Source of the DNA: Erysipelotrichaceae bacterium | GTDB lineage: Bacteria; Bacillota_I; Bacilli_A; Erysipelotrichales; Erysipelotrichaceae | DNA: 64,000 nt | NCBI GenBank assembly: GCA_030528645.1 | Contig: JAUMYM010000005.1 | Location: 1 to 64,000 of the forward strand | Direction of reading: 5' to 3' | Shown here: positions 1 through 64,000 of the stretch, in pieces | How the letters are laid out: every line of letters begins with the position of its first letter | How positions within the stretch are numbered: position 1 is the stretch's first letter | Position numbers and translations under genes: made by a program | The notes under the pieces: generated by a model | Database searches by the model: none | Told to the model about the DNA's origin: nothing | Seen by the model: the letters and a program-made list of their open reading frames with translations, nothing else

Positions 1-78
1 CATGATCACGATCATGAAGAATGTTGTTGTCACCATGAACATGATCACAAGCATGAAGAGTGTTGTTGCCACCACCAT
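1..78 (+). repeat. Two-copy 39-bp tandem repeat coding a His/Cys metal-binding segment
   Basis: Bases 1-39 and 40-78 align without gaps at 32 of 39 positions and both begin catgatcac. Each copy encodes 13 residues of the pattern H-D-H-x-H-E-E-C-C-C-H-H-x. Further copies could lie upstream of the window. The repeat looks like a recent in-frame duplication that doubles the number of candidate metal ligands. Confidence 0.8.
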
Positions 79-345
79 GCCGAAGATGTGTTTAAGAGTG
101 TTGGTTTTGAAACGGTCAATAAATATGATAAGTTCCAGTTAAATGAGATTTTATCAAATCTTGATGATTCTATCTTAAGATGTAAGGGAATTGTTTCTGG
201 TGTTGATGGTAATTGGTGGCATTTTGATTATGTACCTGATGAGTTTGAAATTCGTAAAGGTTCTTCAAATTATACGGGTTTAATTACAGTTATTGGAAAA
301 GAGTTTGATGAAAAGAAAGTGAAAGAAATCTTTGGGGTTAAATAA
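1..345 (+). CDS. CobW/COG0523-family GTPase, C-terminal part (5' end outside window)
   Basis: The reading frame is open from base 1 and ends at 343-345, so this is the last 114 codons of a longer gene; the GTG at 88 is internal. The first 26 codons form a His/Cys-rich stretch made of two near-copies (HDHDHEECCCHHE then HDHKHEECCCHHH). The rest matches the CobW C-terminal domain, with LRCKGIV and a NWWHFDYVPDEF stretch. COG0523 proteins are GTP-dependent metal chaperones, often induced by zinc shortage, and His-rich segments commonly bind metal. The GTPase motifs lie outside the window, so activity cannot be judged. The next gene, another CobW-type GTPase, starts on the last base of the stop codon, suggesting translational coupling and a joint role in metal handling. 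Confidence 0.85.
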   Translation, partial: HDHDHEECCCHHEHDHKHEECCCHHHAEDVFKSVGFETVNKYDKFQLNEILSNLDDSILRCKGIVSGVDGNWWHFDYVPDEFEIRKGSSNYTGLITVIGKEFDEKKVKEIFGVK

Positions 346-1280
346 TGCCAGTTTTAGTGTATTTAGTAACGGGATTTTTAGATAGTGGAAAGACCAGTTT
401 GATTAAAGAGACTTTAATGGATAAAGAGTTTAATCATGGTGAAAAAAACTTAATCATTAGTTTTGAACAAGGAGAAGTAGAATACGAAGAAGCATTTTTA
501 AAACAAACCAATAGTGAGGTTGTTTATGTGGATGATGTAGAATTATTTACAGAGGAATTAATGCAAGAATATGATACGGTATATCAACCTAAAACGGTTA
601 TTATTGAGTTTAATGGGTTAAGTAATGTGACAGAGTTTGTTCAACGTAAGATGATTTCGGGATGGATGATTGTACAGGTTTTAACGACCATTGATGCAAG
701 TACATTTAATGTGTATATTGCGAATATGAAATCCATTATTTATGAACAAATACGTTATTCCGATTTAATTATTTGTAATCGTTGTAATGAAGATACCGAT
801 TTGGATTATATGCGTCGTAATCTAAAGGCTTGTAATATGGCTTGTCAGATTGTTTATGAAGATGAACAGAACAACATTATTCCATTTAATCCAAGTAAGC
901 TTGTTTTTAAAGAAGAAGATGGTATTATTCATGTTAAGGATGAAGATTTTGGTTTATGGTATATGGATGCCTTAGATCATCCTGAACATTATGAAAATAA
1001 ACGTATACGTATTAAAGGAATGTATGCTTCTAAGATTGATGGCTATAAAAAATCGTTTGTCTTAGGGCGTTATGCCATGGTATGTTGTGCCGATGATACA
1101 GCTTTAATTGGACTTACGGTAACAGGTGTTAAATTGGATGAGTTGACCTTGCATCAATGGGTTAGTGTAGAAGGTGTGATTCATTTGGTAGAGGCTGAAC
1201 ATGGTAAGGTTTGTGTATTATATGCTGAAAAGATTTATCATGATCATCCAATAGAAAATCCATTTGTGTATTTTAGTTAG
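345..1280 (+). CDS. CobW-like GTPase fused to a YcgQ/TIGR03943-like C-terminal domain
   Basis: 311 residues. The N-terminal half has a COG0523-type P-loop (GFLDSGKTS, about residues 10-18), an EFNGLSN segment where the family usually has E-[ST]-[ST]-G, and NRCNED in place of NKxD. The CxCC metal motif that normally follows the P-loop is absent. From about residue 210 the sequence (HYENKRIRIKGM, FVLGRYAMVCCADD, WVSVEGVI) resembles the C-terminal domain of YcgQ/TIGR03943 proteins, which in other Firmicutes are encoded beside a permease and a CobW protein. I infer a metal-stress GTPase in which these normally separate parts are joined. The ATG overlaps the upstream stop by one base. It may be a regulatory or partner subunit of the first GTPase. 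The GTPase call is solid; the C-terminal call is from motif memory. Confidence 0.75.
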   Translation: MPVLVYLVTGFLDSGKTSLIKETLMDKEFNHGEKNLIISFEQGEVEYEEAFLKQTNSEVVYVDDVELFTEELMQEYDTVYQPKTVIIEFNGLSNVTEFVQRKMISGWMIVQVLTTIDASTFNVYIANMKSIIYEQIRYSDLIICNRCNEDTDLDYMRRNLKACNMACQIVYEDEQNNIIPFNPSKLVFKEEDGIIHVKDEDFGLWYMDALDHPEHYENKRIRIKGMYASKIDGYKKSFVLGRYAMVCCADDTALIGLTVTGVKLDELTLHQWVSVEGVIHLVEAEHGKVCVLYAEKIYHDHPIENPFVYFS

Positions 1281-1281
1281 T

Positions 1282-1773
1282 ATGAAAAGTTGTTTTTATT
1301 ATCGTAGTGAACTTGGTCTTATTGGTATCATGGAATATGATGGTAAGATTGCAGGTGTAATAGTAGATGAATCGTTTGATGATGAAATTGAAGTAGTTGA
1401 AACTTCATTAATACGAGATTGTTATCTACAAATTGTAGAATATTTAGATGGTAAACGTACTGCCTTTGAGTTACCTTTGTATTTAAAAGGAAGTGAATTG
1501 CAGTTAAGTGTTTATCATAGTTTATTGAATATTGCATATGGTCATACATGTAGCTATAAAGAGGTAGCACAGAATTATAAAAAGGATTATAAGGGGTATC
1601 AAGCAGTTGCGCAGATTATATCAAAAAATCCAATTCCGATTATTGTTCCATGTCACAGAGTGATTTACAGTGATCAAACATTGGGAGGTTATGCCTATGG
1701 GCAAGATATAAAGCGTTACTTATTGATGCTAGAGGAAAGAGTGAGTAAGGAAGGATCATTATGTACATTTTAG
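1282..1773 (+). CDS. ogt: Methylated-DNA-protein-cysteine S-methyltransferase (Ogt/MGMT)
   Basis: Suicide DNA-repair enzyme that moves the alkyl group of O6-alkylguanine to its own cysteine. The diagnostic active site PCHRVI follows PIPIIV near residue 125, then LGGYAYG; the helix-turn-helix segment is AYGHTCSYKEVA. Length 163 residues is normal for the short Ogt type. I chose the ATG at 1282, one base after the upstream stop; an in-frame TTG at 1264 lies inside the upstream gene and would add six residues. No clear ribosome binding site is seen, so translation is probably coupled to the GTPase gene. The 3' end overlaps uppP by 13 bases. Confidence 0.93.
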   Translation: MKSCFYYRSELGLIGIMEYDGKIAGVIVDESFDDEIEVVETSLIRDCYLQIVEYLDGKRTAFELPLYLKGSELQLSVYHSLLNIAYGHTCSYKEVAQNYKKDYKGYQAVAQIISKNPIPIIVPCHRVIYSDQTLGGYAYGQDIKRYLLMLEERVSKEGSLCTF

Positions 1774-2597
1774 AGTTAATTAAAGTCATTGTTTTAGGGA
1801 TTGTTCAAGGGATTACAGAGTGGCTACCAATTAGTAGTACAGGGCATTTAATCTTATTAAATAATCTGTTATCGTTAAAGATTTATAGCGATCCAATGAT
1901 GAATAAAGAATTCATAGATATGTTTACAGTAGTCATACAATTAGGTTCTATTTTAGCCGTTTTATTGTTGTATTTTCATAAACTTAATCCATTCTCTCGT
2001 TTTAAAAACACAGCACAGAAGAAAGATACCATCTTATTATGGGTTCATGTCGTGATTGCCGCATTGCCGGCAGCGATTGTTGGGTTATTGTTTGATGATT
2101 TTATTGATGGTGTATTATATAATTCATTAACAGTTTCCATTACTTTAATCGTATATGGTGTTTTATTTATCGTTGTAGAGCAGATGAATAAAAAATCCAC
2201 AATTACGACTTTAAAGACGATGTCTTTTCAAGTAGCATTTATCATCGGTTTATGTCAAATGTTAGCGTTAATACCTGGTACTTCTCGTAGTGGAGCTACC
2301 ATTATCGGAGCTATTTTAATTGGTTGTTCACGTAGTGTGGCAGCAGAGTTTTCCTTCTTTTTAGCTATACCGATGATGTTTGGGGCTAGCTTATTAAAGT
2401 TGGTTAAAATGAAAGTTGCCTTAACGCTAGCTAGTGGATTTGCTTTAATGTTAGGAACGTTTGTGGCTTTTATTGTTTCTGTCTTTGCGATTCGTTTCTT
2501 AATGAAGTTTATTAAGAAGTATGATTTCAAGCCGTTTGGTTACTATCGTATTGTATTGGGGGTTATTGTGCTTATTTCATATTTTTTAGGAGGTTAG
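1761..2597 (+). CDS. uppP: Undecaprenyl-diphosphatase
   Basis: Integral membrane enzyme (278 residues, about eight membrane segments) that converts undecaprenyl diphosphate to the monophosphate, recycling the lipid carrier for peptidoglycan and for the polysaccharides built by the locus further on. The two signature motifs are present: GITEWLPISSTGHL near residue 20 and PGTSRSGATI near residue 175. The ATG is preceded by GGAAGGA at 1749-1755 and overlaps the end of ogt. Loss of UppP-type activity often gives bacitracin sensitivity. Nothing looks unusual in sequence or length. Confidence 0.96.
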   Translation: MYILELIKVIVLGIVQGITEWLPISSTGHLILLNNLLSLKIYSDPMMNKEFIDMFTVVIQLGSILAVLLLYFHKLNPFSRFKNTAQKKDTILLWVHVVIAALPAAIVGLLFDDFIDGVLYNSLTVSITLIVYGVLFIVVEQMNKKSTITTLKTMSFQVAFIIGLCQMLALIPGTSRSGATIIGAILIGCSRSVAAEFSFFLAIPMMFGASLLKLVKMKVALTLASGFALMLGTFVAFIVSVFAIRFLMKFIKKYDFKPFGYYRIVLGVIVLISYFLGG

Positions 2598-2601
2598 TTG
2601 T

Positions 2602-3798
2602 TTGGATATTTTTACAAATTCAAATTATGTTATTTTATTTTTTCAAGGAATTTTATCGTTTTTCTCACCATGTGTGTTGCCTTTGATACCGGTATATGTT
2701 ACATATTTAACTACAGATGCTAGTTATAAGGGAGAAGATGGAACGATTCAATATAAGCAAGGGAAAGTACTATTAACAACTGTATTCTTTATCTTAGGGA
2801 TTAGTAGTATTTTCTTTATTATGGCATTATCAGCATATGCCTTAAGAGAGTTTTTTAAGTATAATCAATTATTGATTAGTATTTTTAGTGGAGTTGTGTT
2901 GATTCTTTTTGGATTGATGCATCTAGGGATATTGAATATATCATTTTTAAATAAGAATTATAAGTTACATACAAAAGTGGAAAAGATGTCACTGTTAAAG
3001 GCATTTTTACTAGGGTTTGCCTTTAGCTTTGGGTGGACACCATGTATTGGTCCTGCTTTATCGGCAGCGATTTTAACAGCTTCAAATACAAGTAGTGCTT
3101 TTGTTGGTAATTTATATATTTTAAGTTATGTGCTAGGTTTTATTATTCCATTTTTATGTTTAGGTATTTTTACAAAGACTGTTTTAGGTATGATTCAAAA
3201 GCATAAACATATTATGAACTATGCAACGAAATTAGGTGGATTTATTATTATCTTCTTAGGAGTTTCGATGATTTATACAGCTGCGATAAAATATCAAGGA
3301 AAACAAGTTGTTATTGATACTGTTGCTCAAAGTGCTTCACAAGAACAAACACAAAAAAAAGAAGAGAAAAAAGTCTATGCGTTGGATTTCGAGTTAGAAG
3401 ATCAATTAGGTAATCTTCATAAGCAAAGTGATTATAAAGGAAAGATTGTATTGTTACAGTTTTATGCTACGTGGTGTCATTATTGTAATCAGGAAGTTCC
3501 GGTTTTAACAAAATGGGCTGAGAATCAAGAAGATGTTCAAGTCTTGTTGGTTGCAAATCCTGGCTTAGGCAATGAAGTAAACAAAGAAGAAATGATTAAG
3601 ATTTTAAAAGAACGTGATATTACATTACCGGTGCTGATGGATGTAGAAGAAAAAATGATTTCTTATTATGGTGTAAAAGCGTATCCGATGACGTTTATGA
3701 TCAATAAAGAAGGAGAAGTAATTGGATATCAGCCTGGCTTATTAAATGAGGATATTATGAATACATTAGTAGAACATACAAGAGGTACTACAAAATAA
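2602..3798 (+). CDS. CcdA-like membrane thiol transporter fused to a TlpA-type thioredoxin domain
   Basis: 398 residues. Residues 1-230 form a six-helix CcdA/DsbD-beta-like domain with the two redox cysteines C24 (FFSPCVLPLIP) and C148 (GWTPCIGPAL). After a charged linker, residues 258-398 are a thioredoxin fold with WCHYC (C292, C295) and the cis-Pro region KAYPMTF. The protein should take electrons from cytoplasmic thioredoxin and deliver them to an extracytoplasmic partner through its own tethered thioredoxin, as in minimal DsbD-like reductases. The TTG start at 2602 is supported by AGGAGG at 2588-2593. A strong hairpin terminator follows the gene. No cytochrome c genes are nearby, so a protein-disulfide role is more likely. 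Confidence 0.9.
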   Translation: MDIFTNSNYVILFFQGILSFFSPCVLPLIPVYVTYLTTDASYKGEDGTIQYKQGKVLLTTVFFILGISSIFFIMALSAYALREFFKYNQLLISIFSGVVLILFGLMHLGILNISFLNKNYKLHTKVEKMSLLKAFLLGFAFSFGWTPCIGPALSAAILTASNTSSAFVGNLYILSYVLGFIIPFLCLGIFTKTVLGMIQKHKHIMNYATKLGGFIIIFLGVSMIYTAAIKYQGKQVVIDTVAQSASQEQTQKKEEKKVYALDFELEDQLGNLHKQSDYKGKIVLLQFYATWCHYCNQEVPVLTKWAENQEDVQVLLVANPGLGNEVNKEEMIKILKERDITLPVLMDVEEKMISYYGVKAYPMTFMINKEGEVIGYQPGLLNEDIMNTLVEHTRGTTK

Positions 3799-3822
3799 AA
3801 GATCGCAAGATCTTTTATTTTT
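3794..3822 (+). terminator. Rho-independent terminator after the ccdA-thioredoxin gene
   Basis: Perfect 11-bp stem AATAAAAGATC / GATCTTTTATT around a GCAA loop, followed by TTT. It overlaps the stop codon of the upstream gene and sits just before the next promoter. Confidence 0.85.
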
Positions 3823-3830
3823 GTTACAAT
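3822..3830 (+). promoter_or_regulatory. Extended -10 promoter TGTTACAAT
   Basis: TG at 3822-3823, one base, then TACAAT at 3825-3830. The start codon lies only 15 bases further on (3846), after GTGGTGATAG. No good -35 is seen because that position falls in the preceding terminator. Confidence 0.55.
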
Positions 3831-3845
3831 GTAGGTGGTGATAGT

Positions 3846-4751
3846 ATGACAACGTTAATAAAACAAGTAAAAGTATTTGATACATTCGAAGAGTGTGATG
3901 TATATGTAGATGATTTAGGTGCAACAACCATTGCACAACGTATTGATTTGGACAGTGATATTTTAATCGATGGCTTTGATTTATATGCATTACCTTCTTT
4001 AATACTTCCATATGTAAAAGAGGATATTAAGGAAGAGGTGTTGATAAAAGGAGGATTTTCTACGGTTTGTAAAGAAGGAGCAATTTCTTCTTTTTATACT
4101 AAGATAAATTATCATAAAATTCTATCTGTTACTTCTTTGGAAGATGTAACTCTTGCCGATTGTTTTTTATTTCGTTTAGATACGCATGAAGATGTTTCTT
4201 CTATTTTACAGGCAATTAAACAGCGCAATGGATTGTTGTTGATGGATTATAATAAAGAGCTATTGGAAGTAAATCGAAGTGTAGGTTGTAGTATGCATAT
4301 CATGGATATTGATGTAAAAGAGATAAAAAACATAAAAGAATATCAAACATTCTTTCCTTTGACATGTGGAGTAAAGATGTCTACACTTTTGAATGAAATA
4401 GCATCATATATAACATGGATCGAAGAACATGTAATTGAGTGTATTCATATTGATGATCACTATGAATATGCCTTTGCACTATTATATACAAAATTAGTGA
4501 ATAAGCGTTATATGTCATTGAAGCAATTGTGTAAGCTTGTTGCTTATAACATAGCGGATATTTTTGGTATGGATGGTGGAGAGTTTATTAATTATCAAGA
4601 AAATGATTTCTTTATGATGAATTGTCACGTTAATGACCGATTATTTTCTAAAGAGTTTATAGTGTTAGATGAATCTTTAGTGAATGAATATGTAAATTGT
4701 CGTATTGTGTATCATTGTATGAAGGGTTTTGTTTTATATAACATAATTTAA
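3846..4751 (+). CDS. Dihydroorotase-like amidohydrolase relative lacking the metal-binding HxH
   Basis: 301 residues against about 425 for class I dihydroorotase. The N-terminus follows the family: KQVKVFDTFEECDVYVDD, then IDGFDLYALPSLI and KEDIKEEVLIKGGFSTV, where the family has GLYVLPGLID-HVHLRxPG-EDI-GGFTTV; the His-x-His that binds metal is missing. The C-terminus is also recognisable: IECIHIDDHYEYAFALLYTKLV (residues 197-218) resembles the DxI-SDHAPH...LPLLYTxLV block with the middle removed, followed by NIADIFGMDGG, the usual NPAxIFGLxxG. The enzyme core is shortened, so it is probably non-catalytic, perhaps a subunit or binding protein. No pyrimidine genes flank it. Family assignment is by motif memory; function unknown. 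Confidence 0.6.
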   Translation: MTTLIKQVKVFDTFEECDVYVDDLGATTIAQRIDLDSDILIDGFDLYALPSLILPYVKEDIKEEVLIKGGFSTVCKEGAISSFYTKINYHKILSVTSLEDVTLADCFLFRLDTHEDVSSILQAIKQRNGLLLMDYNKELLEVNRSVGCSMHIMDIDVKEIKNIKEYQTFFPLTCGVKMSTLLNEIASYITWIEEHVIECIHIDDHYEYAFALLYTKLVNKRYMSLKQLCKLVAYNIADIFGMDGGEFINYQENDFFMMNCHVNDRLFSKEFIVLDESLVNEYVNCRIVYHCMKGFVLYNII

Positions 4752-4752
4752 A

Positions 4753-4776
4753 AAAACAGCGCAAGCTGTTTTATTC
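4753..4776. terminator. Bidirectional terminator between convergent genes
   Basis: Stem AAAACAGC (4753-4760) / GCTGTTTT (4765-4772) with a GCAA loop. Read on the minus strand it is followed by a run of seven T, and on the + strand by TTTTATT. It overlaps the queA-queH stop codon. Confidence 0.85.
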
Positions 4777-6425
4777 GTTATTCATAGAATAGATACATCC
4801 GCAATAGTGTTGGGCGTATAGATTCTTTTCTTTTACAAGTTCATTGCGTCGATCAATACCTTTGTTTTTCTTAAAGTCGGAATATAAGTATTTCACCTTT
4901 GAATATTTTTTTTCAAGGTTTGCTCCAATCTGGTTTAATTTCTGGGAGTCTTTTTGTCTTGAAATGGTCATCACCGTTGTAAAGTAGTCAAAGTTGTGTT
5001 TGGTTGCGTAATTATAGGCTTCATCCATACGCATTGCATAGCAATGAAAACAACGTTTACCGCCTTCTTTTTCATCTTTTAAAGGTTCTAGTTTTTTCGT
5101 ATAAGCAACGTTATCATAGTCAGGAGCTAAAATAGGGATGTCACATTGATATTGTTTGTTGAATTCATCAACATAATAACGTAACTCTTCTAAGCGTTTG
5201 ATGTATTCATTTTCCGGATAGATATTAGAGTTGTTATAGTAAATGGTAATATTAAATTTCTTGATAAGAAATTCAAGAGGAAAGCTGATACAAGGTGCAC
5301 AACAAGCATGTAATAATAGATTTTTCTTTCCTTCAAAACCTTCCATTTCATTGATACATTTTTGATAATAATTGATTTTTGGTTGAGATGATAAAGAATC
5401 TTCGTTGGTTATAAACATACAATCTCCAAAAGAAAAGAAGCGATATTTTTGTTTGATGGCATGTTGATAAGCTTTAAAGATGAAATCTTTTCCGGCGAAA
5501 GAGGAAATCATCATAATGAGTGTGGATTTTGGTAGATGGAAGTTTGTGATAATCGCATCCACTACTTGCCACTTATAGCCTGGATAAATAAAAATATCTG
5601 TATAACCACTACATTCTTTAAAGGTATGGTATTGCTTATATATGGCTTCAATAGTTCTAGTTGATGTTGTGCCTACTGTAATGATGCGTTGTTTATTCTT
5701 TAATGCATGATTTAAAATATCCGCACTCGTTTGATCCATCATATAAAATTCACTATGCATAATGTGTTCTTCGACAACCTCAACGTCAATGGGTTTAAAT
5801 GTGCCAAGACCAACATGTAAGGTTACATCAACAATTTGTACACCTTTTCGTTTTAAAGCATCAAAAATATCATCTGTAAAGTGTAAGCCGGCTGTTGGAG
5901 CTGCGGCACTTCCTAATACTTTGGAATAAACTGTTTGATAGCGTTCTTTATCTTCCAACTTTTCATGGATATATGGAGGTAGTGGAATGTTACCAAGTTC
6001 ATTTAAGATTTCAAAGAAGATGCCTTCGTAGATCATTTTAAATCGACGAAGTCCTTTTTCTAAGACTTCAACACACTGTGCTTTTAAGCGTCCATCTCCA
6101 AACGATACGATCGTATTTAATTTTACCACCTTGGCATTACCAACTAAACATTGCCATATATCTCCATCTTGTTTTAAAAGTAGTAGTTCCACATGGGCAT
6201 TGGTTTCTTCTTTTATACCAAAAAGACGTGCAGGAATCACACGTGTATTGTTGCGGACTAACACATCACCTTTTTTAAAGTAATCGACAATGTTATAGAA
6301 GTGCTTGTCTGCTAGTTTTTTATTTTTTTTATTTACCACTAAGAGTCTTGATGTTTTACGATTTTTTACAGGTGTTTGTGCAATTAACTCTTCAGGTAAA
6401 TGAAAATCAAATTCATCTGTTCTCA

Positions 6426-6426
<1 letters not shown>
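4771..6426 (-). CDS. queA-queH: Fused QueA (tRNA ribosyltransferase-isomerase) and QueH (epoxyqueuosine reductase)
   Basis: 551 residues joining two consecutive steps of queuosine synthesis. Residues 1-340 are QueA: MRTDEFDFHLPEELIAQTP, SAAAPTAGLHFT near 173-184, and the closing FGDCMFIT; it transfers the ribosyl group of SAM to preQ1 in tRNA to make epoxyqueuosine. Residues 368-551 are QueH (DUF208), which reduces epoxyqueuosine to queuosine: HACCAPC (C375, C376, C379), RCFHC (C459, C462) and QHYCGC (C542, C544), fitting its iron-sulfur/metal site. Both halves keep their key residues, so the fusion should be bifunctional. The ATG overlaps the tgt stop by one base, placing tgt first in the operon. 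The two-domain architecture is the notable point. Confidence 0.95.
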
Positions 6427-7610
<1,184 letters not shown>

Positions 7611-7622
7611 CTAGGTGAATGT

Positions 7623-8072
7623 ATGAAGAGTAAAATTTTAAAAATTCGTAATCTTCCGCAAGATAAAACAGTGATGTATACTTTACAGGCAAAGCCATTT
7701 ATTTTTTTAATGACCATGATGATTGTAAGTATTTTTATTGCTATTTTTAATGCGACTAATTTTTTATATGCTATTGTTATTTTCTTAGTAGCGCTATTTG
7801 CGATTGTTTTTATGCCGGATAGTTTGATTTTACAATTTATGAAAGAGTATATGGTCATTTATCATAATTTAAGACGTAATGAGTGTTATTTGGTGTATTA
7901 CGATGAAATTAAGGTGTGGCAATATCAATGGAGTTTGCAAAAAGATTATTTATATTTACAGTTAATGGATGATACAGAGTTTTGTGTGGAGTGTTTTAAT
8001 CGCAGAAAAGTAAAGGCATTTTTAAAGCAATGTTGTCCGAATAAAGAATTAAAGAAGGAGAAGAAAGTATAA
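7623..8072 (+). CDS. Small membrane protein of unknown function
   Basis: 149 residues with two membrane segments at about residues 24-42 and 45-66, followed by a soluble part of alternating hydrophobic strands (YMVIYHNLRR, IKVWQYQWSL, LYLQLMD) that could be a PH-like or YcxB-like small beta domain, ending in a Lys-rich tail. No catalytic motif is seen. The ATG was chosen because AGGTGA precedes it and because the earlier in-frame ATG lies in the -10 box. The ArsR-type regulator gene starts on the last base of its stop codon, so the two are probably co-translated; the membrane protein may be a target of that regulator. Function not recognised. Confidence 0.7.
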   Translation: MKSKILKIRNLPQDKTVMYTLQAKPFIFLMTMMIVSIFIAIFNATNFLYAIVIFLVALFAIVFMPDSLILQFMKEYMVIYHNLRRNECYLVYYDEIKVWQYQWSLQKDYLYLQLMDDTEFCVECFNRRKVKAFLKQCCPNKELKKEKKV

Positions 8073-8368
8073 TGGATATTATGAATTTAGTAGATGAAGA
8101 ATATCAAGATTTGTCACTATTGTTTAAAATGTTTTCAGATAAAACAAGATTAAAAATCTTAGTGTCTTTAGTCAATGCCTCTTTATCTGTCAATGCTTTA
8201 GCGGAATTGTTGGATATGAGTCAAAGTGCCATTTCACATCAACTTGCAACTTTAAAACAAATGCGCTTAGTTCGTTATCTGAAAAAAGGCAAACAAGTTT
8301 ACTACTCTCTTGCAGATGAACATGTTGTGTCTATTATTAAGATGGCATATGAACATATTTTAGAATGA
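8072..8368 (+). CDS. ArsR/SmtB-family metal-responsive repressor
   Basis: 98-residue winged-helix protein. The recognition helix region reads LAELLDMSQSAISHQLATLKQ and the wing LVRYLKKGKQVYYSL. The C-terminal helix DEHVVSIIKMAYEHILE lines up with the alpha-5 zinc site of SmtB and CzrA (Asp, His, His, Glu/His in the same register), and no alpha-3 cysteine pair (ArsR/CadC type) is present, so zinc or a similar metal is the likely ligand. Metal binding would release DNA. It overlaps the membrane-protein gene by one base and may regulate that gene and itself; the CobW genes at the window start are other candidates. The ligand is inference. Confidence 0.85.
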   Translation: MDIMNLVDEEYQDLSLLFKMFSDKTRLKILVSLVNASLSVNALAELLDMSQSAISHQLATLKQMRLVRYLKKGKQVYYSLADEHVVSIIKMAYEHILE

Positions 8369-8373
8369 TGTAA

Positions 8374-8411
8374 ATTCTTACATTTTATGTAAAATAAAGT
8401 TTTTGTTTACA
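8374..8411 (+). promoter_or_regulatory. Inverted repeats downstream of the ArsR gene, possible operator or weak terminator
   Basis: ATGTAA-ATTC-TTACAT followed by TTT, then a wider pair ATGTAAA ... TTTACAT overlapping the -35 of the next promoter. They could be a weak terminator, a repressor site, or chance in AT-rich DNA. Confidence 0.3.
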
Positions 8412-8434
8412 TTTCTTTGTTTCTTTGGTATTAT
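8406..8434 (+). promoter_or_regulatory. Promoter: TTTACA, 17 bases, TATTAT with TG extension
   Basis: A -35 box TTTACA (8406-8411) and a -10 TATTAT (8429-8434) with 17-base spacing; TGG precedes the -10. It faces the pyrophosphatase-like gene starting at 8463. Confidence 0.65.
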
Positions 8435-8462
8435 TTTAGTGCTGTAAAGGAAGAAACAAGGA

Positions 8463-8849
8463 ATGAATAAATTTGAAAATAATGCTTATTTTTGGCAAAA
8501 AATTGATACGTTATGTCTCTCTGGAGATTTTGTTTTAAAGAATGTAAAAGGAAGTATGGATGCACATTATCATAACTTAGTATTTCCTTGTGATTTTGGC
8601 TATCTTCAAGATAGTTCTAAAAATGAAGTAGCAATGATCGCATGTTTTAAAGGAACAAAGGGATTACAATGTGAAAGTTGTATTGTGAGTGTTGATATTT
8701 TAAAGGGTTCTTTAAATGTAATGCTTCTTCTTGGTGTCAGTGATCAAGAGGAAGATGAAATTTTACGTTTTTTAAATCAAACAGATTTTCAAAAAACAGT
8801 GTTAATTCGTAAAGGGAATGAAATACCAAATTGGTCATGGTCAGAATAA
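8463..8849 (+). CDS. Small protein distantly like short inorganic pyrophosphatases
   Basis: 128 residues. The segment KGSMDAHYHNLVFPCDFGYL recalls the LGSxHPxHxxxxYPxNYGYxxG block of short clostridial pyrophosphatase-family proteins, and the C-terminal EEDEILRFLNQTDFQ recalls their last helix. The acidic cluster normally found after the first block (DGEExDAYxLG) is replaced by an uncharged stretch, so catalysis is doubtful. It has its own promoter and terminator, so it is probably monocistronic. If the assignment is wrong it is simply a small soluble protein of unknown function. Confidence 0.45.
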   Translation: MNKFENNAYFWQKIDTLCLSGDFVLKNVKGSMDAHYHNLVFPCDFGYLQDSSKNEVAMIACFKGTKGLQCESCIVSVDILKGSLNVMLLLGVSDQEEDEILRFLNQTDFQKTVLIRKGNEIPNWSWSE

Positions 8850-8872
8850 GTTAAGTGTTTTAACTTATTTTC
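8845..8872 (+). terminator. Terminator after the pyrophosphatase-like gene
   Basis: Perfect 10-bp stem AATAAGTTAA / TTAACTTATT with a GTGT loop and a TTTC tail. The stem is nearly all A-T, so strength is uncertain. It overlaps the stop codon. Confidence 0.6.
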
Positions 8873-8888
8873 TTTTTTAGGAGGTTAT

Positions 8889-9698
8889 ATGAAGAAAGTT
8901 AATTTTCACACACATACATCATTGTGTAATCATGCAAGTGGAACCATGGAAGAGTATGTTACACAAGCAATAAAGCATGGATATAAAGTTTTAGGGTTTT
9001 CTGATCATAGTCCTTGGAAGTTTGAAGATCACTATGTATCTCCAATTCGTATGAAGCTTTATGAATTTGAAAAGTATAAGAAAGAATTTTTGCGTTTAAA
9101 AGAAAAGTATAAAGAGGATATTACATTAAAACTTGGTTTAGAGGTGGAGTATTTTCCTAGTTTAATGGATTGGTTAAAGCAGTTTGTTATCAAGGAAGAG
9201 TTGGATTATATTATTTTTGGAAATCACTATCATCAAATAGAAACTCGTAGTACCTATTATGGTAGTATTACTAAGGATGATGAGATGTTAAAGGCATATA
9301 CGTTAAGTTGTATTGAGGGTATGAAAACAAATCTGTATTCTTATTTGGCACATCCTGATTTATTTATGCGTAGTAATCGTCAATTTGATGATTTGTGTTA
9401 TTGGGCAAGTGAAGAAATTGCCAAAGCAAGTATTAAGTATGATATACCGTTGGAGTATAATTTAGAAGGGTTGCATTATAGTAAGATAGCGAATCGACAA
9501 GAATATCCGCATGATTCTTTTTGGAAGATTGCAGGACGTTATAAATGTAAGGCCATTATTGGTGTCGATGCACATTGTCCGGAGGCTTTTGATCGAGGTT
9601 ACTATGAACAGGCATATCAAGATTTGTTGGCTTATGGAGTGCAGATTATTGATGATATTGAATATAGAAAGTGGGAACAAAAACATGAAAATAGATAA
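8889..9698 (+). CDS. PHP-family phosphoesterase, histidinol-phosphatase-like
   Basis: 269 residues of the PHP fold. The metal ligands are visible in order: NFHTHTSLCNHA (HxH), GFSDHSP, LGLEVEYF (Glu), GNHYHQ, LAHPDLF and GVDAHCPEAF. The arrangement fits HisK-type histidinol phosphatases (about 265 residues), but no other histidine genes are present, so the natural substrate may be another phosphate ester. AGGAGG lies five bases before the ATG. The last 14 bases overlap the peptidase gene that follows. Confidence 0.8.
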   Translation: MKKVNFHTHTSLCNHASGTMEEYVTQAIKHGYKVLGFSDHSPWKFEDHYVSPIRMKLYEFEKYKKEFLRLKEKYKEDITLKLGLEVEYFPSLMDWLKQFVIKEELDYIIFGNHYHQIETRSTYYGSITKDDEMLKAYTLSCIEGMKTNLYSYLAHPDLFMRSNRQFDDLCYWASEEIAKASIKYDIPLEYNLEGLHYSKIANRQEYPHDSFWKIAGRYKCKAIIGVDAHCPEAFDRGYYEQAYQDLLAYGVQIIDDIEYRKWEQKHENR

Positions 9699-10716
9699 GA
9701 AATATACTTTAGATTTTTTAAAGAATATCTTAGCGATTGATTCACCTACCGGATTTACTGAAAAGGCGATTGCTTTTTTAAAGAAAGAAGCTAAAGCATT
9801 AGGTTATTCTTCTACAGTAACTCCAAAGGGGAATTTAATTGTTGAAGTAGCAGGGAATGATAATACAAGAGCCATTGGGGTATGTGCCCATGTTGATACG
9901 TTAGGGTTGATGGTTCGTTCGATTAAGCCTGATGGTAAATTAGCCTTTACTAGTCTTGGAGGAACGATTTTAAGTTCTTTTGATAGTGAATATTGTCGTA
10001 TTTATACACGTGATCAAAAAGTATATACAGGTACAATTTTAAGTACTTCTCCAAGTGTGCATGTTTATAAAGATGCTAGAACATTACAAAGGGAAGCGGA
10101 GACGATGGAAGTTCGTATTGATATGCCTGTAAAAAGTAAAGAAGATGTGTTAAAGTTAGGCATCAATAACGGAGATTATATTTGTATTGATCCAAAGACC
10201 ATCATTACAGAGTCCGGTTTTATTAAATCACGTTTTTTAGATGATAAATTAAGTGTTGCGGCTTTATTTTCTATTTTAAAGTATATGCATAAAGAAAAGA
10301 TAAAACCAAAATTTAAGACGTATTTTATCTTTACCGTATATGAAGAAGTAGGACATGGTAATAGTTGGATTCCAAGTGATATTGATGAATTATTAGGTGT
10401 AGATATGGGTTGTATCGGTACGGATTTAGCTTGTAGTGAATTTGATGTCTCTATTTGTGCAAAGGATTCTTCTGGTCCATATGATTACAATATGGTTTCA
10501 AGTTTAATCAATATCGCTAAGAAAGAGAAATTAAATTATGCCGTAGATATTTATCCGATGTATGGTTCTGATGTTTCAGCTTCTTTATCAGGTGGAAATA
10601 ACATTAAAGGGGCTCTTGTTGGTCCGGGCATTCATGCTTCTCATGGCATGGAACGTAGTCATTATGATGCATTGAAATCAACGATTGTCTTATTAACGAC
10701 GTATTTAACAAAATGA
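9685..10716 (+). CDS. M42-family metallo-aminopeptidase
   Basis: Dinuclear metal exopeptidase, 343 residues from the ATG at 9685, which gives the usual M42 N-terminus (LDFLKNILAIDSPTGFTE). Ligand regions are CAHVDTLG (His), SRFLDDKLS (bridging Asp), YEEVGHG (catalytic and metal Glu), GTDLACSE (Asp) and IHASHGMERSH (last His). A longer in-frame extension to 9511 lies inside the upstream gene and is not credible. The enzyme likely trims cytoplasmic peptides. It overlaps the PHP gene by 14 bases and is followed by an 80-base gap. Confidence 0.92.
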   Translation: MKIDKKYTLDFLKNILAIDSPTGFTEKAIAFLKKEAKALGYSSTVTPKGNLIVEVAGNDNTRAIGVCAHVDTLGLMVRSIKPDGKLAFTSLGGTILSSFDSEYCRIYTRDQKVYTGTILSTSPSVHVYKDARTLQREAETMEVRIDMPVKSKEDVLKLGINNGDYICIDPKTIITESGFIKSRFLDDKLSVAALFSILKYMHKEKIKPKFKTYFIFTVYEEVGHGNSWIPSDIDELLGVDMGCIGTDLACSEFDVSICAKDSSGPYDYNMVSSLINIAKKEKLNYAVDIYPMYGSDVSASLSGGNNIKGALVGPGIHASHGMERSHYDALKSTIVLLTTYLTK

Positions 10717-10795
10717 CAAAATTGTTATATTACAGTTTTATCATAACGTTTTATGCTTTAACTTGTTAAAATAGAACTACTAAAGGAGTGTTTAT

Positions 10796-11251
10796 GTGAG
10801 AAAAGTCTTAGCAGTTGTAGTAGTACTTATTCTAATGGTTGGTTGTAGTCGTAAAGAGTATAAGGTACATTCTCTTTCAGATATGATGATGTTTGTTCAA
10901 AGTATCCAAAATGTGGGTAATCTTCAATTAAAAGAAACCACGGTATTAGATACAGATCAATTAGTGAGTGTCTTTGGTTTAGAAGAAGAGTTGATTGAAC
11001 TTGCAAGTGGATTACAGGGCGTTATGAATCGTCCTATACAAGATGTTTTGATTATTAAAAGTAAAGACCAAAAGAATAATCAGACCATCACTAAACAACT
11101 AGATGCTTATTATCAACAATTATTTATGGATGTTGATGAAGTATCTATACCGGCAAAGAAGATTGTGGTTGAAAAGCAGGATTTGATTTTTGTGATTGTT
11201 GCACAAGAAGCAAGTGCAATTAAACAGTATGTAGAAGAGGCTTTAAAATAG
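10796..11251 (+). CDS. DUF4358-like lipoprotein of an O-acylation cassette
   Basis: 151 residues with a lipoprotein signal: MRKVLAVVVVLILMVGC, lipobox VGC with Cys17. The mature part is a small alpha/beta domain without catalytic motifs; size, lipobox and neighbours fit DUF4358, whose members often lie beside MBOAT and DHHW proteins. The GTG start at 10796 is supported by AAAGGAG at 10783-10788; an ATG two bases earlier runs straight into a stop. It is the first gene of a tight three-gene unit with the MBOAT and DHHW genes. I infer a surface-anchored accessory subunit of the acyl transfer machine. Confidence 0.7.
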   Translation: MRKVLAVVVVLILMVGCSRKEYKVHSLSDMMMFVQSIQNVGNLQLKETTVLDTDQLVSVFGLEEELIELASGLQGVMNRPIQDVLIIKSKDQKNNQTITKQLDAYYQQLFMDVDEVSIPAKKIVVEKQDLIFVIVAQEASAIKQYVEEALK

Positions 11252-11254
11252 TCC

Positions 11255-12649
11255 ATGGTGTTTTCAAGTTTGACATTTTTATTTGCATATTTTCCTATTG
11301 TTTTATTGGTTATGAAATGTTCTCCAATAAAGCTTAGGAATTTTTTGCTTTTAGTGTTAAGCTTATTTTTTTATGGATGGCAAGAGCCAATTTATATCTT
11401 GTTGATGATAGGATCTACCATCTTTGATTATATAAATGGCTATATGGTGGATAAATATAGGGATAATAAAAAAGTAGCATTTCGTTTTGTTTTGTTGTCT
11501 ATCATTGGTAATCTAACGTTGTTAGGATTTTTTAAGTACTATGATTTTATCATCTTAAATTTGCAGCACATAGGATTTAGTCTTAAACCATTAGGCTTAA
11601 CGCTTCCTGTCGGAATTAGTTTTTATACATTTCAAACAATGTCGTATCCGATTGACATTTATTTAAACAAGGCATCCATTCAAAAAAATATCGTATCCTT
11701 TGCAATTTATGTAGCAATGTTTCCTCAATTGATTGCCGGTCCAATTGTTCGTTATAAAGATATTGCACATCAATTAGAAAAGCGTGTGTTATCTGAGGAT
11801 AAATTTTCTTGTGGAGTAAGAAGATTTATCATAGGGTTAGGGAAGAAGGTTTTATTTGCCAATGCCATTGGACAAGTGTTTGATGAAATTATGTTGGTAC
11901 AAGCCAATCTTTCAGTTGGATTAGTATGGGTGGCGATGTTGGCGTTTGCTTTCCAGATTTATTTTGATTTTAGTGGGTATAGTGATATGGCGATTGGAAT
12001 CGGTAAGATGTTAGGTTTTGATTTTTTAGAGAATTTTAACTATCCCTATATCGCAACATCCATTACGGATTTTTGGCGTCGTTGGCATATTTCACTTAGC
12101 AGTTGGTTTAAAGACTATGTCTATATCCCATTAGGTGGAAATCGTTTAGGAATGTTTAGACAGTGTTTACATATCATGGTGGTATGGTTTTTGACAGGTT
12201 TATGGCATGGAGCAGCATATAATTTTATTCTATGGGGTCTATATTTTGGCTGTTTGTTAATCCTTGAAAAACTATTCTTTTTAAAGGTGCTAAAGAAATT
12301 ACCCGGTATCTTAAAACACATCTATGCTTGTGTATTTATTTTAATTGGTTGGGTTATTTTTTCACTTGAAGAGGTAAGTAAAATTGGATTTTATATTAAG
12401 GCAATGTTGTTTATGGAGCATTTACCGGTTATCAATGATTTGACATTGTATTACATTAGAAATTATGGTATCTTATTTATTCTTTTAATCATTGCTAGTA
12501 CGCCTTGGTTAAAACAAACATACATAAAGCATATTCAAAATAGAAAGGTTGTATGGCTTATGCCATTTGGGTTTATGATTATATTTTTATTAGTGATTGC
12601 TTCATTGGTGAATGCTAGTTATAATCCATTTTTATATTTTAGGTTTTAA
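11255..12649 (+). CDS. MBOAT-family O-acyltransferase (AlgI-like)
   Basis: 464-residue polytopic membrane protein with about eleven membrane segments. Family motifs are present: PVGISFYTFQTMSYPID, MFPQLIAGPIVRY, YFDFSGYSDMAIG, FWRRWHISLSSWFKDYVYIPLGG and the catalytic histidine in LTGLWHGAAYNFILWG. AlgI/PatA/DltB relatives move acyl groups across the membrane for O-acylation of cell-surface polymers. It starts four bases after the lipoprotein stop and ends two bases before the DHHW gene, so the three are one operon. DltA and DltC are absent, so acetylation of a polysaccharide is more likely than D-alanylation. Confidence 0.93.
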   Translation: MVFSSLTFLFAYFPIVLLVMKCSPIKLRNFLLLVLSLFFYGWQEPIYILLMIGSTIFDYINGYMVDKYRDNKKVAFRFVLLSIIGNLTLLGFFKYYDFIILNLQHIGFSLKPLGLTLPVGISFYTFQTMSYPIDIYLNKASIQKNIVSFAIYVAMFPQLIAGPIVRYKDIAHQLEKRVLSEDKFSCGVRRFIIGLGKKVLFANAIGQVFDEIMLVQANLSVGLVWVAMLAFAFQIYFDFSGYSDMAIGIGKMLGFDFLENFNYPYIATSITDFWRRWHISLSSWFKDYVYIPLGGNRLGMFRQCLHIMVVWFLTGLWHGAAYNFILWGLYFGCLLILEKLFFLKVLKKLPGILKHIYACVFILIGWVIFSLEEVSKIGFYIKAMLFMEHLPVINDLTLYYIRNYGILFILLIIASTPWLKQTYIKHIQNRKVVWLMPFGFMIIFLLVIASLVNASYNPFLYFRF

Positions 12650-12651
12650 AG

Positions 12652-13740
12652 ATGAAGGTAAATAAACTTACAAATACATTGTTTATCGTTCTTTTATTTA
12701 GTATTACGATTCTAAATGTTTTTGTAATGCCTAACTCTTTTTCAGAAAATGAAAATCGTAAGTTACAGCAGTTTCCCAGCTTTAGCTTACGTTCTTTTAT
12801 AAAAGGGAAGTTTAGTATGCAGTTTGAAACCTGGATGCAGGATCAATTTATACATCGTGATACTTGGATTATGGTGAATACGTTAAAAGAGTTAGCGTTA
12901 GGAAAAACCATCAATAATGAAGTATATTTTGGTAAAGAGCACTATCTATTGGAACGTTTTGTTCAAGAAGATTTCAAGATAGCCAAACAAAATATTGAAT
13001 ATCTCAATGCTTTTAAACGACCTGTTACTTTGATGTTGATTCCAAGTAGTGTTGAAGTGAATCGTGATAAATTGCCAAGGTTTGCTTATAATACGAATCA
13101 AAAGGAATTAGAGGATTGGATTGTTTCACAGTTAGATGACCATATTCAAGTTGTTCCATTGTATAACCGTCTAGTTTCTTGTAAAGATTGTTTCTATAAA
13201 ACGGATCATCATTGGAATCTTAAGGGTGCTTACATTGCTTATCAAGTGCTTATGGAGATGTTGAATGAATCTGCATATCCGTTAACAATGGAAACAGTTA
13301 GTAAGGATTTTAAAGGAACGATGTTTTCAAAGTCTGGAGCTTTTTGGATGCCAAAAGATGAAATAGAAACCATCAAAGAAGTACATGAGATACCTGTTAA
13401 GGTTAGGGTGGATGATCAAGAATATACATCGTTATTTTTTTCTGAGAATTTAAAGAAGAAAGATCAATATACATATTATTTAGATGGCAATCATTCTTTG
13501 GTACATATTCATAACTTAAGTCTTCAAAATGACAAACATATCGTCATCATTAAGGATTCATTTGCACATGCTTTCGTGCCGATGTTGATGTTGCATTTTG
13601 AAGAAATTACCATGATTGATTTACGATATTATCGTCAATCAATTTCTAAGTATATTCAAGAACATGAAATCGATGATATTATAGTTATGTATAACATAAA
13701 ACAGTTTGTAAACGATAGTAATTTCGTGTTTTTTAAGTAG
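12652..13740 (+). CDS. DHHW/AlgJ-AlgX-like extracellular acyltransferase subunit
   Basis: 362 residues with an N-terminal membrane anchor (about residues 8-26) and a large extracytoplasmic SGNH-like domain. The signature TDHHWN sits near residue 185, preceded by an acidic/Cys segment (CKDCFYK), and the late motif VIIKDSFAHAFVPML (near residue 300) carries the predicted nucleophile Ser in KDSF. ENENRKLQQFP after the anchor is the common entry to this family. It is the likely partner that takes acyl groups from the MBOAT channel and places them on a polymer. It starts two bases after the MBOAT stop without its own binding site, suggesting coupling. Confidence 0.9.
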   Translation: MKVNKLTNTLFIVLLFSITILNVFVMPNSFSENENRKLQQFPSFSLRSFIKGKFSMQFETWMQDQFIHRDTWIMVNTLKELALGKTINNEVYFGKEHYLLERFVQEDFKIAKQNIEYLNAFKRPVTLMLIPSSVEVNRDKLPRFAYNTNQKELEDWIVSQLDDHIQVVPLYNRLVSCKDCFYKTDHHWNLKGAYIAYQVLMEMLNESAYPLTMETVSKDFKGTMFSKSGAFWMPKDEIETIKEVHEIPVKVRVDDQEYTSLFFSENLKKKDQYTYYLDGNHSLVHIHNLSLQNDKHIVIIKDSFAHAFVPMLMLHFEEITMIDLRYYRQSISKYIQEHEIDDIIVMYNIKQFVNDSNFVFFK

Positions 13741-13746
13741 GTAAAT

Positions 13747-15054
13747 ATGGAAATAAAAATAGTTAAAATGGGTATCAATGGAGAAGGAATAGGGTATTAT
13801 AAAAATAAGCCTGTTTTTGTAGATGGTGCCTTAGTGGATGAAGTCATTACTTGTACGATAGAATCGGAAACAAAGACGTATATTAAGGCAAAGTTAGAAA
13901 AGATTTTGCAGAAAAGTAAATATCGCATAAAAGCGAAATGTAACATACAGAGCTTGTGTGGTGGTTGTCCTTTAATGATTCTTTCTTTAAAAAAACAAGG
14001 GGATTATAAGCGTGATGTTTTAATAGAAACGCTTTTTAAGTATAGTGGTATTAAAAAAGAAGTAGTCAAAGAGATTATTCGTAATGAAAAGCCATTTCAT
14101 TATCGTAATCAATTTAAACTTCCTGTAAAAATGATTGGTAAGCAACTGCATTGTGGCATGTATCAAAGTCAAAGTAATCACATTGTTACTTTTAAAGATT
14201 GTCTTATTCACAATGAACATTTAGAGGTATTGCGTAAACAAATTATGTTGTTGATCAATAAGTATCAGTTAAAAGATTACTATGATAAAGTACAAAAAGG
14301 GATTCGTTATTTGGTGTTAAGAGGGTTTAAAGATCAATATCAATTAACGTTAGTTACTGGTACCAATACATTGCCGAAAGCTTTTCTTTTAGAATTGGCA
14401 TCGTTAGATAAGTTAGTGAGTATTTATCAAAATATTAATATTAGAAATACGCATGAGATTTTTTCAAACGAATTTAAACATCTAAGTGGTAAAAAGACGA
14501 TTGATGTTCAAGTACATCATCTATCACTACGTTTACTTCCGGCTTCTTTCTTTCAATTAAATCATCATCAAGCTGAAGTGTTATATCAAAAGGTGTATGA
14601 TTTTGTTTATGAAAGTGATGTTGTGGTGGAGGCGTATTGTGGAATTGGGGCAATGAGTTTAATGGTAGCTTCCAAAGCTAAGAAAGTCATAGGGATTGAA
14701 AGTATTAAGCAAGCAGTGGAAAATGCAATGGAGAATGCAAAGCGTAATCATTTAGATCATAAATGTCATTTTATTTGTGGCGATGCAGGGAAAGAGATGA
14801 TGAAACTTGCAAAAGTTGAGTGTATCGATACCTTAATTGTCGATCCTCCTCGTTTGGGTTTGGATGATACTATGTTAAAGGCGATTGTCGATTCGAATGT
14901 AAAGCGTATTATCTATGTTTCTTGTAATCCTAGTACGTTGGCTAAAAACTTGGTTTATTTAAAAGATAGTTATGAAGTGGAAGCAATTATCCCATTTGAA
15001 ATGTTTTCTTTTAATCAACATATTGAAAGCATTACCGTATTAAATATAAAGTAA
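13747..15054 (+). CDS. 23S rRNA (uracil-C5)-methyltransferase, RlmD/RumA family
   Basis: 435 residues. An N-terminal TRAM-like domain (KMGINGEGIGYYKNKPVFVDGA) is followed by iron-sulfur cysteines (KCNIQSLCGGCP plus a later DCLIHN), a SAM-binding YCGIGAMSL near residue 300, the DPPRLGL loop and the nucleophile motif VSCNPSTLAKNL. The family forms 5-methyluridine at fixed 23S rRNA positions; Gram-positive members can act at two sites (RlmCD), which the sequence alone cannot settle. It begins six bases after the DHHW stop and shares the strand with the following LCP gene, though its function is unrelated. Confidence 0.92.
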   Translation: MEIKIVKMGINGEGIGYYKNKPVFVDGALVDEVITCTIESETKTYIKAKLEKILQKSKYRIKAKCNIQSLCGGCPLMILSLKKQGDYKRDVLIETLFKYSGIKKEVVKEIIRNEKPFHYRNQFKLPVKMIGKQLHCGMYQSQSNHIVTFKDCLIHNEHLEVLRKQIMLLINKYQLKDYYDKVQKGIRYLVLRGFKDQYQLTLVTGTNTLPKAFLLELASLDKLVSIYQNINIRNTHEIFSNEFKHLSGKKTIDVQVHHLSLRLLPASFFQLNHHQAEVLYQKVYDFVYESDVVVEAYCGIGAMSLMVASKAKKVIGIESIKQAVENAMENAKRNHLDHKCHFICGDAGKEMMKLAKVECIDTLIVDPPRLGLDDTMLKAIVDSNVKRIIYVSCNPSTLAKNLVYLKDSYEVEAIIPFEMFSFNQHIESITVLNIK

Positions 15055-15063
15055 GGTGAGAAA

Positions 15064-16395
15064 ATGAAACGAAATTATTTATATACCTTGTATTTACTTG
15101 TAGCACTTGTATTAGTGATTACATTGCTTGTGATTAATGTATTGCCTTTTAAAACACTTATGATTGTAGTGTCTTTTATTCTAGGGTACTATGTCATTCT
15201 TTTGGTTTTGATGCGCTTTAAAATAAAGTTAAAGTTACTTACACTTCTTTTGATTGGGGTATATATCTTTGTGGAAGTACAAATCGTTACCATTGGAAAA
15301 AACTTATTGGCGTTAAATAAACAAAATAGTTTTGTTGAAGTAGCGACGATTACCAATAAAGAAGCATCGATTAAAAAAGTAGGGATATTAAATGATTATC
15401 ATCAAGATTATGTTGTTGAGTATTTAAAAGAGTATCGCTATGAGTATATTGTGTATCAAGATGTATTGACTTTATTTCAAGATTTAGATAAGCAGAAATT
15501 AGATGCGGTTGTAGCAACCAGTAATATTACTTCGTTATTAGAAGAGCCTAAAGAGTATGTATATCAAAATCCTAAGAATTATAAGATTGTTAAAAGTGGT
15601 GGAAATACATCGATTGATTTAACTAAAGATACGTTTCATATCTATGTTAGTGGCAATGATCACTATGGTCGTTTATTAAGTAATGCTCGTAGTGATGTGA
15701 ATATGGTAGTAACCGTCAATCCTTTAAAACGTGAAGTATTAATGACAAGTATTCCTCGTGATTACTATGTTCCCTTGGCTTGTAAAGAAGGAGCAATGGA
15801 TAAATTAACACATTCTGGTATCTATGGAATTGACTGTACGATTGCTACGGTGGAACAAGTGTTGGATATTGAAATGGATTATTATGCGCGTGTTGATTTT
15901 TCAACTTTAGAGCATATTGTAGATACCATAGGTGGGATACAGATTTATTCAGACATTGCGTTTACTTCTTATCCGGATAAAGTGAAATTTGAACAAGGAT
16001 TACAAACCGTTGATGGAAAAAAGGCTTTGGCTTTTGCAAGAGAACGTAAAGCGTATGTTGATGGGGATGGTATGCGTGTTGTGAATCAACAAGCTGTGTT
16101 AAGAGCGATTATTGAAAAGCTTCGCAATCCATTGGTCTTTTTCCAATTTAATCGTATTTTAGATATTGTTTCTTTAGAAATGGATACCAACATGCCTACT
16201 AGCAAAATGACGCAAGCAATTAAACTAGGATTTTCTTCCATGTTAGATAAGTGGCATATCGATACACAATCACTCTATGGTAGTGATGCAAGGGGTAAAA
16301 CTTATTCCATTGGGAATCAAGAAGTCTATATTATGAAGCCTGATAAAACCTCTATTGAACAGGCAAAAATGAAAATTAAAGAAATTAGCCGGTAG
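15064..16395 (+). CDS. LytR-CpsA-Psr (LCP) protein with a solute-binding-protein-like insert
   Basis: 443 residues. Residues 5-78 hold three membrane segments rather than the usual one. Residues 100-165 (KKVGILNDYHQDYVVEYLKEY ... LDAVVATSN) look like a lobe of a type 2 solute-binding protein. The LCP domain follows from about 190: NARSDVNMV (R209), TSIPRDYYVPL, DFSTLEHIVDTIGGI and ALAFARERK (R326). LCP enzymes attach undecaprenyl-linked glycopolymers to peptidoglycan. C240 and C258 flank the loop after SIPRD and could form a disulfide; the second LCP protein at 51.9 kb has the same pair. AAGGTGAG precedes the ATG and a terminator overlaps the stop. The insert is the odd feature. Confidence 0.88.
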   Translation: MKRNYLYTLYLLVALVLVITLLVINVLPFKTLMIVVSFILGYYVILLVLMRFKIKLKLLTLLLIGVYIFVEVQIVTIGKNLLALNKQNSFVEVATITNKEASIKKVGILNDYHQDYVVEYLKEYRYEYIVYQDVLTLFQDLDKQKLDAVVATSNITSLLEEPKEYVYQNPKNYKIVKSGGNTSIDLTKDTFHIYVSGNDHYGRLLSNARSDVNMVVTVNPLKREVLMTSIPRDYYVPLACKEGAMDKLTHSGIYGIDCTIATVEQVLDIEMDYYARVDFSTLEHIVDTIGGIQIYSDIAFTSYPDKVKFEQGLQTVDGKKALAFARERKAYVDGDGMRVVNQQAVLRAIIEKLRNPLVFFQFNRILDIVSLEMDTNMPTSKMTQAIKLGFSSMLDKWHIDTQSLYGSDARGKTYSIGNQEVYIMKPDKTSIEQAKMKIKEISR

Positions 16396-16417
16396 TATAG
16401 GGTTAATTTTTTTTATC
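16383..16417 (+). terminator. Terminator after the first LCP gene
   Basis: Stem AATTAGCC (16383-16390) / GGTTAATT (16401-16408) with one G-T pair and a ten-base loop, followed by eight T. It overlaps the stop codon. Confidence 0.75.
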
Positions 16418-16426
16418 TAAGTGGTG

Positions 16427-16432
16427 TATAAT
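16427..16432 (+). promoter_or_regulatory. -10 box TATAAT upstream of apeB
   Basis: TATAAT lies 18 bases before the ATG at 16451, with AGGTGA (16441-16446) between. A weak -35 candidate TTAATT is at 16403-16408, inside the preceding terminator. Confidence 0.55.
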
Positions 16433-16450
16433 GATAAATGAGGTGATTTT

Positions 16451-17743
16451 ATGAAAAAGATACAAACAATGTTAGATTTTATATATAAAAGTCCTACGGC
16501 TTTCCAAGCGATTGATAATATTAAAATGGTATTATTGGAAAAAGGGTTTCAAGAGTTAAATGAAGGATTGGCTTTTTCATTAGAAAAGGGTGGTAAATAT
16601 TTTGTAACACGTAATGGTACAAGTATGATTGCCTTCGACATCGGTAGTGAAGTTAAGGATTATAACTTTAATATCGTAGCGAGTCATAGTGATGCGCCAA
16701 CATTTAAGGTAAAGCCAAATGCAGTAATAGTGCAAGATAACTTTATCAAGTTAAATACAGAGATGTATGGAGGTGCCATTGCCAATACATGGTTAGATCG
16801 ACCATTATCCCTAGCTGGACGTGTGATCGTTCAGGAAGAAGATGGTATTGATACTAGACTGTTACATATTAAAAAACCAATATGTGTAATACCGAATGTT
16901 GCGATTCATCAAAATCGAAGTATCAATGAAAATATGTCGTATAACAATCAAGTGGATATGCTTCCGGTCTTAACAAGTGGAAAAGAGTTTGACTTTAAAG
17001 CGTTTTTAGCTAGTGAAGTTGGTGTTGAAGCAAATCAAGTTTTAAGTTTTGATTTATTTTTATATCCATGTGTAGAAGGATACACATGGGGATTACAAGA
17101 AGAGTATTTTTCAAGTTATCATATTGACAATTTAGAGTGTGCATATACTTCTTTGGTTTCTTTTTTGAGTGTTGAAAATAAACATAATATTAATGTATAT
17201 GTAACATTTGATAATGAAGAGGTAGGTTCACTAACAAGACAAGGGGCAGATAGTGCATTCTTAAAAGATACCTTAAAACGTATTGCCGATGGCTTGCAGT
17301 TTGATGTTTATCAAGCACTTGCCAGTTCTATTATGGTTAGTGCAGATAATGCACATGCGGTACATCCGGCACATCCTGAAAAAGCAGATCCAACCAATCG
17401 TCCATTGTTAAATGAAGGAGTTGTAATTAAGTATAATGCCAATCAATCTTATACAACCGACGCAATATCAGCTGCTTTATTGTTGCAGTGTGCAAGGAAA
17501 GCGAATGTAAAAACACAATATTTTACAAATCGTTCGGATACACGTGGTGGTTCTACCTTAGGTAATATTTCGGCTGGACATGTTTCGATTGCCAGTGTGG
17601 ATATTGGTTTAGCCCAACTTGCGATGCACTCAGCGATGGAAACAGCCGGAACAAAGGATTTTGAAAGTATGATACGTTTATTAGAAGCCTTCTATCAAAC
17701 AAGATTTAAGTTTAAAAAGGAAGGGAAGTATCAAGTATTATGA
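16451..17743 (+). CDS. apeB: M18-family aminopeptidase
   Basis: 430-residue zinc aminopeptidase. Metal and catalytic motifs are ASHSDAPTFKVKP (His, near residue 80), NTWLDRPLSLAGRV, VTFDNEEVGS (Glu pair), VSADNAHAVHPAHPEKADPTNRP (Asp/His) and the C-terminal SAGHVSIASVDIGLAQLAMHSA (last His). Length matches bacterial M18 enzymes, which remove acidic N-terminal residues. The gene starts an operon: its TGA overlaps the ATG of the HD-domain gene, which in turn overlaps map, so all three are probably translated together. Confidence 0.95.
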   Translation: MKKIQTMLDFIYKSPTAFQAIDNIKMVLLEKGFQELNEGLAFSLEKGGKYFVTRNGTSMIAFDIGSEVKDYNFNIVASHSDAPTFKVKPNAVIVQDNFIKLNTEMYGGAIANTWLDRPLSLAGRVIVQEEDGIDTRLLHIKKPICVIPNVAIHQNRSINENMSYNNQVDMLPVLTSGKEFDFKAFLASEVGVEANQVLSFDLFLYPCVEGYTWGLQEEYFSSYHIDNLECAYTSLVSFLSVENKHNINVYVTFDNEEVGSLTRQGADSAFLKDTLKRIADGLQFDVYQALASSIMVSADNAHAVHPAHPEKADPTNRPLLNEGVVIKYNANQSYTTDAISAALLLQCARKANVKTQYFTNRSDTRGGSTLGNISAGHVSIASVDIGLAQLAMHSAMETAGTKDFESMIRLLEAFYQTRFKFKKEGKYQVL

Positions 17744-18399
17744 AATTGTTAGAGTTAGTGAAAAAGGATAGTAAGATTAAGGCTTATATTCAAAAGGCAG
17801 ATGAAAGCTTAAGTGCGATTGGTTATACGGAACATAGTTTTGCTCATGTAACCAGAGTGAGTAATGATACGATTTATGTATTAAAGACATTAGGTTACGA
17901 TGAAAAACAAATTGAACTTGGTGGGATTGCCGGTTATCTACATGATATCGGTAATGTTGTTCATCGTCAACAACATGCTCAAACAGGGGCAATTATGGCA
18001 TTTCACATTTTAGATACGTTAGACTTTGATGCGGAAGACATTTCAGATATTATAAGTGCCATTGGGAATCATGATGAAGGAAATGCCACATGTGTTTCGC
18101 CAATTGGGGCAGCGTTAATTTTAGCGGATAAGTCAGATGTTAGAAGATCGCGTGTACGTAATCGTCATTTAGAGACATTTGATATTCATGATCGTGTAAA
18201 TTATGCTGTTACCAAAAGTAAATTAAATGTAAATAAAGAAGAAGCTTATGCGGAATTAAATTTAGAGATTGATACTACAATTACACCAATTTTAGATTAT
18301 TTTGAAATATTTTTAGGAAGGATGTTACTGTGTAAAAAGGCAAGTGATTATCTTGGCTTGCATTTTCGATTGGTAATTAATGGGCAAAGAATTTTATGA
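17740..18399 (+). CDS. HD-domain phosphohydrolase
   Basis: 219 residues. The HD signature is complete: HSFAHVTRV (first His), GYLHDIGNVVH (HD pair) and LADKSDVRRSR (last Asp), with an additional GNHDEG. Proteins of this kind hydrolyse phosphate esters or nucleotides; the substrate cannot be told from sequence. The second half is charged and helical, without a second recognised domain. It overlaps apeB by four bases (ATGA) and map by four bases, so it sits in a peptidase operon. Nothing looks damaged. Confidence 0.85.
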   Translation: MKLLELVKKDSKIKAYIQKADESLSAIGYTEHSFAHVTRVSNDTIYVLKTLGYDEKQIELGGIAGYLHDIGNVVHRQQHAQTGAIMAFHILDTLDFDAEDISDIISAIGNHDEGNATCVSPIGAALILADKSDVRRSRVRNRHLETFDIHDRVNYAVTKSKLNVNKEEAYAELNLEIDTTITPILDYFEIFLGRMLLCKKASDYLGLHFRLVINGQRIL

Positions 18400-19229
18400 T
18401 AAAACAACAAGCTACCTTATCTTTAGAACTACAAGAAAAAATGGATTTTTATCAAAAACAAGGGTACAAAGTACCAACTTTAGATATGATAAAAACACCG
18501 GAAGAAATTGAAAAAATTAAAGCGAGTGGAGTGATTAATACAGCTGTTTTAGATCATGTTGAAAAGCACATTAAAGCAGGTATGACCACTCAAGATATTG
18601 ATGATTTAGTTTCAAGCTTTACCAAAGAGCATCAAGCTATTTGTGCACCTTTAAATTTTGAGGGCTATCCAAAGAGTGTATGTACATCCGTAAATCATGA
18701 AGTGTGTCATGGAATTCCTTCAAAGCTACGTAAGTTAAAAGAAGGCGATATTGTAAATGTTGATGTTTCTACAATCTATAATGGATATTATAGCGATGCT
18801 TCCAGAATGTTTATTGTTGGTAAAACAAGTAAGGAACGTGAGAAATTAATCGAAGTAACCAAAGAGTGTTTAGCTTTAGGTTTAAAGCAATGCAAACCTT
18901 ATAACTTTACAGGGGACATTGGGCATGCGATTCAAAGTCATGCTGAAAAACATGGCTATAGTGTAGTGCGTGAATTAGGTGGTCATGGAGTAGGAATTGA
19001 ATTTCATGAAGATCCTTTTATTTATCATTTTGGTAAGCCTAAAACAGGGCTTTTATTAGTACCTGGGATGGTTTTTACGGTTGAACCGATGATTAATGCG
19101 GGTGGTAAAGATGTGGTAATTGATCGATACAATGGTTGGACAATTTACACCAAGGATGGTAAAGATTCTGCTCAAGTGGAGCATACGGTTTTAATTACAG
19201 AAACCGGTTATGAAATTTTAACCTACTAG
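18396..19229 (+). CDS. map: Type I methionine aminopeptidase
   Basis: Removes the N-terminal Met of nascent proteins. The five metal ligands fall in VNVDVSTIYNGYYSDASRMF (two Asp), ELGGHGVGIEFHEDP (His), FTVEPMI (Glu) and QVEHTVLIT (Glu); VNHEVCHGIP holds the substrate-binding His. At 277 residues it carries about 30 extra N-terminal residues ahead of TPEEIEKIKASG compared with the 250-residue form, without the zinc-finger Cys motif seen in some longer types. The ATG overlaps the HD gene stop (ATGA). Confidence 0.96.
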   Translation: MIKQQATLSLELQEKMDFYQKQGYKVPTLDMIKTPEEIEKIKASGVINTAVLDHVEKHIKAGMTTQDIDDLVSSFTKEHQAICAPLNFEGYPKSVCTSVNHEVCHGIPSKLRKLKEGDIVNVDVSTIYNGYYSDASRMFIVGKTSKEREKLIEVTKECLALGLKQCKPYNFTGDIGHAIQSHAEKHGYSVVRELGGHGVGIEFHEDPFIYHFGKPKTGLLLVPGMVFTVEPMINAGGKDVVIDRYNGWTIYTKDGKDSAQVEHTVLITETGYEILTY

Positions 19230-19230
19230 A

Positions 19231-19259
19231 TTGTTTATGTAAGTTAAGTTTGTTACAAT
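19231..19259 (+). promoter_or_regulatory. Promoter of ppaC: TTGTTT, 17 bases, TACAAT
   Basis: The -35 TTGTTT (19231-19236) and -10 TACAAT (19254-19259) have 17-base spacing. TGT precedes the -10 (TGTTACAAT), the same core seen before the dihydroorotase-like gene. Confidence 0.7.
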
Positions 19260-19282
19260 GGTCTTAATGAATGGAGGATTGC

Positions 19283-20914
19283 ATGAATAATACAATATAT
19301 ATTACAGGTCATAAAAATCCCGATACCGATTCGATTTGTTCGGCATTAGCCTATGCCAATATGAAAAACTTAATAGGTGAAACTGCTATTGCATGTCGTT
19401 TAGGACCATTGAATGAAGAAAGCAAATATGTATTAAAACGATTTGGCTTAGAGAATCCTTTGCTTTTAAAAGATGCTCGTTCCATATTAAGTGATATTGA
19501 TATTGATGAGCCTTTAATGGTGCCGATGGATACTTCTGTGAAAGAAGCATGGGATAAAATGCTTTCAACAAGCAATCGTTCTTTGGTTGTTGTAGATAAG
19601 CGTACGCGTATTAAAGGGATTATTTCAACAAGTAATTTAAGTATGACACGTTTAATGCTGGATACGGATGTTAATGATTTAATGGCACAAGCTAAACTAA
19701 AAAAGATTGCCCAAACCATAGAAGGTAAAGTGGTTTTTGATGGGGAAGAATATAAAACCAATGGAAAGGTTTATATTGTTACCTTACATGATCGTGAAAA
19801 ATTTCAAAGTAATTTTAAAGGATCAATTTGTATACTATCAGATGGAGAAGAAAAACAAATTTCATTAATTGAAGCAGGTTGTAAACTTTTAGTTATCACT
19901 TGCGGACAAGAGGTAAGTCCAAGAGTAATTAATGCTGCTCGTGTGAAACAATGTGCCATTATTACTTGTGAAAGTGATACGATGAAAGTTGCAAAAGTTA
20001 TCAATGATTCTTATCCGGTGTCTTTGATTATGACGAAAAATCCTATTTTCTTTCGTCATCATGAATATGTCGAAGATGTCATTAAAAAGATGAGTAATAC
20101 TCGTTTTCGATCTTATCCGGTTGTCGATGATGAAAATCATGTGATTGGTCAAATATCACGCTATCATTTACAAAACTATAAGCGTCGTCGCTTTATTTTG
20201 GTTGATCACAGTGCTAAAAATCAAAGTATTAATAATATTGATGATGCTGAAATTTTAGAGATTATTGACCATCACCACATTGGTAATATTGAAACAACCT
20301 ATCCAATTTATTATCGTAATCAAAAGTGTGGTTGTACTTGTACGATTATATCGATGTTGTATCAAGAAAATGGGTTACTTCCAGATGCACAATATTCCGG
20401 AATTTTGTTAAGTGCAATTATTTCGGATACACTTCATTTCAAATCTGCAACGACGACACCATTAGATATTATGACGGCTAAGTGGCTTGCAGATCGTGCC
20501 GGGGTAAATCTTGAAGAGTATGCGTTAGAGATGTTAAGTGCATCGGTTGCATTAAAGGATTTAGAACCTACAAAGATTCTAAATCGAGATTTAAAAACAT
20601 ACGATATTGGTAAATATAAATTGGCGATTGGGCAAACAAACTATCGTAACATTGAAGATATTCAAGCTATATTAGCAGATTTTAGAAAGAACCTTGAGAA
20701 AGAACAAAAAGCGAAGGGCTATGATTTAGTCATTATGATGTTTACTCATGTAATGGCGGAAGGCACAATGTTTGTCTACAGTGGTCCGTTAAGCTATTTA
20801 ATGGATAATGTACTGGATACAAAGTTTGATGATCATTCCGGTTATTCAAGAGACATTATTTCTCGTAAACAACAATTAATGCCAAAGATGTCGGCATTGT
20901 TAAAAGAAATTTAA
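19283..20914 (+). CDS. ppaC: Manganese-dependent inorganic pyrophosphatase with CBS and DRTGG domains
   Basis: 543 residues from the ATG at 19283, which has GGAGG at 19273-19277; an in-frame ATG at 19271 overlaps that site. The family II DHH core is split: GHKNPDTDSICSALAYA at the start, DHHHIGN near residue 330 and the C-terminal SRK motif (SRDIISRKQQ). Between them lie two CBS repeats (MDTSVKEAWDKM; MSNTRFRSYPVVDD) flanking a DRTGG-like domain (GSICILSDGEE to SLIMTKNP). Family members of this type are regulated by adenine nucleotides, with diadenosine polyphosphates reported for DRTGG forms. It removes pyrophosphate made in biosynthesis. A monocistronic gene with its own promoter and terminator. 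Confidence 0.95.
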   Translation: MNNTIYITGHKNPDTDSICSALAYANMKNLIGETAIACRLGPLNEESKYVLKRFGLENPLLLKDARSILSDIDIDEPLMVPMDTSVKEAWDKMLSTSNRSLVVVDKRTRIKGIISTSNLSMTRLMLDTDVNDLMAQAKLKKIAQTIEGKVVFDGEEYKTNGKVYIVTLHDREKFQSNFKGSICILSDGEEKQISLIEAGCKLLVITCGQEVSPRVINAARVKQCAIITCESDTMKVAKVINDSYPVSLIMTKNPIFFRHHEYVEDVIKKMSNTRFRSYPVVDDENHVIGQISRYHLQNYKRRRFILVDHSAKNQSINNIDDAEILEIIDHHHIGNIETTYPIYYRNQKCGCTCTIISMLYQENGLLPDAQYSGILLSAIISDTLHFKSATTTPLDIMTAKWLADRAGVNLEEYALEMLSASVALKDLEPTKILNRDLKTYDIGKYKLAIGQTNYRNIEDIQAILADFRKNLEKEQKAKGYDLVIMMFTHVMAEGTMFVYSGPLSYLMDNVLDTKFDDHSGYSRDIISRKQQLMPKMSALLKEI

Positions 20915-21459
20915 AAAGATGACTTGTCATCTTTTTTTGTTTTCATAGATTGTAAATATTGGTTTAATTGGAAACATAATTTATGTGGATTTTGATCAAT
21001 AAGTGGACAATGAATCACAATATCATAGCTACTCATTAAAGTGGTGTTAATGCTAGATAGAATTTTTGATAAAGGATTTAATTTGTTTTGATAGTCTGAA
21101 AGATTTTTCACTTTTACTTGAATGAAATAAGAGCCAAATGATTGGTGTAGGATAAAGATTTCAATATCATTCCAATCAATGATGCCCCAGTTAATCGCTG
21201 TTGTATGTTCCATAAAGCCTTGAGAATCTGCTTTAACAAAAGGCTTATTACTAAGTAATAATGAGATATAAAAGATAGCCATACCACCAAAAAATACGAA
21301 ACTTAAAAGACCGGTTGCAATTAATATCACTTCATATCGTTTGAAAGATGTATTTGCTAGATAAAAGAAAAATAAAGCACATACTATAAATATCAAGCAT
21401 CCAAGAATCATAAGTAAGATGCGTTTATTATTCTTTTTTATGTAAATTGATTCGATCAT
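20911..21459 (-). CDS. Two-helix membrane protein, possibly STM3941 family
   Basis: 182 residues. Two membrane segments at about 14-34 and 43-67 are followed by KPFVKADSQGFMEHTTAINWGIIDWNDIEIF, a strand-rich pattern (a line beginning with a resting 'G-x-I-x-W-x-D-I') that I associate with STM3941-type or PH-like membrane proteins. The C-terminus is Lys/Asp-rich. GAGGAAAAC precedes the ATG. No enzymatic motif is visible and no function is known to me. It converges on ppaC and diverges from the acyltransferase gene, so it is probably monocistronic. Confidence 0.6.
   Translation of the reverse strand: MIESIYIKKNNKRILLMILGCLIFIVCALFFFYLANTSFKRYEVILIATGLLSFVFFGGMAIFYISLLLSNKPFVKADSQGFMEHTTAINWGIIDWNDIEIFILHQSFGSYFIQVKVKNLSDYQNKLNPLSKILSSINTTLMSSYDIVIHCPLIDQNPHKLCFQLNQYLQSMKTKKDDKSSF
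20913..20938. terminator. Bidirectional terminator between ppaC and a convergent gene
   Basis: Stem AAAAAGATGAC (20913-20923) / GTCATCTTTTT (20926-20936) around TT, with T-runs on both strands. It overlaps both stop codons. Confidence 0.85.
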
Positions 21460-21529
21460 AGTTTTCCTCTTTTTATTAAATTTACTATAGCGTATTACAA
21501 AAAGATTGTAAATAAGTAAGGGTTTTGTT

Positions 21530-21538
21530 TGTTATAAT
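21530..21538 (+). promoter_or_regulatory. Extended -10 promoter TGTTATAAT
   Basis: TGT then TATAAT (21533-21538), 27 bases before the acyltransferase ATG. TTGTAA at 21506-21511 is a possible -35 but spacing is 21 bases. Confidence 0.55.
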
Positions 21539-21565
21539 ATAGATAATTGTGCTAGGAGTGTCGAT

Positions 21566-22609
21566 ATGCAAAAGAAAATACCTTATATGGATGGCTTAAG
21601 AGTCATGTCCATCTTTTTGATGATTGTGCTACATGTATGTGGATATGGATATCGCTATTATCCTGTAAATAGTAGTACATGGCTTGTTTTAAATTTCTTT
21701 ATGAGTGTAACAGGTGTTTGTATTGTGATGTTTGTAATGATTTCAGGTGCTTTAATGTTGGATAAAGAGATAACTATTAAGGGAATGCTTAAACAACGTG
21801 TTGTAAAACTTATGATGACATTTTTCATTTGGTCATTTTTATATGCTTGTTATGAGGTGGTAAGTGGGATTATTCTTAGAGGAGTAGCTATTGATACTAA
21901 GTTGGTTGAAACCTTTATTTCCAATCTAATGATAGGTCGCTATCATCTATGGTTTTTATATATGATGGCTGCTCTTTATTTGATTACACCTTTATTAAGA
22001 TTACTTACAATCAAGAAAGATCATTTTGAATATTTTTTAGTGCTTGCGTTTGTTTTTGGAAGCGTATGGAAATTATTAGCTCTTATTCCTTTCTTATCGA
22101 ATGTCTTACATAGCATTGGGTATATGTTGCATATTGACTTTGTTTTGGGATATAGTGGTGTCTTTATGCTGGGTTATTATCTACATAAGTATGAATTAAG
22201 TGAAAACGTAAAGAAATGTATTCATGGATTTGCATTACTTAGTGTGGCTATCACATTCATTGGTAGTTCTATGATTTCTATGCATTTACATCAAGTATAC
22301 ATGGGATTATTTACCTATACACTACCGATGTATGTATGTTTAGCTTCTTCTATTTTCCTTTTATTTAAAGAGCATTATGGAAAGATTTCTAAAGGTTTGC
22401 AACAAAGCGTTTCGTGGATTGCACCCTATTGTTTTGGTATCTATCTTGTACATGATTTCTTCAATGTAATTTTTAGACGTTTTACGATACCGTGGATGGA
22501 CAAAGTTACGATTGTATTTGTGCTAGGAGTTTCTTTGCTTATTTTTGTGTTAAGTTTTATAGTAATTTATATATTAAAAAACACGTTTAAGTGTAAACGT
22601 GCATGTTAA
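21566..22609 (+). CDS. Acyltransferase 3 family membrane protein
   Basis: 347 residues, about ten membrane segments. The start (YMDGLRVMSIFLMIVLHVCGYGY) carries the DGLR and catalytic His region of the AT3 family, followed by MFVMISGALML and the NLMIGRYHLWFLYMMAALYLITPLLRLL block. There is no C-terminal SGNH domain, so it is a stand-alone WecH-like rather than OatA-like enzyme. AT3 proteins acetylate surface sugars or exported polymers. The gene has its own promoter and converges on a TPR gene; the two stop codons are adjacent. It lies just before the tRNA cluster and 2.5 kb from the polysaccharide locus. Confidence 0.88.
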   Translation: MQKKIPYMDGLRVMSIFLMIVLHVCGYGYRYYPVNSSTWLVLNFFMSVTGVCIVMFVMISGALMLDKEITIKGMLKQRVVKLMMTFFIWSFLYACYEVVSGIILRGVAIDTKLVETFISNLMIGRYHLWFLYMMAALYLITPLLRLLTIKKDHFEYFLVLAFVFGSVWKLLALIPFLSNVLHSIGYMLHIDFVLGYSGVFMLGYYLHKYELSENVKKCIHGFALLSVAITFIGSSMISMHLHQVYMGLFTYTLPMYVCLASSIFLLFKEHYGKISKGLQQSVSWIAPYCFGIYLVHDFFNVIFRRFTIPWMDKVTIVFVLGVSLLIFVLSFIVIYILKNTFKCKRAC

Positions 22610-23194
22610 TTAGTGTTTCATAGAAATAAGTTCTTGTTGTTTTTCGTAGTCATTGACTTCTTGGTAGCATTCTATCAGCATTTCAATGGCTGCATCTTTA
22701 AAGAAGGTATCTTCTAAAGAAGCCACTTGTTTGAAGTGTTGGATGGCTAACGGATACTCTTTTAAGCGAAAGTAAAGAAGTGCTAAGCCATATAACAGAC
22801 TTGGATGATTAGGATATTGTCTTAGGTATTCTTGATATAAATGAATGGCTTGTTTATGATCATCTAAAAAATAATGAGCATCGGCAATGTGTTTTTTAAA
22901 ATCTAATCGTTCATCTTGATTTAACTGTAAAGTAGCTAGTGCATCATTTGCAAAATCAATGGCTTGTTCATAGTAGCCGAAAGAGAATAAGATACTGCAT
23001 TGATTGTTGATGAAATTAGAAAGTGTGCCATCTTCATCGATTTCATGGTAGTCTTGTAGTTTTTGTTCTTTAAGATATTGTTTAATGCCTATCCAAGCAT
23101 CACTAAAATAGCTTTCGACTAAGTCTGTATGTGGACTTTCTAGGTAGCTGTTTCCTTGTTTGATTAATTGATAAATTTCTTCTAATTGATCCAT
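22610..23194 (-). CDS. TPR-repeat protein
   Basis: 194 residues made of helical tetratricopeptide-like repeats; clear units are GYYEQAIDFANDALATL, DDHKQAIHLYQEYLRQYPNHPSLLYGLALLYFRLKEYPLAIQHFKQVASL. No signal peptide or membrane segment, so cytoplasmic. TPR domains bind other proteins; no partner is evident. I start at the ATG at 23194 because GGAG lies seven bases upstream on the minus strand; a frame extension to 23221 uses a weaker start. It converges on the acyltransferase gene with no proper T-run terminator between. Confidence 0.75.
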   Translation of the reverse strand: MDQLEEIYQLIKQGNSYLESPHTDLVESYFSDAWIGIKQYLKEQKLQDYHEIDEDGTLSNFINNQCSILFSFGYYEQAIDFANDALATLQLNQDERLDFKKHIADAHYFLDDHKQAIHLYQEYLRQYPNHPSLLYGLALLYFRLKEYPLAIQHFKQVASLEDTFFKDAAIEMLIECYQEVNDYEKQQELISMKH

Positions 23195-23293
23195 CGGTAT
23201 ACTCCATTTCAGTAGTACCATTATACACTATTTCTGGTTTTATGGTTAAATACAACATGAAGTAAAAAACTTTAAATTTTTTTGGTAAAACTA

Positions 23294-23320
23294 TTGCATA
23301 GATCTTATTAGTGTGATAAT
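23294..23320 (+). promoter_or_regulatory. Likely promoter of the tRNA cluster
   Basis: TTGCAT (23294-23299) and GATAAT (23315-23320) with a TGT extension and short 15-base spacing; TATAAT at 23320-23325 is an alternative -10. It ends 14 bases before tRNA-Asn. Confidence 0.5.
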
Positions 23321-23334
23321 ATAATTAAGCACTC

Positions 23335-23410
23335 GCCTAAATAGCTCAGTCGGCAGAGCAAACGGCTGTTAACCGTTAGGTCACAGGTTCGAGCCCTGTT
23401 TTAGGCGCCA
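23335..23410 (+). tRNA. tRNA-Asn (anticodon GTT)
   Basis: 76 bases. Acceptor GCCTAAA pairs with TTTAGGC, discriminator G, encoded CCA. The anticodon arm AACGG-CTGTTAA-CCGTT gives GTT at 23368-23370; the T arm has GGTTCGAGCC. Its GUN anticodon is a target of the queuosine enzymes encoded earlier in the window. Confidence 0.97.
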
Positions 23411-23418
23411 TTTTTTTT

Positions 23419-23495
23419 GGCTCGTTGGTGAAGTGGTTTAACACAGCGCCCTTTCACGGCGTCATTCACGGGTTCGAATCCCGTACGAGTCACCA
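23419..23495 (+). tRNA. tRNA-Glu (anticodon TTC)
   Basis: 77 bases. Acceptor GGCTCGT pairs with ACGAGTC with one G-T pair, discriminator A, encoded CCA. The anticodon arm GCGCC-CTTTCAC-GGCGT gives TTC at 23453-23455. It is separated from tRNA-Asn by eight T. Confidence 0.97.
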
Positions 23496-23509
23496 TTAGG
23501 TGCTTTAAT

Positions 23510-23534
23510 CCTAGCTATTAAAGCTAGGTTTTTT
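23510..23534 (+). terminator. Terminator-like hairpin between tRNA-Glu and tRNA-Lys
   Basis: Perfect 7-bp stem CCTAGCT / AGCTAGG with a five-base loop, then six T. It ends eight bases before tRNA-Lys, so either it is leaky or tRNA-Lys has a promoter I cannot see. Confidence 0.75.
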
Positions 23535-23542
23535 AGATAAAT

Positions 23543-23618
23543 GACTCCTTAGCTCAGTCGGTAGAGCAACTGACTCTTAATCAGTGGGTCTAGGGTTCGA
23601 ATCCCTAAGGAGTCACCA
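23543..23618 (+). tRNA. tRNA-Lys (anticodon CTT)
   Basis: 76 bases. Acceptor GACTCCT pairs with AGGAGTC, discriminator A, encoded CCA. The anticodon arm ACTGA-CTCTTAA-TCAGT gives CTT at 23576-23578; the T arm has GGTTCGAATCC. Confidence 0.96.
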
Positions 23619-23630
23619 TGTTATAAGATA

Positions 23631-23657
23631 CGTTTAAACTTGGTTTAAGCGTTTTTT
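23631..23657 (+). terminator. Terminator after the tRNA cluster
   Basis: Nine-pair stem CGTTTAAAC / GTTTAAGCG with one G-T pair and a TTG loop, followed by six T. Confidence 0.8.
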
Positions 23658-23731
23658 ATTTTTAGGATTCTACGTTTTTCTTAACTATAATAGGTTACAT
23701 AAAACAAGGTGCTTATATAGGGAGGTAGAAG

Positions 23732-24085
23732 ATGAAACATTTTATTAAGATTAATGGATTACGTTGGACATTTTATTTTGTTGCAAGTGAAGATGAGCAT
23801 TTATATATGGATAATCAACGTTGTTTTGGGGTAAGTAAATTTGATGAACTTTCGGTTTATATCAATGTGAATTTGGAGGTACCTTTATTGATACGTACAC
23901 TAAGACATGAATTAACTCATGTATATTTATTTTCGTATGGATTTAGTGGAGAAGAGTTAAGTGAAGAGGGTATTTGTAATTTTGTGGAGTGTTATGGGCA
24001 ACGTATTATGGAAGATAGTCAATATTTAGCAAGTACCAATATCCTGAAAAACCAAGAAAAAGAATTAAAAATAAGTTTAAATTAA
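23732..24085 (+). CDS. Small HExxH metallopeptidase-like protein
   Basis: 117 residues with a zinc-peptidase core LRHELTHVYLFSYG (HELTH near residue 59) followed by a second-helix acid in SEEGICNFVECYG, as in ImmA/IrrE- or SprT-like minimal metallopeptidases. There is no signal peptide, so it is cytoplasmic. GGGAGG precedes the ATG and TATAAT is at 23686-23691. It is the first protein gene after the tRNA cluster and stands at the entry to the polysaccharide locus, 33 bases before the first glycosyltransferase, so it may share that transcript. Substrate unknown. It lacks the helix-turn-helix partner seen with ImmA-type proteases. Confidence 0.65.
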   Translation: MKHFIKINGLRWTFYFVASEDEHLYMDNQRCFGVSKFDELSVYINVNLEVPLLIRTLRHELTHVYLFSYGFSGEELSEEGICNFVECYGQRIMEDSQYLASTNILKNQEKELKISLN

Positions 24086-24118
24086 TGATAGAATAGAAGG
24101 GTATAAGGAGTTGTATGA

Positions 24119-25069
24119 ATGAACTATAGCATTATTATCCCTTGTTATAACGTAGAGGCTTACATAGAAGAGTGTTTAAGCAGTATATATCGTATTATGG
24201 ATACAAAGCAAACAGAAGTGATTCTGGTTGATGATGGTTCTAGCGATCAAACAGTTTCTATCGTTGAAGCATACATAAAAGATAAACCAAATTTTACGTT
24301 ATTATGTAATCCACATTTAGGGGTTTCTATGGCTCGTAATGCTGCATTACAAAAAGCAAGTGGGAAGTATATTATTTTTGTTGATAGTGATGATGTGTTA
24401 ATGGAAAACTACTTCGAGGTAATCGAACAACATGTATGTGATGAAGTAGATATTTTACATTTTAATTATATTAATTTTAATGAGCATAAACGTTGGAAAA
24501 ATAAAGAACAGTTACCGTTTTTAGGGAGTGGAAAAGATTTTTTAAACACAGCATTGTTGCAGGATAAGTATTCAACGGCAATTTGTATGCATATTTTTAA
24601 ACGTCAATTCTTTCTTGAACACAAGATTCAGTTTGTTCAAGATATTTATCATGAAGATGAAGAGTTTAATATACAATGTTTATTAAAGGATTGTACGATT
24701 AAGTCTATCAATGACTATATTTATTTGTATCGAATTCATAGTACATCCATTACTCAAAATGTAAAACTTTCTAAACAAAGAACAGAAAGTAAGTTTTATA
24801 TTTATGAAAAGTATATGCGATATGAAAACGAAGATAAGGTATATCGTACATTAAGTACGTATTTAAGTATTATGATTTTATTAGAGATTAGTAAATATCC
24901 TTTGAATTCTAATGAATTTAAAGAGCTAAAGAGCTTGTATAAAAAGCGTGGTATGATTCATAGTATTAAGACGGACTTATGGTTATATCGAGTTTTAAAA
25001 GGTTTATATCGAGTGAATGATACTCTTGTTTACATCGTACTTAAACTTATAAAAAAGATTAAGAAGTAG
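24119..25069 (+). CDS. Family 2 glycosyltransferase
   Basis: 316 residues. GT-A fold with SIIIPCYNVEAYIEECL at the N-terminus, nucleotide-binding VDDGSSDQT near residue 40 and the metal-binding DxD region FVDSDD near residue 88; the acceptor-side HEDEEF motif follows near 180. The C-terminal 100 residues are helical and basic, without membrane segments. It should transfer a sugar from an NDP donor to a lipid-linked glycan on the inner membrane face. AAGGAG precedes the ATG at 24119; another ATG four bases upstream is in a different frame. It is the first glycosyltransferase of the locus. Confidence 0.92.
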   Translation: MNYSIIIPCYNVEAYIEECLSSIYRIMDTKQTEVILVDDGSSDQTVSIVEAYIKDKPNFTLLCNPHLGVSMARNAALQKASGKYIIFVDSDDVLMENYFEVIEQHVCDEVDILHFNYINFNEHKRWKNKEQLPFLGSGKDFLNTALLQDKYSTAICMHIFKRQFFLEHKIQFVQDIYHEDEEFNIQCLLKDCTIKSINDYIYLYRIHSTSITQNVKLSKQRTESKFYIYEKYMRYENEDKVYRTLSTYLSIMILLEISKYPLNSNEFKELKSLYKKRGMIHSIKTDLWLYRVLKGLYRVNDTLVYIVLKLIKKIKK

Positions 25070-25095
25070 TTTATCGTTTTGAAGGGAGAAAAGAT

Positions 25096-26043
25096 ATGAA
25101 GGTATCCATCATTGTTCCAGTGTATAATGCAGAAAAAAGCATTCGTTTTTGTTTGGATTCTTTGATTCATCAAACCTATAAGGATATTGAAATCCTTGTG
25201 ATTAATGATGGTAGTGTGGATTCTACAAAAGATATTTTAGATACCTATCAGGACGATTGTTTAAAGATTATGCATGTATCAAATGGTGGGGTATCTAAGG
25301 CTCGTAATTTGGGATTGGATTGTTGTAGTGGACAATATATTATGTTTGTAGATGCGGATGATTATTTGGATTTACATGCGGTTGAATGTTTAGTGGGTAT
25401 CTTGCATGAGCATCCTACTTCTATCGTACAGTTTGGTTTTTTAAAAACAAACACTTATCATGAAACAACCAAAGAGATGGACTATAAATTAGAAGCCATT
25501 ACAGGAAGAGAAGCGAATCTTCGTTTGGTTTCTAATGGTAGTGAGCCGTATAGTATTGTTTGTAATAAAATATATCCAAAAGAGGTTTTTCAAACATTGC
25601 GTTTTAAAGAAGGCATTCGTTATGAAGATGAAGATATTTTATATGTAATTTATGATCAAGTAGAACATGTTTATAGTATGAATCGAGTGTGTTATTTCTA
25701 CTATCAACATGCGGATAGTTTTATGAATAGTACCAATATGCATACTTTAGATTTTGTTGATGTGTTTGCTCGTAAGTATGCGTATTTTAAAGATAAGGAT
25801 TTGGAACTTGCATTAAAGACAATGAATGTTTTTTGTTATGCTTTATTTCATACGTATGTAAGTACAAATGATAAAACCATAAGAAAGCAGGTAGAGGATA
25901 TTTATAAAAAATATCGAGCATTCTTTTTGAAGAATCCTTATATTCAAGGGTTTAATAAGTTGGCAGTATTATTATCTTGTTTGTACATTAAGTTTCTTGA
26001 TTTATATCGTCTTAAACATATGTTTCGTAGAGGTATTTCATGA
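25096..26043 (+). CDS. Family 2 glycosyltransferase
   Basis: 315 residues. SIIVPVYNAEKSIRFCLDSL, INDGSVDST and FVDADD mark the GT-A nucleotide and metal sites, and YEDEDILY near residue 178 is the usual late acidic motif. No membrane segments. Sugar specificity cannot be read from sequence. GGGAG precedes the ATG. The last four bases overlap the flippase gene (ATGA), so sugar addition and export are translationally linked. Confidence 0.93.
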   Translation: MKVSIIVPVYNAEKSIRFCLDSLIHQTYKDIEILVINDGSVDSTKDILDTYQDDCLKIMHVSNGGVSKARNLGLDCCSGQYIMFVDADDYLDLHAVECLVGILHEHPTSIVQFGFLKTNTYHETTKEMDYKLEAITGREANLRLVSNGSEPYSIVCNKIYPKEVFQTLRFKEGIRYEDEDILYVIYDQVEHVYSMNRVCYFYYQHADSFMNSTNMHTLDFVDVFARKYAYFKDKDLELALKTMNVFCYALFHTYVSTNDKTIRKQVEDIYKKYRAFFLKNPYIQGFNKLAVLLSCLYIKFLDLYRLKHMFRRGIS

Positions 26044-27563
26044 GTAGCAGAACCAATAAATCAATGATTTTATTTACCTCAGAAGTAATCTTTAAAGTGT
26101 TGATTACTGTTTTAGGCATTGTCAAAACAAGGATGTTGATTGGATATTTAGGTGATTCCATGAATGGATTATATCAACTTATTATTCAATTGTTGGCATT
26201 TGTGACGATTGCCGACTTAGGCTTAGATTCCATCTATCGTTTTGCTTATTATAAACCTTTAGCACAACAGGATTATGTTAAGGTGAATGAAATTTATAAT
26301 GGATCAAAAGTTTTTTTCCGTTATAGTGCTCTTGTTATGTTTGTGATTGCTTGTTTTATATCTTTGTTGTTTCCTTTTTTAGCTTCGCAGTCATCGTTTT
26401 CTTTTTGGCAGTTGATTTTGATAATGTTTATCTTTGCATTGCCAAGTGTTGTAGAGGCATTGTTTAGTGCAGATATTTCATTGGTTTCAGCACAACAGCG
26501 AAATTTTCAAGTTCACTTTATTAATAATATTAAATTTATTGTTCGTATTCTGTTTAGTTTTTTAACCATTATGAATCGAAATTTTATAGTGTTTATTCTT
26601 GTAGATAGTTTCGTGGCAATTGGTTTTACGATTCTGCGTTACCTATTACTGAAGAACTATAATGTTGTATATAAAAAGCATACTAAAGAAAAGGATTATT
26701 CGCCTTTAACATTAACGAAGTATACGTTATTTACGAATATCAATTACATTGTTTACAATAATACGGATAATATTGTAATTTCTCAATTTTTAACTCTCAC
26801 ATTCGTATCGGTATATAGCTCGTTTTATTTTGTTGTAAAAGCATTGAGTGACATTATTACCATTTCTATTGGTAGTATTGTTGATATCGTAGGAAACTTG
26901 TTTGCAGAGAATAAAAATACCTATCAAGCCTTTGCTCAATTAGAGGCGTTGTTGTTTTTTATATCCATAGTTTTGGCGATTCCATTATTTTTAGGGTTAG
27001 ATCATTTTATTTCTTTAGCAATATCGAATACGGCATTGTATCGTATTGATTTTATGTCTTATAGTTTATTTATTATTTTATTTATTATCATTATTGTTTC
27101 TTCAATATGGGATGTCATTGTTAAGGCAAATGGTCTATATCAATATTACTGGAAGATTTCTTTGGTAGAATCGATTTTGAATATTGTAATTTCGGTGTCT
27201 TTAGTTTCCGTATATCGTTTTCAAGGTGTATTACTTGGTACAATTCTTTCTAGAATGATAAAGTATTTCTATTGTAAATTTATCATGGGAGAAAAATTGC
27301 AGTTTCCAATGCAAAAACAGTTTTATACTTTAGGTTTGAATGTGGCTTTTATGGTTGGCATATTATATTTGGTAATCATGATTAAAAAGTTTGTAATCAT
27401 TACATCTTTACTCCATTGGTTTTTTATTATGGTGGCTAGTACCATAGGGGCTTTTGTGGTATGCTTTGTGATATATTATGCATTAAGTACTGATTTTAAA
27501 GTGTTAATGCATGCCTTAGTTCAGGTTGTAAAACAAAAACGTATTAAAAAGGAGATTGTATGA
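26040..27563 (+). CDS. Wzx-type polysaccharide flippase (first of three)
   Basis: 507 residues with about twelve to fourteen membrane segments of the MOP/PST family. Typical features are the early TRMLIGYLGDSMNGLYQLIIQLLAFVTIADLGLDS and YNNTDNIVISQFLTLTFVSVYSSFYF near residue 240, which matches the family's charged-in-membrane signature. It should move undecaprenyl-linked oligosaccharide units to the outer leaflet. It overlaps genes on both sides by four bases, in an operon with four glycosyltransferase or acyltransferase genes. Two more flippases occur at 42.1 and 60.4 kb. Confidence 0.9.
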   Translation: MSSRTNKSMILFTSEVIFKVLITVLGIVKTRMLIGYLGDSMNGLYQLIIQLLAFVTIADLGLDSIYRFAYYKPLAQQDYVKVNEIYNGSKVFFRYSALVMFVIACFISLLFPFLASQSSFSFWQLILIMFIFALPSVVEALFSADISLVSAQQRNFQVHFINNIKFIVRILFSFLTIMNRNFIVFILVDSFVAIGFTILRYLLLKNYNVVYKKHTKEKDYSPLTLTKYTLFTNINYIVYNNTDNIVISQFLTLTFVSVYSSFYFVVKALSDIITISIGSIVDIVGNLFAENKNTYQAFAQLEALLFFISIVLAIPLFLGLDHFISLAISNTALYRIDFMSYSLFIILFIIIIVSSIWDVIVKANGLYQYYWKISLVESILNIVISVSLVSVYRFQGVLLGTILSRMIKYFYCKFIMGEKLQFPMQKQFYTLGLNVAFMVGILYLVIMIKKFVIITSLLHWFFIMVASTIGAFVVCFVIYYALSTDFKVLMHALVQVVKQKRIKKEIV

Positions 27564-28543
27564 TTTCAGTAATAATGCCGGCTTATAATTGTAAAGAGTA
27601 TATTGCTCAATCAATAGAATCGATTTTAAATCAAACATATCAAGAATTTGAACTGATTATCATTGATGATGGATCTAAAGATGAAACGTTGAGTATTGCT
27701 ACAGAGTATAGCAAAAAGGATGGTCGTATCAAAGTGTATTCGATTGAAAATGGTGGTCCATCGAATGCTCGTAATGTTGGAATGAGTAAGGCGAGTTATC
27801 CGTATCTTTGTTTTATTGATTCTGATGATTGTTATGACAAACACTTTTTACAAATTGCATACGATAGTATGATACAGCATGATGCAGATTACTTTATAGC
27901 ACTTGTTATGGCAGCCTTTAAAGATAGCAAAAAACCTTTGTTAAGTATCTATGATACAAAAGTTATGCAGGATCAAGAGTATATAGAAGTAATCAAAACA
28001 GGGCTTTTAAATTCTCCTGTTGTTAAACTGTATAAAAAAGCTTTGATTGATAAATATAATTTACAATTTGATATAAGTTTAGACATTGGAGAAGATTTAA
28101 AGTTTAATTTAAGTTATTTAAAGCATGTAAACACTTTTCTTATTTATAATGAGGTATTATATGAATACATTCAAAATCCTAATAGTATTACCAATCGTTA
28201 TAAGACAGAGTATTTTAGAAAACGTAAAACTTCTTTGGGTTATGTTGAATCATTTTTAAATGATAGTGCTGAGGCGAAGGAGTTTGTTGCTGAAAATAAA
28301 GTGCGTATGCTTTATGCCTTATGTTTTAATTATTTTGGTAGTCCTAATAAAGAAAGATATAGGGAGTTAGAACAATATTTAAGCGATGATTATTTTAAAG
28401 ATATTAAGGTAAAAGATATACGCTATCGTGTTATGTATGGTTTATATCATTACTCATTTAAATCGGCATTTATTTTTATGAGTAAGTGTATCTATATACT
28501 TAGAAAAAAGAAGTTTTTAAAAAATATTGGAACAAGTGTCTAA
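27560..28543 (+). CDS. Family 2 glycosyltransferase
   Basis: 327 residues. ISVIMPAYNCKEYIAQSIESIL, IDDGSKDET and CFIDSDDCYD give the GT-A signature; GEDLKFNL near residue 178 is the late acidic motif. The C-terminus is basic. AAGGAG precedes the ATG, which overlaps the flippase stop by four bases. It is related to the glycosyltransferase at 37.6 kb: both share GEDL and a similar length and layout, suggesting duplication within the locus. Confidence 0.93.
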   Translation: MISVIMPAYNCKEYIAQSIESILNQTYQEFELIIIDDGSKDETLSIATEYSKKDGRIKVYSIENGGPSNARNVGMSKASYPYLCFIDSDDCYDKHFLQIAYDSMIQHDADYFIALVMAAFKDSKKPLLSIYDTKVMQDQEYIEVIKTGLLNSPVVKLYKKALIDKYNLQFDISLDIGEDLKFNLSYLKHVNTFLIYNEVLYEYIQNPNSITNRYKTEYFRKRKTSLGYVESFLNDSAEAKEFVAENKVRMLYALCFNYFGSPNKERYRELEQYLSDDYFKDIKVKDIRYRVMYGLYHYSFKSAFIFMSKCIYILRKKKFLKNIGTSV

Positions 28544-28555
28544 AGAGGTGAAATT

Positions 28556-29110
28556 ATGTTAAAACGTATCTTTGAAAAGTTCTATATTAATTACTATATG
28601 GCTAGAAATGATGGGAGATATCCTAATAAAGTTCTACAAACCAGAGGGGTTAAACTAGGAAATAATGTCAAAATTTATACTAAGAGTATTGATCTTGCTT
28701 ATGGTTTTCTAATTTCTATTGGTGATAATGTTACGATATCGGATGCTTTAATTTTGGCTCATGATGCAAGCACAAGATTATTTAATAATTACACATCGAT
28801 TGGTAAAGTAAAGATAGGTTCTAACGTATTCATCGGTGCAAAAGCTATTATTTTACCAAATGTAACAATTGGTGATAATGTCATAATTGGTGCAGGAGCA
28901 GTGGTCAGCAAGGATATTCCAAGTAATTGTGTGGTTGCAGGAAATCCGGCTAGAGTGATTAAACCATTGGATGAATTTTTGAATAATAGAAATGCGAAAG
29001 TGAATAAAGATACTTTATTTACTGTAAAATTTCCGTTAAGTGATGAACAGAAACAAGAAATTTATAATCATTTAAATGGACTTGGCTTTGAAGATTTAAT
29101 AGAAAAATGA
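28556..29110 (+). CDS. Hexapeptide-repeat (left-handed beta-helix) acyltransferase
   Basis: 184 residues. Repeats of the [LIV]-G-x-x-x type are clear: VKLGNNVKIY, ISIGDNVTIS, VKIGSNVFIGAKAIILPNVTIGDNVIIGAGAVVSKDIP, ending with the family closing VVAGNPARVI. The catalytic His is probably in LAHDAST. Such proteins transfer acetyl (or other acyl) groups from CoA to sugars in the cytoplasm, so it may modify a precursor of the polymer. It ends the first + strand operon and is followed by a strong bidirectional terminator. Confidence 0.92.
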   Translation: MLKRIFEKFYINYYMARNDGRYPNKVLQTRGVKLGNNVKIYTKSIDLAYGFLISIGDNVTISDALILAHDASTRLFNNYTSIGKVKIGSNVFIGAKAIILPNVTIGDNVIIGAGAVVSKDIPSNCVVAGNPARVIKPLDEFLNNRNAKVNKDTLFTVKFPLSDEQKQEIYNHLNGLGFEDLIEK

Positions 29111-29128
29111 GCGTTTGCTCATTTTTTT
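29103..29128. terminator. Bidirectional terminator closing the first polysaccharide operon
   Basis: Perfect ten-pair stem AAAAATGAGC / GCTCATTTTT with a GTTT loop, T-rich on both sides. It lies between the convergent acetyltransferase and polymerase genes. Confidence 0.88.
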
Positions 29129-30285
29129 ATTGTGATAAGTTGTGAAGAAGCAAGTAGTATTGCCAGCCAAAAGAATGGTTGTCTTCCGTTAAATAGAAAG
29201 AAACTTTCAATTAAAAGGGATATAATTACCATGATGTTAAATGGTGTAGTGTTTTTTATATTTTTATATATCCATTTAATAAGGATGAATGTAGGAATGA
29301 TGCCATAAACAAATAAATAACTAGGGAACGTTGAGTGAATTTCTGATCCTAATAGTAATTCATTAAATCTTGTGTAGTATCCTTCTCCCGCTCCAAAGAA
29401 AATATAGTAAGGATAATCGTATAGTTTTTGTGCACCACGTTCATAAAATAAAGATTTAAATCCACCATCAAAAATAACTTTAATCTTAAATTGAATACGA
29501 GTAATGATGTTATACTCAACATGTTTAATATTAAAATCAGCACTTGGCCATAAGAAGTATAAGATAACAAAAAATATCAGTATAAGACTTATAAGCATGA
29601 TATAAAACCATTTAATATGAATATTTTTTTTATGAAATACGGTATAGATATAATATAAGAATAAGCCAATGGTTAAGGTAAACATTCCAACAAAACTACT
29701 TGTTGATTTCGATTGAAGGATTAAATAAAAACTTACAAAATAGGTTGGTAGTAACCACCACTTTAATTTATGACTATTTAAAATTAAAAGTAGTACAAAG
29801 GAAATATAAATATAGAAACCAAATTGATTAGGATCTTTAAATGTACCTACATAACGATAAGCACCCCAATGTTCTAAGAAGATATTTCCGTTATTTGTTA
29901 AATAAATTCCAAGTTGCAATCCAATTGTAATAAGAAATAGATAAGATAAATAGATTTTTATTTTAGGATGCAAAGTTAATAAATAACGGATATTTAAAAT
30001 GGTTATTGCTCCATATAGTAAAAATAGATTACTTGTTATAAAGTCTTTGTGTTTAAAGATCATAAAATAAATAGTATTAATGAGGAATGCTAAAATAATA
30101 AATACGTAGTATAGATAATCTTTAATTAAGCTTTTGAACAGTTCTTTATTTTTTATCATTTTATATAATGTACACAGAAAAGATAAAGCTAAAAATAGAT
30201 CTGCAACAGAAATTAACTTAGAATAAGGGGTATATATATAAAATTGTTTTAAGAAAACAAAAAGTAAAAATAAAATGGTTTCCAT
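29119..30285 (-). CDS. O-antigen polymerase/ligase-like membrane protein (Wzy-like)
   Basis: 388 residues, about ten membrane segments, with one larger extracytoplasmic loop near residues 250-310 that includes RGAQKLYDYPYYIFFGAGEGYYTRF. This layout and the GxGEG-type end of the loop match Wzy/WaaL proteins, which polymerise or transfer lipid-linked units on the outer face. It is the only polysaccharide gene on the minus strand, between a terminator and a divergent acyltransferase. The sequence is more AT-rich than its neighbours by eye, which may signal separate acquisition. A second polymerase-like gene lies at 43.6 kb. Confidence 0.75.
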   Translation of the reverse strand: METILFLLFVFLKQFYIYTPYSKLISVADLFLALSFLCTLYKMIKNKELFKSLIKDYLYYVFIILAFLINTIYFMIFKHKDFITSNLFLLYGAITILNIRYLLTLHPKIKIYLSYLFLITIGLQLGIYLTNNGNIFLEHWGAYRYVGTFKDPNQFGFYIYISFVLLLILNSHKLKWWLLPTYFVSFYLILQSKSTSSFVGMFTLTIGLFLYYIYTVFHKKNIHIKWFYIMLISLILIFFVILYFLWPSADFNIKHVEYNIITRIQFKIKVIFDGGFKSLFYERGAQKLYDYPYYIFFGAGEGYYTRFNELLLGSEIHSTFPSYLFVYGIIPTFILIKWIYKNIKNTTPFNIMVIISLLIESFFLFNGRQPFFWLAILLASSQLITIKK

Positions 30286-30310
30286 GATTTTCTCCTTTAG
30301 TCTTAGTTAT

Positions 30311-30337
30311 TTTAGCATTTTTTTTTAAAATGCTAAA
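30311..30337. repeat. Perfect palindrome in the divergent intergenic region
   Basis: TTTAGCATTTT (30311-30321) pairs exactly with AAAATGCTAAA (30327-30337) across TTTTT. It lies between the divergent polymerase and acyltransferase genes. It could be a protein-binding site or a remnant of a terminator. Confidence 0.6.
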
Positions 30338-30368
30338 GGTGAAACATATGTTGTAGGTAGAATACTAA

Positions 30369-30377
30369 TGATATAAT
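30369..30377 (+). promoter_or_regulatory. Extended -10 promoter TGATATAAT
   Basis: TGATATAAT, identical to elements at 7598, 54265 and 60408. It lies 76 bases before the acyltransferase ATG, an unusually long leader for this window. Confidence 0.6.
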
Positions 30378-30453
30378 GTAATAGTTAAAGATATTAATTT
30401 ATAAATTTCTTATGGTTATTTGTGATTTAGAATTAAATTTGTTTGGAGGAAAA

Positions 30454-31500
30454 ATGAAGCGAGAAATCAAATATGACTTTCTAAGAGTTTTAGCAATTTT
30501 TGGTGTAATTGTAATACATGTTACATCCAATTCTTATAATCATGCTGATGTACATAGCTTAAGTTGGTCAATGGCAAATATCTATAATAATCTTTTCAGA
30601 TGGACTGTTCCTGTATTTTTTATGTTGAGCGGAGCTTTGTTACTTAATAAAGAAAAAATTATTTTCAAAGAGTTTATTAAAAAATATATTTTAAAAAATA
30701 TAGGTCTGTTTGCTCTCTTTGTGATTCTATATGCTGTAGTAGAAATTGGTTCAGTAGGAGCAATTTTCGGTTCTGAAAAATGGAATTTTATATTCTTATT
30801 GTTTAATTATAAATATCATTTATGGTTTTTGGTGGCAATAATTGGGTTGTATATGTTATATCCTATATTTTTAGCATTAAAACAATACGAAAACGGAAAG
30901 TACATAGGATATTATTGTATATTATTCTTTATTTTTAGCGTTTTATATCACACCTTACAAACCATCAATTTTCAGGGTGTCTTAGTATACATTTCAACTA
31001 TTTTTTCTAATTTTAATTATGAGCTTGTGGGCTATAGCGGTTATTTTTTAACGGGTTATTATTTGAGTAAAATGGATTGTTCTAAAAATAAAGTGCAGCT
31101 ATTTATTGCACTAATATTGGTGTTTATTGTAACTATTTATATTTCTTATAACTATGCAATAACCTATGGTGAAATAAATCCAAAATATTCTCATTATTTT
31201 TTCATCAGTACGTATTTGGAAGCTATTATTATCTTTCTTATTTTTAATTCTATTAAATTTCAGTTTGGTGAAAAAATAAATAGAACAATTGTAGAAATGT
31301 CAAATTTAACAGTATATGTTTATTTAATTCATCCTTTTATTATGGATTGTTTTTTTAGGTATTATCCGTTAGAGATGATAAAGATTAAAACAGAACTAAT
31401 ATTTATAGTAATTTCTATTTTAATTTTTATTTTATGTTTTGCAAGTGCTTTTTTAATAAAGATTGGATATCAAAAATTAAAACAATTAAACAAAAAATAA
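30454..31500 (+). CDS. Acyltransferase 3 family membrane protein
   Basis: 348 residues, about ten membrane segments. KYDFLRVLAIFGVIVIHVTSNS gives the R/E-x10-H start of AT3 enzymes, followed by TVPVFFMLSGALLLNKEK and YKYHLWFLVAIIGLYMLYPIFL. No SGNH extension. Likely O-acetylates a polymer sugar. The ATG at 30454 has GGAGG five bases upstream; a longer frame from 30412 lacks a site. The layout closely follows the AT3 gene at 21.6 kb, suggesting a common origin. Confidence 0.88.
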   Translation: MKREIKYDFLRVLAIFGVIVIHVTSNSYNHADVHSLSWSMANIYNNLFRWTVPVFFMLSGALLLNKEKIIFKEFIKKYILKNIGLFALFVILYAVVEIGSVGAIFGSEKWNFIFLLFNYKYHLWFLVAIIGLYMLYPIFLALKQYENGKYIGYYCILFFIFSVLYHTLQTINFQGVLVYISTIFSNFNYELVGYSGYFLTGYYLSKMDCSKNKVQLFIALILVFIVTIYISYNYAITYGEINPKYSHYFFISTYLEAIIIFLIFNSIKFQFGEKINRTIVEMSNLTVYVYLIHPFIMDCFFRYYPLEMIKIKTELIFIVISILIFILCFASAFLIKIGYQKLKQLNKK

Positions 31501-31551
31501 ATGAGTTTATGTAATGGAATGTACGATAAGGAATAAACAAATGGAGGAAGT

Positions 31552-32439
31552 ATGTTTAAAATTCTAGTAACGAAACACTTTAAATTATCACAGAGATTAG
31601 AGGTGTTATTTTCTTCTTTTGATGTTGAATATATCAATGAATTAGAAGAGTATAAAGGGAAAAAAGAGGAAGTATATGGTGTGATAGGTTATCGTTTTTT
31701 TGAATTTAATGATATACAATCATATATAAATTTGAAGTTTATTCAACTTACAAGTATGGGAGTAAATACTGTTGATGTTGATTATGTAAAGAATAAAAAG
31801 ATTTCTTTATGTAATGCTAAGGATGCTTATGCAATACCAATTGCTGAATATGTCGTAGGTGCTATGTTGTCTTTTTATAGAGGATTGTTTGACTTTAAAG
31901 ATTTACAACGTCAAAAAGTATGGAAGATGAACATGAAACTTCAAGAGTTACACAATAAAAAAGTACTTATTTTAGGGACAGGTAATATTGCATCAAAGAT
32001 TGCCGAACGTCTTGTTGGATTTCAAGTCGATATTACAGGGTTTAATCGTAGCGGTCATCTTCCCAAGCATTTTCATCGTGTCATAACTAGTTTAGATATT
32101 CTTTCAGATTATGATGTCATTATTTGTACGCTTCCATTGACAAAGGATACCTATCATTTTATTGATGATGCTTTCTTAAAGAAATGTAAAGATGGATTAT
32201 TATTCATTAATGTAGCCAGAGGAAGTATCGTAAAAGAAGAAGCTTTGCTTCAATCTTTAAGAGAAAATAAATTTTATGCTGTTATCTTAGATGTGTTTGA
32301 GCAGGAACCATTAGATAAAAATAGTGAGTTGTATGAGTATGATCAAGTGTTGATTACGCCGCATAACTCGTTTGCATCAATGTCTAATTATAAGCGTTTA
32401 GAGGAAATCATCTATCAAAACATCAAAGATTTATTGTAA
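31552..32439 (+). CDS. D-isomer-specific 2-hydroxyacid dehydrogenase-like protein
   Basis: 295 residues. A Rossmann motif LGTGNIASKIAERL (near residue 142) and the three catalytic residues are present: Arg in NVARGSIVKEEALL, Glu in DVFEQEPL and His in ITPHNSF. The N-terminal catalytic lobe is short compared with the usual 320 residues. Enzymes of this family reduce 2-oxoacids with NAD(P)H. Placement inside the polysaccharide locus suggests it makes a hydroxyacid used as a substituent, or simply that it is an unrelated passenger. GGAGG precedes the ATG; the next gene starts 30 bases further on. Confidence 0.85.
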   Translation: MFKILVTKHFKLSQRLEVLFSSFDVEYINELEEYKGKKEEVYGVIGYRFFEFNDIQSYINLKFIQLTSMGVNTVDVDYVKNKKISLCNAKDAYAIPIAEYVVGAMLSFYRGLFDFKDLQRQKVWKMNMKLQELHNKKVLILGTGNIASKIAERLVGFQVDITGFNRSGHLPKHFHRVITSLDILSDYDVIICTLPLTKDTYHFIDDAFLKKCKDGLLFINVARGSIVKEEALLQSLRENKFYAVILDVFEQEPLDKNSELYEYDQVLITPHNSFASMSNYKRLEEIIYQNIKDLL

Positions 32440-32468
32440 AATAGTATAGGAAATTAGAGGGTATAGAA

Positions 32469-33971
32469 ATGCTGGAAAAAATAAAGAAAGAATTTGGTTA
32501 TGAAGATTTAAAATTAATAATCTCAACCTTTATCATAGGTTTTTTAGTGCATGGAATGGTTTTTTATAATAAATTTGCTACAGATGATTCTATGTATAGT
32601 TTTTATGATAGTTTAAATACGGTACCACTTGGTAGATTCTTTAGTGTGGTAACCGGCTTCTTCAGTTCTTTTTATGATTTACCTGTTGTAAACGGCTTTT
32701 TAACCTTACTTTATGGTGGGATTTCGGTTGTTTTACTTTGTAAGATTTTTAAGGTGGAAGATTTTATTGTTAAAGTTTTAATTGGAGCTGTATTTATCAG
32801 CTTTCCTGTAGTAACTGCTAATTTTGGTTATATGCATTTGGCAGATGCATATATGTTAGGAGTATTATTATCGATTGCTTCTTTCTATGTCTTTTATTGT
32901 TTAGAAGGAAATATCTTAATCGCTTCTTTGTTTTTAGCATTAAGCATAGGGGTATATCAAATTTATTTAGTCTTTGCGATTATGCTATGTCTATTCGTAT
33001 TGATTAAAAGATTAGTAGATAAAGAAGATATTTCTAAATTAATCGTTAAGATGCTTTTGTATGGCGGTATAGCATTAGTTATTTATTTTATTTTAATGAA
33101 GGCATCTTTGTATTTCTATCGTATTGAGTTGAAAGATTACCAAGGTGTAAATAGTTTGTTTAGTGTCTCTTTAAATGATATTCCATACAATCTATATTAT
33201 GGCTATAAGGTATTTTTTCATTATTTTATTAAGATAAAGCCATATAATTTTTCTGTTTTTGTATTTATAGGGTACGGTATTTTAGCTACTCTTGGATTAA
33301 AAGAGGTGTATCAATATTTATTCTCATGGAAACAACATCGTTTACACAGTGCGTTGTTAGGTTTGTTTTTACTTTTAATCCCTTTTGCTGCAAATGTTAT
33401 ATTGATATTTTCAGATATCACTACATTGGTATATCATATCTTAATGACACATCACTATGTATTGGTTATTATATTTCCTTTGACATTTATAAAGTGTAAA
33501 AAGTTAAAACTTAATCAAATAGTAATGTTTGCGACAATGGTGATTGTGTTTAATTACTTTATTGTGGCAAATGTAGCATATTTCAATATGCAACAAAAAT
33601 ATGAAAAAAGTTATGCGTTAGCTTTAAGAGTAATTGATCGTATGGAACAAACAGGTTGCAGTTTAAGTGAATCCAAAGTATTATTTACTGAGTATTTGTT
33701 TGGTAATCCAAATTCTGCATTATCACAAGGTACTACACATGAGGTAACAGAAAAATTTAAGGGATCAGATGGTAATCATATTTTAACGACACCATTTCAT
33801 TTTCAACAATTTGCTAAAAATTACATCGGTATTGATTTAGATGTGTACTTAGAAGAAGAAATTAACGTTATGGTAAAGCAATTAAAAATTAAAGAGATGC
33901 CAAAGTGGCCGCATAAAGATTCCGTTGAGTGTATCGATAATACAATTGTGATAAATTTTATTGGGAAATAA
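32469..33971 (+). CDS. GtrII-like membrane glucosyltransferase
   Basis: 500 residues, about ten membrane segments and a C-terminal extracytoplasmic tail. The N-terminal part FATDDSMYSFYDSLNTVPLGRFFSVV carries the D-D and PLGRF features of the glucosyltransferase type II family (Pfam Glucos_trans_II), which uses a lipid-phosphate sugar to decorate polymers outside. A GtrB-like glycosyltransferase and a DUF2304 protein at 46.6-47.6 kb could supply the lipid-phosphate donor. GAGGG precedes the ATG. Overall family call is good; sugar identity is not known. Confidence 0.75.
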   Translation: MLEKIKKEFGYEDLKLIISTFIIGFLVHGMVFYNKFATDDSMYSFYDSLNTVPLGRFFSVVTGFFSSFYDLPVVNGFLTLLYGGISVVLLCKIFKVEDFIVKVLIGAVFISFPVVTANFGYMHLADAYMLGVLLSIASFYVFYCLEGNILIASLFLALSIGVYQIYLVFAIMLCLFVLIKRLVDKEDISKLIVKMLLYGGIALVIYFILMKASLYFYRIELKDYQGVNSLFSVSLNDIPYNLYYGYKVFFHYFIKIKPYNFSVFVFIGYGILATLGLKEVYQYLFSWKQHRLHSALLGLFLLLIPFAANVILIFSDITTLVYHILMTHHYVLVIIFPLTFIKCKKLKLNQIVMFATMVIVFNYFIVANVAYFNMQQKYEKSYALALRVIDRMEQTGCSLSESKVLFTEYLFGNPNSALSQGTTHEVTEKFKGSDGNHILTTPFHFQQFAKNYIGIDLDVYLEEEINVMVKQLKIKEMPKWPHKDSVECIDNTIVINFIGK

Positions 33972-33986
33972 AAAGGAGATTGATGT

Positions 33987-34574
33987 ATGTATAAGTATAT
34001 AAAAGTGATTTTAGATAGTGCTTTGGCATTAATAGCTCTTCTTTTACTGTTGCCAATTTTATTGATTATTGCATTATTGATTAAATTAGATTCCAAGGGA
34101 AGTATATTCTTTGTGCAAAATCGTGTAGGCATCAATAATAAAATATTTAAAATTTATAAGTTTAGAACCATGTATTCTGAAACTCCAAAAGATGTTCCAA
34201 CAAGTGATTTTAATGATGCAAATAAATATATTACAAAAATAGGTAATGTTTTACGTAAAACAAGCTTAGATGAACTACCACAATTGATTAATATATTGAA
34301 AATGGATATGGCAATCGTAGGCCCTAGACCAGCCCTTTATAATCAATATCATCTCATTGAATTGCGTAAGCAAAATAACGTGCATTTGGTTCGTCCCGGA
34401 TTAACCGGTTTAGCACAAATTAATGGACGCGATGAAATTAGTGATGAAGAAAAAGTGAAGTATGATACAGAATATGTAAAAGACATTACATTATTTAAGG
34501 ATTTTAAAATCATTGTTGCAACATTTTTTAAGGTGCTTAAAAAAGAAGGCATTGTAGATGGTGAAAAGAAATGA
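33987..34574 (+). CDS. Undecaprenyl-phosphate sugar-1-phosphate transferase
   Basis: 195 residues of the PglC/WbaP catalytic core. An N-terminal membrane hairpin (SALALIALLLLLPILLIIALLIKLDSKG) precedes the family motifs QNRVG, KFRTMYSET (with the catalytic Asp-Glu usually later), LRKTSLDELPQLINIL and VGPRPA, then VRPGLTGLAQINGRD. It starts the lipid-linked repeat by moving a sugar-1-phosphate to undecaprenyl phosphate. It is the only initiating transferase seen in the window, so all polymers made here may share it. AAGGAG lies nine bases before the ATG at 33987; an ATG at 33983 is in a dead frame. It overlaps the next gene by four bases. Confidence 0.94.
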   Translation: MYKYIKVILDSALALIALLLLLPILLIIALLIKLDSKGSIFFVQNRVGINNKIFKIYKFRTMYSETPKDVPTSDFNDANKYITKIGNVLRKTSLDELPQLINILKMDMAIVGPRPALYNQYHLIELRKQNNVHLVRPGLTGLAQINGRDEISDEEKVKYDTEYVKDITLFKDFKIIVATFFKVLKKEGIVDGEKK

Positions 34575-35704
34575 AGAAAATTGCATTTATAACAACGATT
34601 TCTTTTACAATGGAGAAGTTTGTTTTAGATTTTGCCAAATACATCGCTAGTGAAGACTATGAGGTTACATTAATCTGTAATTATGATAAAGAGTTTGTTG
34701 AAAAACTTCCCGAACATATAAAATTTATACCGATTAAAATAAAACGTGGTGTTGACTTTAATCTTCTTTATAATATTTATCAATTTTATAAAATTTTTAA
34801 AAAACATCAATTTGACTTAATCCAATATTGCACTACAAATGCCTCTTTTTATGGAAGTATTGCAGGGAGATTTTCTAAAATAAAACAGCGTTTGTATTGT
34901 CAATGGGGGATATATTATGTAGGAAGTCATGGATTTAAGCGTATAATCTTCAAGTTTATTGAAAAGATGATTTGTTTAAATTCTACAGTAATTCAACCGG
35001 ATAGCAATAGTAATTTGGAGTTTTCGATTCAAGAGAAACTTTATAAAAGAGAAAAGGCTTATGTGATTTTAAAGGGATCATCACGTGGAGTTAATTTGAA
35101 GAAGTTTGATGCAACATTAAAAGATACGTATTATATAGATATGCGTAATAAACTTCATCTTATGGAATATTTTATTTTTGGTTATGTTGGCCGATTGAAT
35201 TTAGATAAAGGATTAAAAGAACTGTTTTTAGCCTTTAAAAGGATTGAACAAGAAAACATGCGTTTAGTTGTAGTTGGTCCCAATGATAATTTACAGCAGC
35301 TAGGTGATGATTTATTAGTGTGGGTAAAAAATAATCCTAATATTCTTTTTCTTCCTGAAACACAGAATCCACAAGAATATTTTGCTATGTTTGATGTTAA
35401 TGTATTACCAAGTTATAGAGAAGGTATGCCAAGTGCCTTGCTTGAAGCATTAGCTATGAAATCATTGACTATTGCTACAAACATTAATGGGATAAAAGAT
35501 GTCATAATGGATGGATATAACGGTTTTTTAGTGGAAAGTAAAGATGAAGTATCTCTAGCAAAAAAAATGAAAGAGGTATATGAACAGTATCAACAATTAT
35601 CTGTGATTAAGGAACAGGGACACCAATTTATTAAAGAATACTTTGATCAAGAGAAAATATTCGTTGAGTTAAAAAAAGATCGCATAGATTTATTAAATAA
35701 GTAA
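34571..35704 (+). CDS. Family 4 glycosyltransferase
   Basis: 377 residues, GT-B fold. The second domain starts with GYVGRLNLDKGLKELFLAF near residue 210 and holds the donor site PSYREGMPSALLEALAM (E-x7-E) near residue 290, with NGFLVESKDEVSLAKKM after it. The first domain is typical of GT4 with FDLIQYCTTNASFYG. It adds a sugar from an NDP donor, often as the second residue after the initiating transferase just upstream. The ATG overlaps the sugar transferase stop (ATGA). Confidence 0.93.
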   Translation: MKKIAFITTISFTMEKFVLDFAKYIASEDYEVTLICNYDKEFVEKLPEHIKFIPIKIKRGVDFNLLYNIYQFYKIFKKHQFDLIQYCTTNASFYGSIAGRFSKIKQRLYCQWGIYYVGSHGFKRIIFKFIEKMICLNSTVIQPDSNSNLEFSIQEKLYKREKAYVILKGSSRGVNLKKFDATLKDTYYIDMRNKLHLMEYFIFGYVGRLNLDKGLKELFLAFKRIEQENMRLVVVGPNDNLQQLGDDLLVWVKNNPNILFLPETQNPQEYFAMFDVNVLPSYREGMPSALLEALAMKSLTIATNINGIKDVIMDGYNGFLVESKDEVSLAKKMKEVYEQYQQLSVIKEQGHQFIKEYFDQEKIFVELKKDRIDLLNK

Positions 35705-35741
35705 TGTTGCTTCATTTAAAGTAAAGATAATAGTATTTTTA

Positions 35742-35750
35742 TGTTATAAT
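35742..35750 (+). promoter_or_regulatory. Extended -10 promoter TGTTATAAT
   Basis: TGT then TATAAT (35745-35750), 18 bases before the ATG of the dehydratase gene. No convincing -35. It would give the genes from 35.8 kb onward their own start. Confidence 0.55.
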
Positions 35751-35768
35751 CTTTAAGGAAGTGATAAA

Positions 35769-37592
35769 ATGAGCCAAACATTACGAAAATATAGAAGTAG
35801 TATTATTTTTCTAATCGATATGATAGCTGTATTAGGATCATATATTTTTTCGTTGCTTATTCGTTTTGAATTTGATGTAAAAACAACATTGGTATATTTC
35901 AATGTCTTTCAACATTTAATTCTATATATCATAGTTATTTATACAAGCTTCTTTATACTTTTTAAAGTCAATAAAAGTGTATGGAAGTTTACTAGTATTG
36001 AAGATAGTATTAGAATCTTTTTGGCAAGTTTTATTTCAAATGGGTTATTGTTTTTTGTGTATAGCTTTAGCTTAAAAGAAGGATTGCCACGTAGTATCTT
36101 CTTTTTTAGCGTGTTTATAACTCCAGGTTTTTTACTAGGTATGCGTGTGTTTTATCGTTATCTCATGTACAAAGGAAATTTAAAAGCACGTAATAAAAAC
36201 GCCTTGATTATTGGGGCAGGAGATGCCGGGAATATTTTAAGTAAAGAGATTTATGCAAATGATGCGTATAATTGCCGTATTGTGGGCTTTGTGGACGACT
36301 CTAGCTTTAAACAAGGACGCATGGTAAATGGGATTCCTGTTTTAGCCAAGATTGATCAGCTAAAAGAAGTGGTAGAGAAATACCATGTTGATGAAATATA
36401 TATCGCTATGCCAAGTGTCAGTTCAACACGCTTAAAAGAAATCTTAGACCAATGCAATGGCTTAGTAAAAGTGGTTAAGATTATGAGCTTAGATGAAGTA
36501 AGTTCAACGAAAAAAGCAGTGTTACGTTCGGTTTCTATTGAGGATTTACTTGGTCGAGGTGTAATTGAAATTGATAATTCAGATATTAGTTTTTATCTAG
36601 CAGATAAAGTAGTTATGGTAACTGGCGGAGGAGGTTCGATTGGTTCTGAATTAGTGCGTCAAATTCTAACCTTTAATCCCAAGGAAGTTATTATTTTTGA
36701 TATTTATGAGAATAATATGTATGCCATTCAACAGGAAATTATTATTAAACAGAGAATAAAACAAGTGAACCCAGATATTAACATTACTTGCATTATTGGT
36801 TCGGTGCGTGAAAAGGCTCGATTGGATGAAATTATGCAGGAATATAAGCCTAGTGTTGTATTCCACGCTGCTGCCCATAAACATGTGCCTTTAGTTGAAG
36901 ACTCACCAAAAGAAGCGATAAAAAACAATGTGTTTGGAACATATAATACGATTTTATCTTGTATTGAACATAAGGTGGATAAGTTTATCTTGATTTCAAC
37001 GGATAAAGCGGTTTATCCAACTAATGTCATGGGTGCTACCAAGCGTTTATGTGAAATGATTGTACAGTCTTTTAAAGATAATGGTGTAACCAAGATTGGG
37101 GCTGTTCGTTTTGGAAATGTGCTGGGTTCAAATGGTTCTGTGATTCCGCTTTTTGAAAAACAGATACAAAATGGTGGACCGGTAACGGTTACTGATAAAA
37201 ATATCACACGCTATTTTATGACCATTCCTGAAGCTGCAAAACTTGTTTTACAAGCAGGAGCATATGCCAATAAAGGAGATATTTTCGTCTTAGATATGGG
37301 TCAACCTGTTAAGATTTTAACACTAGCTGAGAATTTAATTAAGCTATCAGGACTTGTTCCTTATGAAGATATCCAAATCGAATTTACGGGACTTAGACCT
37401 GGTGAAAAAATGTATGAGGAATTATCGCTAGGAAATGAAGTACGCTACAAGACAAAGAATAATCTTATTTATGTAAATGAACCGATGAACATTTCACAGG
37501 AAAGTATTGCTGAAAAGATAAAAACATTAGAGTCTGCAATGGATTTGGATAACCATGAAGTGAAGCAGATTGTATTAGGGATTATTGATTAG
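35769..37592 (+). CDS. Membrane NDP-sugar 4,6-dehydratase (PglF/CapD/WbpM family)
   Basis: 607 residues: four N-terminal membrane segments (about 12-110), a first Rossmann-like domain with IIGAGDAGNILSKEI near residue 145, and a second with VTGGGGSIGSELVRQI near residue 285. The catalytic region reads ISTDKAVYPTNVMGATKR: Met replaces the Tyr of the classical YxxxK pair, as reported for WbpM/PglF large dehydratases. They convert UDP-GlcNAc to its 4-keto-6-deoxy form, the precursor of amino-deoxy sugars such as QuiNAc or bacillosamine. No aminotransferase is seen in the window, so the next step may be elsewhere. AAGGAAG precedes the ATG. Confidence 0.93.
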   Translation: MSQTLRKYRSSIIFLIDMIAVLGSYIFSLLIRFEFDVKTTLVYFNVFQHLILYIIVIYTSFFILFKVNKSVWKFTSIEDSIRIFLASFISNGLLFFVYSFSLKEGLPRSIFFFSVFITPGFLLGMRVFYRYLMYKGNLKARNKNALIIGAGDAGNILSKEIYANDAYNCRIVGFVDDSSFKQGRMVNGIPVLAKIDQLKEVVEKYHVDEIYIAMPSVSSTRLKEILDQCNGLVKVVKIMSLDEVSSTKKAVLRSVSIEDLLGRGVIEIDNSDISFYLADKVVMVTGGGGSIGSELVRQILTFNPKEVIIFDIYENNMYAIQQEIIIKQRIKQVNPDINITCIIGSVREKARLDEIMQEYKPSVVFHAAAHKHVPLVEDSPKEAIKNNVFGTYNTILSCIEHKVDKFILISTDKAVYPTNVMGATKRLCEMIVQSFKDNGVTKIGAVRFGNVLGSNGSVIPLFEKQIQNGGPVTVTDKNITRYFMTIPEAAKLVLQAGAYANKGDIFVLDMGQPVKILTLAENLIKLSGLVPYEDIQIEFTGLRPGEKMYEELSLGNEVRYKTKNNLIYVNEPMNISQESIAEKIKTLESAMDLDNHEVKQIVLGIID

Positions 37593-37599
37593 GTGTTTT

Positions 37600-38562
37600 A
37601 TGAACCCTCTTGTATCGGTAATTATTCCAGCTTATAATGCGGAAAAAACAATTGAACGATGCGTACATAGTGTTATCAATCAAACTTATCAAAACATAGA
37701 AGTGATTGTTGTTGATGATGGATCTATTGATAATACTTTTTTGCTATGTGAAAAGTATATGGAATTAAGTAATTTTATTTATCACAAACAAGAAAACCAG
37801 GGAGTATCCAATGCACGCAATAAAGGAATCGCATTATCAAAGGGTGAATACATTGTCTTTGTGGATAGTGATGATACGATTTCAGAAGTAATGATAGAAA
37901 TGTATATGCAGCATCACGATCAATTTGATTTTGTTTGTTCGACTGTAAATAAAACACAATTAAAAGAAAAGATTTTATTTTTTCATAACTTTCAAGACAT
38001 TCAGCTTCCGTTTCAGGAAATGTTGCTAAGTGGATTTTTTACTTCTCCGGTATGTAAACTTTATAAAAAAAGTCATATTACAACCTTGTTTGAAAAAGAC
38101 ATTTCTTATGGAGAAGACTTATTGTTTAATTTGATGTATTTGCAATCGGTGGATTCTATTTGTTTCATTAATGAAAATTACTATGTATATGATTTAACGG
38201 AAGCAGGTTTAACGAATCGTTTGCATCAAGATGAATTTGAAACAATTTTAAGATTGCATAGAGAATTTCAGTTATTTTCTAGTTTAAAATTAAAGGATGA
38301 AGGTAGCAAAACTGTAATTACTAATTTCTTTACGAACTATTTTGTATCATTTTTTCAAAAAGCCATCTTTCAAAACAAATTAAAGATCTCTACACTAAAA
38401 TCCTATTTAAAAAACAAAGAGTATCAAACTATGTTAAAAAACAGTACAAATCCTTCTTTTAATATGAAAGTTTTGAAGACAAATTCTGCATTGCTTATTG
38501 CTTCTTTTTTCAAGACTAAACAGCTTATAAAAACAGTACTAACAAGAGGTAAAAAGATATGA
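37600..38562 (+). CDS. Family 2 glycosyltransferase
   Basis: 320 residues from the ATG at 37600, which has AGGTG at 37591-37595; an in-frame TTG at 37585 overlaps the dehydratase gene and is less likely. VSVIIPAYNAEKTIERCVHSV, VDDGSIDNT and FVDSDDTIS mark the GT-A site; YGEDLLFNL near residue 175 is the late acidic motif. It resembles the enzyme at 27.6 kb in length and in the GEDL segment. The ATG of the next glycosyltransferase overlaps its stop. Confidence 0.93.
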   Translation: MNPLVSVIIPAYNAEKTIERCVHSVINQTYQNIEVIVVDDGSIDNTFLLCEKYMELSNFIYHKQENQGVSNARNKGIALSKGEYIVFVDSDDTISEVMIEMYMQHHDQFDFVCSTVNKTQLKEKILFFHNFQDIQLPFQEMLLSGFFTSPVCKLYKKSHITTLFEKDISYGEDLLFNLMYLQSVDSICFINENYYVYDLTEAGLTNRLHQDEFETILRLHREFQLFSSLKLKDEGSKTVITNFFTNYFVSFFQKAIFQNKLKISTLKSYLKNKEYQTMLKNSTNPSFNMKVLKTNSALLIASFFKTKQLIKTVLTRGKKI

Positions 38563-39515
38563 GTTTAATTAGCGTAATTGTTCCGGTATATAATGTTGAA
38601 GCTTATTTAAGACGTTGTTTAAATTCTTTGCAAAAACAATACTATAAAAATCTTGAAATAATTGTTGTGGATGATGGTTCAACCGATCAAAGTTATCGTA
38701 TTGCAAAAGAATATGAATTTCAAGATGCTCGTTTTAAAGTTGTTCAAAAAGCAAATGGTGGTTTATCATCAGCCAGAAACTTTGGATTACAATATGCTTC
38801 AGGTGAGTATATTTCCTTTATTGATTCCGATGACTTTATTAGTGAAGATTATTATTCTCTAATGATGAGCTATATAAGTGAAGATACAATTGTCATGTGT
38901 TATTTTCAACGTTTTACAAAAGAAAAGGAATTAAATCGTTTCGATGAATATAAAGTGAAATCCTATACCAATAAAGAAGCATTGAATCTTCTTTATAGTG
39001 ATGATTATGTACAGACGGTAATTGCATGTAATAAGTTGCTACCAAAAGACTTAGTACAAAAAAATCTATTTCCTTTAGGTGTCATTTATGAAGATGAAGC
39101 TACCACGTATAAGTGGTTAGATCAATGTAAAACAGTAACGATTGTTACAAAACCAATGTATTATTATTTCATTCGTGAAGGTTCTATTACGAAAATAAAG
39201 TATCATAAGCGTCGTTTTGATTACCTACAAGCTTTAAAAGATCGAGTGAGTTACTTCTCAAATCATAATGTTGAGATGTATGCCAAGACAGTGAAAGCTT
39301 GGTTTTATGCAACATTTGAATTTATGATGGAATTAAAAGTAAATCACATCAAAGATGATGAAAAAAAACATATTCTACATCTTCAACGCAAGGAAAGTTA
39401 CCATTTATTGAGAAAAATAAAGTATTTTTCGCTTAAGACAAGATGTATGTACCATTTGGCATATTATGTTCCATTTTTATATTATGCCAAATTGAAAGGA
39501 GTGCAACATGATTAA
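38559..39515 (+). CDS. Family 2 glycosyltransferase
   Basis: 318 residues. ISVIVPVYNVEAYLRRCLNSL, VDDGSTDQS and FIDSDDFIS form the GT-A signature, and IYEDEATTYKWL near residue 175 the late motif. Overlaps both neighbours (four bases upstream, eight downstream), so it is translated as part of a tight glycosyltransferase group. Sugar specificity unknown. Confidence 0.93.
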   Translation: MSLISVIVPVYNVEAYLRRCLNSLQKQYYKNLEIIVVDDGSTDQSYRIAKEYEFQDARFKVVQKANGGLSSARNFGLQYASGEYISFIDSDDFISEDYYSLMMSYISEDTIVMCYFQRFTKEKELNRFDEYKVKSYTNKEALNLLYSDDYVQTVIACNKLLPKDLVQKNLFPLGVIYEDEATTYKWLDQCKTVTIVTKPMYYYFIREGSITKIKYHKRRFDYLQALKDRVSYFSNHNVEMYAKTVKAWFYATFEFMMELKVNHIKDDEKKHILHLQRKESYHLLRKIKYFSLKTRCMYHLAYYVPFLYYAKLKGVQHD

Positions 39516-40587
39516 AGTATTACAAGTCATCGGTTCTTTGAATATTGGTGGAGCTGAAAATATGATTGTATCTTGGCATGAAAGTATTAATCCAAATGAA
39601 TTTCAGTTTGACTACATTGTATTTAATGAAGAAAATAGTGATTATAAAAACCGTGTTGAAAAAATAAACGGTCGTATTTTTAATCTGCCAAGTCCAACTC
39701 GAAATCCGTTTAAGTTTTATCGTATGCTTAAAGAGATACAAAAACAATATCACTATGACATCCTTCATGCACATACACTTTTTAGTAATGGAATTATTTT
39801 AAAGATGGCAAAGCATCTTGGATTTAAAAAACGTATTTCGCATAGTCATAGTGGGAAAAACAGAGTTAAAGAAAATGTCGTTACAGTAGCCTATGGCAAG
39901 TGGATGCAGGCATTGATTCAACAAGAGGCAGATGTATATTTGGCGTGTAGTGAAAGTGCAGGTAATTTCTTATATGGTGAAGCTTTTTTCAAACAACATG
40001 GAACATTGATTGAAAATGCCATTTTAGCGGAAGCTTTCAGCTACAAGGAAGAACTTGCTCAAGCATTAAAAAAACAATATCATTTAGAAGATTCTATTGT
40101 AATTGGAATGGTCGCAAGATTTCATGAAGTGAAAAATCATACTTTCATGATTGAAGTATTAAAGAGTTTAGTGCAAATTCATCCAAAGTATACATTAGTC
40201 TTAGCTGGGGATGGTCCCTTATTGCATGAAATCCAAGCGAAAGTAAAAGATAATCATCTGGAAAAACATGTATTGTTTTTAGGAATGGTGAATAACGTCA
40301 AAGAGCTTTTAAATGTGTTTGATGTGGTAGTTATGCCATCCTTCCATGAAGGATTTCCACTGGCGTTATTAGAAGCGCAAGCCAACGGTGTAACGACCAT
40401 GGTTTCAAATACGATTACACAAGAAGTAAAACTTGCGGATAACTTAATGCATTTGCCACTTGAAGTAAATGCTTGGGTATCGGCAATTGTAAATATGCAA
40501 CAAAGCAAACGTATAAATCATATTCTAAATACCAAGTATGACTTAAAGACATCGATTTTAAAATTAGAAGAGATTTATCGTAGATAA
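39508..40587 (+). CDS. Family 4 glycosyltransferase
   Basis: 359 residues, GT-B fold. The start VLQVIGSLNIGGAENMI is the classical GT4 N-terminal loop; DILHAHTLFSNG and RISHSHSGKNRVKEN follow, and the donor site is VARFHEVKNH plus PSFHEGFPLALLEAQANG (E-x7-E) near residue 275. Close to EpsF-type capsule glycosyltransferases. AAAGGAG precedes the ATG, overlapping the upstream gene by eight bases. Confidence 0.94.
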   Translation: MIKVLQVIGSLNIGGAENMIVSWHESINPNEFQFDYIVFNEENSDYKNRVEKINGRIFNLPSPTRNPFKFYRMLKEIQKQYHYDILHAHTLFSNGIILKMAKHLGFKKRISHSHSGKNRVKENVVTVAYGKWMQALIQQEADVYLACSESAGNFLYGEAFFKQHGTLIENAILAEAFSYKEELAQALKKQYHLEDSIVIGMVARFHEVKNHTFMIEVLKSLVQIHPKYTLVLAGDGPLLHEIQAKVKDNHLEKHVLFLGMVNNVKELLNVFDVVVMPSFHEGFPLALLEAQANGVTTMVSNTITQEVKLADNLMHLPLEVNAWVSAIVNMQQSKRINHILNTKYDLKTSILKLEEIYRR

Positions 40588-40595
40588 GAGGTTTT

Positions 40596-42077
40596 ATGAA
40601 GAACATTACATTTGATGAGTTATCGAAGTATTTAACTCCATATTTTATTGAACATAATATCAATCGTCATAGTGAATATGATATTTTAACGGTGAATGCT
40701 AGAGATTTAATACATTATAAACGGATTGATTTGATTGCTAAAGTTGAGTATGTAAAGCATTATCTAGCTAAGCAACACAATCCTTTTATGGAAGAATTGT
40801 ATAAGGCTCATATTGAAGCTTTTTCCGATGGCAATTTTACAGAGTTAGGAAGTGAAGAGAAAAACTCAGCATCCAAATATTTAGAAAGTTTTCATCGATT
40901 GATTGATTCCATTGTGGAAGATGGGTTTAATCAAGACATTTCTTTAGTACCGGTTGGTGATGATAATGTGATTTTAGATGGTGCTCATCGCGTTTCTATT
41001 TGTGCTGCCTTAAATAAAGAGATTATGATTATCAAATTTAAGGGGCTTACACGTCAATATGATTTACAACATTTTCAAAAGCATTTACTGCCTTCGATTT
41101 ATCTGGATTACTTAATGCTTCAATATGTAAAAGTAGATCCTCAAGTCTATAGTTTTATATTCTGGCCAAAAGGCGATAGTGACTATAAAGAGGTTGCGAT
41201 TAAAAAAATAGAAGAACAATTTCCTATTTTATATCGTAAGAAAATAGCGCTAACGTATAATGGCTTAAAGAATTTTATGATTGAAGTCTATAAAAATCAT
41301 TCTTGGTTAGGGGATTATAAAAATCATTATCAAGGTGTATACGGACAACTAGATCCTTGTTTTCAAAAGGATAAAGCGTTAGAAGTACTCTTTGTAAAAG
41401 CCAATGAATTAGAAGATATGTTAAAGGTAAAGAGTGATATACGTTCTTTGTATAACATTGGAAATTATTCCATTCATTCTACAGATAATCAAAATGAAAC
41501 CTTAACCGTAGCTCAACTTCTATTAAATGAACATAGTATACATTTCTTAAACTATGGTTATCATGATGGTTATCCAAATTTCTATCGTAATGTATTGCTG
41601 TTTAAAGAACGTCTACCTGAAAGTGAAGTAGAAGCGACGATCATTGATTCTAGCAGTATTATGGCAATGTATGGGATAAGAGAAACAGAAGATGTAGATT
41701 ACATAAACGTACATAGTTATGTGGTAGAAGGTTTTGACTTGCATAATGCATATGTTTCATACTATCAAGCAAGTATGGAAGAGTTAATATATAATCCAAA
41801 TTGTCATTTTTATTACAATGGATTAAAATTTATAACGTTACAAAAACTTCTGGAATTTAAATTAAAGCGTAACGAAGCGAAAGATCAAATTGATGCAGCA
41901 CTGATTGCGAAGTTTTTAAAACATAATCGTACCGGTTTTTCTTATGAGAAGTTTCAAGTAGAATGGAAACGTTTTAAGCGTAATAGTAATTTAAAATTAC
42001 GAAGTTTTGCGAAAAAAACTTTAAAAGCATTGGGGATTTATCATTTATATAGTAAAATTGCACATAGAAAGAAATAA
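40596..42077 (+). CDS. Unrecognised 493-residue protein with a ParB-like and a nucleotidyltransferase-like segment
   Basis: No whole-length family recognised. Residues 112-147 (DISLVPVGDDNVILDGAHRVSICAAL in part) carry the DGxHR pattern of ParB/sulfiredoxin-like domains, which bind nucleotides. Residues 345-372 (ATIIDSSSIMAMYGIRETEDVDYI in part) resemble the G-x-R-x-T-x-D-x-D active site of nucleotidyltransferase-fold proteins, followed by YNGLKFITLQKLLEFKLKRNEAKD like the usual C-terminal helices. There is no signal peptide or membrane segment; the last 45 residues are very basic. It sits between a glycosyltransferase and a flippase, nine bases after the former, so it probably modifies the glycan or its precursor in the cytoplasm. 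Phosphosugar or nucleotide transfer is an inference. AGAGG precedes the ATG. Confidence 0.55.
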   Translation: MKNITFDELSKYLTPYFIEHNINRHSEYDILTVNARDLIHYKRIDLIAKVEYVKHYLAKQHNPFMEELYKAHIEAFSDGNFTELGSEEKNSASKYLESFHRLIDSIVEDGFNQDISLVPVGDDNVILDGAHRVSICAALNKEIMIIKFKGLTRQYDLQHFQKHLLPSIYLDYLMLQYVKVDPQVYSFIFWPKGDSDYKEVAIKKIEEQFPILYRKKIALTYNGLKNFMIEVYKNHSWLGDYKNHYQGVYGQLDPCFQKDKALEVLFVKANELEDMLKVKSDIRSLYNIGNYSIHSTDNQNETLTVAQLLLNEHSIHFLNYGYHDGYPNFYRNVLLFKERLPESEVEATIIDSSSIMAMYGIRETEDVDYINVHSYVVEGFDLHNAYVSYYQASMEELIYNPNCHFYYNGLKFITLQKLLEFKLKRNEAKDQIDAALIAKFLKHNRTGFSYEKFQVEWKRFKRNSNLKLRSFAKKTLKALGIYHLYSKIAHRKK

Positions 42078-42078
42078 T

Positions 42079-43608
42079 ATGAATACACTAAGTCGTTCTT
42101 ACAATTCAATTCGTAATATAGTCATTGGTTTTGCAACACAAATCATGACCTTTTTACTATCGTTTATATTAAGAACGTTTTTTATCTATTATTTTGGTAA
42201 AGAATTATTAGGTGTTAATGGATTATATAGTAATATTTTAACGATTCTATCTTTAGCGGAATTGGGGTTAGGAACGGTTATGATTTATAGCTTATATAAG
42301 CCCATTAAAGAACAAGATCAACTTAAAATTACTCAGTTACTCTATTATTTTAAAAAACTCTATCATTTCATTGCCTTAGTGATGTTGGTGGTAGGATTAT
42401 TATGTCTACCAATTTTACCTTACTTTATTGTAAGTGATTTGAATATCGCTGATTTAAGAGTCTATTATGTTTTGTTTTTATTAAATACGGTATGTAGTTA
42501 CTTTAACATTTATAAAACAGCTTTAATCAATGCTGATCAAAAGCAATATCTTATTAAAAATGTAACAATGCTTGTTTTTGTAATTACTTCTCTTGTGCAA
42601 ATTGGTATAGCCTTCTATTTTCAAGATTACCGTTTATATTTAATGAGTGCGATTCTTTCAACCTTAACAACAAATTATATTTTAGGGAAGGTGGCAGATA
42701 AACGTTATCCGTTTATTAAACAAAAAGTAGAAGAACTGTCAAAAGAAGAAAAAACAACTATTTTTGCCAATATGAAAAGTATGTTTTTATATAAAATTGG
42801 TGTTGTAATTATGAATAATACAGATAACATCTTGATTTCAAAATTAGTTGGAACTGTTTGGGTTGGTTTATATTCAAATTATGGTTTGTTTGTAAACATG
42901 GTTAATTCGTTTATCAATACCTTTTTAAATGCGATTTTCGCTAGTTTAGGGAACTTAAATGCAGGTGAAAATCAAAAACGAAAATATGAAATCTTTGAAA
43001 TGTTGTTGTTGCTGTTTCATTGGCTAGCAGCGTTTTGTAGTATCTGCTTTATCGTATTGTTTAACGATACGATTACTTTATGGATTGGAAAAGAATATCT
43101 ATTTGATGAATTAGTTATCTTTGCGATTGTCTTTAATTTCTATTTAGCAAACATTGTAAATCCGGTATGGATGTATCGAGAAACAACAGGTTTATTTCAT
43201 CGTATTAAATACACTATGTTAATATCTAGTATTATCAATTTAGTATTGTCGATTGTTTTAGGAAAGAGCTATGGTATATTTGGTATTTTAATGGCTACGG
43301 CTGTTTCACGCTTACTTACAACCATTTGGTATGAACCATATGTCTTATTTAAAGATTATTTTAAGATACACCCATGGAAGTATTATCAAAGACAGTTAAC
43401 ATACATCATAATTTCTGTAATTGGTTTTATCACAACCAGATATGCTGTTTCTTATATATCGAATGTTTCATTTATAAATTTGATCGTAAAGTTACTAATA
43501 TGTATTATACTTTTTAACACTATTTTCTTAATTTTGACTTATCGAAGTAAACCATTTAGGCTAATAAAAGAAAATTATATCGACAAGCGATATAAAAGGG
43601 GGAAATAA
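42079..43608 (+). CDS. Wzx-type polysaccharide flippase (second of three)
   Basis: 509 residues, about twelve to fourteen membrane segments. The sequence SYNSIRNIVIGFATQIMTFLLSF and YYFGKELLGVNGLYSNILTILSLAELGLGTVMIY is characteristic of the Wzx/MOP family, as is NNTDNILISKLVGTVWVGLYSNYG near residue 240. The ATG at 42079 follows the upstream stop by one base; an in-frame ATG at 42058 lies within the previous gene and is less likely. No strong binding site is visible. It exports the unit built by the genes at 34-41 kb, by position. Confidence 0.9.
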   Translation: MNTLSRSYNSIRNIVIGFATQIMTFLLSFILRTFFIYYFGKELLGVNGLYSNILTILSLAELGLGTVMIYSLYKPIKEQDQLKITQLLYYFKKLYHFIALVMLVVGLLCLPILPYFIVSDLNIADLRVYYVLFLLNTVCSYFNIYKTALINADQKQYLIKNVTMLVFVITSLVQIGIAFYFQDYRLYLMSAILSTLTTNYILGKVADKRYPFIKQKVEELSKEEKTTIFANMKSMFLYKIGVVIMNNTDNILISKLVGTVWVGLYSNYGLFVNMVNSFINTFLNAIFASLGNLNAGENQKRKYEIFEMLLLLFHWLAAFCSICFIVLFNDTITLWIGKEYLFDELVIFAIVFNFYLANIVNPVWMYRETTGLFHRIKYTMLISSIINLVLSIVLGKSYGIFGILMATAVSRLLTTIWYEPYVLFKDYFKIHPWKYYQRQLTYIIISVIGFITTRYAVSYISNVSFINLIVKLLICIILFNTIFLILTYRSKPFRLIKENYIDKRYKRGK

Positions 43609-43611
43609 TCT

Positions 43612-44796
43612 ATGAAGAAACTATATGAAATAGTAAATAACAGAGCATTATTTTTAGTTGTGCTATTATTTTCTTGTTTTTACAATGCCCTTTATTATCA
43701 ACCTTTAGGAATGGGTCGTAACTATTTTTTCTATCTTAGCTGTATATGGGCCCTTTATTTTTTAATAGAAGGCTTTTTGACAAAGAAAATAAATATTGCT
43801 TCAAAATTAACGTGGAGTGCCCTTGGATTTCTAGCAGTGTTACTTATTTCAACCTTTATTAATTTTAAGCATACTTCTATGCTTTCAATTACATATCTAT
43901 ATAGCACGATTATGTATATCTTCGTTGTTTATCTTTATCAAGATGAAATCTATTTTGATCCTACTTACTACATTATCGTCTTTTTATTTATTGCTTCGTT
44001 GATTTCATTATTGATGTTTCTGTTTGGATATTTTAAAGAATTACCATTTGCTAAACTTGGTTATCGAACTGTATTATATGGAATTTATAATGGATCCAAT
44101 GCAACCGGCTTTTGTAGTGCTATAGCCATTTTATTATCTTTAAAGAAGATGAGTAAAATTAAATTAGTTAATAAGTGGTTAGCCTTTAACATAGTAATTC
44201 AATCAATGACTTTATGGTTATCAAGATCTCAAAACAGTATTGTATTTTTAGTCATCAGTTTTGTTATATATTTCATACTTAAAAAAACAAAGATAAAATT
44301 AAGTCAACGCTTGCTATATCGTCTATTGATAATTGGTGTACTTTTTATTGTTGTAATGATTATCATTATTTATAGTGAAGATAGTCGCTATCGTTTCTTT
44401 AATCATCTTTTTAATCGTAGAGTAGAGTTATGGTTAGATTCTTCCTTAGAACTTTTAAAACAACCAATCTTAGGATATGGGGTTGGAACATTTAATAAGA
44501 TAATGTGTGGAGTAAAACCACCGGATAACTACATTTGTGTAGATGTGATACATAGTGGACATAATGTAATCTTTGATGTGTTATTTTATGGAGGAGTTTT
44601 AGGCATTATTACTTTTGGGTGGTTTGTAAAAAACATCATTCACTATAGCAATTTGGAATATCGATATGATGCTTTTGTGTTAATCTTATTTATTTTAATG
44701 ATTTCCATGTTTGATTACAGTTTCTTGTTTGCAAATTCTTTAACTGCCTTTGTATTTTTTAATGAAGCTAGAAGTATCTTGAGGAAGCCATTATGA
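43612..44796 (+). CDS. O-antigen polymerase/ligase-like membrane protein (Wzy-like)
   Basis: 394 residues, about eleven membrane segments, with a large external loop holding LNRRVELWLDSSLELLKQPILGYGVGTFN and the later HNVIFDVLFYGGVLGIITF; the W-x-GxGxGT and HN features match the Wzy/WaaL family. It starts three bases after the flippase stop with GGGGG just upstream, and overlaps the DUF1919 gene by four bases. The flippase-polymerase pair suggests a Wzx/Wzy-dependent pathway. It is the second polymerase-like gene in the locus. Confidence 0.88.
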   Translation: MKKLYEIVNNRALFLVVLLFSCFYNALYYQPLGMGRNYFFYLSCIWALYFLIEGFLTKKINIASKLTWSALGFLAVLLISTFINFKHTSMLSITYLYSTIMYIFVVYLYQDEIYFDPTYYIIVFLFIASLISLLMFLFGYFKELPFAKLGYRTVLYGIYNGSNATGFCSAIAILLSLKKMSKIKLVNKWLAFNIVIQSMTLWLSRSQNSIVFLVISFVIYFILKKTKIKLSQRLLYRLLIIGVLFIVVMIIIIYSEDSRYRFFNHLFNRRVELWLDSSLELLKQPILGYGVGTFNKIMCGVKPPDNYICVDVIHSGHNVIFDVLFYGGVLGIITFGWFVKNIIHYSNLEYRYDAFVLILFILMISMFDYSFLFANSLTAFVFFNEARSILRKPL

Positions 44797-45395
44797 GTAT
44801 TGTAAATGTAAAGTTACGAAAACTAGTAAATTGGTATCATCAAAAACGGTTAAAGAACCATGACTTTTCGATTATTGCAAGCAATTGTATTGGTAGTTTC
44901 ATTTGCCATGATTTACATGTACGTTTTAATTCACCATTTGTAAACTTGTGGTTACATGCTGATGATTTTATAAAGTATTTACAAAATATGAGATATTACA
45001 ATTCATGTACTCTTACATTCATAAAAGAAGAGGGGATTGAATATCCGGTAGGGTTGTTGGATGATATTAAGATATATTTTAAACACTATAAAAATGAAGA
45101 AGAAGCCAAAACGAAGTGGATACAACGCGTAAAACGTATTAATTATGATAATCTATTTGTTATTTTCACAGATCGTGATGGTTGCACATATCAACATTTA
45201 AAAGCTTTTGAAGAGCTAGACATAAAGAATAAAGTAGTTTTTACGCATAAACCTTATCCAGAATTTAAGTCTGCATATTATATCAAAGGCTTTGAACAAC
45301 AAGATAAACTAGGAAATTTGTATGAATATAGACATCGTTTTACAGGATTTAAATATTATGATCAATTTAATTATGTAAAGTGGTTGAATGGGTAA
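44793..45395 (+). CDS. DUF1919 protein
   Basis: 200 residues matching DUF1919: FSIIASNCIGSFICHDLHVRFNSPFVNLW, YPVGLLDDIKIYFKHYKNEEEAKTKWIQRVKRINYDNLFVIFTDRDGCT in pieces, and VFTHKPY. The conserved TDRDGCT and NC...H residues suggest a catalytic or carbohydrate-binding role; the family recurs in exopolysaccharide loci but its biochemistry is not established to my knowledge. No membrane segment, so cytoplasmic. It overlaps the polymerase gene by four bases (ATGA). Confidence 0.9.
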   Translation: MSIVNVKLRKLVNWYHQKRLKNHDFSIIASNCIGSFICHDLHVRFNSPFVNLWLHADDFIKYLQNMRYYNSCTLTFIKEEGIEYPVGLLDDIKIYFKHYKNEEEAKTKWIQRVKRINYDNLFVIFTDRDGCTYQHLKAFEELDIKNKVVFTHKPYPEFKSAYYIKGFEQQDKLGNLYEYRHRFTGFKYYDQFNYVKWLNG

Positions 45396-45408
45396 AAGGG
45401 AGAAACAA

Positions 45409-46509
45409 ATGGTAGAGAATAATAGAAATTTCAGCTTAGATGTAATTAGAATTTTTGCACTGTTTTTATTAGTTGGGCTACATTTTTTTCTGCATACCGA
45501 GTTTTATCAAGAGGTTATCAATTCAAATCGAGCTCTTTTTGTAACGTTTTTTATTGTTATTTTCTTTTGCTGTGTTCCTTTGTTTATGCTTTTAACAGGG
45601 TACTTGTATTTAAATCAAGAATTGGAGATGAATTATTATAAGAAGCTCATTAGAATTTATACCACTTATTTTGTGATAGGATGCATATGTTTTTTGTTTG
45701 AAAGCTATTATTTAGGTAGACATCAATCTATATCTGATTTCATAAGGAAAACATTAGCTTTTTCCTTAGCTCCTTATAGTTGGTATGTAGAAATGTATAT
45801 AGGACTTTTTCTGTTTATTCCTTTTTTAGCATTGTTGTATCGGAGTTTACCAAGTAAACTATGGAAAAAAAGATTGATACTTGTTTTGATTTTGTTAACT
45901 TCTATCTCGAGTGTTGTAAATGTTTATGTATTTGACAGTTTATCTTGGTGGTTGCATCCTTCCTCTTCGAATGAATTTGTTAAAATTATTCCTCAATGGT
46001 GGGTTAAAATGTACCCTTTCACTTACTTTTTTATTGGATGTTATTTGCGAGAATATGGTTTAGAGATTAGTAGAAAAAATAATATCTTATATTTAGTATT
46101 ATCGTTATTTTTCTTTGGACTTTATAATGTTTGGAGAAGTTTTGGCGGTTTATATCTTCAAGGTAATTGGAATTATTGGGAATCTATAAATAATATAATT
46201 CTATCATCGCTTATGTTTAACTTGCTACTAAATATTCAATGGAGTTGTTTTTCTTCCTATCTTAAAGTATTTATTTCAAAAATATCTCGTTTAGTATATG
46301 GTGCATATTTAATATCTTGGGTTTTTGAAGTTATTGTATATAAATATTTGAATCATTTTGTTCTTATTTCAAACAAAAGATTAGAATATTTTGTTATCGT
46401 TGTACCGTTAATTATGATTCTTTCATTAGTAGGCTCATACTTAGTTAATGTAGTTATTAAATGTGGTTTTAAATTATTTAAAATGATTAGATTTCAAAGA
46501 AGTGTATAA
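45409..46509 (+). CDS. Acyltransferase 3 family membrane protein
   Basis: 366 residues from the ATG at 45409, preceded by GGGAG; an ATG at 45388 lies inside the DUF1919 gene. About ten membrane segments. FSLDVIRIFALFLLVGLHFFLHTEF gives the R and catalytic His of AT3 enzymes, followed by VPLFMLLTGYLYLNQELE and APYSWYVEMYIGLFLFIPFL. Likely O-acetylates the polymer. It closes the operon; a short hairpin with T-rich tail overlaps its stop codon. Confidence 0.87.
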   Translation: MVENNRNFSLDVIRIFALFLLVGLHFFLHTEFYQEVINSNRALFVTFFIVIFFCCVPLFMLLTGYLYLNQELEMNYYKKLIRIYTTYFVIGCICFLFESYYLGRHQSISDFIRKTLAFSLAPYSWYVEMYIGLFLFIPFLALLYRSLPSKLWKKRLILVLILLTSISSVVNVYVFDSLSWWLHPSSSNEFVKIIPQWWVKMYPFTYFFIGCYLREYGLEISRKNNILYLVLSLFFFGLYNVWRSFGGLYLQGNWNYWESINNIILSSLMFNLLLNIQWSCFSSYLKVFISKISRLVYGAYLISWVFEVIVYKYLNHFVLISNKRLEYFVIVVPLIMILSLVGSYLVNVVIKCGFKLFKMIRFQRSV

Positions 46510-46525
46510 CAGTACACTTTTATTA
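46500..46525 (+). terminator. Probable terminator after the acyltransferase gene
   Basis: Seven-pair stem AAGTGTA / TACACTT with a six-base loop, followed by TTTATTATT. AT-rich and short, so strength is uncertain. Confidence 0.5.
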
Positions 46526-46581
46526 TTAGCATTTTTATGTATTTTTTGATAAAATTATTGTGGATTTTAATGGGTGATTGT

Positions 46582-47256
46582 ATGAAAGAGATTTTGCTTG
46601 TAATACCTGCTTATAATGAACAGGATAATGTATTAAATGTATTAAAAGATATTGAAGATAATTTATCAAATTGTGATTATCTTTTTGTTAATGACTGTTC
46701 AAGTGATGGTACAGGTAAACTGTTAGATGAACACAACATCAATCACATTGATTTGCCGATTAACTTAGGACTAGCGGGTGCCGTACAAGCTGGTTATAAA
46801 TATGCCTATTATCATGGATATCAAGCTGCTATTCAATTTGATGGAGATGGACAACACAAAGCCATCTACATTCATCAAATGAAACAAGAATTGGATGAAG
46901 GATATGATATTGTCATTGGATCACGTTTTGTAAACCAAAAGAAATCAATGAGTTTACGTATGCTTGGTAGTCGTATAATTACGTTTTTAATTAAGCTTAA
47001 AACGGGTGTGACAATTAAAGATCCAACGAGCGGTATGCGTTTAATGAATCGTAAATTAATCTATGATTATGCTTTTAATATGAATCGCAAACCGGAGCCG
47101 GATACATTGGTGTATCAAATCGCTAAAGGAGCAAAAATCAAAGAAGTACAAGTGGAAATGAATGATCGTTTATATGGTTCAAGTATTTATCATAGTACAT
47201 TTAATTCTGTAAAATATATGATTAATATCATGATTTCGATTATCTTTTTTAACTAG
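46582..47256 (+). CDS. GtrB/dolichol-phosphate mannosyltransferase-like glycosyltransferase
   Basis: 224 residues. LLVIPAYNEQDNVLNVLKDIE, VNDCSSDGTGKLLDE, NLGLAGAVQAGY and the DxD site QFDGDGQH follow the DPM1 pattern, then IGSRF and DPTSGMRLMNR. Such enzymes load a sugar onto undecaprenyl phosphate for use by GT-C enzymes outside. The C-terminal 15 residues are hydrophobic and may touch the membrane. I start at 46582 because GGTGAT precedes it; earlier in-frame ATGs lack a site. The DUF2304 gene follows after nine bases, a pairing frequently seen. The GtrII-like, DUF6056-like, DUF6077-like and YfhO proteins are the candidate users of its product. Confidence 0.93.
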   Translation: MKEILLVIPAYNEQDNVLNVLKDIEDNLSNCDYLFVNDCSSDGTGKLLDEHNINHIDLPINLGLAGAVQAGYKYAYYHGYQAAIQFDGDGQHKAIYIHQMKQELDEGYDIVIGSRFVNQKKSMSLRMLGSRIITFLIKLKTGVTIKDPTSGMRLMNRKLIYDYAFNMNRKPEPDTLVYQIAKGAKIKEVQVEMNDRLYGSSIYHSTFNSVKYMINIMISIIFFN

Positions 47257-47265
47257 GAGGAAACT

Positions 47266-47637
47266 ATGTCATTACAAGTACAAATTTTATTAATTATTGG
47301 ATCTGTCTTATTCTTCCTATTTTTAGTACGTAATATAAAAAAATCAAAGTTATCGATTGAAATGGCTGTCATATGGGTGCTTTGGGGTATAGGCATTATT
47401 GTCATCAGTATATTTCCACAACTTGTATATAAATTAACTCGTATGATTGGTATACAAGCCCCAATCAATACCATCTTCTTAATTATGATTTTCTTATTAT
47501 ATACCTTAACGTTTTTTCTGTATATTAAGATTTCTGTTTTAGAAGATAAAACAAAGAGTGCTATTCAAGAAATTGCATTGCTTAGAAAGGAATTAGAAGA
47601 TTATGCTGGTAAGCATCGTAATTCCAATCTACAATAG
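47266..47637 (+). CDS. DUF2304 membrane protein
   Basis: 123 residues with three membrane segments (about 5-22, 33-52 and 65-84) and a charged coiled tail (LEDKTKSAIQEIALLRKELEDYAGK). This size and layout, directly after a GtrB-like glycosyltransferase, fit DUF2304. The tail overlaps the next glycosyltransferase by 35 bases. It may anchor the upstream glycosyltransferase at the membrane or help flip its lipid product. TAGGAGG precedes the ATG. Confidence 0.88.
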   Translation: MSLQVQILLIIGSVLFFLFLVRNIKKSKLSIEMAVIWVLWGIGIIVISIFPQLVYKLTRMIGIQAPINTIFLIMIFLLYTLTFFLYIKISVLEDKTKSAIQEIALLRKELEDYAGKHRNSNLQ

Positions 47638-48538
47638 TGAAGTTTATTTAGAAAAATGCTTAGATTCTTTGATTCAACAAACTTACCAACAGATTGAAAT
47701 CATTTGTGTAAATGATGGTTCCACCGATGGTTCCTTGGATTGTTTAAATAAGTATGGGATAAAAGATAAACGTTTGAAAATCATTACAATTGAAAATGCC
47801 GGGCAAGGAAATGCACGTAATGTAGGTATGTTGCACGCATCTGGTGAGTACTTGATGTTTGTTGATAGCGATGATTATGTTGATAAGGATTATGTAGAGC
47901 GCTATGTAGAATGTGTAAGTGATTATGATCTTGTTTATGGCTACATTCACCGTATTTTTGAAGATAGACCAAATTATTTAGAGAAAAGCTTTAAGTATCA
48001 AACAAGTGAAAGTCAAAAGGAAGGTCGTGTGAATGAGGTACCAAGTGTTATTTTAGATGTCATCAATGCTCCTTATGCTAAGTTAATTCGCAAGTCTTTC
48101 TTGTTGGAACATGAAGTATTCTTTCCTGTAGGAATGATTTATGAAGATGCGGTTTTTACACAGAAACTATTAAGCTATAATCCTAAAGTATATGGTATGG
48201 ATTACATGGGTTATCAATACATTGTACATAAAGGTTCAACCATGACAAACAACCGTAAGATTACAGATATGTTTAAAGCTGCAGAATTAATTCTAAATCA
48301 ATATCAACAGACACCTTACTATTCGCTAGTGAAGCAAGAATTAGACTATTATATCTTTCATCACGTTGCGATTGGCTTAGTATATCGACAATTTAAATTT
48401 AATCCATTTAAGGTTATAAAAATGATGAAAGAAACAAAGACATTCTTAAAGAAACATCACATTGATTTAAAAAAGAATGTTTATTTAAAGAGACAAGGAT
48501 TTATCATTAAATCTTTTTATCAATTTTATCGAGGTTAA
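47603..48538 (+). CDS. Family 2 glycosyltransferase
   Basis: 311 residues. SIVIPIYNSEVYLEKCLDSLI, VNDGSTDGS and FVDSDDYVD give the GT-A site; IYEDAVFTQKLL near residue 178 is the late motif. The gene starts inside DUF2304 (35-base overlap), so the two are translated in a coupled manner. The ATG lies after AGAAAGGAATTAG. The C-terminus is basic and could sit at the membrane. Confidence 0.92.
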   Translation: MLVSIVIPIYNSEVYLEKCLDSLIQQTYQQIEIICVNDGSTDGSLDCLNKYGIKDKRLKIITIENAGQGNARNVGMLHASGEYLMFVDSDDYVDKDYVERYVECVSDYDLVYGYIHRIFEDRPNYLEKSFKYQTSESQKEGRVNEVPSVILDVINAPYAKLIRKSFLLEHEVFFPVGMIYEDAVFTQKLLSYNPKVYGMDYMGYQYIVHKGSTMTNNRKITDMFKAAELILNQYQQTPYYSLVKQELDYYIFHHVAIGLVYRQFKFNPFKVIKMMKETKTFLKKHHIDLKKNVYLKRQGFIIKSFYQFYRG

Positions 48539-48541
48539 CAC

Positions 48542-49834
48542 ATGAAAAAAAAGAATTATTTTATTATTGGATTATTTATTGTTTTATCTATTGTAACGTT
48601 TATTAGCCCAATGGTAGCAGATGATTATGGATATATTAATGTACTTGGAGAAGGTAGACGTATTTCATCTTTATGGGATATTTTTATTTCTCAAGCTAAT
48701 CAATATCGTTTGATGAATGGGCGTGTTTTAGCACATTTTTTTGCACAGTTATTTTTATGGATGCCAAGAATTGTTTTTAGTGTAGTTAATGCAGGTATTA
48801 TTATCGCTTATTTATTAAAGATTACAGAAATCAGTAAAAAAAATACATTGCTTGATTTTGTAATCGTAGGTTTAATGTTTTTATTTTTTATGCCGGCTAT
48901 TGGAAATACGATATTCTGGTTAACCGGTTCAACGAATTATCTGTGGACAACAACTTTTATACTTTTTTACTTGCACATTCTTTATCTATGGCTATTTGAA
49001 GATAAAGATGTACATAAATGGTATGTTATATTAGGTTTTTTTGCAGGTGCTTGTAATGAAAATACATCGGCAGCTGTCATTGCGATGACGTTATTTTCTC
49101 TTGTCATAAAATGGTTCTTAACCAAACAGATAAATAGAGTAATATTAATTACGTTTCTTGCCAGCGTATCTTCATTTATTTTTATGATTTTAGCTCCTGG
49201 AAATGCAAATCGATTAGCTTACGTTTCTAATGGTCAAAAAGCAACTTTGACAACGTATATTAACCGTATTTTTGATGTTACGAAAGTTGCGTTATTTACG
49301 GAACATTTATGGGTTTTAATTTTTATTATTATTGGCTTATTTATATATTATTTATATAAAAAAGACTTTAATAGAGTATTGAGAGGATTCTTTTTCTTTG
49401 TTATTGCCTTAATGGCAAACTATGCCATGATTATTCCGGGTGTTTATCCTGATCGAGCTATGTTTGGATTTGTAAGTTTATTGCTTATTACATTTTATGT
49501 TTTATTGCCTGTATTCCATGCAAAACAAGGAGTTATCATTGCTTTATTGTTAGCTATTTGTACTGCACAAATTCTATATCAAGGAGCATTTGAACTTGCA
49601 TATGTTTCTTATCATTGCTACTTGCGTGATAAACGTATTCAACAACAAAAACAAAAAGGTATTTTAGTGTTTGATGATGAAGAATTTATTGGTGGAATTT
49701 ATAAGTTGAATCCAAAGGCAAATATGGCAGATTTATCACGTGATAGTAAGCATTGGTTTAATCGTGGGTTTGCTCATTATCATGGTATTGAAAGTATAAA
49801 ATCGAATAATTCTCCAATATATGGACATGAGTAA
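48542..49834 (+). CDS. DUF6056-like polytopic membrane protein, probable GT-C glycosyltransferase
   Basis: 430 residues, about eleven membrane segments. The first loop contains MVADDYGYINVLGEG, a D-D motif where GT-C enzymes have catalytic acids, and ANQYRLMNGRVLAHFFAQLF and NTIFWLTGSTNYLWTT match DUF6056. GT-C enzymes use lipid-phosphate sugars to add residues to polymers outside. GAGG precedes the ATG, three bases after the previous stop. Donor could come from the GtrB-like enzyme two genes upstream. Confidence 0.78.
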   Translation: MKKKNYFIIGLFIVLSIVTFISPMVADDYGYINVLGEGRRISSLWDIFISQANQYRLMNGRVLAHFFAQLFLWMPRIVFSVVNAGIIIAYLLKITEISKKNTLLDFVIVGLMFLFFMPAIGNTIFWLTGSTNYLWTTTFILFYLHILYLWLFEDKDVHKWYVILGFFAGACNENTSAAVIAMTLFSLVIKWFLTKQINRVILITFLASVSSFIFMILAPGNANRLAYVSNGQKATLTTYINRIFDVTKVALFTEHLWVLIFIIIGLFIYYLYKKDFNRVLRGFFFFVIALMANYAMIIPGVYPDRAMFGFVSLLLITFYVLLPVFHAKQGVIIALLLAICTAQILYQGAFELAYVSYHCYLRDKRIQQQKQKGILVFDDEEFIGGIYKLNPKANMADLSRDSKHWFNRGFAHYHGIESIKSNNSPIYGHE

Positions 49835-49848
49835 GAAAGGGTAAAAAA

Positions 49849-51765
49849 ATGAAGACATTAATACCAACGATAATGGCATTTGGTATAATACTGTATTTGT
49901 CTTTTTGTTATGGATTAATTGGTAGAATGTGGTTTTCAAAAATAAAATATTCAACACCTTTGGGTTTTTATATTCTTTTGGGCGTTCACTACATACTTAT
50001 GATTCCTTTATCTAAATTTTATTTAGATAAAGGAATAGCTACTAATGTACTAGGTACACTTATATATATCCATCTTTTTATTTCATCGTGTATTTTAATT
50101 TTGTATCTGATAAAACATAAAAAAAATATTAAATTTAAAATTGATTGGAAAGATATTTCAGTGGTAGGTTTCTTTTTGATGATTTGTCTTTTAACCATTT
50201 ACTTCTTTGTAGACTTAGATCCAAGAAGTCCGGGAGATAACTATTTTTATCTGGGCTATGTATGGGAAAATGTTATAAATAAAGATATCAATGTTGTTGA
50301 TCCATTTAGTGGTGTTATTGGTTATGTTATTTTACCGATTTATCGTTTTCAAAGTTATTACCATCTGATTAGCGGTTTATTCAAAGTAGTGCAATCTAAT
50401 CCGTTTTTATTTTCCATTTGGATCATTCCTTTATGGTTAGTGTATATCAATGTATTGACAATCATTAACTTTTTGAATTATAAAAAATATTCTTATTTAC
50501 TACTTTTTGTCGCAATACCGTTTATAGTAAGCTATGGTGAGCTTTCACAGGCAATTAATGGCAGTAATTTTAAGTTTTCGTTATTTGTTTACTTGTATTT
50601 TGTGTATCAGTATTTCAAAGAGAAGCCAAGTAATGTTTTGGCAATCTTGTTATTTTCAGCTGGATTGTCTTTGCATTCAACGTTTATGTTTCAAGGATTA
50701 ATGATGTTGTTTGTTATGACATTGTTAAATCGTAAAGAACATAATTATATTGATGTTCTTGTGTATAGTTTATTACCATTTTTCATTTATTTATTACAAT
50801 TTTATGGATATTATCAACATATGCTGTGGATCGTTTTGGTATATGCACTTTATTATGGAATACGCAAACTTACGAAAATTGATCCGGTTATATTTTCGTA
50901 CATTAGTAAATGTATTGCGTATGCAGTCATATTGGTGATTGTTGTATATGGTTTATATTCTGTTGTGTATTCTATAAATACTCCGTTTAATGCAATAGAT
51001 TTCTTCCAACATTTAAAACAATCCATTACCTTTCAAGAAAGCTATGATGTATTTGTATATGGATTATTGCTTCTTAGTCTTTTATTTAACTATAAACGGC
51101 GTGTTGTGAAGTATAGTTTATTGATGATTTTAGTGTTCTATAATCCTATTTCCATTTATTTTGTAAGTAATTTCATTACACAGGAAGTGTACTTCAGAAT
51201 ACGTGAAGTATTTATTCAAAATCCAGTTGTTGTTTTACAACTAATTGCATTATTGAATTATCGTAAGATTATAATAATTATAGCTTCCCTTTGCGCTTTA
51301 GTAGAATTTAAAATGGCTTATCCAAGTATCACAATCTATGATGATGTAAAATCAAATTTATATCGTATGCCTTATGCTTTGGTTGATATGGCTGCTAAAT
51401 TAAATCATCTAGATACGAATGTAGAGGGTAAACTAAGAGCATCTGTGGTATCCAGTGATGTACGTTTACGATTATTTACTCATAATTTTAGTTATCTATA
51501 TTCTGTATATGATGAGCGTCAACAACAACTTTCAGTAGGACAACAAGTAGATAAACCGATTTGGAATTTGGTAGCTGCTATGAATAAATCTGAGTATTTT
51601 AAAGAAAGTCTAGGTGTTATTTCTTATGGAATCTTTGAATATCAAGTAGATTATCTTGTATTAGATAAATTTCAGGCCAAAGAGATTTACGGGGCAATCG
51701 ATAATATATGTGATCCGGTCAGTGAAAATGAAGAGTATATTGCTTATAAGTGTTATTACAAGTAG
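49849..51765 (+). CDS. DUF6077-like polytopic membrane protein, probable GT-C glycosyltransferase
   Basis: 638 residues, about fourteen membrane segments. The motif FVDLDPRSPGDNYFYLGYVWENV (DPRSPGDN near residue 124) lies in the first long loop, as the catalytic acids do in GT-C enzymes, and the following INVVDPFSGVIGY and a hydrophilic C-terminal domain (about residues 500-638) fit DUF6077-type proteins. It could add sugars outside. GGG precedes the ATG. It ends the operon; a 100-base gap with inverted repeats separates it from the second LCP gene. Confidence 0.65.
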   Translation: MKTLIPTIMAFGIILYLSFCYGLIGRMWFSKIKYSTPLGFYILLGVHYILMIPLSKFYLDKGIATNVLGTLIYIHLFISSCILILYLIKHKKNIKFKIDWKDISVVGFFLMICLLTIYFFVDLDPRSPGDNYFYLGYVWENVINKDINVVDPFSGVIGYVILPIYRFQSYYHLISGLFKVVQSNPFLFSIWIIPLWLVYINVLTIINFLNYKKYSYLLLFVAIPFIVSYGELSQAINGSNFKFSLFVYLYFVYQYFKEKPSNVLAILLFSAGLSLHSTFMFQGLMMLFVMTLLNRKEHNYIDVLVYSLLPFFIYLLQFYGYYQHMLWIVLVYALYYGIRKLTKIDPVIFSYISKCIAYAVILVIVVYGLYSVVYSINTPFNAIDFFQHLKQSITFQESYDVFVYGLLLLSLLFNYKRRVVKYSLLMILVFYNPISIYFVSNFITQEVYFRIREVFIQNPVVVLQLIALLNYRKIIIIIASLCALVEFKMAYPSITIYDDVKSNLYRMPYALVDMAAKLNHLDTNVEGKLRASVVSSDVRLRLFTHNFSYLYSVYDERQQQLSVGQQVDKPIWNLVAAMNKSEYFKESLGVISYGIFEYQVDYLVLDKFQAKEIYGAIDNICDPVSENEEYIAYKCYYK

Positions 51766-51770
51766 TAATG

Positions 51771-51825
51771 ACACTTTTTTGTGTGACAAAAGTGTTATAT
51801 TCAAAAATGACTTCAAAATTGAATA
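51771..51825 (+). promoter_or_regulatory. Inverted repeats upstream of the large LCP gene
   Basis: ACACTTTT (51771-51778) pairs with AAAAGTGT (51788-51795); TATTCAA (51798-51804) pairs with TTGAATA (51819-51825). Neither has a T-run, so operator sites are as likely as terminators. Confidence 0.35.
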
Positions 51826-51834
51826 AAAATTAGG

Positions 51835-51847
51835 TATAATATATAAT
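51835..51847 (+). promoter_or_regulatory. Two overlapping TATAAT boxes before the large LCP gene
   Basis: TATAAT at 51835-51840 and at 51842-51847; the second ends 18 bases before the ATG. GGAGGTGG lies between. No good -35. Confidence 0.5.
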
Positions 51848-51865
51848 GTTTTTTGGAGGTGGACC

Positions 51866-54205
51866 ATGAATAAAAAGCAAATTAACAGTATATTAACGGT
51901 TCTATGCTTTGTTCCCTTAATGGTAGCTTTGTATACTTGTTATAGGGTAAATGCATTTGGTGGACTTGAAGATGGCCACAAGTTAGTTATTTATTTTGTA
52001 TTAATATTATTAGCAGTCCTAGTAGGTTTTTTAGGCATTTATTTATTACATTCAAAATTAAAGAAAAAAATAAAGACATCCATTACAGTAGTAGCGGTGA
52101 TTCTATCAGCTATTTTTGTTGGAGCAAATATTTATGCCTCAAGTTTACTTACAAAAGTACACGATACCTTAACAAAGATTTCGACTCAGGAAGAAACCCA
52201 TATTGGTGGTATTGTAGTGTTAAACGACAGTAAGTATAAGAGTGTCAGTGAATTAAAAGAAAAAAAGATTGGGCATTTTGAGCTAGAATCAAGTATGGAA
52301 AACTATGTTATTCCTATGAGTATTTTAGCAGATGCAGGGATTGATAAAGATGTAACGTATGTATCTTTTGATGATATGAGTTCTTTAATTGATGCACTGT
52401 ATACAGGTAAAGTAGATGCGATTATGGCTAGTTCAAGTTATATTTCAACATTTGAAAACTTGGAAGGGTATGCAGATGTTGCTCTAAAGACAACTATGAT
52501 TGAATCGAAAGAAGAAACAAAATTAGTGGAAATTGATAATAAAGGTGATATTACCGCATTACAAGAACCTTTTGCGGTCTTGTTTATGGGTGTAGATACG
52601 AATAAACCATCTAAGAATGGTAGTTTAGTTGGTAATGCGGATGCGTTGTTTTTAGCAACAGTCAATCCAAAGAACTATACAATCAATATTACAAGTATTC
52701 CGCGTGACTCTTATGTTCCTATCGCATGTTATGGAGATAAACGTCGAGATAAGATTACCCATTCTAATGTTGGTGGAACAGAATGCGTAGTAAATACGGT
52801 TGCAAATTTATTTGATATTAAAATTGATTATTATATAAAGATTAACTTTAAAGGATTAGAAGACTTAGTAGATGCCTTGGGTGGTGTCTATGTTGAAGTA
52901 GATGCTGAAAAATATCCAAACGGTGTGGTTGGACAAAATGGAAAACGTCACTATGAAAGTGGATATAAATGGATCTGGGTACCACCGGGAAAGAATAAAG
53001 TAAGTGGTGAACAGGCATTAGCTTATGCACGTATTCGTAAGACATTAGAAAATGGGGCAACAGAACGTGCAGCTAACCAAACCATAGTGATTGATGGTAT
53101 CATTAAGGAGTTTTTATCATTAGATACAGCTGGTAAGATTTTTGATGTGTTGGATGTAGCAGGTAAGAATATTCAAACTAACTTTACAGCAGATCAAATG
53201 ACATCGTTTTATACATTGGGGATTGAAATTTTAAATCGTTCTCATAACTTAAATGTAAATGACTCTGTTATTATTGATTATTATCTAGTATCTGGATATG
53301 ATCGTAAGATTTATCATGATGGAGAAGAAAAATTATTATATTACTATGTTCCATTTGAAGGAAGTATTAAAGATATTAAGAAAAAGATTCATCAAAATTT
53401 AGGCCTAGAGCCTTATGATAAAGTAGGATCGTTTGATTATGATTCAAAAGTTGCATATACAAAAGATAATGCAGTATTCTACTATTACGATGAAAAACAG
53501 GAAGTATTCCAAGTTCCTGATTTAGTTCCTGATATGTATGGTATGGATGTAAATGATGCGATTGCTTGGGCACAAGCAAGAGGTATTGGCTATACCATTA
53601 ATGAAATCTTACCGGGAAATGAATTATATAATGAATCATTAGGAAATGGTTTTGTTATTGGACATAATGAAAAGATTAATCGTCGTTCAAGTAAAGTCTC
53701 TAATATTGTTATTAACGTGATTAAGACAAATACAGTAGTGGCGACTCCAGAGATTAAGTTGAGTAAAACACAAGATAGTATTATTGTTGGTGATCCATTA
53801 CCAAACTTACCTGAAGCAAAGGCATATAATGCTAAGGGTCAAGATGTATCAGCGAATATTCAAGTAGCTGGTAATCGTGATAATACCGTGGCAGGTACGT
53901 ATGTGGTTGTATTTAGTGTAGTTATTGATGGACAAACATATACTGCAAACTACACGTTGACAGTAAATCCTAAGGCTACACAGCCATCATCATCAAGTTC
54001 ATCAACAACATCAGAAACAACGTCACAAGACACAACAACGACAACACAGCCAACAAATCCAAGTACAGAACAGCCAAATCCGGGAGATCAACAACCAAAT
54101 CCTAGTCCGGGTGATGGTGGTTCAGCTGGAGGGAATGCTGAGGGTGAAGTAAAGCCAAATGTAAATGCACAACCTCAAGCGAATAACGATACTGTTACAC
54201 CATAA
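51866..54205 (+). CDS. Large LCP protein with SBP-like, PASTA-like and Ig-like regions
   Basis: 779 residues. Three membrane segments (about 8-26, 40-61, 71-90), a solute-binding-protein-like part at 110-215 (SVSELKEKKIGHFELESSM, LYTGKVDAIMASSSY), an LCP domain at 230-465 (ITSIPRDSYVPIAC, FKGLEDLVDALGGVYVEV, YARIRKTL), a PASTA-like unit at 548-622 (VPDLVPDMYGMDVNDAIAWA), an Ig-like unit at 626-702, and a Ser/Thr/Pro-rich tail without a sorting motif. LCP enzymes join polymers to peptidoglycan; the PASTA-like part could bind the wall. R280 and R390 remain, but GNADA replaces the usual GRxDx, so one Arg is missing. C288 and C307 match the pair in the first LCP. GGAGGTGG precedes the ATG. Confidence 0.87.
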   Translation: MNKKQINSILTVLCFVPLMVALYTCYRVNAFGGLEDGHKLVIYFVLILLAVLVGFLGIYLLHSKLKKKIKTSITVVAVILSAIFVGANIYASSLLTKVHDTLTKISTQEETHIGGIVVLNDSKYKSVSELKEKKIGHFELESSMENYVIPMSILADAGIDKDVTYVSFDDMSSLIDALYTGKVDAIMASSSYISTFENLEGYADVALKTTMIESKEETKLVEIDNKGDITALQEPFAVLFMGVDTNKPSKNGSLVGNADALFLATVNPKNYTINITSIPRDSYVPIACYGDKRRDKITHSNVGGTECVVNTVANLFDIKIDYYIKINFKGLEDLVDALGGVYVEVDAEKYPNGVVGQNGKRHYESGYKWIWVPPGKNKVSGEQALAYARIRKTLENGATERAANQTIVIDGIIKEFLSLDTAGKIFDVLDVAGKNIQTNFTADQMTSFYTLGIEILNRSHNLNVNDSVIIDYYLVSGYDRKIYHDGEEKLLYYYVPFEGSIKDIKKKIHQNLGLEPYDKVGSFDYDSKVAYTKDNAVFYYYDEKQEVFQVPDLVPDMYGMDVNDAIAWAQARGIGYTINEILPGNELYNESLGNGFVIGHNEKINRRSSKVSNIVINVIKTNTVVATPEIKLSKTQDSIIVGDPLPNLPEAKAYNAKGQDVSANIQVAGNRDNTVAGTYVVVFSVVIDGQTYTANYTLTVNPKATQPSSSSSSTTSETTSQDTTTTTQPTNPSTEQPNPGDQQPNPSPGDGGSAGGNAEGEVKPNVNAQPQANNDTVTP

Positions 54206-54206
54206 G

Positions 54207-54244
54207 AAAAAAAGTTAACTAGGTTTATATTAGTTAACTTTTTT
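54207..54244 (+). terminator. Strong terminator after the large LCP gene
   Basis: Stem AAAAAAAGTTAACTA / TAGTTAACTTTTTT around a nine-base loop, ending in TTTTTT and useful in both directions. It precedes the yfhO promoter. Confidence 0.88.
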
Positions 54245-54264
54245 ATTTGTGTACTTATAAACTA

Positions 54265-54273
54265 TGATATAAT
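54265..54273 (+). promoter_or_regulatory. Extended -10 promoter TGATATAAT, apparently giving a leaderless mRNA
   Basis: TGATATAAT ends six bases before the ATG at 54280. With the usual seven-base gap to the first transcribed base, transcription would start at or next to the A of the ATG. No ribosome binding site precedes it. Confidence 0.6.
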
Positions 54274-54279
54274 ACAACC

Positions 54280-56967
54280 ATGAATAAAAAACATATCACT
54301 TATCTTGTTGCGGGAATCTCTATTATTTATGTAGTTATTGCAAGTTATTTAGGATTATTGACTTTAAATGTAAGAAGTATATCGTATTTAGTGTTTTTAA
54401 GTTCTTTATTTCTTATTGTTAGACATGTTATAAAGAAACAAAATCCAACTAAATTTTTTTATGCTAAATTTGCATGTTTAACAGTACTACTTTTTTTGTT
54501 GTCTTCGATGTTATTTTTGAATATTTATCCGTTTGGAGATCGAATTTTTTCAACAATTGATTTATTTCATCAATATACACCATTCTTAAATCATTATCAG
54601 GATATTATATTGAAAGGAAAGTTCTTTTTTTATGACCCTATGATTGGTTTTGGAACAAACTTTCTAGCTTTTTTTGCTTATTATTTAGCTTCACCTTTTC
54701 ATTTACTGTTAGTTTTGGTGCCAAAAACATACAGTGCAGAAGCTATTGTTGTTCTGATTGTGTTGAAAATAGCATTAACAGCCTTTACGTTTTCTTATTA
54801 TTTACAAGAAGAGTTTAAACAAAACAACATTACAAATTACATTGCATCAATCATTTTTGCAAGTATGACTTATTTGGTAGGTTATTCTTGGAACATTATT
54901 TGGTTAGATTGTTTTTATTTATTTCCATTGATTATGATAGGATATCGTAAATTAATAAATGAAGATAAACCATGGCTTTATGTGATTTCTTTAAGTTTAT
55001 CTATTTTTAGTAATTACTACATTAGCTATATGATTTGTCTGTATGTAGGTTTGCATTTTATATTAGAAGTGATTATATACCGTAAGATCAATAAAAAACA
55101 ATTTATTAAGTTTTCGATTTACTCTATTTTATCCGCAAGTATCTGGGCATTTATGCTTCTTCCAACTATTAAAACATTAGCTATCACTTCATCAGCATCG
55201 AAGGATATTTTTCCTGCTTTTAAAATTAATTTTGATATAGCTTCTTTTTTGGTGAATCACAATATTATTAGTAAGCTAACCATTGAAATTTTCTCTTTAC
55301 CAGCCTTAGCATCATCGACCTTGTCGATTGTAGCTCTATTTATGTTTCTAGGGAATAAGCGGATTAAACACAATGTAAAAGTGTTTTATATGATATTATA
55401 TGGTATCTTAGCTATCAGTATGTTTGTTGCACCTTTAGATTTTATATGGCATGGGTTTCATATACCTAATGGATTACCTTATCGTTATTCTTTTTTATAT
55501 GTATTTATAATGGTAACGATAGTATTTATAGAATTAAATCACTTTCAAAAAGAAGATATTCATTACATATGGATTCCTGTATTACTTTTTTTAGGCTCTG
55601 GCATCTTTTTAACAAATCATATCTTACAAATAGGTTTAACTATCTTCATTATGATTATACTTTGGCTTATATTTAAGAAAGGTGAAAGTAATTATAAGGT
55701 TTTAACTATTTTTATTGTATTGGAATTATTATTTGTTACGAATTATCGCTATTATGATTTTGGTATTGATCCAAGCATTGTAAAAAGAGAAGATTCTTTT
55801 GAAGGGAAATGGGCATCTTTAATCTATGAAGCAACCTCATACATTAACGAAACGTACTTATCAGATTCAAGTTATGCGTATAAAACAGAGATCTATCCAA
55901 GATATAATAGTAATCCTGGGTTACAGTTTCAATATAATGGAGTAACAACGTTTTCCAGTATGAATCATTATAATCTTTTGGTCTTTTTAAATTCCATAGG
56001 TGTTGGTACAAATCATTTAAATAGTATTACAAGTGATAAAATATTTGTATATACAGATGCTTTATTGGGTTTAAAATATTATATTAGCAAAGATAGGGTA
56101 TCAAATAAGCATGCATCTTTATTAAAAAAGATTGAACATGATGGTCATAAGGTGTATATCTATGAAAATAAACACGCTTTATCTGTAGGATATATGGTTG
56201 ATGAAGCACTGTTAGATTATGATGTAAAAAAGGATGTCGTTGAATCAACAAATGATTTTTTTAAGAAAATATCAAACATTAATGAAGATGTATTGATTAA
56301 GATTCCGTTTAAAAATATAACAAATAATGTGGAAATGAAAGATACACATACATTTTATTATACACATGATGAAGAAAAAGATAATAATGTGCAGTTTATA
56401 AGTAGTGTGCAACAAGGGAATGCCTTCGTGTATGTAGATGCCTATTTAACAGATGATATTAAAGTAGAATATGAAGATGAAACTCAATACATCACACCAT
56501 ATTATGCATATTTTCATGAAATTAAAACTTCACACAATATTGAAGTAATCATCACATTGCCTATGAAAAGTACAAGCAATATAGATATCTATGTTATCAA
56601 GGTTAATGAAGATGTTTATGATAAAATGATTGAAAAATTATCACAAAATCAACTACAAGTAACAAACTATCAAGAAGACATTCTTGAAGGCACAATAGAG
56701 TCTAATGGAGGGTTATTGTTTACTAGAATACCGTATGAAGAAGGTTGGAGTGTATATGTTGATGGTATAAAGAAGGAAATTACTCCTGTAAGTGATGCTT
56801 TGATTGCTTTTTATGTAGAAGAAGGAAAACATAAGATAACGTTAAAATATCACGATGACAATTTCTATAAAGGAATGATAATAAGTAGTATAAGTGTATT
56901 TATATTACTTGGGCTTTACAGTGTAAGTAGATATAAAAAGAAGCATGGGATGAAATCATATGAGTAA
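54280..56967 (+). CDS. YfhO-family membrane protein, copy 1 (probable GT-C glycosyltransferase)
   Basis: 895 residues: about fourteen membrane segments to residue 480 and a large extracytoplasmic C-terminal domain ending in a membrane segment. Family features: NIYPFGDRIFSTIDLFHQYTPFL with the PFGDR acid motif, GLGTNF-like MIGFGTNFLAFFAYYLASPF, NIIWLDCFYLFPLI and, near the end, LLFTRIPYEEGWSVYVDG. YfhO proteins of other Firmicutes glycosylate lipoteichoic or wall teichoic acids. The ATG start is supported by alignment with the next gene (NKKHITY versus SKKTLTL and matching helices). It overlaps copy 2 by eight bases. Translation may be leaderless. Confidence 0.9.
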   Translation: MNKKHITYLVAGISIIYVVIASYLGLLTLNVRSISYLVFLSSLFLIVRHVIKKQNPTKFFYAKFACLTVLLFLLSSMLFLNIYPFGDRIFSTIDLFHQYTPFLNHYQDIILKGKFFFYDPMIGFGTNFLAFFAYYLASPFHLLLVLVPKTYSAEAIVVLIVLKIALTAFTFSYYLQEEFKQNNITNYIASIIFASMTYLVGYSWNIIWLDCFYLFPLIMIGYRKLINEDKPWLYVISLSLSIFSNYYISYMICLYVGLHFILEVIIYRKINKKQFIKFSIYSILSASIWAFMLLPTIKTLAITSSASKDIFPAFKINFDIASFLVNHNIISKLTIEIFSLPALASSTLSIVALFMFLGNKRIKHNVKVFYMILYGILAISMFVAPLDFIWHGFHIPNGLPYRYSFLYVFIMVTIVFIELNHFQKEDIHYIWIPVLLFLGSGIFLTNHILQIGLTIFIMIILWLIFKKGESNYKVLTIFIVLELLFVTNYRYYDFGIDPSIVKREDSFEGKWASLIYEATSYINETYLSDSSYAYKTEIYPRYNSNPGLQFQYNGVTTFSSMNHYNLLVFLNSIGVGTNHLNSITSDKIFVYTDALLGLKYYISKDRVSNKHASLLKKIEHDGHKVYIYENKHALSVGYMVDEALLDYDVKKDVVESTNDFFKKISNINEDVLIKIPFKNITNNVEMKDTHTFYYTHDEEKDNNVQFISSVQQGNAFVYVDAYLTDDIKVEYEDETQYITPYYAYFHEIKTSHNIEVIITLPMKSTSNIDIYVIKVNEDVYDKMIEKLSQNQLQVTNYQEDILEGTIESNGGLLFTRIPYEEGWSVYVDGIKKEITPVSDALIAFYVEEGKHKITLKYHDDNFYKGMIISSISVFILLGLYSVSRYKKKHGMKSYE

Positions 56968-59638
56968 AAAAACATTGACATTGATTATACTTGGAATAAC
57001 GATTGCTATTGTAATAATAGGTTCTTACTTTAAACTATTGAATATTTCTGTCAAAAGTATTGTATATCTTTTGTACTTTGTTCTTTTTGCATTTCTTTTA
57101 AGAAATGTAATTCATGGAAAAAAAAATAATCATTTCTTTTATGCGCAAAGTGCTTTTTTGATGATGTTTCTTTTTATATTGTCTTCTGCTTTATTTATAG
57201 ATATTTATCCATTTGGAGATCGTATCTTCTCTACGGTTGATTTATATTCACAATACACGTCTTTTATTAGTGGTTATCAAGATAGGCTACTTCAAGGGAA
57301 AAGTTTAGTGTATGCTTCCAATATTGGACTTGGTAATAACTATATCGACTTATTTGCTTATTATTTAGCTTCACCGTTAAATATTCTTATGATAGTAATA
57401 CCTAAGGCGTTTATTACGGAAGGTATATTTTTATTAATTGCTCTTAAGTTATCGCTAGCGGCGTTTACTTTCACTTACTATTTACAATATGAATACAAAG
57501 TAGATAATCGTTTTGCCTTTGTAGGTGGTCTTATGTATGCAGGAATGATTTATTTTGTGAGTTATTCTTGGAACATTATGTGGTTAGATTGTTTTTACTT
57601 GTTTCCGGTTGTTTTAATTGGCTATCGTATGTTAATGCGTGGACAACAACCATGGCTCTATTTGTTTGCCCTAGCAATTATGATTTTTAGTAACTACTAT
57701 ATTAGTTTTATGATTTGTATTTTCTTGGGGTTACACTTTATTTTTGATGTAATCTTTCAGAAAGAATTTAATATTAGATATGCCCTACGTTTTGTACTAT
57801 ATAGCTTCTTAGCGGTAGGTTTGGTATCCTTTTTGTTACTTCCAACTTATCAAGTATTGAAACTAACATCAGCGGCTAATGAAGCATTTCCTAAGTTTAA
57901 ATTCAAATTTGATGTTTTACATTTTTTAGCGAATCATTTTGTAACAAGTGAAATAACGGTACGTTCAAAAGATTTGCCAAATGTAGCGACATCAACATTA
58001 GCTCTGCTTTTCTTCTTTATGTTTCTATTCAATAAACGTATTTCCTTCCGTATTAAAGGTAAGCTATTGGGTTTATTAATTCTATTGGCAATGAGTCTAT
58101 GGATTAATCAATTGGATATTATTTGGCATGGTTTTCATGAACCAAATGATTTACCATATCGTTATTCCTTTTTATATGCCTTTGTTATGGTTGTGATTGT
58201 TATTTTACAACTGCATTATTTTGATAAAAAGAGTTGGAAGTATGGATTTTTAGGCATTGTTTTATGTCTATTGTGTGGATATTTCAAAGTCTTAACGTGG
58301 TATATGTTACTAATTAATTTTGTTTTATTGACTTTGTATATGAAGGTAACTTATCATCAAGAAAAAACAAATCTGTTAATCATCGTTATTGCATTAGAAT
58401 TACTGTTTGTAAATAATTATCGCTATTATAATTTAGCTAATAAAGAAGGAATTGCTGTTAGAGAAGACTCTTACGTTAGTCAGGACTCTATGTTAGTTTA
58501 TAAAGTCGTAGACCAATTAAAAAAGAATCACGTAGATAGTAAATATGAATACAAAGTAATGGTAAATCCAGTAGAAACATTAAATCCAGGCGCCATGTTT
58601 GGCTATAATGGGATTACCTCTTTTACAAGTACCAATTACTATCAAACAACTAAGTTTATGCATGCATTAGGTTATGCAAGTAATGGGGTAAACAGTTATT
58701 TACAGAAGAGTTTTGTGGCTCCGATGGATTCCCTTTTATCAACAAAGTATTATATTTCAAGTCATAATTTAAGCAATCATAAACACCTAAAAAAAATTGA
58801 TGAAGTAGAAAGAGGAGCTTATAAAGCCAATATCTATGAAAATAAAGAGGCATTAAGCCTAGGATTTGTAGCTAACCAGCGTATTTTAGAATATCAATAT
58901 TACTACTATAATCCGATACGCAGCGTAAATTCTCTGTACCATCATTTATTAGATATGGATCAAAACCTTTTGGAGATACAACCAATTTCAAGTCAGGATC
59001 CAAATGTTACTATAAATGGAGACTACAGCTTTAAAATTGAAAATCCGTTAAAGAGTGAATTAGAATCAATCATTCATGTAAAAATTAAACAAAAAGGACA
59101 AAGTTATATTTATATTGATTGTCGATCTGCTGAAAAAGTGCAAGTTCAAGGGGTAAATCAATGGAGCGTTTCACCAAGAGAACCATACTTCATTGATAAT
59201 TCGATTCGTAACGTTGGTGATGATGTAAAGGTTACGATTAAAACCGAAAAAGATGTAAATGGTAATATCTTTGTTGTAACGTTAAATGAAGATGCGTATC
59301 AACAAGCTATTCAAAAACTAAAGCAACACCAACTACAAATTGATGTATACAAAGAAGATATGATTAAAGCCCATGTAGATTCGAATGGAGGAGTCGTATT
59401 TACCCGCATTCCATATGATAAAGGATGGAACGTGTATGTAGATGATCAGCCGGTAGAAACCTTTGCGATAGGAAAAGGGTTGTTAGGTTATCGAGTTCCT
59501 AGTGGACATGTAAAGATTAAAATGCAGTTTATCGCTTCCGGTTTAAAAGAAGGCTTATGGATTAGTGGTGGCAGTTTATGCATCGTTATACTCTTAGCTG
59601 CCTTACAATATAAGAAAAAGAAAATGTCTGGAGCTTAA
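56960..59638 (+). CDS. YfhO-family membrane protein, copy 2 (probable GT-C glycosyltransferase)
   Basis: 892 residues, clearly a paralogue of copy 1 along its length: DIYPFGDRIFSTVDLYSQYTSFI, NIMWLDCFYLFPVV, FSNYYISFMICIF, and VVFTRIPYDKGWNVYVDD correspond one to one. Predicted topology is the same: about fourteen membrane segments, then a long soluble domain and a last membrane segment. A different sugar or acceptor is likely, with divergence greatest in the C-terminal domain. It overlaps copy 1 by eight bases and ends at a bidirectional terminator, so the pair forms one transcript. Confidence 0.9.
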   Translation: MSKKTLTLIILGITIAIVIIGSYFKLLNISVKSIVYLLYFVLFAFLLRNVIHGKKNNHFFYAQSAFLMMFLFILSSALFIDIYPFGDRIFSTVDLYSQYTSFISGYQDRLLQGKSLVYASNIGLGNNYIDLFAYYLASPLNILMIVIPKAFITEGIFLLIALKLSLAAFTFTYYLQYEYKVDNRFAFVGGLMYAGMIYFVSYSWNIMWLDCFYLFPVVLIGYRMLMRGQQPWLYLFALAIMIFSNYYISFMICIFLGLHFIFDVIFQKEFNIRYALRFVLYSFLAVGLVSFLLLPTYQVLKLTSAANEAFPKFKFKFDVLHFLANHFVTSEITVRSKDLPNVATSTLALLFFFMFLFNKRISFRIKGKLLGLLILLAMSLWINQLDIIWHGFHEPNDLPYRYSFLYAFVMVVIVILQLHYFDKKSWKYGFLGIVLCLLCGYFKVLTWYMLLINFVLLTLYMKVTYHQEKTNLLIIVIALELLFVNNYRYYNLANKEGIAVREDSYVSQDSMLVYKVVDQLKKNHVDSKYEYKVMVNPVETLNPGAMFGYNGITSFTSTNYYQTTKFMHALGYASNGVNSYLQKSFVAPMDSLLSTKYYISSHNLSNHKHLKKIDEVERGAYKANIYENKEALSLGFVANQRILEYQYYYYNPIRSVNSLYHHLLDMDQNLLEIQPISSQDPNVTINGDYSFKIENPLKSELESIIHVKIKQKGQSYIYIDCRSAEKVQVQGVNQWSVSPREPYFIDNSIRNVGDDVKVTIKTEKDVNGNIFVVTLNEDAYQQAIQKLKQHQLQIDVYKEDMIKAHVDSNGGVVFTRIPYDKGWNVYVDDQPVETFAIGKGLLGYRVPSGHVKIKMQFIASGLKEGLWISGGSLCIVILLAALQYKKKKMSGA

Positions 59639-59656
59639 GTTCCAGACATTTATTTT
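59622..59656. terminator. Bidirectional terminator after the yfhO pair
   Basis: Eleven-pair stem AAATGTCTGGA / TCCAGACATTT with an eight-base loop, T-rich on both sides. It overlaps both convergent stop codons. Confidence 0.88.
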
Positions 59657-60297
59657 GCATAAAATTTATAGATATGGATTTTATCATCCTTTTTGATACA
59701 TTCTACATAAGCACCTGTTTGAAAGTCTTTTGTCGAGAAACCATTACCACTTTTATAAGTCCATTCTACATCAACATAGAAAATACGATATCCATCTTCA
59801 TCTAAACCCATATCGGTAGAACCGATCACTTTCACTTCCGTAACTTCAGGCAAGTTTTCTTTTCCAAAGTCTTTAATATAGAGTTCTAAATTTTTATAGT
59901 AACTATTAATCGCTTTTTCTCTTAAGTTAATTCTCGCTTCCGTTTGCCAGAATTGTGTCCCACCAATATCATTTTTAATGGATTTGTTTGTTAGTGTAAA
60001 GAAATCAGCTACATAGTTTTGCGCTACAGATTCTGAAATCTTTTGCCAATCTTTCGTTTTAACTGCATCTTTTAGTTCTTCATATAGTTGTTTTTGGTAG
60101 TCTGTGGCATTTGCACGAATTGCGTAATACTCTTTATCTTCTTTTATCGTTACCACATCATGTTGACTTGTACTATCACTAGGTTTTTGTGTTAATATTT
60201 TATATCCTAAGAATACTAATACTAAAATTAATACAGGAATGGAAACAGCCAATATAAGGTTGATTACACTAACCTTTCTTCTTTGTTTTTTTACCAT
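59650..60297 (-). CDS. Single-pass membrane protein of unknown function
   Basis: 215 residues: a basic N-terminus (KKQRRK), one membrane segment at about 13-35, then an external domain starting with a Ser/Thr-rich linker. The domain (YQKQLYEELKDAVKTKDWQKISESVAQNYVADFFTL ... YRIFYVDVEWTYKSG ... DKIHIYKFYAK) has a helix-then-sheet order like NTF2-type domains, which is only an impression. No catalytic motif. AAAGGAG precedes the ATG and TATAAT (minus strand, 60326-60331) is a likely -10. It converges on the yfhO genes. Function not recognised. Confidence 0.65.
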   Translation of the reverse strand: MVKKQRRKVSVINLILAVSIPVLILVLVFLGYKILTQKPSDSTSQHDVVTIKEDKEYYAIRANATDYQKQLYEELKDAVKTKDWQKISESVAQNYVADFFTLTNKSIKNDIGGTQFWQTEARINLREKAINSYYKNLELYIKDFGKENLPEVTEVKVIGSTDMGLDEDGYRIFYVDVEWTYKSGNGFSTKDFQTGAYVECIKKDDKIHIYKFYAK

Positions 60298-60325
60298 AAG
60301 ATACTCCTTTTACTATACCTATAAT

Positions 60326-60331
60326 ATTATA
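60326..60331 (-). promoter_or_regulatory. -10 box TATAAT (minus strand)
   Basis: On the minus strand this reads TATAAT, 28 bases before the ATG of the unknown membrane protein. No TG extension and no clear -35. Confidence 0.4.
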
Positions 60332-60407
60332 AAGAAAATAGATATAAATGACAATAATAAATATAATTACGATATTGTCACTTATACATGAAAAAAAGCA
60401 ATATAAA

Positions 60408-60416
60408 TGATATAAT
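60408..60416 (+). promoter_or_regulatory. Extended -10 promoter TGATATAAT
   Basis: TGATATAAT, 22 bases before the flippase ATG at 60439 with GGAGG (60429-60433) between. It lies downstream of an in-frame ATG at 60388, which therefore is not the start. Confidence 0.65.
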
Positions 60417-60438
60417 ACTAATGTTTATGGAGGCCCGT

Positions 60439-61959
60439 ATGCGAACTAAAAATTCTTTTTTAAACATGATTACAAATTTAGTTCCCAGTTTAATTATTCC
60501 GATTATTTCACTATTTAAACTGAGTTGGTTGCTGAAGGTTTATGGTGCTGATATTTATGGTATGAATATGTACTTAACACAAGTTATGGGCTATTTAAAC
60601 TTAGTAGAAGGTGGCTTTGGTTTTGCCTTTGTACAAGCATTGTTTAAGCCTCTTGCAAAGGATGATAAAGAAACAGTAAAAGGATTGTATCATGGTGCAA
60701 GTTATATATTAAAAATGATTGGTTTAATCATTTTATTTTTAGGAATTATCATCTACATTATTTTGCCATGGATCTTAAAAACAAGCATACCATTTTCATT
60801 TGTGCGTATGGTATTTCTATTGATGATCTTACCTACTATTGTAGATTATTTTTTAATGGCTCCAACCTTTGTCATGATGGCAGATCAAAAAGAATATCAT
60901 TTGAATATTATTCGTAAAACCATTCAGCTTTTACGTGCATTTACACATATCTTTATTATTTTACATCGTTATAATTACTTGTATATTCCGCTTGTAGAAG
61001 CAATCTACATCGTAGTTCAATCTTATATATGTCGTCGTTTTGTTATTAAACGTTACATTTGGTTATTAGAGAAAGCTCCACGAAATCTATCGACGTTAGA
61101 AAGTGCAAAAAATTTATTTGCTCATCGTTTGGCAGGTGTTGTACTTTCAAGTACAGATACAATTTTATTAGGTGCTTTTATTGGTACGATTGCCAATACA
61201 CTATATGGAAATTATATTTATATTACAGGTGAAATTCAAAAGATTTTAGAAAGTATTATCAATGCCCCTAAGGCAAGTATTGGAAACTTATTCGCAACCA
61301 ATGATCAAAAAAGCTATGCAGTATTTAAAGAGTATTTTTCATTTACAACTTTTATCGCAACCATTGTATGTATTCCATTGTTTATTACGATTAATAGTTT
61401 TGTTGAATTTTGGCAAAGTAAAGAAGTGGTATTGAGTTTATTGGATGCGTTCTTATTTGCAGGTATTTTATTTTTTGTCTTATCAAGGCAGCCAATTATG
61501 AATGTTCGAGATACCAATGGCTTGTTTAGGGAGTCTAAAAAATTTGCTTACTTAGAAGCTGTTTTAAATTTCAGTTTTTCTATTGTGGGTGTTTATTTCT
61601 TTGGTATTACAGGTGCTTTGTTTGTTACATTCTGTACTTATCTAGCCTCTGATTTATTCATGAATTCACCTTTGGTATATCAATCTGTTTTGAAAAAGCC
61701 AATTAGGGAATACTACAGCATGTATCTATCAAAACTTATGATTGCAATGTTTGTTGGTTTTTTTGCTTATCTTACATGGCAGTACCTTTTAAGTGTTCGT
61801 GTTGATAATTTATTGTTGTGGTTTATCTTTTCCGGATTGTTATTTATACTGGTTAGTATAGTAATATCCATTATTTATTATCTATGTTTTAATGATTTTA
61901 GATTGTTTATTCAACGTATTTTAAAGCTTGTAAATGGAAAAATGAAAGGAGCAAAATAG
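60439..61959 (+). CDS. Wzx-type polysaccharide flippase (third of three)
   Basis: 506 residues, about twelve to fourteen membrane segments. TKNSFLNMITNLVPSLIIPIISLF, VYGADIYGMNMYLTQVMGYLNLVEGGFGFAFVQ, STDTILLGAFIGTIANTLYGNYIYI and QPIMNVRDTNGLFRE match the Wzx family. It has its own promoter and is followed at once by a FAD oxidoreductase and a GT2-like gene, forming a separate export unit at the end of the window. The stop TAG shares its G with the next GTG start. Confidence 0.9.
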   Translation: MRTKNSFLNMITNLVPSLIIPIISLFKLSWLLKVYGADIYGMNMYLTQVMGYLNLVEGGFGFAFVQALFKPLAKDDKETVKGLYHGASYILKMIGLIILFLGIIIYIILPWILKTSIPFSFVRMVFLLMILPTIVDYFLMAPTFVMMADQKEYHLNIIRKTIQLLRAFTHIFIILHRYNYLYIPLVEAIYIVVQSYICRRFVIKRYIWLLEKAPRNLSTLESAKNLFAHRLAGVVLSSTDTILLGAFIGTIANTLYGNYIYITGEIQKILESIINAPKASIGNLFATNDQKSYAVFKEYFSFTTFIATIVCIPLFITINSFVEFWQSKEVVLSLLDAFLFAGILFFVLSRQPIMNVRDTNGLFRESKKFAYLEAVLNFSFSIVGVYFFGITGALFVTFCTYLASDLFMNSPLVYQSVLKKPIREYYSMYLSKLMIAMFVGFFAYLTWQYLLSVRVDNLLLWFIFSGLLFILVSIVISIIYYLCFNDFRLFIQRILKLVNGKMKGAK

Positions 61960-63086
61960 TGGTATACGATTATATTGTAATTGGAGCAGGAATCTATGGC
62001 ATGTATTTTGCTAGTGAGATGGCTTTAAAGAAACCGGAAAGTAAAATTCTGATTTTGGAAAATGACAGTGAAGCTTTTGCACGAGCAACCTATATCAATC
62101 AAGCCCGTGTTCACATGGGTTATCATTATCCTCGCTCTTATAGTACAGCGAATAAAAGTCATTATTATTTCCAACGTTTTGTAGATGATTTTGGTTTTTC
62201 AATTAAAAAAGATTTTGATAAGATTTATTCCATTAGCAATGATTTTTCTTGGACAAATGCTGAACAATTTGAAAAGTTTTGCAAAGATAGCAACATACCT
62301 TGTAGCAAGGTGGATGCTTCTAAGTATTACAACACAAATGTTTGTAATAGTGCCTTTTTGACAAAAGAATATACGTTCGATGCTATGGAGATTAAAAAAC
62401 ATTATCTTGATTTTATTGCTAAACATCCTAATATTACAATTCTATATAATACAAATATTGATACGATTATAAAAAAAGAACCTTATTATGAACTTGCAAC
62501 GAATCATGGTATCTATGAAAGTCCTTTTGTTTTAAATGCTACGTATGCTAGTATTAATCAAATCTTAGAAAAAGCTGGCTTTGAACTGTTTAAGATTAAA
62601 TATGAAATCTGTGAAGTTATTTTATGTGAAGTAGATGATGCTTTAAAGGATGTTGGCTTAACGATGATGGATGGACCATTCTTTTCTATTATGCCTTTTG
62701 GGTTAACCAATCTTCATTCACTTACCAGTGTAACCTTTACTCCGCAAATTACATGTTATGACTATTTGCCAAAATTTGAATGTCAAAAGCGAAGCAATGG
62801 TACATGTAGTGAAAAACAACTTGGAAACTGTAATACCTGTATTGCAAAGCCTAAGAGTGCTTGGCCATACATGTCAAATCTTGCTCGTAAATATATGAAT
62901 AAAAAGCTAGGCTTCCGCTATCATAGCTCACTATTTTCAATTAAGCCAATCTTACAAAAGTCTGAGATTGATGATTCAAGACCGACTGTAATTAAAAAAT
63001 TTAGTGAAAATCCAACGTTTATTAGTGTGTTATCTGGTAAAATTAATACAATCTATGATTTAAAAGAGGTGATTGATCGTGAATGA
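61959..63086 (+). CDS. FAD-dependent oxidoreductase with a four-cysteine cluster
   Basis: 375 residues. A DAO-type FAD motif YDYIVIGAGIYGMYFASEMA at the N-terminus, then ILENDSEAFARATYINQARVHMGYHYPRS, typical of D-amino-acid-oxidase-like proteins. Residues 275-294 hold C275, C283, C291 and C294 (C-x7-C-x7-C-x2-C), an unusual possible metal or iron-sulfur site in this family. The GTG start has AAAGGAG upstream and shares its first base with the flippase stop. No signal peptide, so cytoplasmic. Its place directly after a flippase and before a GT2-like gene suggests it modifies a sugar or lipid-linked precursor; the reaction is unknown. The tail (TFISVLSGKINTIYDL) overlaps the next gene by eight bases. 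Confidence 0.8.
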   Translation: MVYDYIVIGAGIYGMYFASEMALKKPESKILILENDSEAFARATYINQARVHMGYHYPRSYSTANKSHYYFQRFVDDFGFSIKKDFDKIYSISNDFSWTNAEQFEKFCKDSNIPCSKVDASKYYNTNVCNSAFLTKEYTFDAMEIKKHYLDFIAKHPNITILYNTNIDTIIKKEPYYELATNHGIYESPFVLNATYASINQILEKAGFELFKIKYEICEVILCEVDDALKDVGLTMMDGPFFSIMPFGLTNLHSLTSVTFTPQITCYDYLPKFECQKRSNGTCSEKQLGNCNTCIAKPKSAWPYMSNLARKYMNKKLGFRYHSSLFSIKPILQKSEIDDSRPTVIKKFSENPTFISVLSGKINTIYDLKEVIDRE

Positions 63087-64000
63087 TTTAGAAAAGAATT
63101 TTATAAGTGCTGTAGTGTATGTACATAATCATGAAGATGTTATTTTAAATTATTTAACTAGCATTGTTACTTGTTTAAAACAGCATTTTGAAAACAGTGA
63201 GTTGATTGTTGTTAATGATGATAGTAGTGATCAAACGGTAAATATCATTAAGGAGTTTAAACAAACAACCAGTGACATCTCTATTTCAATCATTCATCTT
63301 TCAAACTTTCATGGTGTAGAAGAAGCAATGATTGCAGGGAGTGACTTAGCAATTGGTGACTTTGTTTTTGAATTTGATAAATGTCATATCCCTTTAAATG
63401 AAACCATTATTATGGATGCATATTATAAGTGCTTACAAGGTAATGATGTCGTCTTTGTTTCTTCCAATAAAAAGGGACCAATGCTTGCCTCGGCGTTTTA
63501 TCGTATTTTTAATAACAATGTTAATCAATATAAAATCTACAGCGATATTTTTAAAGTTGTTTCTCGTAGAGGTATTAATCGTATTAATTCTTTATATAAA
63601 AAAATACCATATCGTAAGGCTGTTTATGCAAACTGTGGCTTACATACCGCACTACTAACTTTTAATGCGGATACCAGTTTACATACATACAGTAAGGATG
63701 TCTTAAATTCTAATATTAAAGTTGGAATTACATCATTAATGTTATTTACCAATGTTGCTTTTAAAGTGGCTGCTATTATTACATTTTTTATGATGATGGT
63801 TTCCTTATCGACAATTGTTTATGTTATTTATGACATTGTTCAATTTGGTGTCATTGGTAGTGGTTGGGCAAGTCTAATGGCGTTTATGGCATTTAGTTTC
63901 TTTGCCGTATTTTTACTAATTACTATTATTTTAAAGTATTTAAGTATTATGTTAGATTTGAATTTTAAAAATCGTAAATATCTAATAGAAAGTATAGAGA
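63079..64000 (+). CDS. GT2-like membrane glycosyltransferase, 3' end outside window
   Basis: Open from the GTG at 63079 to the window end (307 codons). The start has AGAGGTGAT upstream; ATG at 63083 runs into a stop. FISAVVYVHNHEDVI and VNDDSSDQTVNII show the GT-A nucleotide site, and HGVEEAMIAGSDLAIGDFVFEF corresponds to the GtrB/DPM1 region, but the expected DxD is FDKCH (D-x-C), so metal binding is doubtful. Two membrane segments follow near residues 225-255 and 270-295, as in GtrB proteins. It overlaps the oxidoreductase by eight bases. Confidence 0.8.
   Translation, partial: MNDLEKNFISAVVYVHNHEDVILNYLTSIVTCLKQHFENSELIVVNDDSSDQTVNIIKEFKQTTSDISISIIHLSNFHGVEEAMIAGSDLAIGDFVFEFDKCHIPLNETIIMDAYYKCLQGNDVVFVSSNKKGPMLASAFYRIFNNNVNQYKIYSDIFKVVSRRGINRINSLYKKIPYRKAVYANCGLHTALLTFNADTSLHTYSKDVLNSNIKVGITSLMLFTNVAFKVAAIITFFMMMVSLSTIVYVIYDIVQFGVIGSGWASLMAFMAFSFFAVFLLITIILKYLSIMLDLNFKNRKYLIESIE

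Follow-up and report, generated by a model that had tools for sequence, protein, structure and literature searches.

The DNA analysed here (the window) is a stretch of 64,000 nucleotides, in which a check of open reading frames and translations located the gene for a 493-aa protein (P0001) inside a polysaccharide operon, at positions 40596–42077 of the plus strand. As the first-pass annotation had described, DGAHR was found at residues 128–132 and GIRETEDVDYI at residues 360–370, and the gene lies between those for a glycosyltransferase and a flippase. Its start codon is separated by 8 bp from the stop codon of the GT4 glycosyltransferase gene. The gene and its neighbours were as follows:

39508–40587, plus strand: upstream neighbour, GT4 glycosyltransferase (Glycos_transf_1, E 9e-25)
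40596–42077, plus strand: gene for the 493-aa three-domain protein P0001 (open reading frame, dN/dS, homologues)
42058–43608, plus strand: downstream neighbour, flippase-like, Wzx-type (Polysacc_synt_3, E 6e-4, a weak match below the Pfam cut-off)
43612–44796, plus strand: Wzy-type polymerase (Wzy_C)
44793–45395, plus strand: DUF1919 protein, three genes downstream of the 493-aa gene

Besides the DUF1919 gene, the same operon comprises genes for an initiating sugar transferase, a CapD-type dehydratase and three further glycosyltransferases. In L025, too, the P0001 homologue has a DUF1919 gene right beside it, and DUF1919 may be a functional partner. Further along (window:51866–54205), a large protein resembling a LytR-CpsA-Psr ligase, with a substrate-binding-protein-like segment ahead, was recognised by eye.

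A syntenic copy of the gene in the sister species Erysipelotrichaceae bacterium OH741_COT-311 (L001) showed 97% identity at the protein level and 96% at the DNA level, with a dN/dS of 0.11. Because of this copy, and because relatives at approximately 25–36% identity occur in Fusobacteriota, Alphaproteobacteria and Bacillota, the open reading frame is not a product of chance; it is a real gene under purifying selection. The polysaccharide loci of both species also harbour a 2-hydroxyacid dehydrogenase gene (L001:336–2034; window:31552–32439), which in L001 stands beside an aldolase-like gene read by eye, and these genes possibly serve the synthesis of a hydroxyacid substituent.

Twelve full-length members of the P0001 family were found, with identities ranging from approximately 25 to 97%. 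Apart from the sister species, full-length relatives came from a different Erysipelotrichaceae genus (seven genomes, around 30% identity), from a single genome belonging to a further family within the class (L015, 36%), from Ilyobacter polytropus (31%) and from Jannaschia (26%). The protein is sparse within its own bacterial family, since only 9 of 273 Erysipelotrichaceae genomes have a full-length copy. With regard to domain content, a Paracoccus relative (L014) has kept the ParB-like part and lost the nucleotidyltransferase (NTase) domain, as well as the histidine of the middle domain, while the other eight aligned members retain all three domains together with their invariant residues. A glycosyltransferase gene setting was observed for every full-length-family locus whose neighbours were read: in Ilyobacter, Jannaschia and Paracoccus, the annotated neighbours are glycosyltransferases and other polysaccharide genes, and in the Bacillota they are GT2, GT4, FucT, Wzy and DUF1919 proteins.

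None of the Pfam, NCBIfam or PDB-sequence models was reached by P0001 or by seven relatives spanning the family. Weak matches to an aldolase and to other Pfam and PDB entries had E values of about 0.1 and were attributed to chance, as were the low-complexity or coiled-coil-like matches in L016 and L017, and a Novosphingobium match (H11), annotated as an SDR oxidoreductase, was dropped as a relative. The ParB and NTase similarities proposed in the first-pass annotation were therefore invisible to the standard HMMER libraries, and it was profile–profile comparison that brought them out. When each of the three domains was compared by hhalign with each of three superfamilies, every domain matched its own superfamily only, with off-diagonal probabilities of at most 0.4%. 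The middle, nucleoside diphosphate (NDP) kinase-like domain had not figured in the first-pass annotation.

The N-terminal part of the protein comprises the following features:

40596–41120, plus strand: N-terminal ParB-like region, residues 1–175 (hhalign; the core matching ParB covers approximately residues 98–150)
40977–40991, plus strand: DGAHR motif, residues 128–132 (G129, H131 and R132 invariant in 9/9 aligned members)

Domain 1 matched ParB_N sequences with an hhalign probability of 39.5%, compared with 0.1% for the two other superfamilies, and its ParB_N score was equalled by none of 300 column shuffles. A stepwise link was also obtained through ParB-like domains of other glycan loci. 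This intermediate set was recovered by profile search from single-domain relatives (L134, L135, L137, L138, L144, L145 and L011), representatives of which were compared, and it matched domain 1 at 96.9% and, in turn, ParB at 65%. None of the eight members tested scored above the Pfam gathering threshold of ParB_N (PF02195). These comparisons give moderate support to a ParB-like N-terminal domain. The best-known role of ParB folds is in DNA segregation. P0001 does not qualify as a ParB partition protein as judged from its sequence and setting: the helix-turn-helix (HTH) and the C-terminal dimerisation domain are absent, the rest of the chain being made up of two other domains, and a parS/ParA setting was not found either. 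The two strong ParB_N matches of this genome lie elsewhere, outside the glycan operon.

The features of the middle domain were the following:

41145–41555, plus strand: middle domain, probably NDP-kinase-like, residues 184–320 (hhalign, structural model, Foldseek)
41469–41486, plus strand: SIHSTD, residues 292–297, with invariant H294, the probable counterpart of the catalytic histidine motif NiiHGSDS of NDP kinase

H294 is invariant in all eight full-length members aligned. In the 3 × 3 comparison, domain 2 matched NDP kinase (NDK) at 22%, and the alignment placed SIHsTD onto the catalytic NiiHGSDS, the surrounding residues being different; the conserved histidine in the SIHxTD of the family may correspond to that in the NxIHGSD of NDP kinase. 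The hhalign global score against NDK was 23.4, as opposed to a mean of 3.3 and a maximum of 16.6 for shuffles. Among 652 unrelated natural segments the maximum was 15.4, a control that is not like-for-like with the family profile because the segments are single sequences; single family members mostly did not stand out from these segments. Inclusion of the relatives L143 and L032 lowered the global NDP kinase probability from 22 to 11.

AlphaFold2 applied to the full-length protein with a two-row alignment was uninformative (pLDDT 33). A model of the middle domain, equally from a two-row alignment and of low confidence (pLDDT 50), showed the order beta-alpha-beta-alpha-alpha-beta-alpha, as expected of an NDP kinase, and NDP kinases made up 11 of its top 50 Foldseek matches in the PDB, none of which had E < 0.01. 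In contrast to NDP kinase, P0001 has Trp190 at the position of the KPDG lysine, the Kpn loop/TIRGD arginine region is without counterpart in our alignment, and the family gave no match to the Pfam model (PF00334). NDP kinase chemistry is doubtful because of this tryptophan and the missing Kpn loop/TIRGD region. We consider that the middle domain is probably related to NDP kinase, and we do not class the 493-aa protein as an NDP kinase. A canonical NDP kinase (PF00334) was not found in the host genome, which is 97.5% complete, nor in most of the relatives searched.

In the C-terminal part, four features were delimited:

41628–41921, plus strand: C-terminal NTase-like domain, AbiEii/DUF6036-like, residues 345–442 (hhalign, shuffles)
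41679–41699, plus strand: motif II R-x3-D-x-D (R362, D366, D368), invariant in 8/8 members
41880–41894, plus strand: motif IV +DxxD (KDQID, residues 429–433), a basic residue plus DxxD in 8/8 members
41952–42074, plus strand: strongly basic C-terminal tail, net charge +12 over 40 residues

Here, the earlier proposal of an NTase-like protein held. Domain 3 matched, at 97.3%, small NTases that stand alone and belong to the same class; one of them gave a weak match to DUF6036, annotated as nucleotidyltransferase (E 0.013). In the 3 × 3 comparison with AbiEii the probability was 7.7%; the local score was above those of all 300 shuffles, and the global score was beaten by 3 of 300. Motifs II, III and IV have been defined in AbiEii (PMC3985639). 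Motif II and motif IV are common to AbiEii/DUF1814 and the eight members aligned, in which K422, R425 (motif III), D430 and D433 are invariant and position 429 is always basic. The lysine–arginine spacing of motif III is longer in AbiEii than in this family, which does not reach the Pfam gathering score of AbiEii/DUF1814. Motif I, hG[G/S], was present in five of the eight members, its glycine being replaced by serine or threonine in P0001 (Ser352), L013 and L015. Since the G49A substitution at the equivalent glycine kills AbiEii (PMC3985639), some members may possess an inactive NTase domain, and the missing glycine weakens the case for catalysis by this domain in P0001.

The LicD type that had been suggested for this domain fared differently: its local score against LicD (PF04991) was 12.1, with a shuffle mean of 12.0, and because the score equals that of shuffled columns, this identity is unsupported by the sequence. 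NTP_transf_5 was likewise rejected, its profile score lying at or near the shuffle level. Taken together, the comparisons moderately support a C-terminal NTase-like domain that resembles AbiEii/DUF1814 and DUF6036-like proteins, and not LicD. The basic tail is a property of the family as well, with a net charge of +7 to +12 in 8/8 members, and possibly contacts the membrane.

The likeness to AbiEii, with the motif II arginine and motif IV, would also be expected if P0001 were an AbiEii-type toxin or defence protein whose place in a polysaccharide locus is a coincidence. We consider this highly improbable. The glycan context of the homologues, which is kept in three phyla, argues strongly against it; in contrast to the toxin–antitoxin pairing of AbiEii, the homologues read had no neighbour resembling an antitoxin, and the phage genomes and viral contigs searched contained no relative of the protein.

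In addition to the full-length family, its domains were encountered rearranged or singly. The permuted relative L032/L034 (545 aa), encoded in a polysaccharide locus, carries the NTase-like domain first (E 2.9e-12) and, behind it, a portion of the middle domain (E 3e-5). The two are separated by a stretch that looks, by eye only, like a degenerate ParB-like domain and obtained no support from the profile. A lone copy of the middle domain was found in L143 (hhalign 77%), and the corresponding gene of L143/L148 adjoins LicD and cytidylyltransferase genes. The ParB-like proteins of L134, L135, L137, L144 and L145 are located directly after a LicD-type gene and before, or fused to, a GT2 gene; Pfam confirmed LicD for L149 and GT2 for L150. 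In the surrounding clusters of L149, L150 and L152, a cytidylyltransferase is fused to a GFO/IDH oxidoreductase, and the L149 cluster also has a metallophosphoesterase. In the L011 protein an RgpF domain precedes the ParB-like domain, and on a Lactiplantibacillus plasmid an RgpF-type gene lies ahead of a fragment related to the ParB-like domain.

The ParB-like genes also form part of a recurrent cluster, at L149:4244–10883 and L151:7304–13924, with a related one at L150:5041–10920. Its genes encode LicD, a cytidylyltransferase fused to a GFO/IDH/MocA oxidoreductase, a metallophosphoesterase-type protein, a further LicD, a Rossmann-like plus ParB-like protein and GT2. This arrangement looks like an undescribed pathway of CDP-polyol decoration. 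At L150:8497–10920, one chain of 807 residues unites an N-terminal part, the ParB-like domain, GT2 and DUF6270, and at L151:6402–7307, DUF1919 is fused to a C2185-like N-terminal domain.

The association of single-domain relatives with LicD and cytidylyltransferase genes is suggestive, and the LicD-linked ParB-like loci are not fully independent because two genera account for most of them. Among the genes adjacent to full-length members, neither LicD nor a cytidylyltransferase was encountered. LicD and TagD-type cytidylyltransferases have their genomic setting in common with relatives of domains 1 and 2, and the overall chemistry, transfer of a CDP-activated phospho-group to a glycan, is plausibly alike.

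The distribution of the separate domains bears on the question of how many of them are functional in P0001. A single domain could make or modify an ordinary precursor, or phosphorylate a glycan or a lipid-linked sugar, the other two being remnants or structural. In line with this, some ParB-like domains are joined to RgpF or GT2 and lack the other two, and the Paracoccus relative L014 dispenses with both the NTase domain and the middle-domain histidine. We regard this explanation as improbable, given that the three domains with their invariant residues are retained in the other eight aligned members and that the permuted L032 keeps two domains together.

With a ParB-like and an NTase-like domain in a glycan context, as indicated by the comparisons above, and a probably NDP-kinase-like domain between them, we tentatively read the 493-aa protein, at slightly less than even confidence, as an enzyme that takes part in decorating the product of a Wzx/Wzy-type polysaccharide pathway with a phosphate-containing group. 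The first-pass annotation had likewise suggested a glycan-modifying enzyme, and context speaks indirectly for it: glycosyltransferase neighbours and, as the main clue to function, relatives of the separate domains beside LicD and cytidylyltransferase genes. The chemistry itself, including the kinase activity, the substrate, the sequence of reactions and contact with the membrane, is what we infer. The ParB-fold domain would bind an NTP and act as a kinase on a small molecule or sugar, like SerK and SbnI; the NDP-kinase-like domain would carry out a phosphoryl or nucleotide step via its conserved histidine, and the NTase-fold domain would activate or transfer the phospho-group. One protein would thus do the job of the separate cytidylyltransferase and LicD that accompany relatives of its domains. 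Its basic tail may anchor it at the membrane, the site of assembly of the lipid-linked repeat unit, and the neighbouring flippase would export this unit after decoration.

A precedent for ParB-fold kinases is the free serine kinase SerK (TK0378) (PMC5120207), and such kinases are discussed with SbnI in a 2025 survey of the fusions that ParB domains form (PMC12704722). A ParB/Srx-type fold is predicted for P0001 too, which resembles SerK and SbnI in being without a visible HTH or ParB dimerisation domain and outside DNA segregation. It differs from them in that its ParB-like part is fused to two further domains and occurs in glycan loci, and no counterpart of their catalytic Glu was mapped.

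ParB folds also widely serve as NTP-binding switches, fused to many domains, according to the main text of the same survey (PMC12704722). P0001 could accordingly be a regulator whose ParB-like domain senses CTP or another NTP and whose other domains bind without catalysis, controlling polysaccharide assembly or export, and the degeneration of NTase motif I and of the NDP kinase lysine in P0001 would fit. This, too, seems improbable to us: the invariance of H294, R362, D366, D368, D430 and D433 across three phyla goes beyond the needs of a scaffold, and where the ParB-like and middle domains are encoded by genes of their own, these keep company with LicD and cytidylyltransferase enzymes.

Returning to an enzyme of phosphate decoration, a bolder and rather unlikely version is that the DGxHR ParB-like domain of glycan loci represents a new family of ParB-fold kinases, with the 493-aa protein as a one-polypeptide pathway (kinase, histidine phosphoryl-transfer domain and nucleotidyl/phospho-transferase) that would make a phospho-substituent and attach it to surface polysaccharides. 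No publication connecting ParB with NDP kinase or LicD in the synthesis of glycans came up in a literature search, and the words glycosyltransferase, polysaccharide, nucleotidyltransferase and diphosphate kinase are all absent from the main text of the ParB-fusion survey (PMC12704722). Each part falls into a superfamily that is already known; the libraries and literature searched contained neither the combination of these parts nor its placement in glycan synthesis. If the proposal is true, a family of ParB folds associated with LicD and cytidylyltransferase genes would provide a kinase candidate, open to testing, for surface glycans substituted with phosphate, and a role would be assigned to proteins annotated as hypothetical in the polysaccharide loci of at least three phyla.
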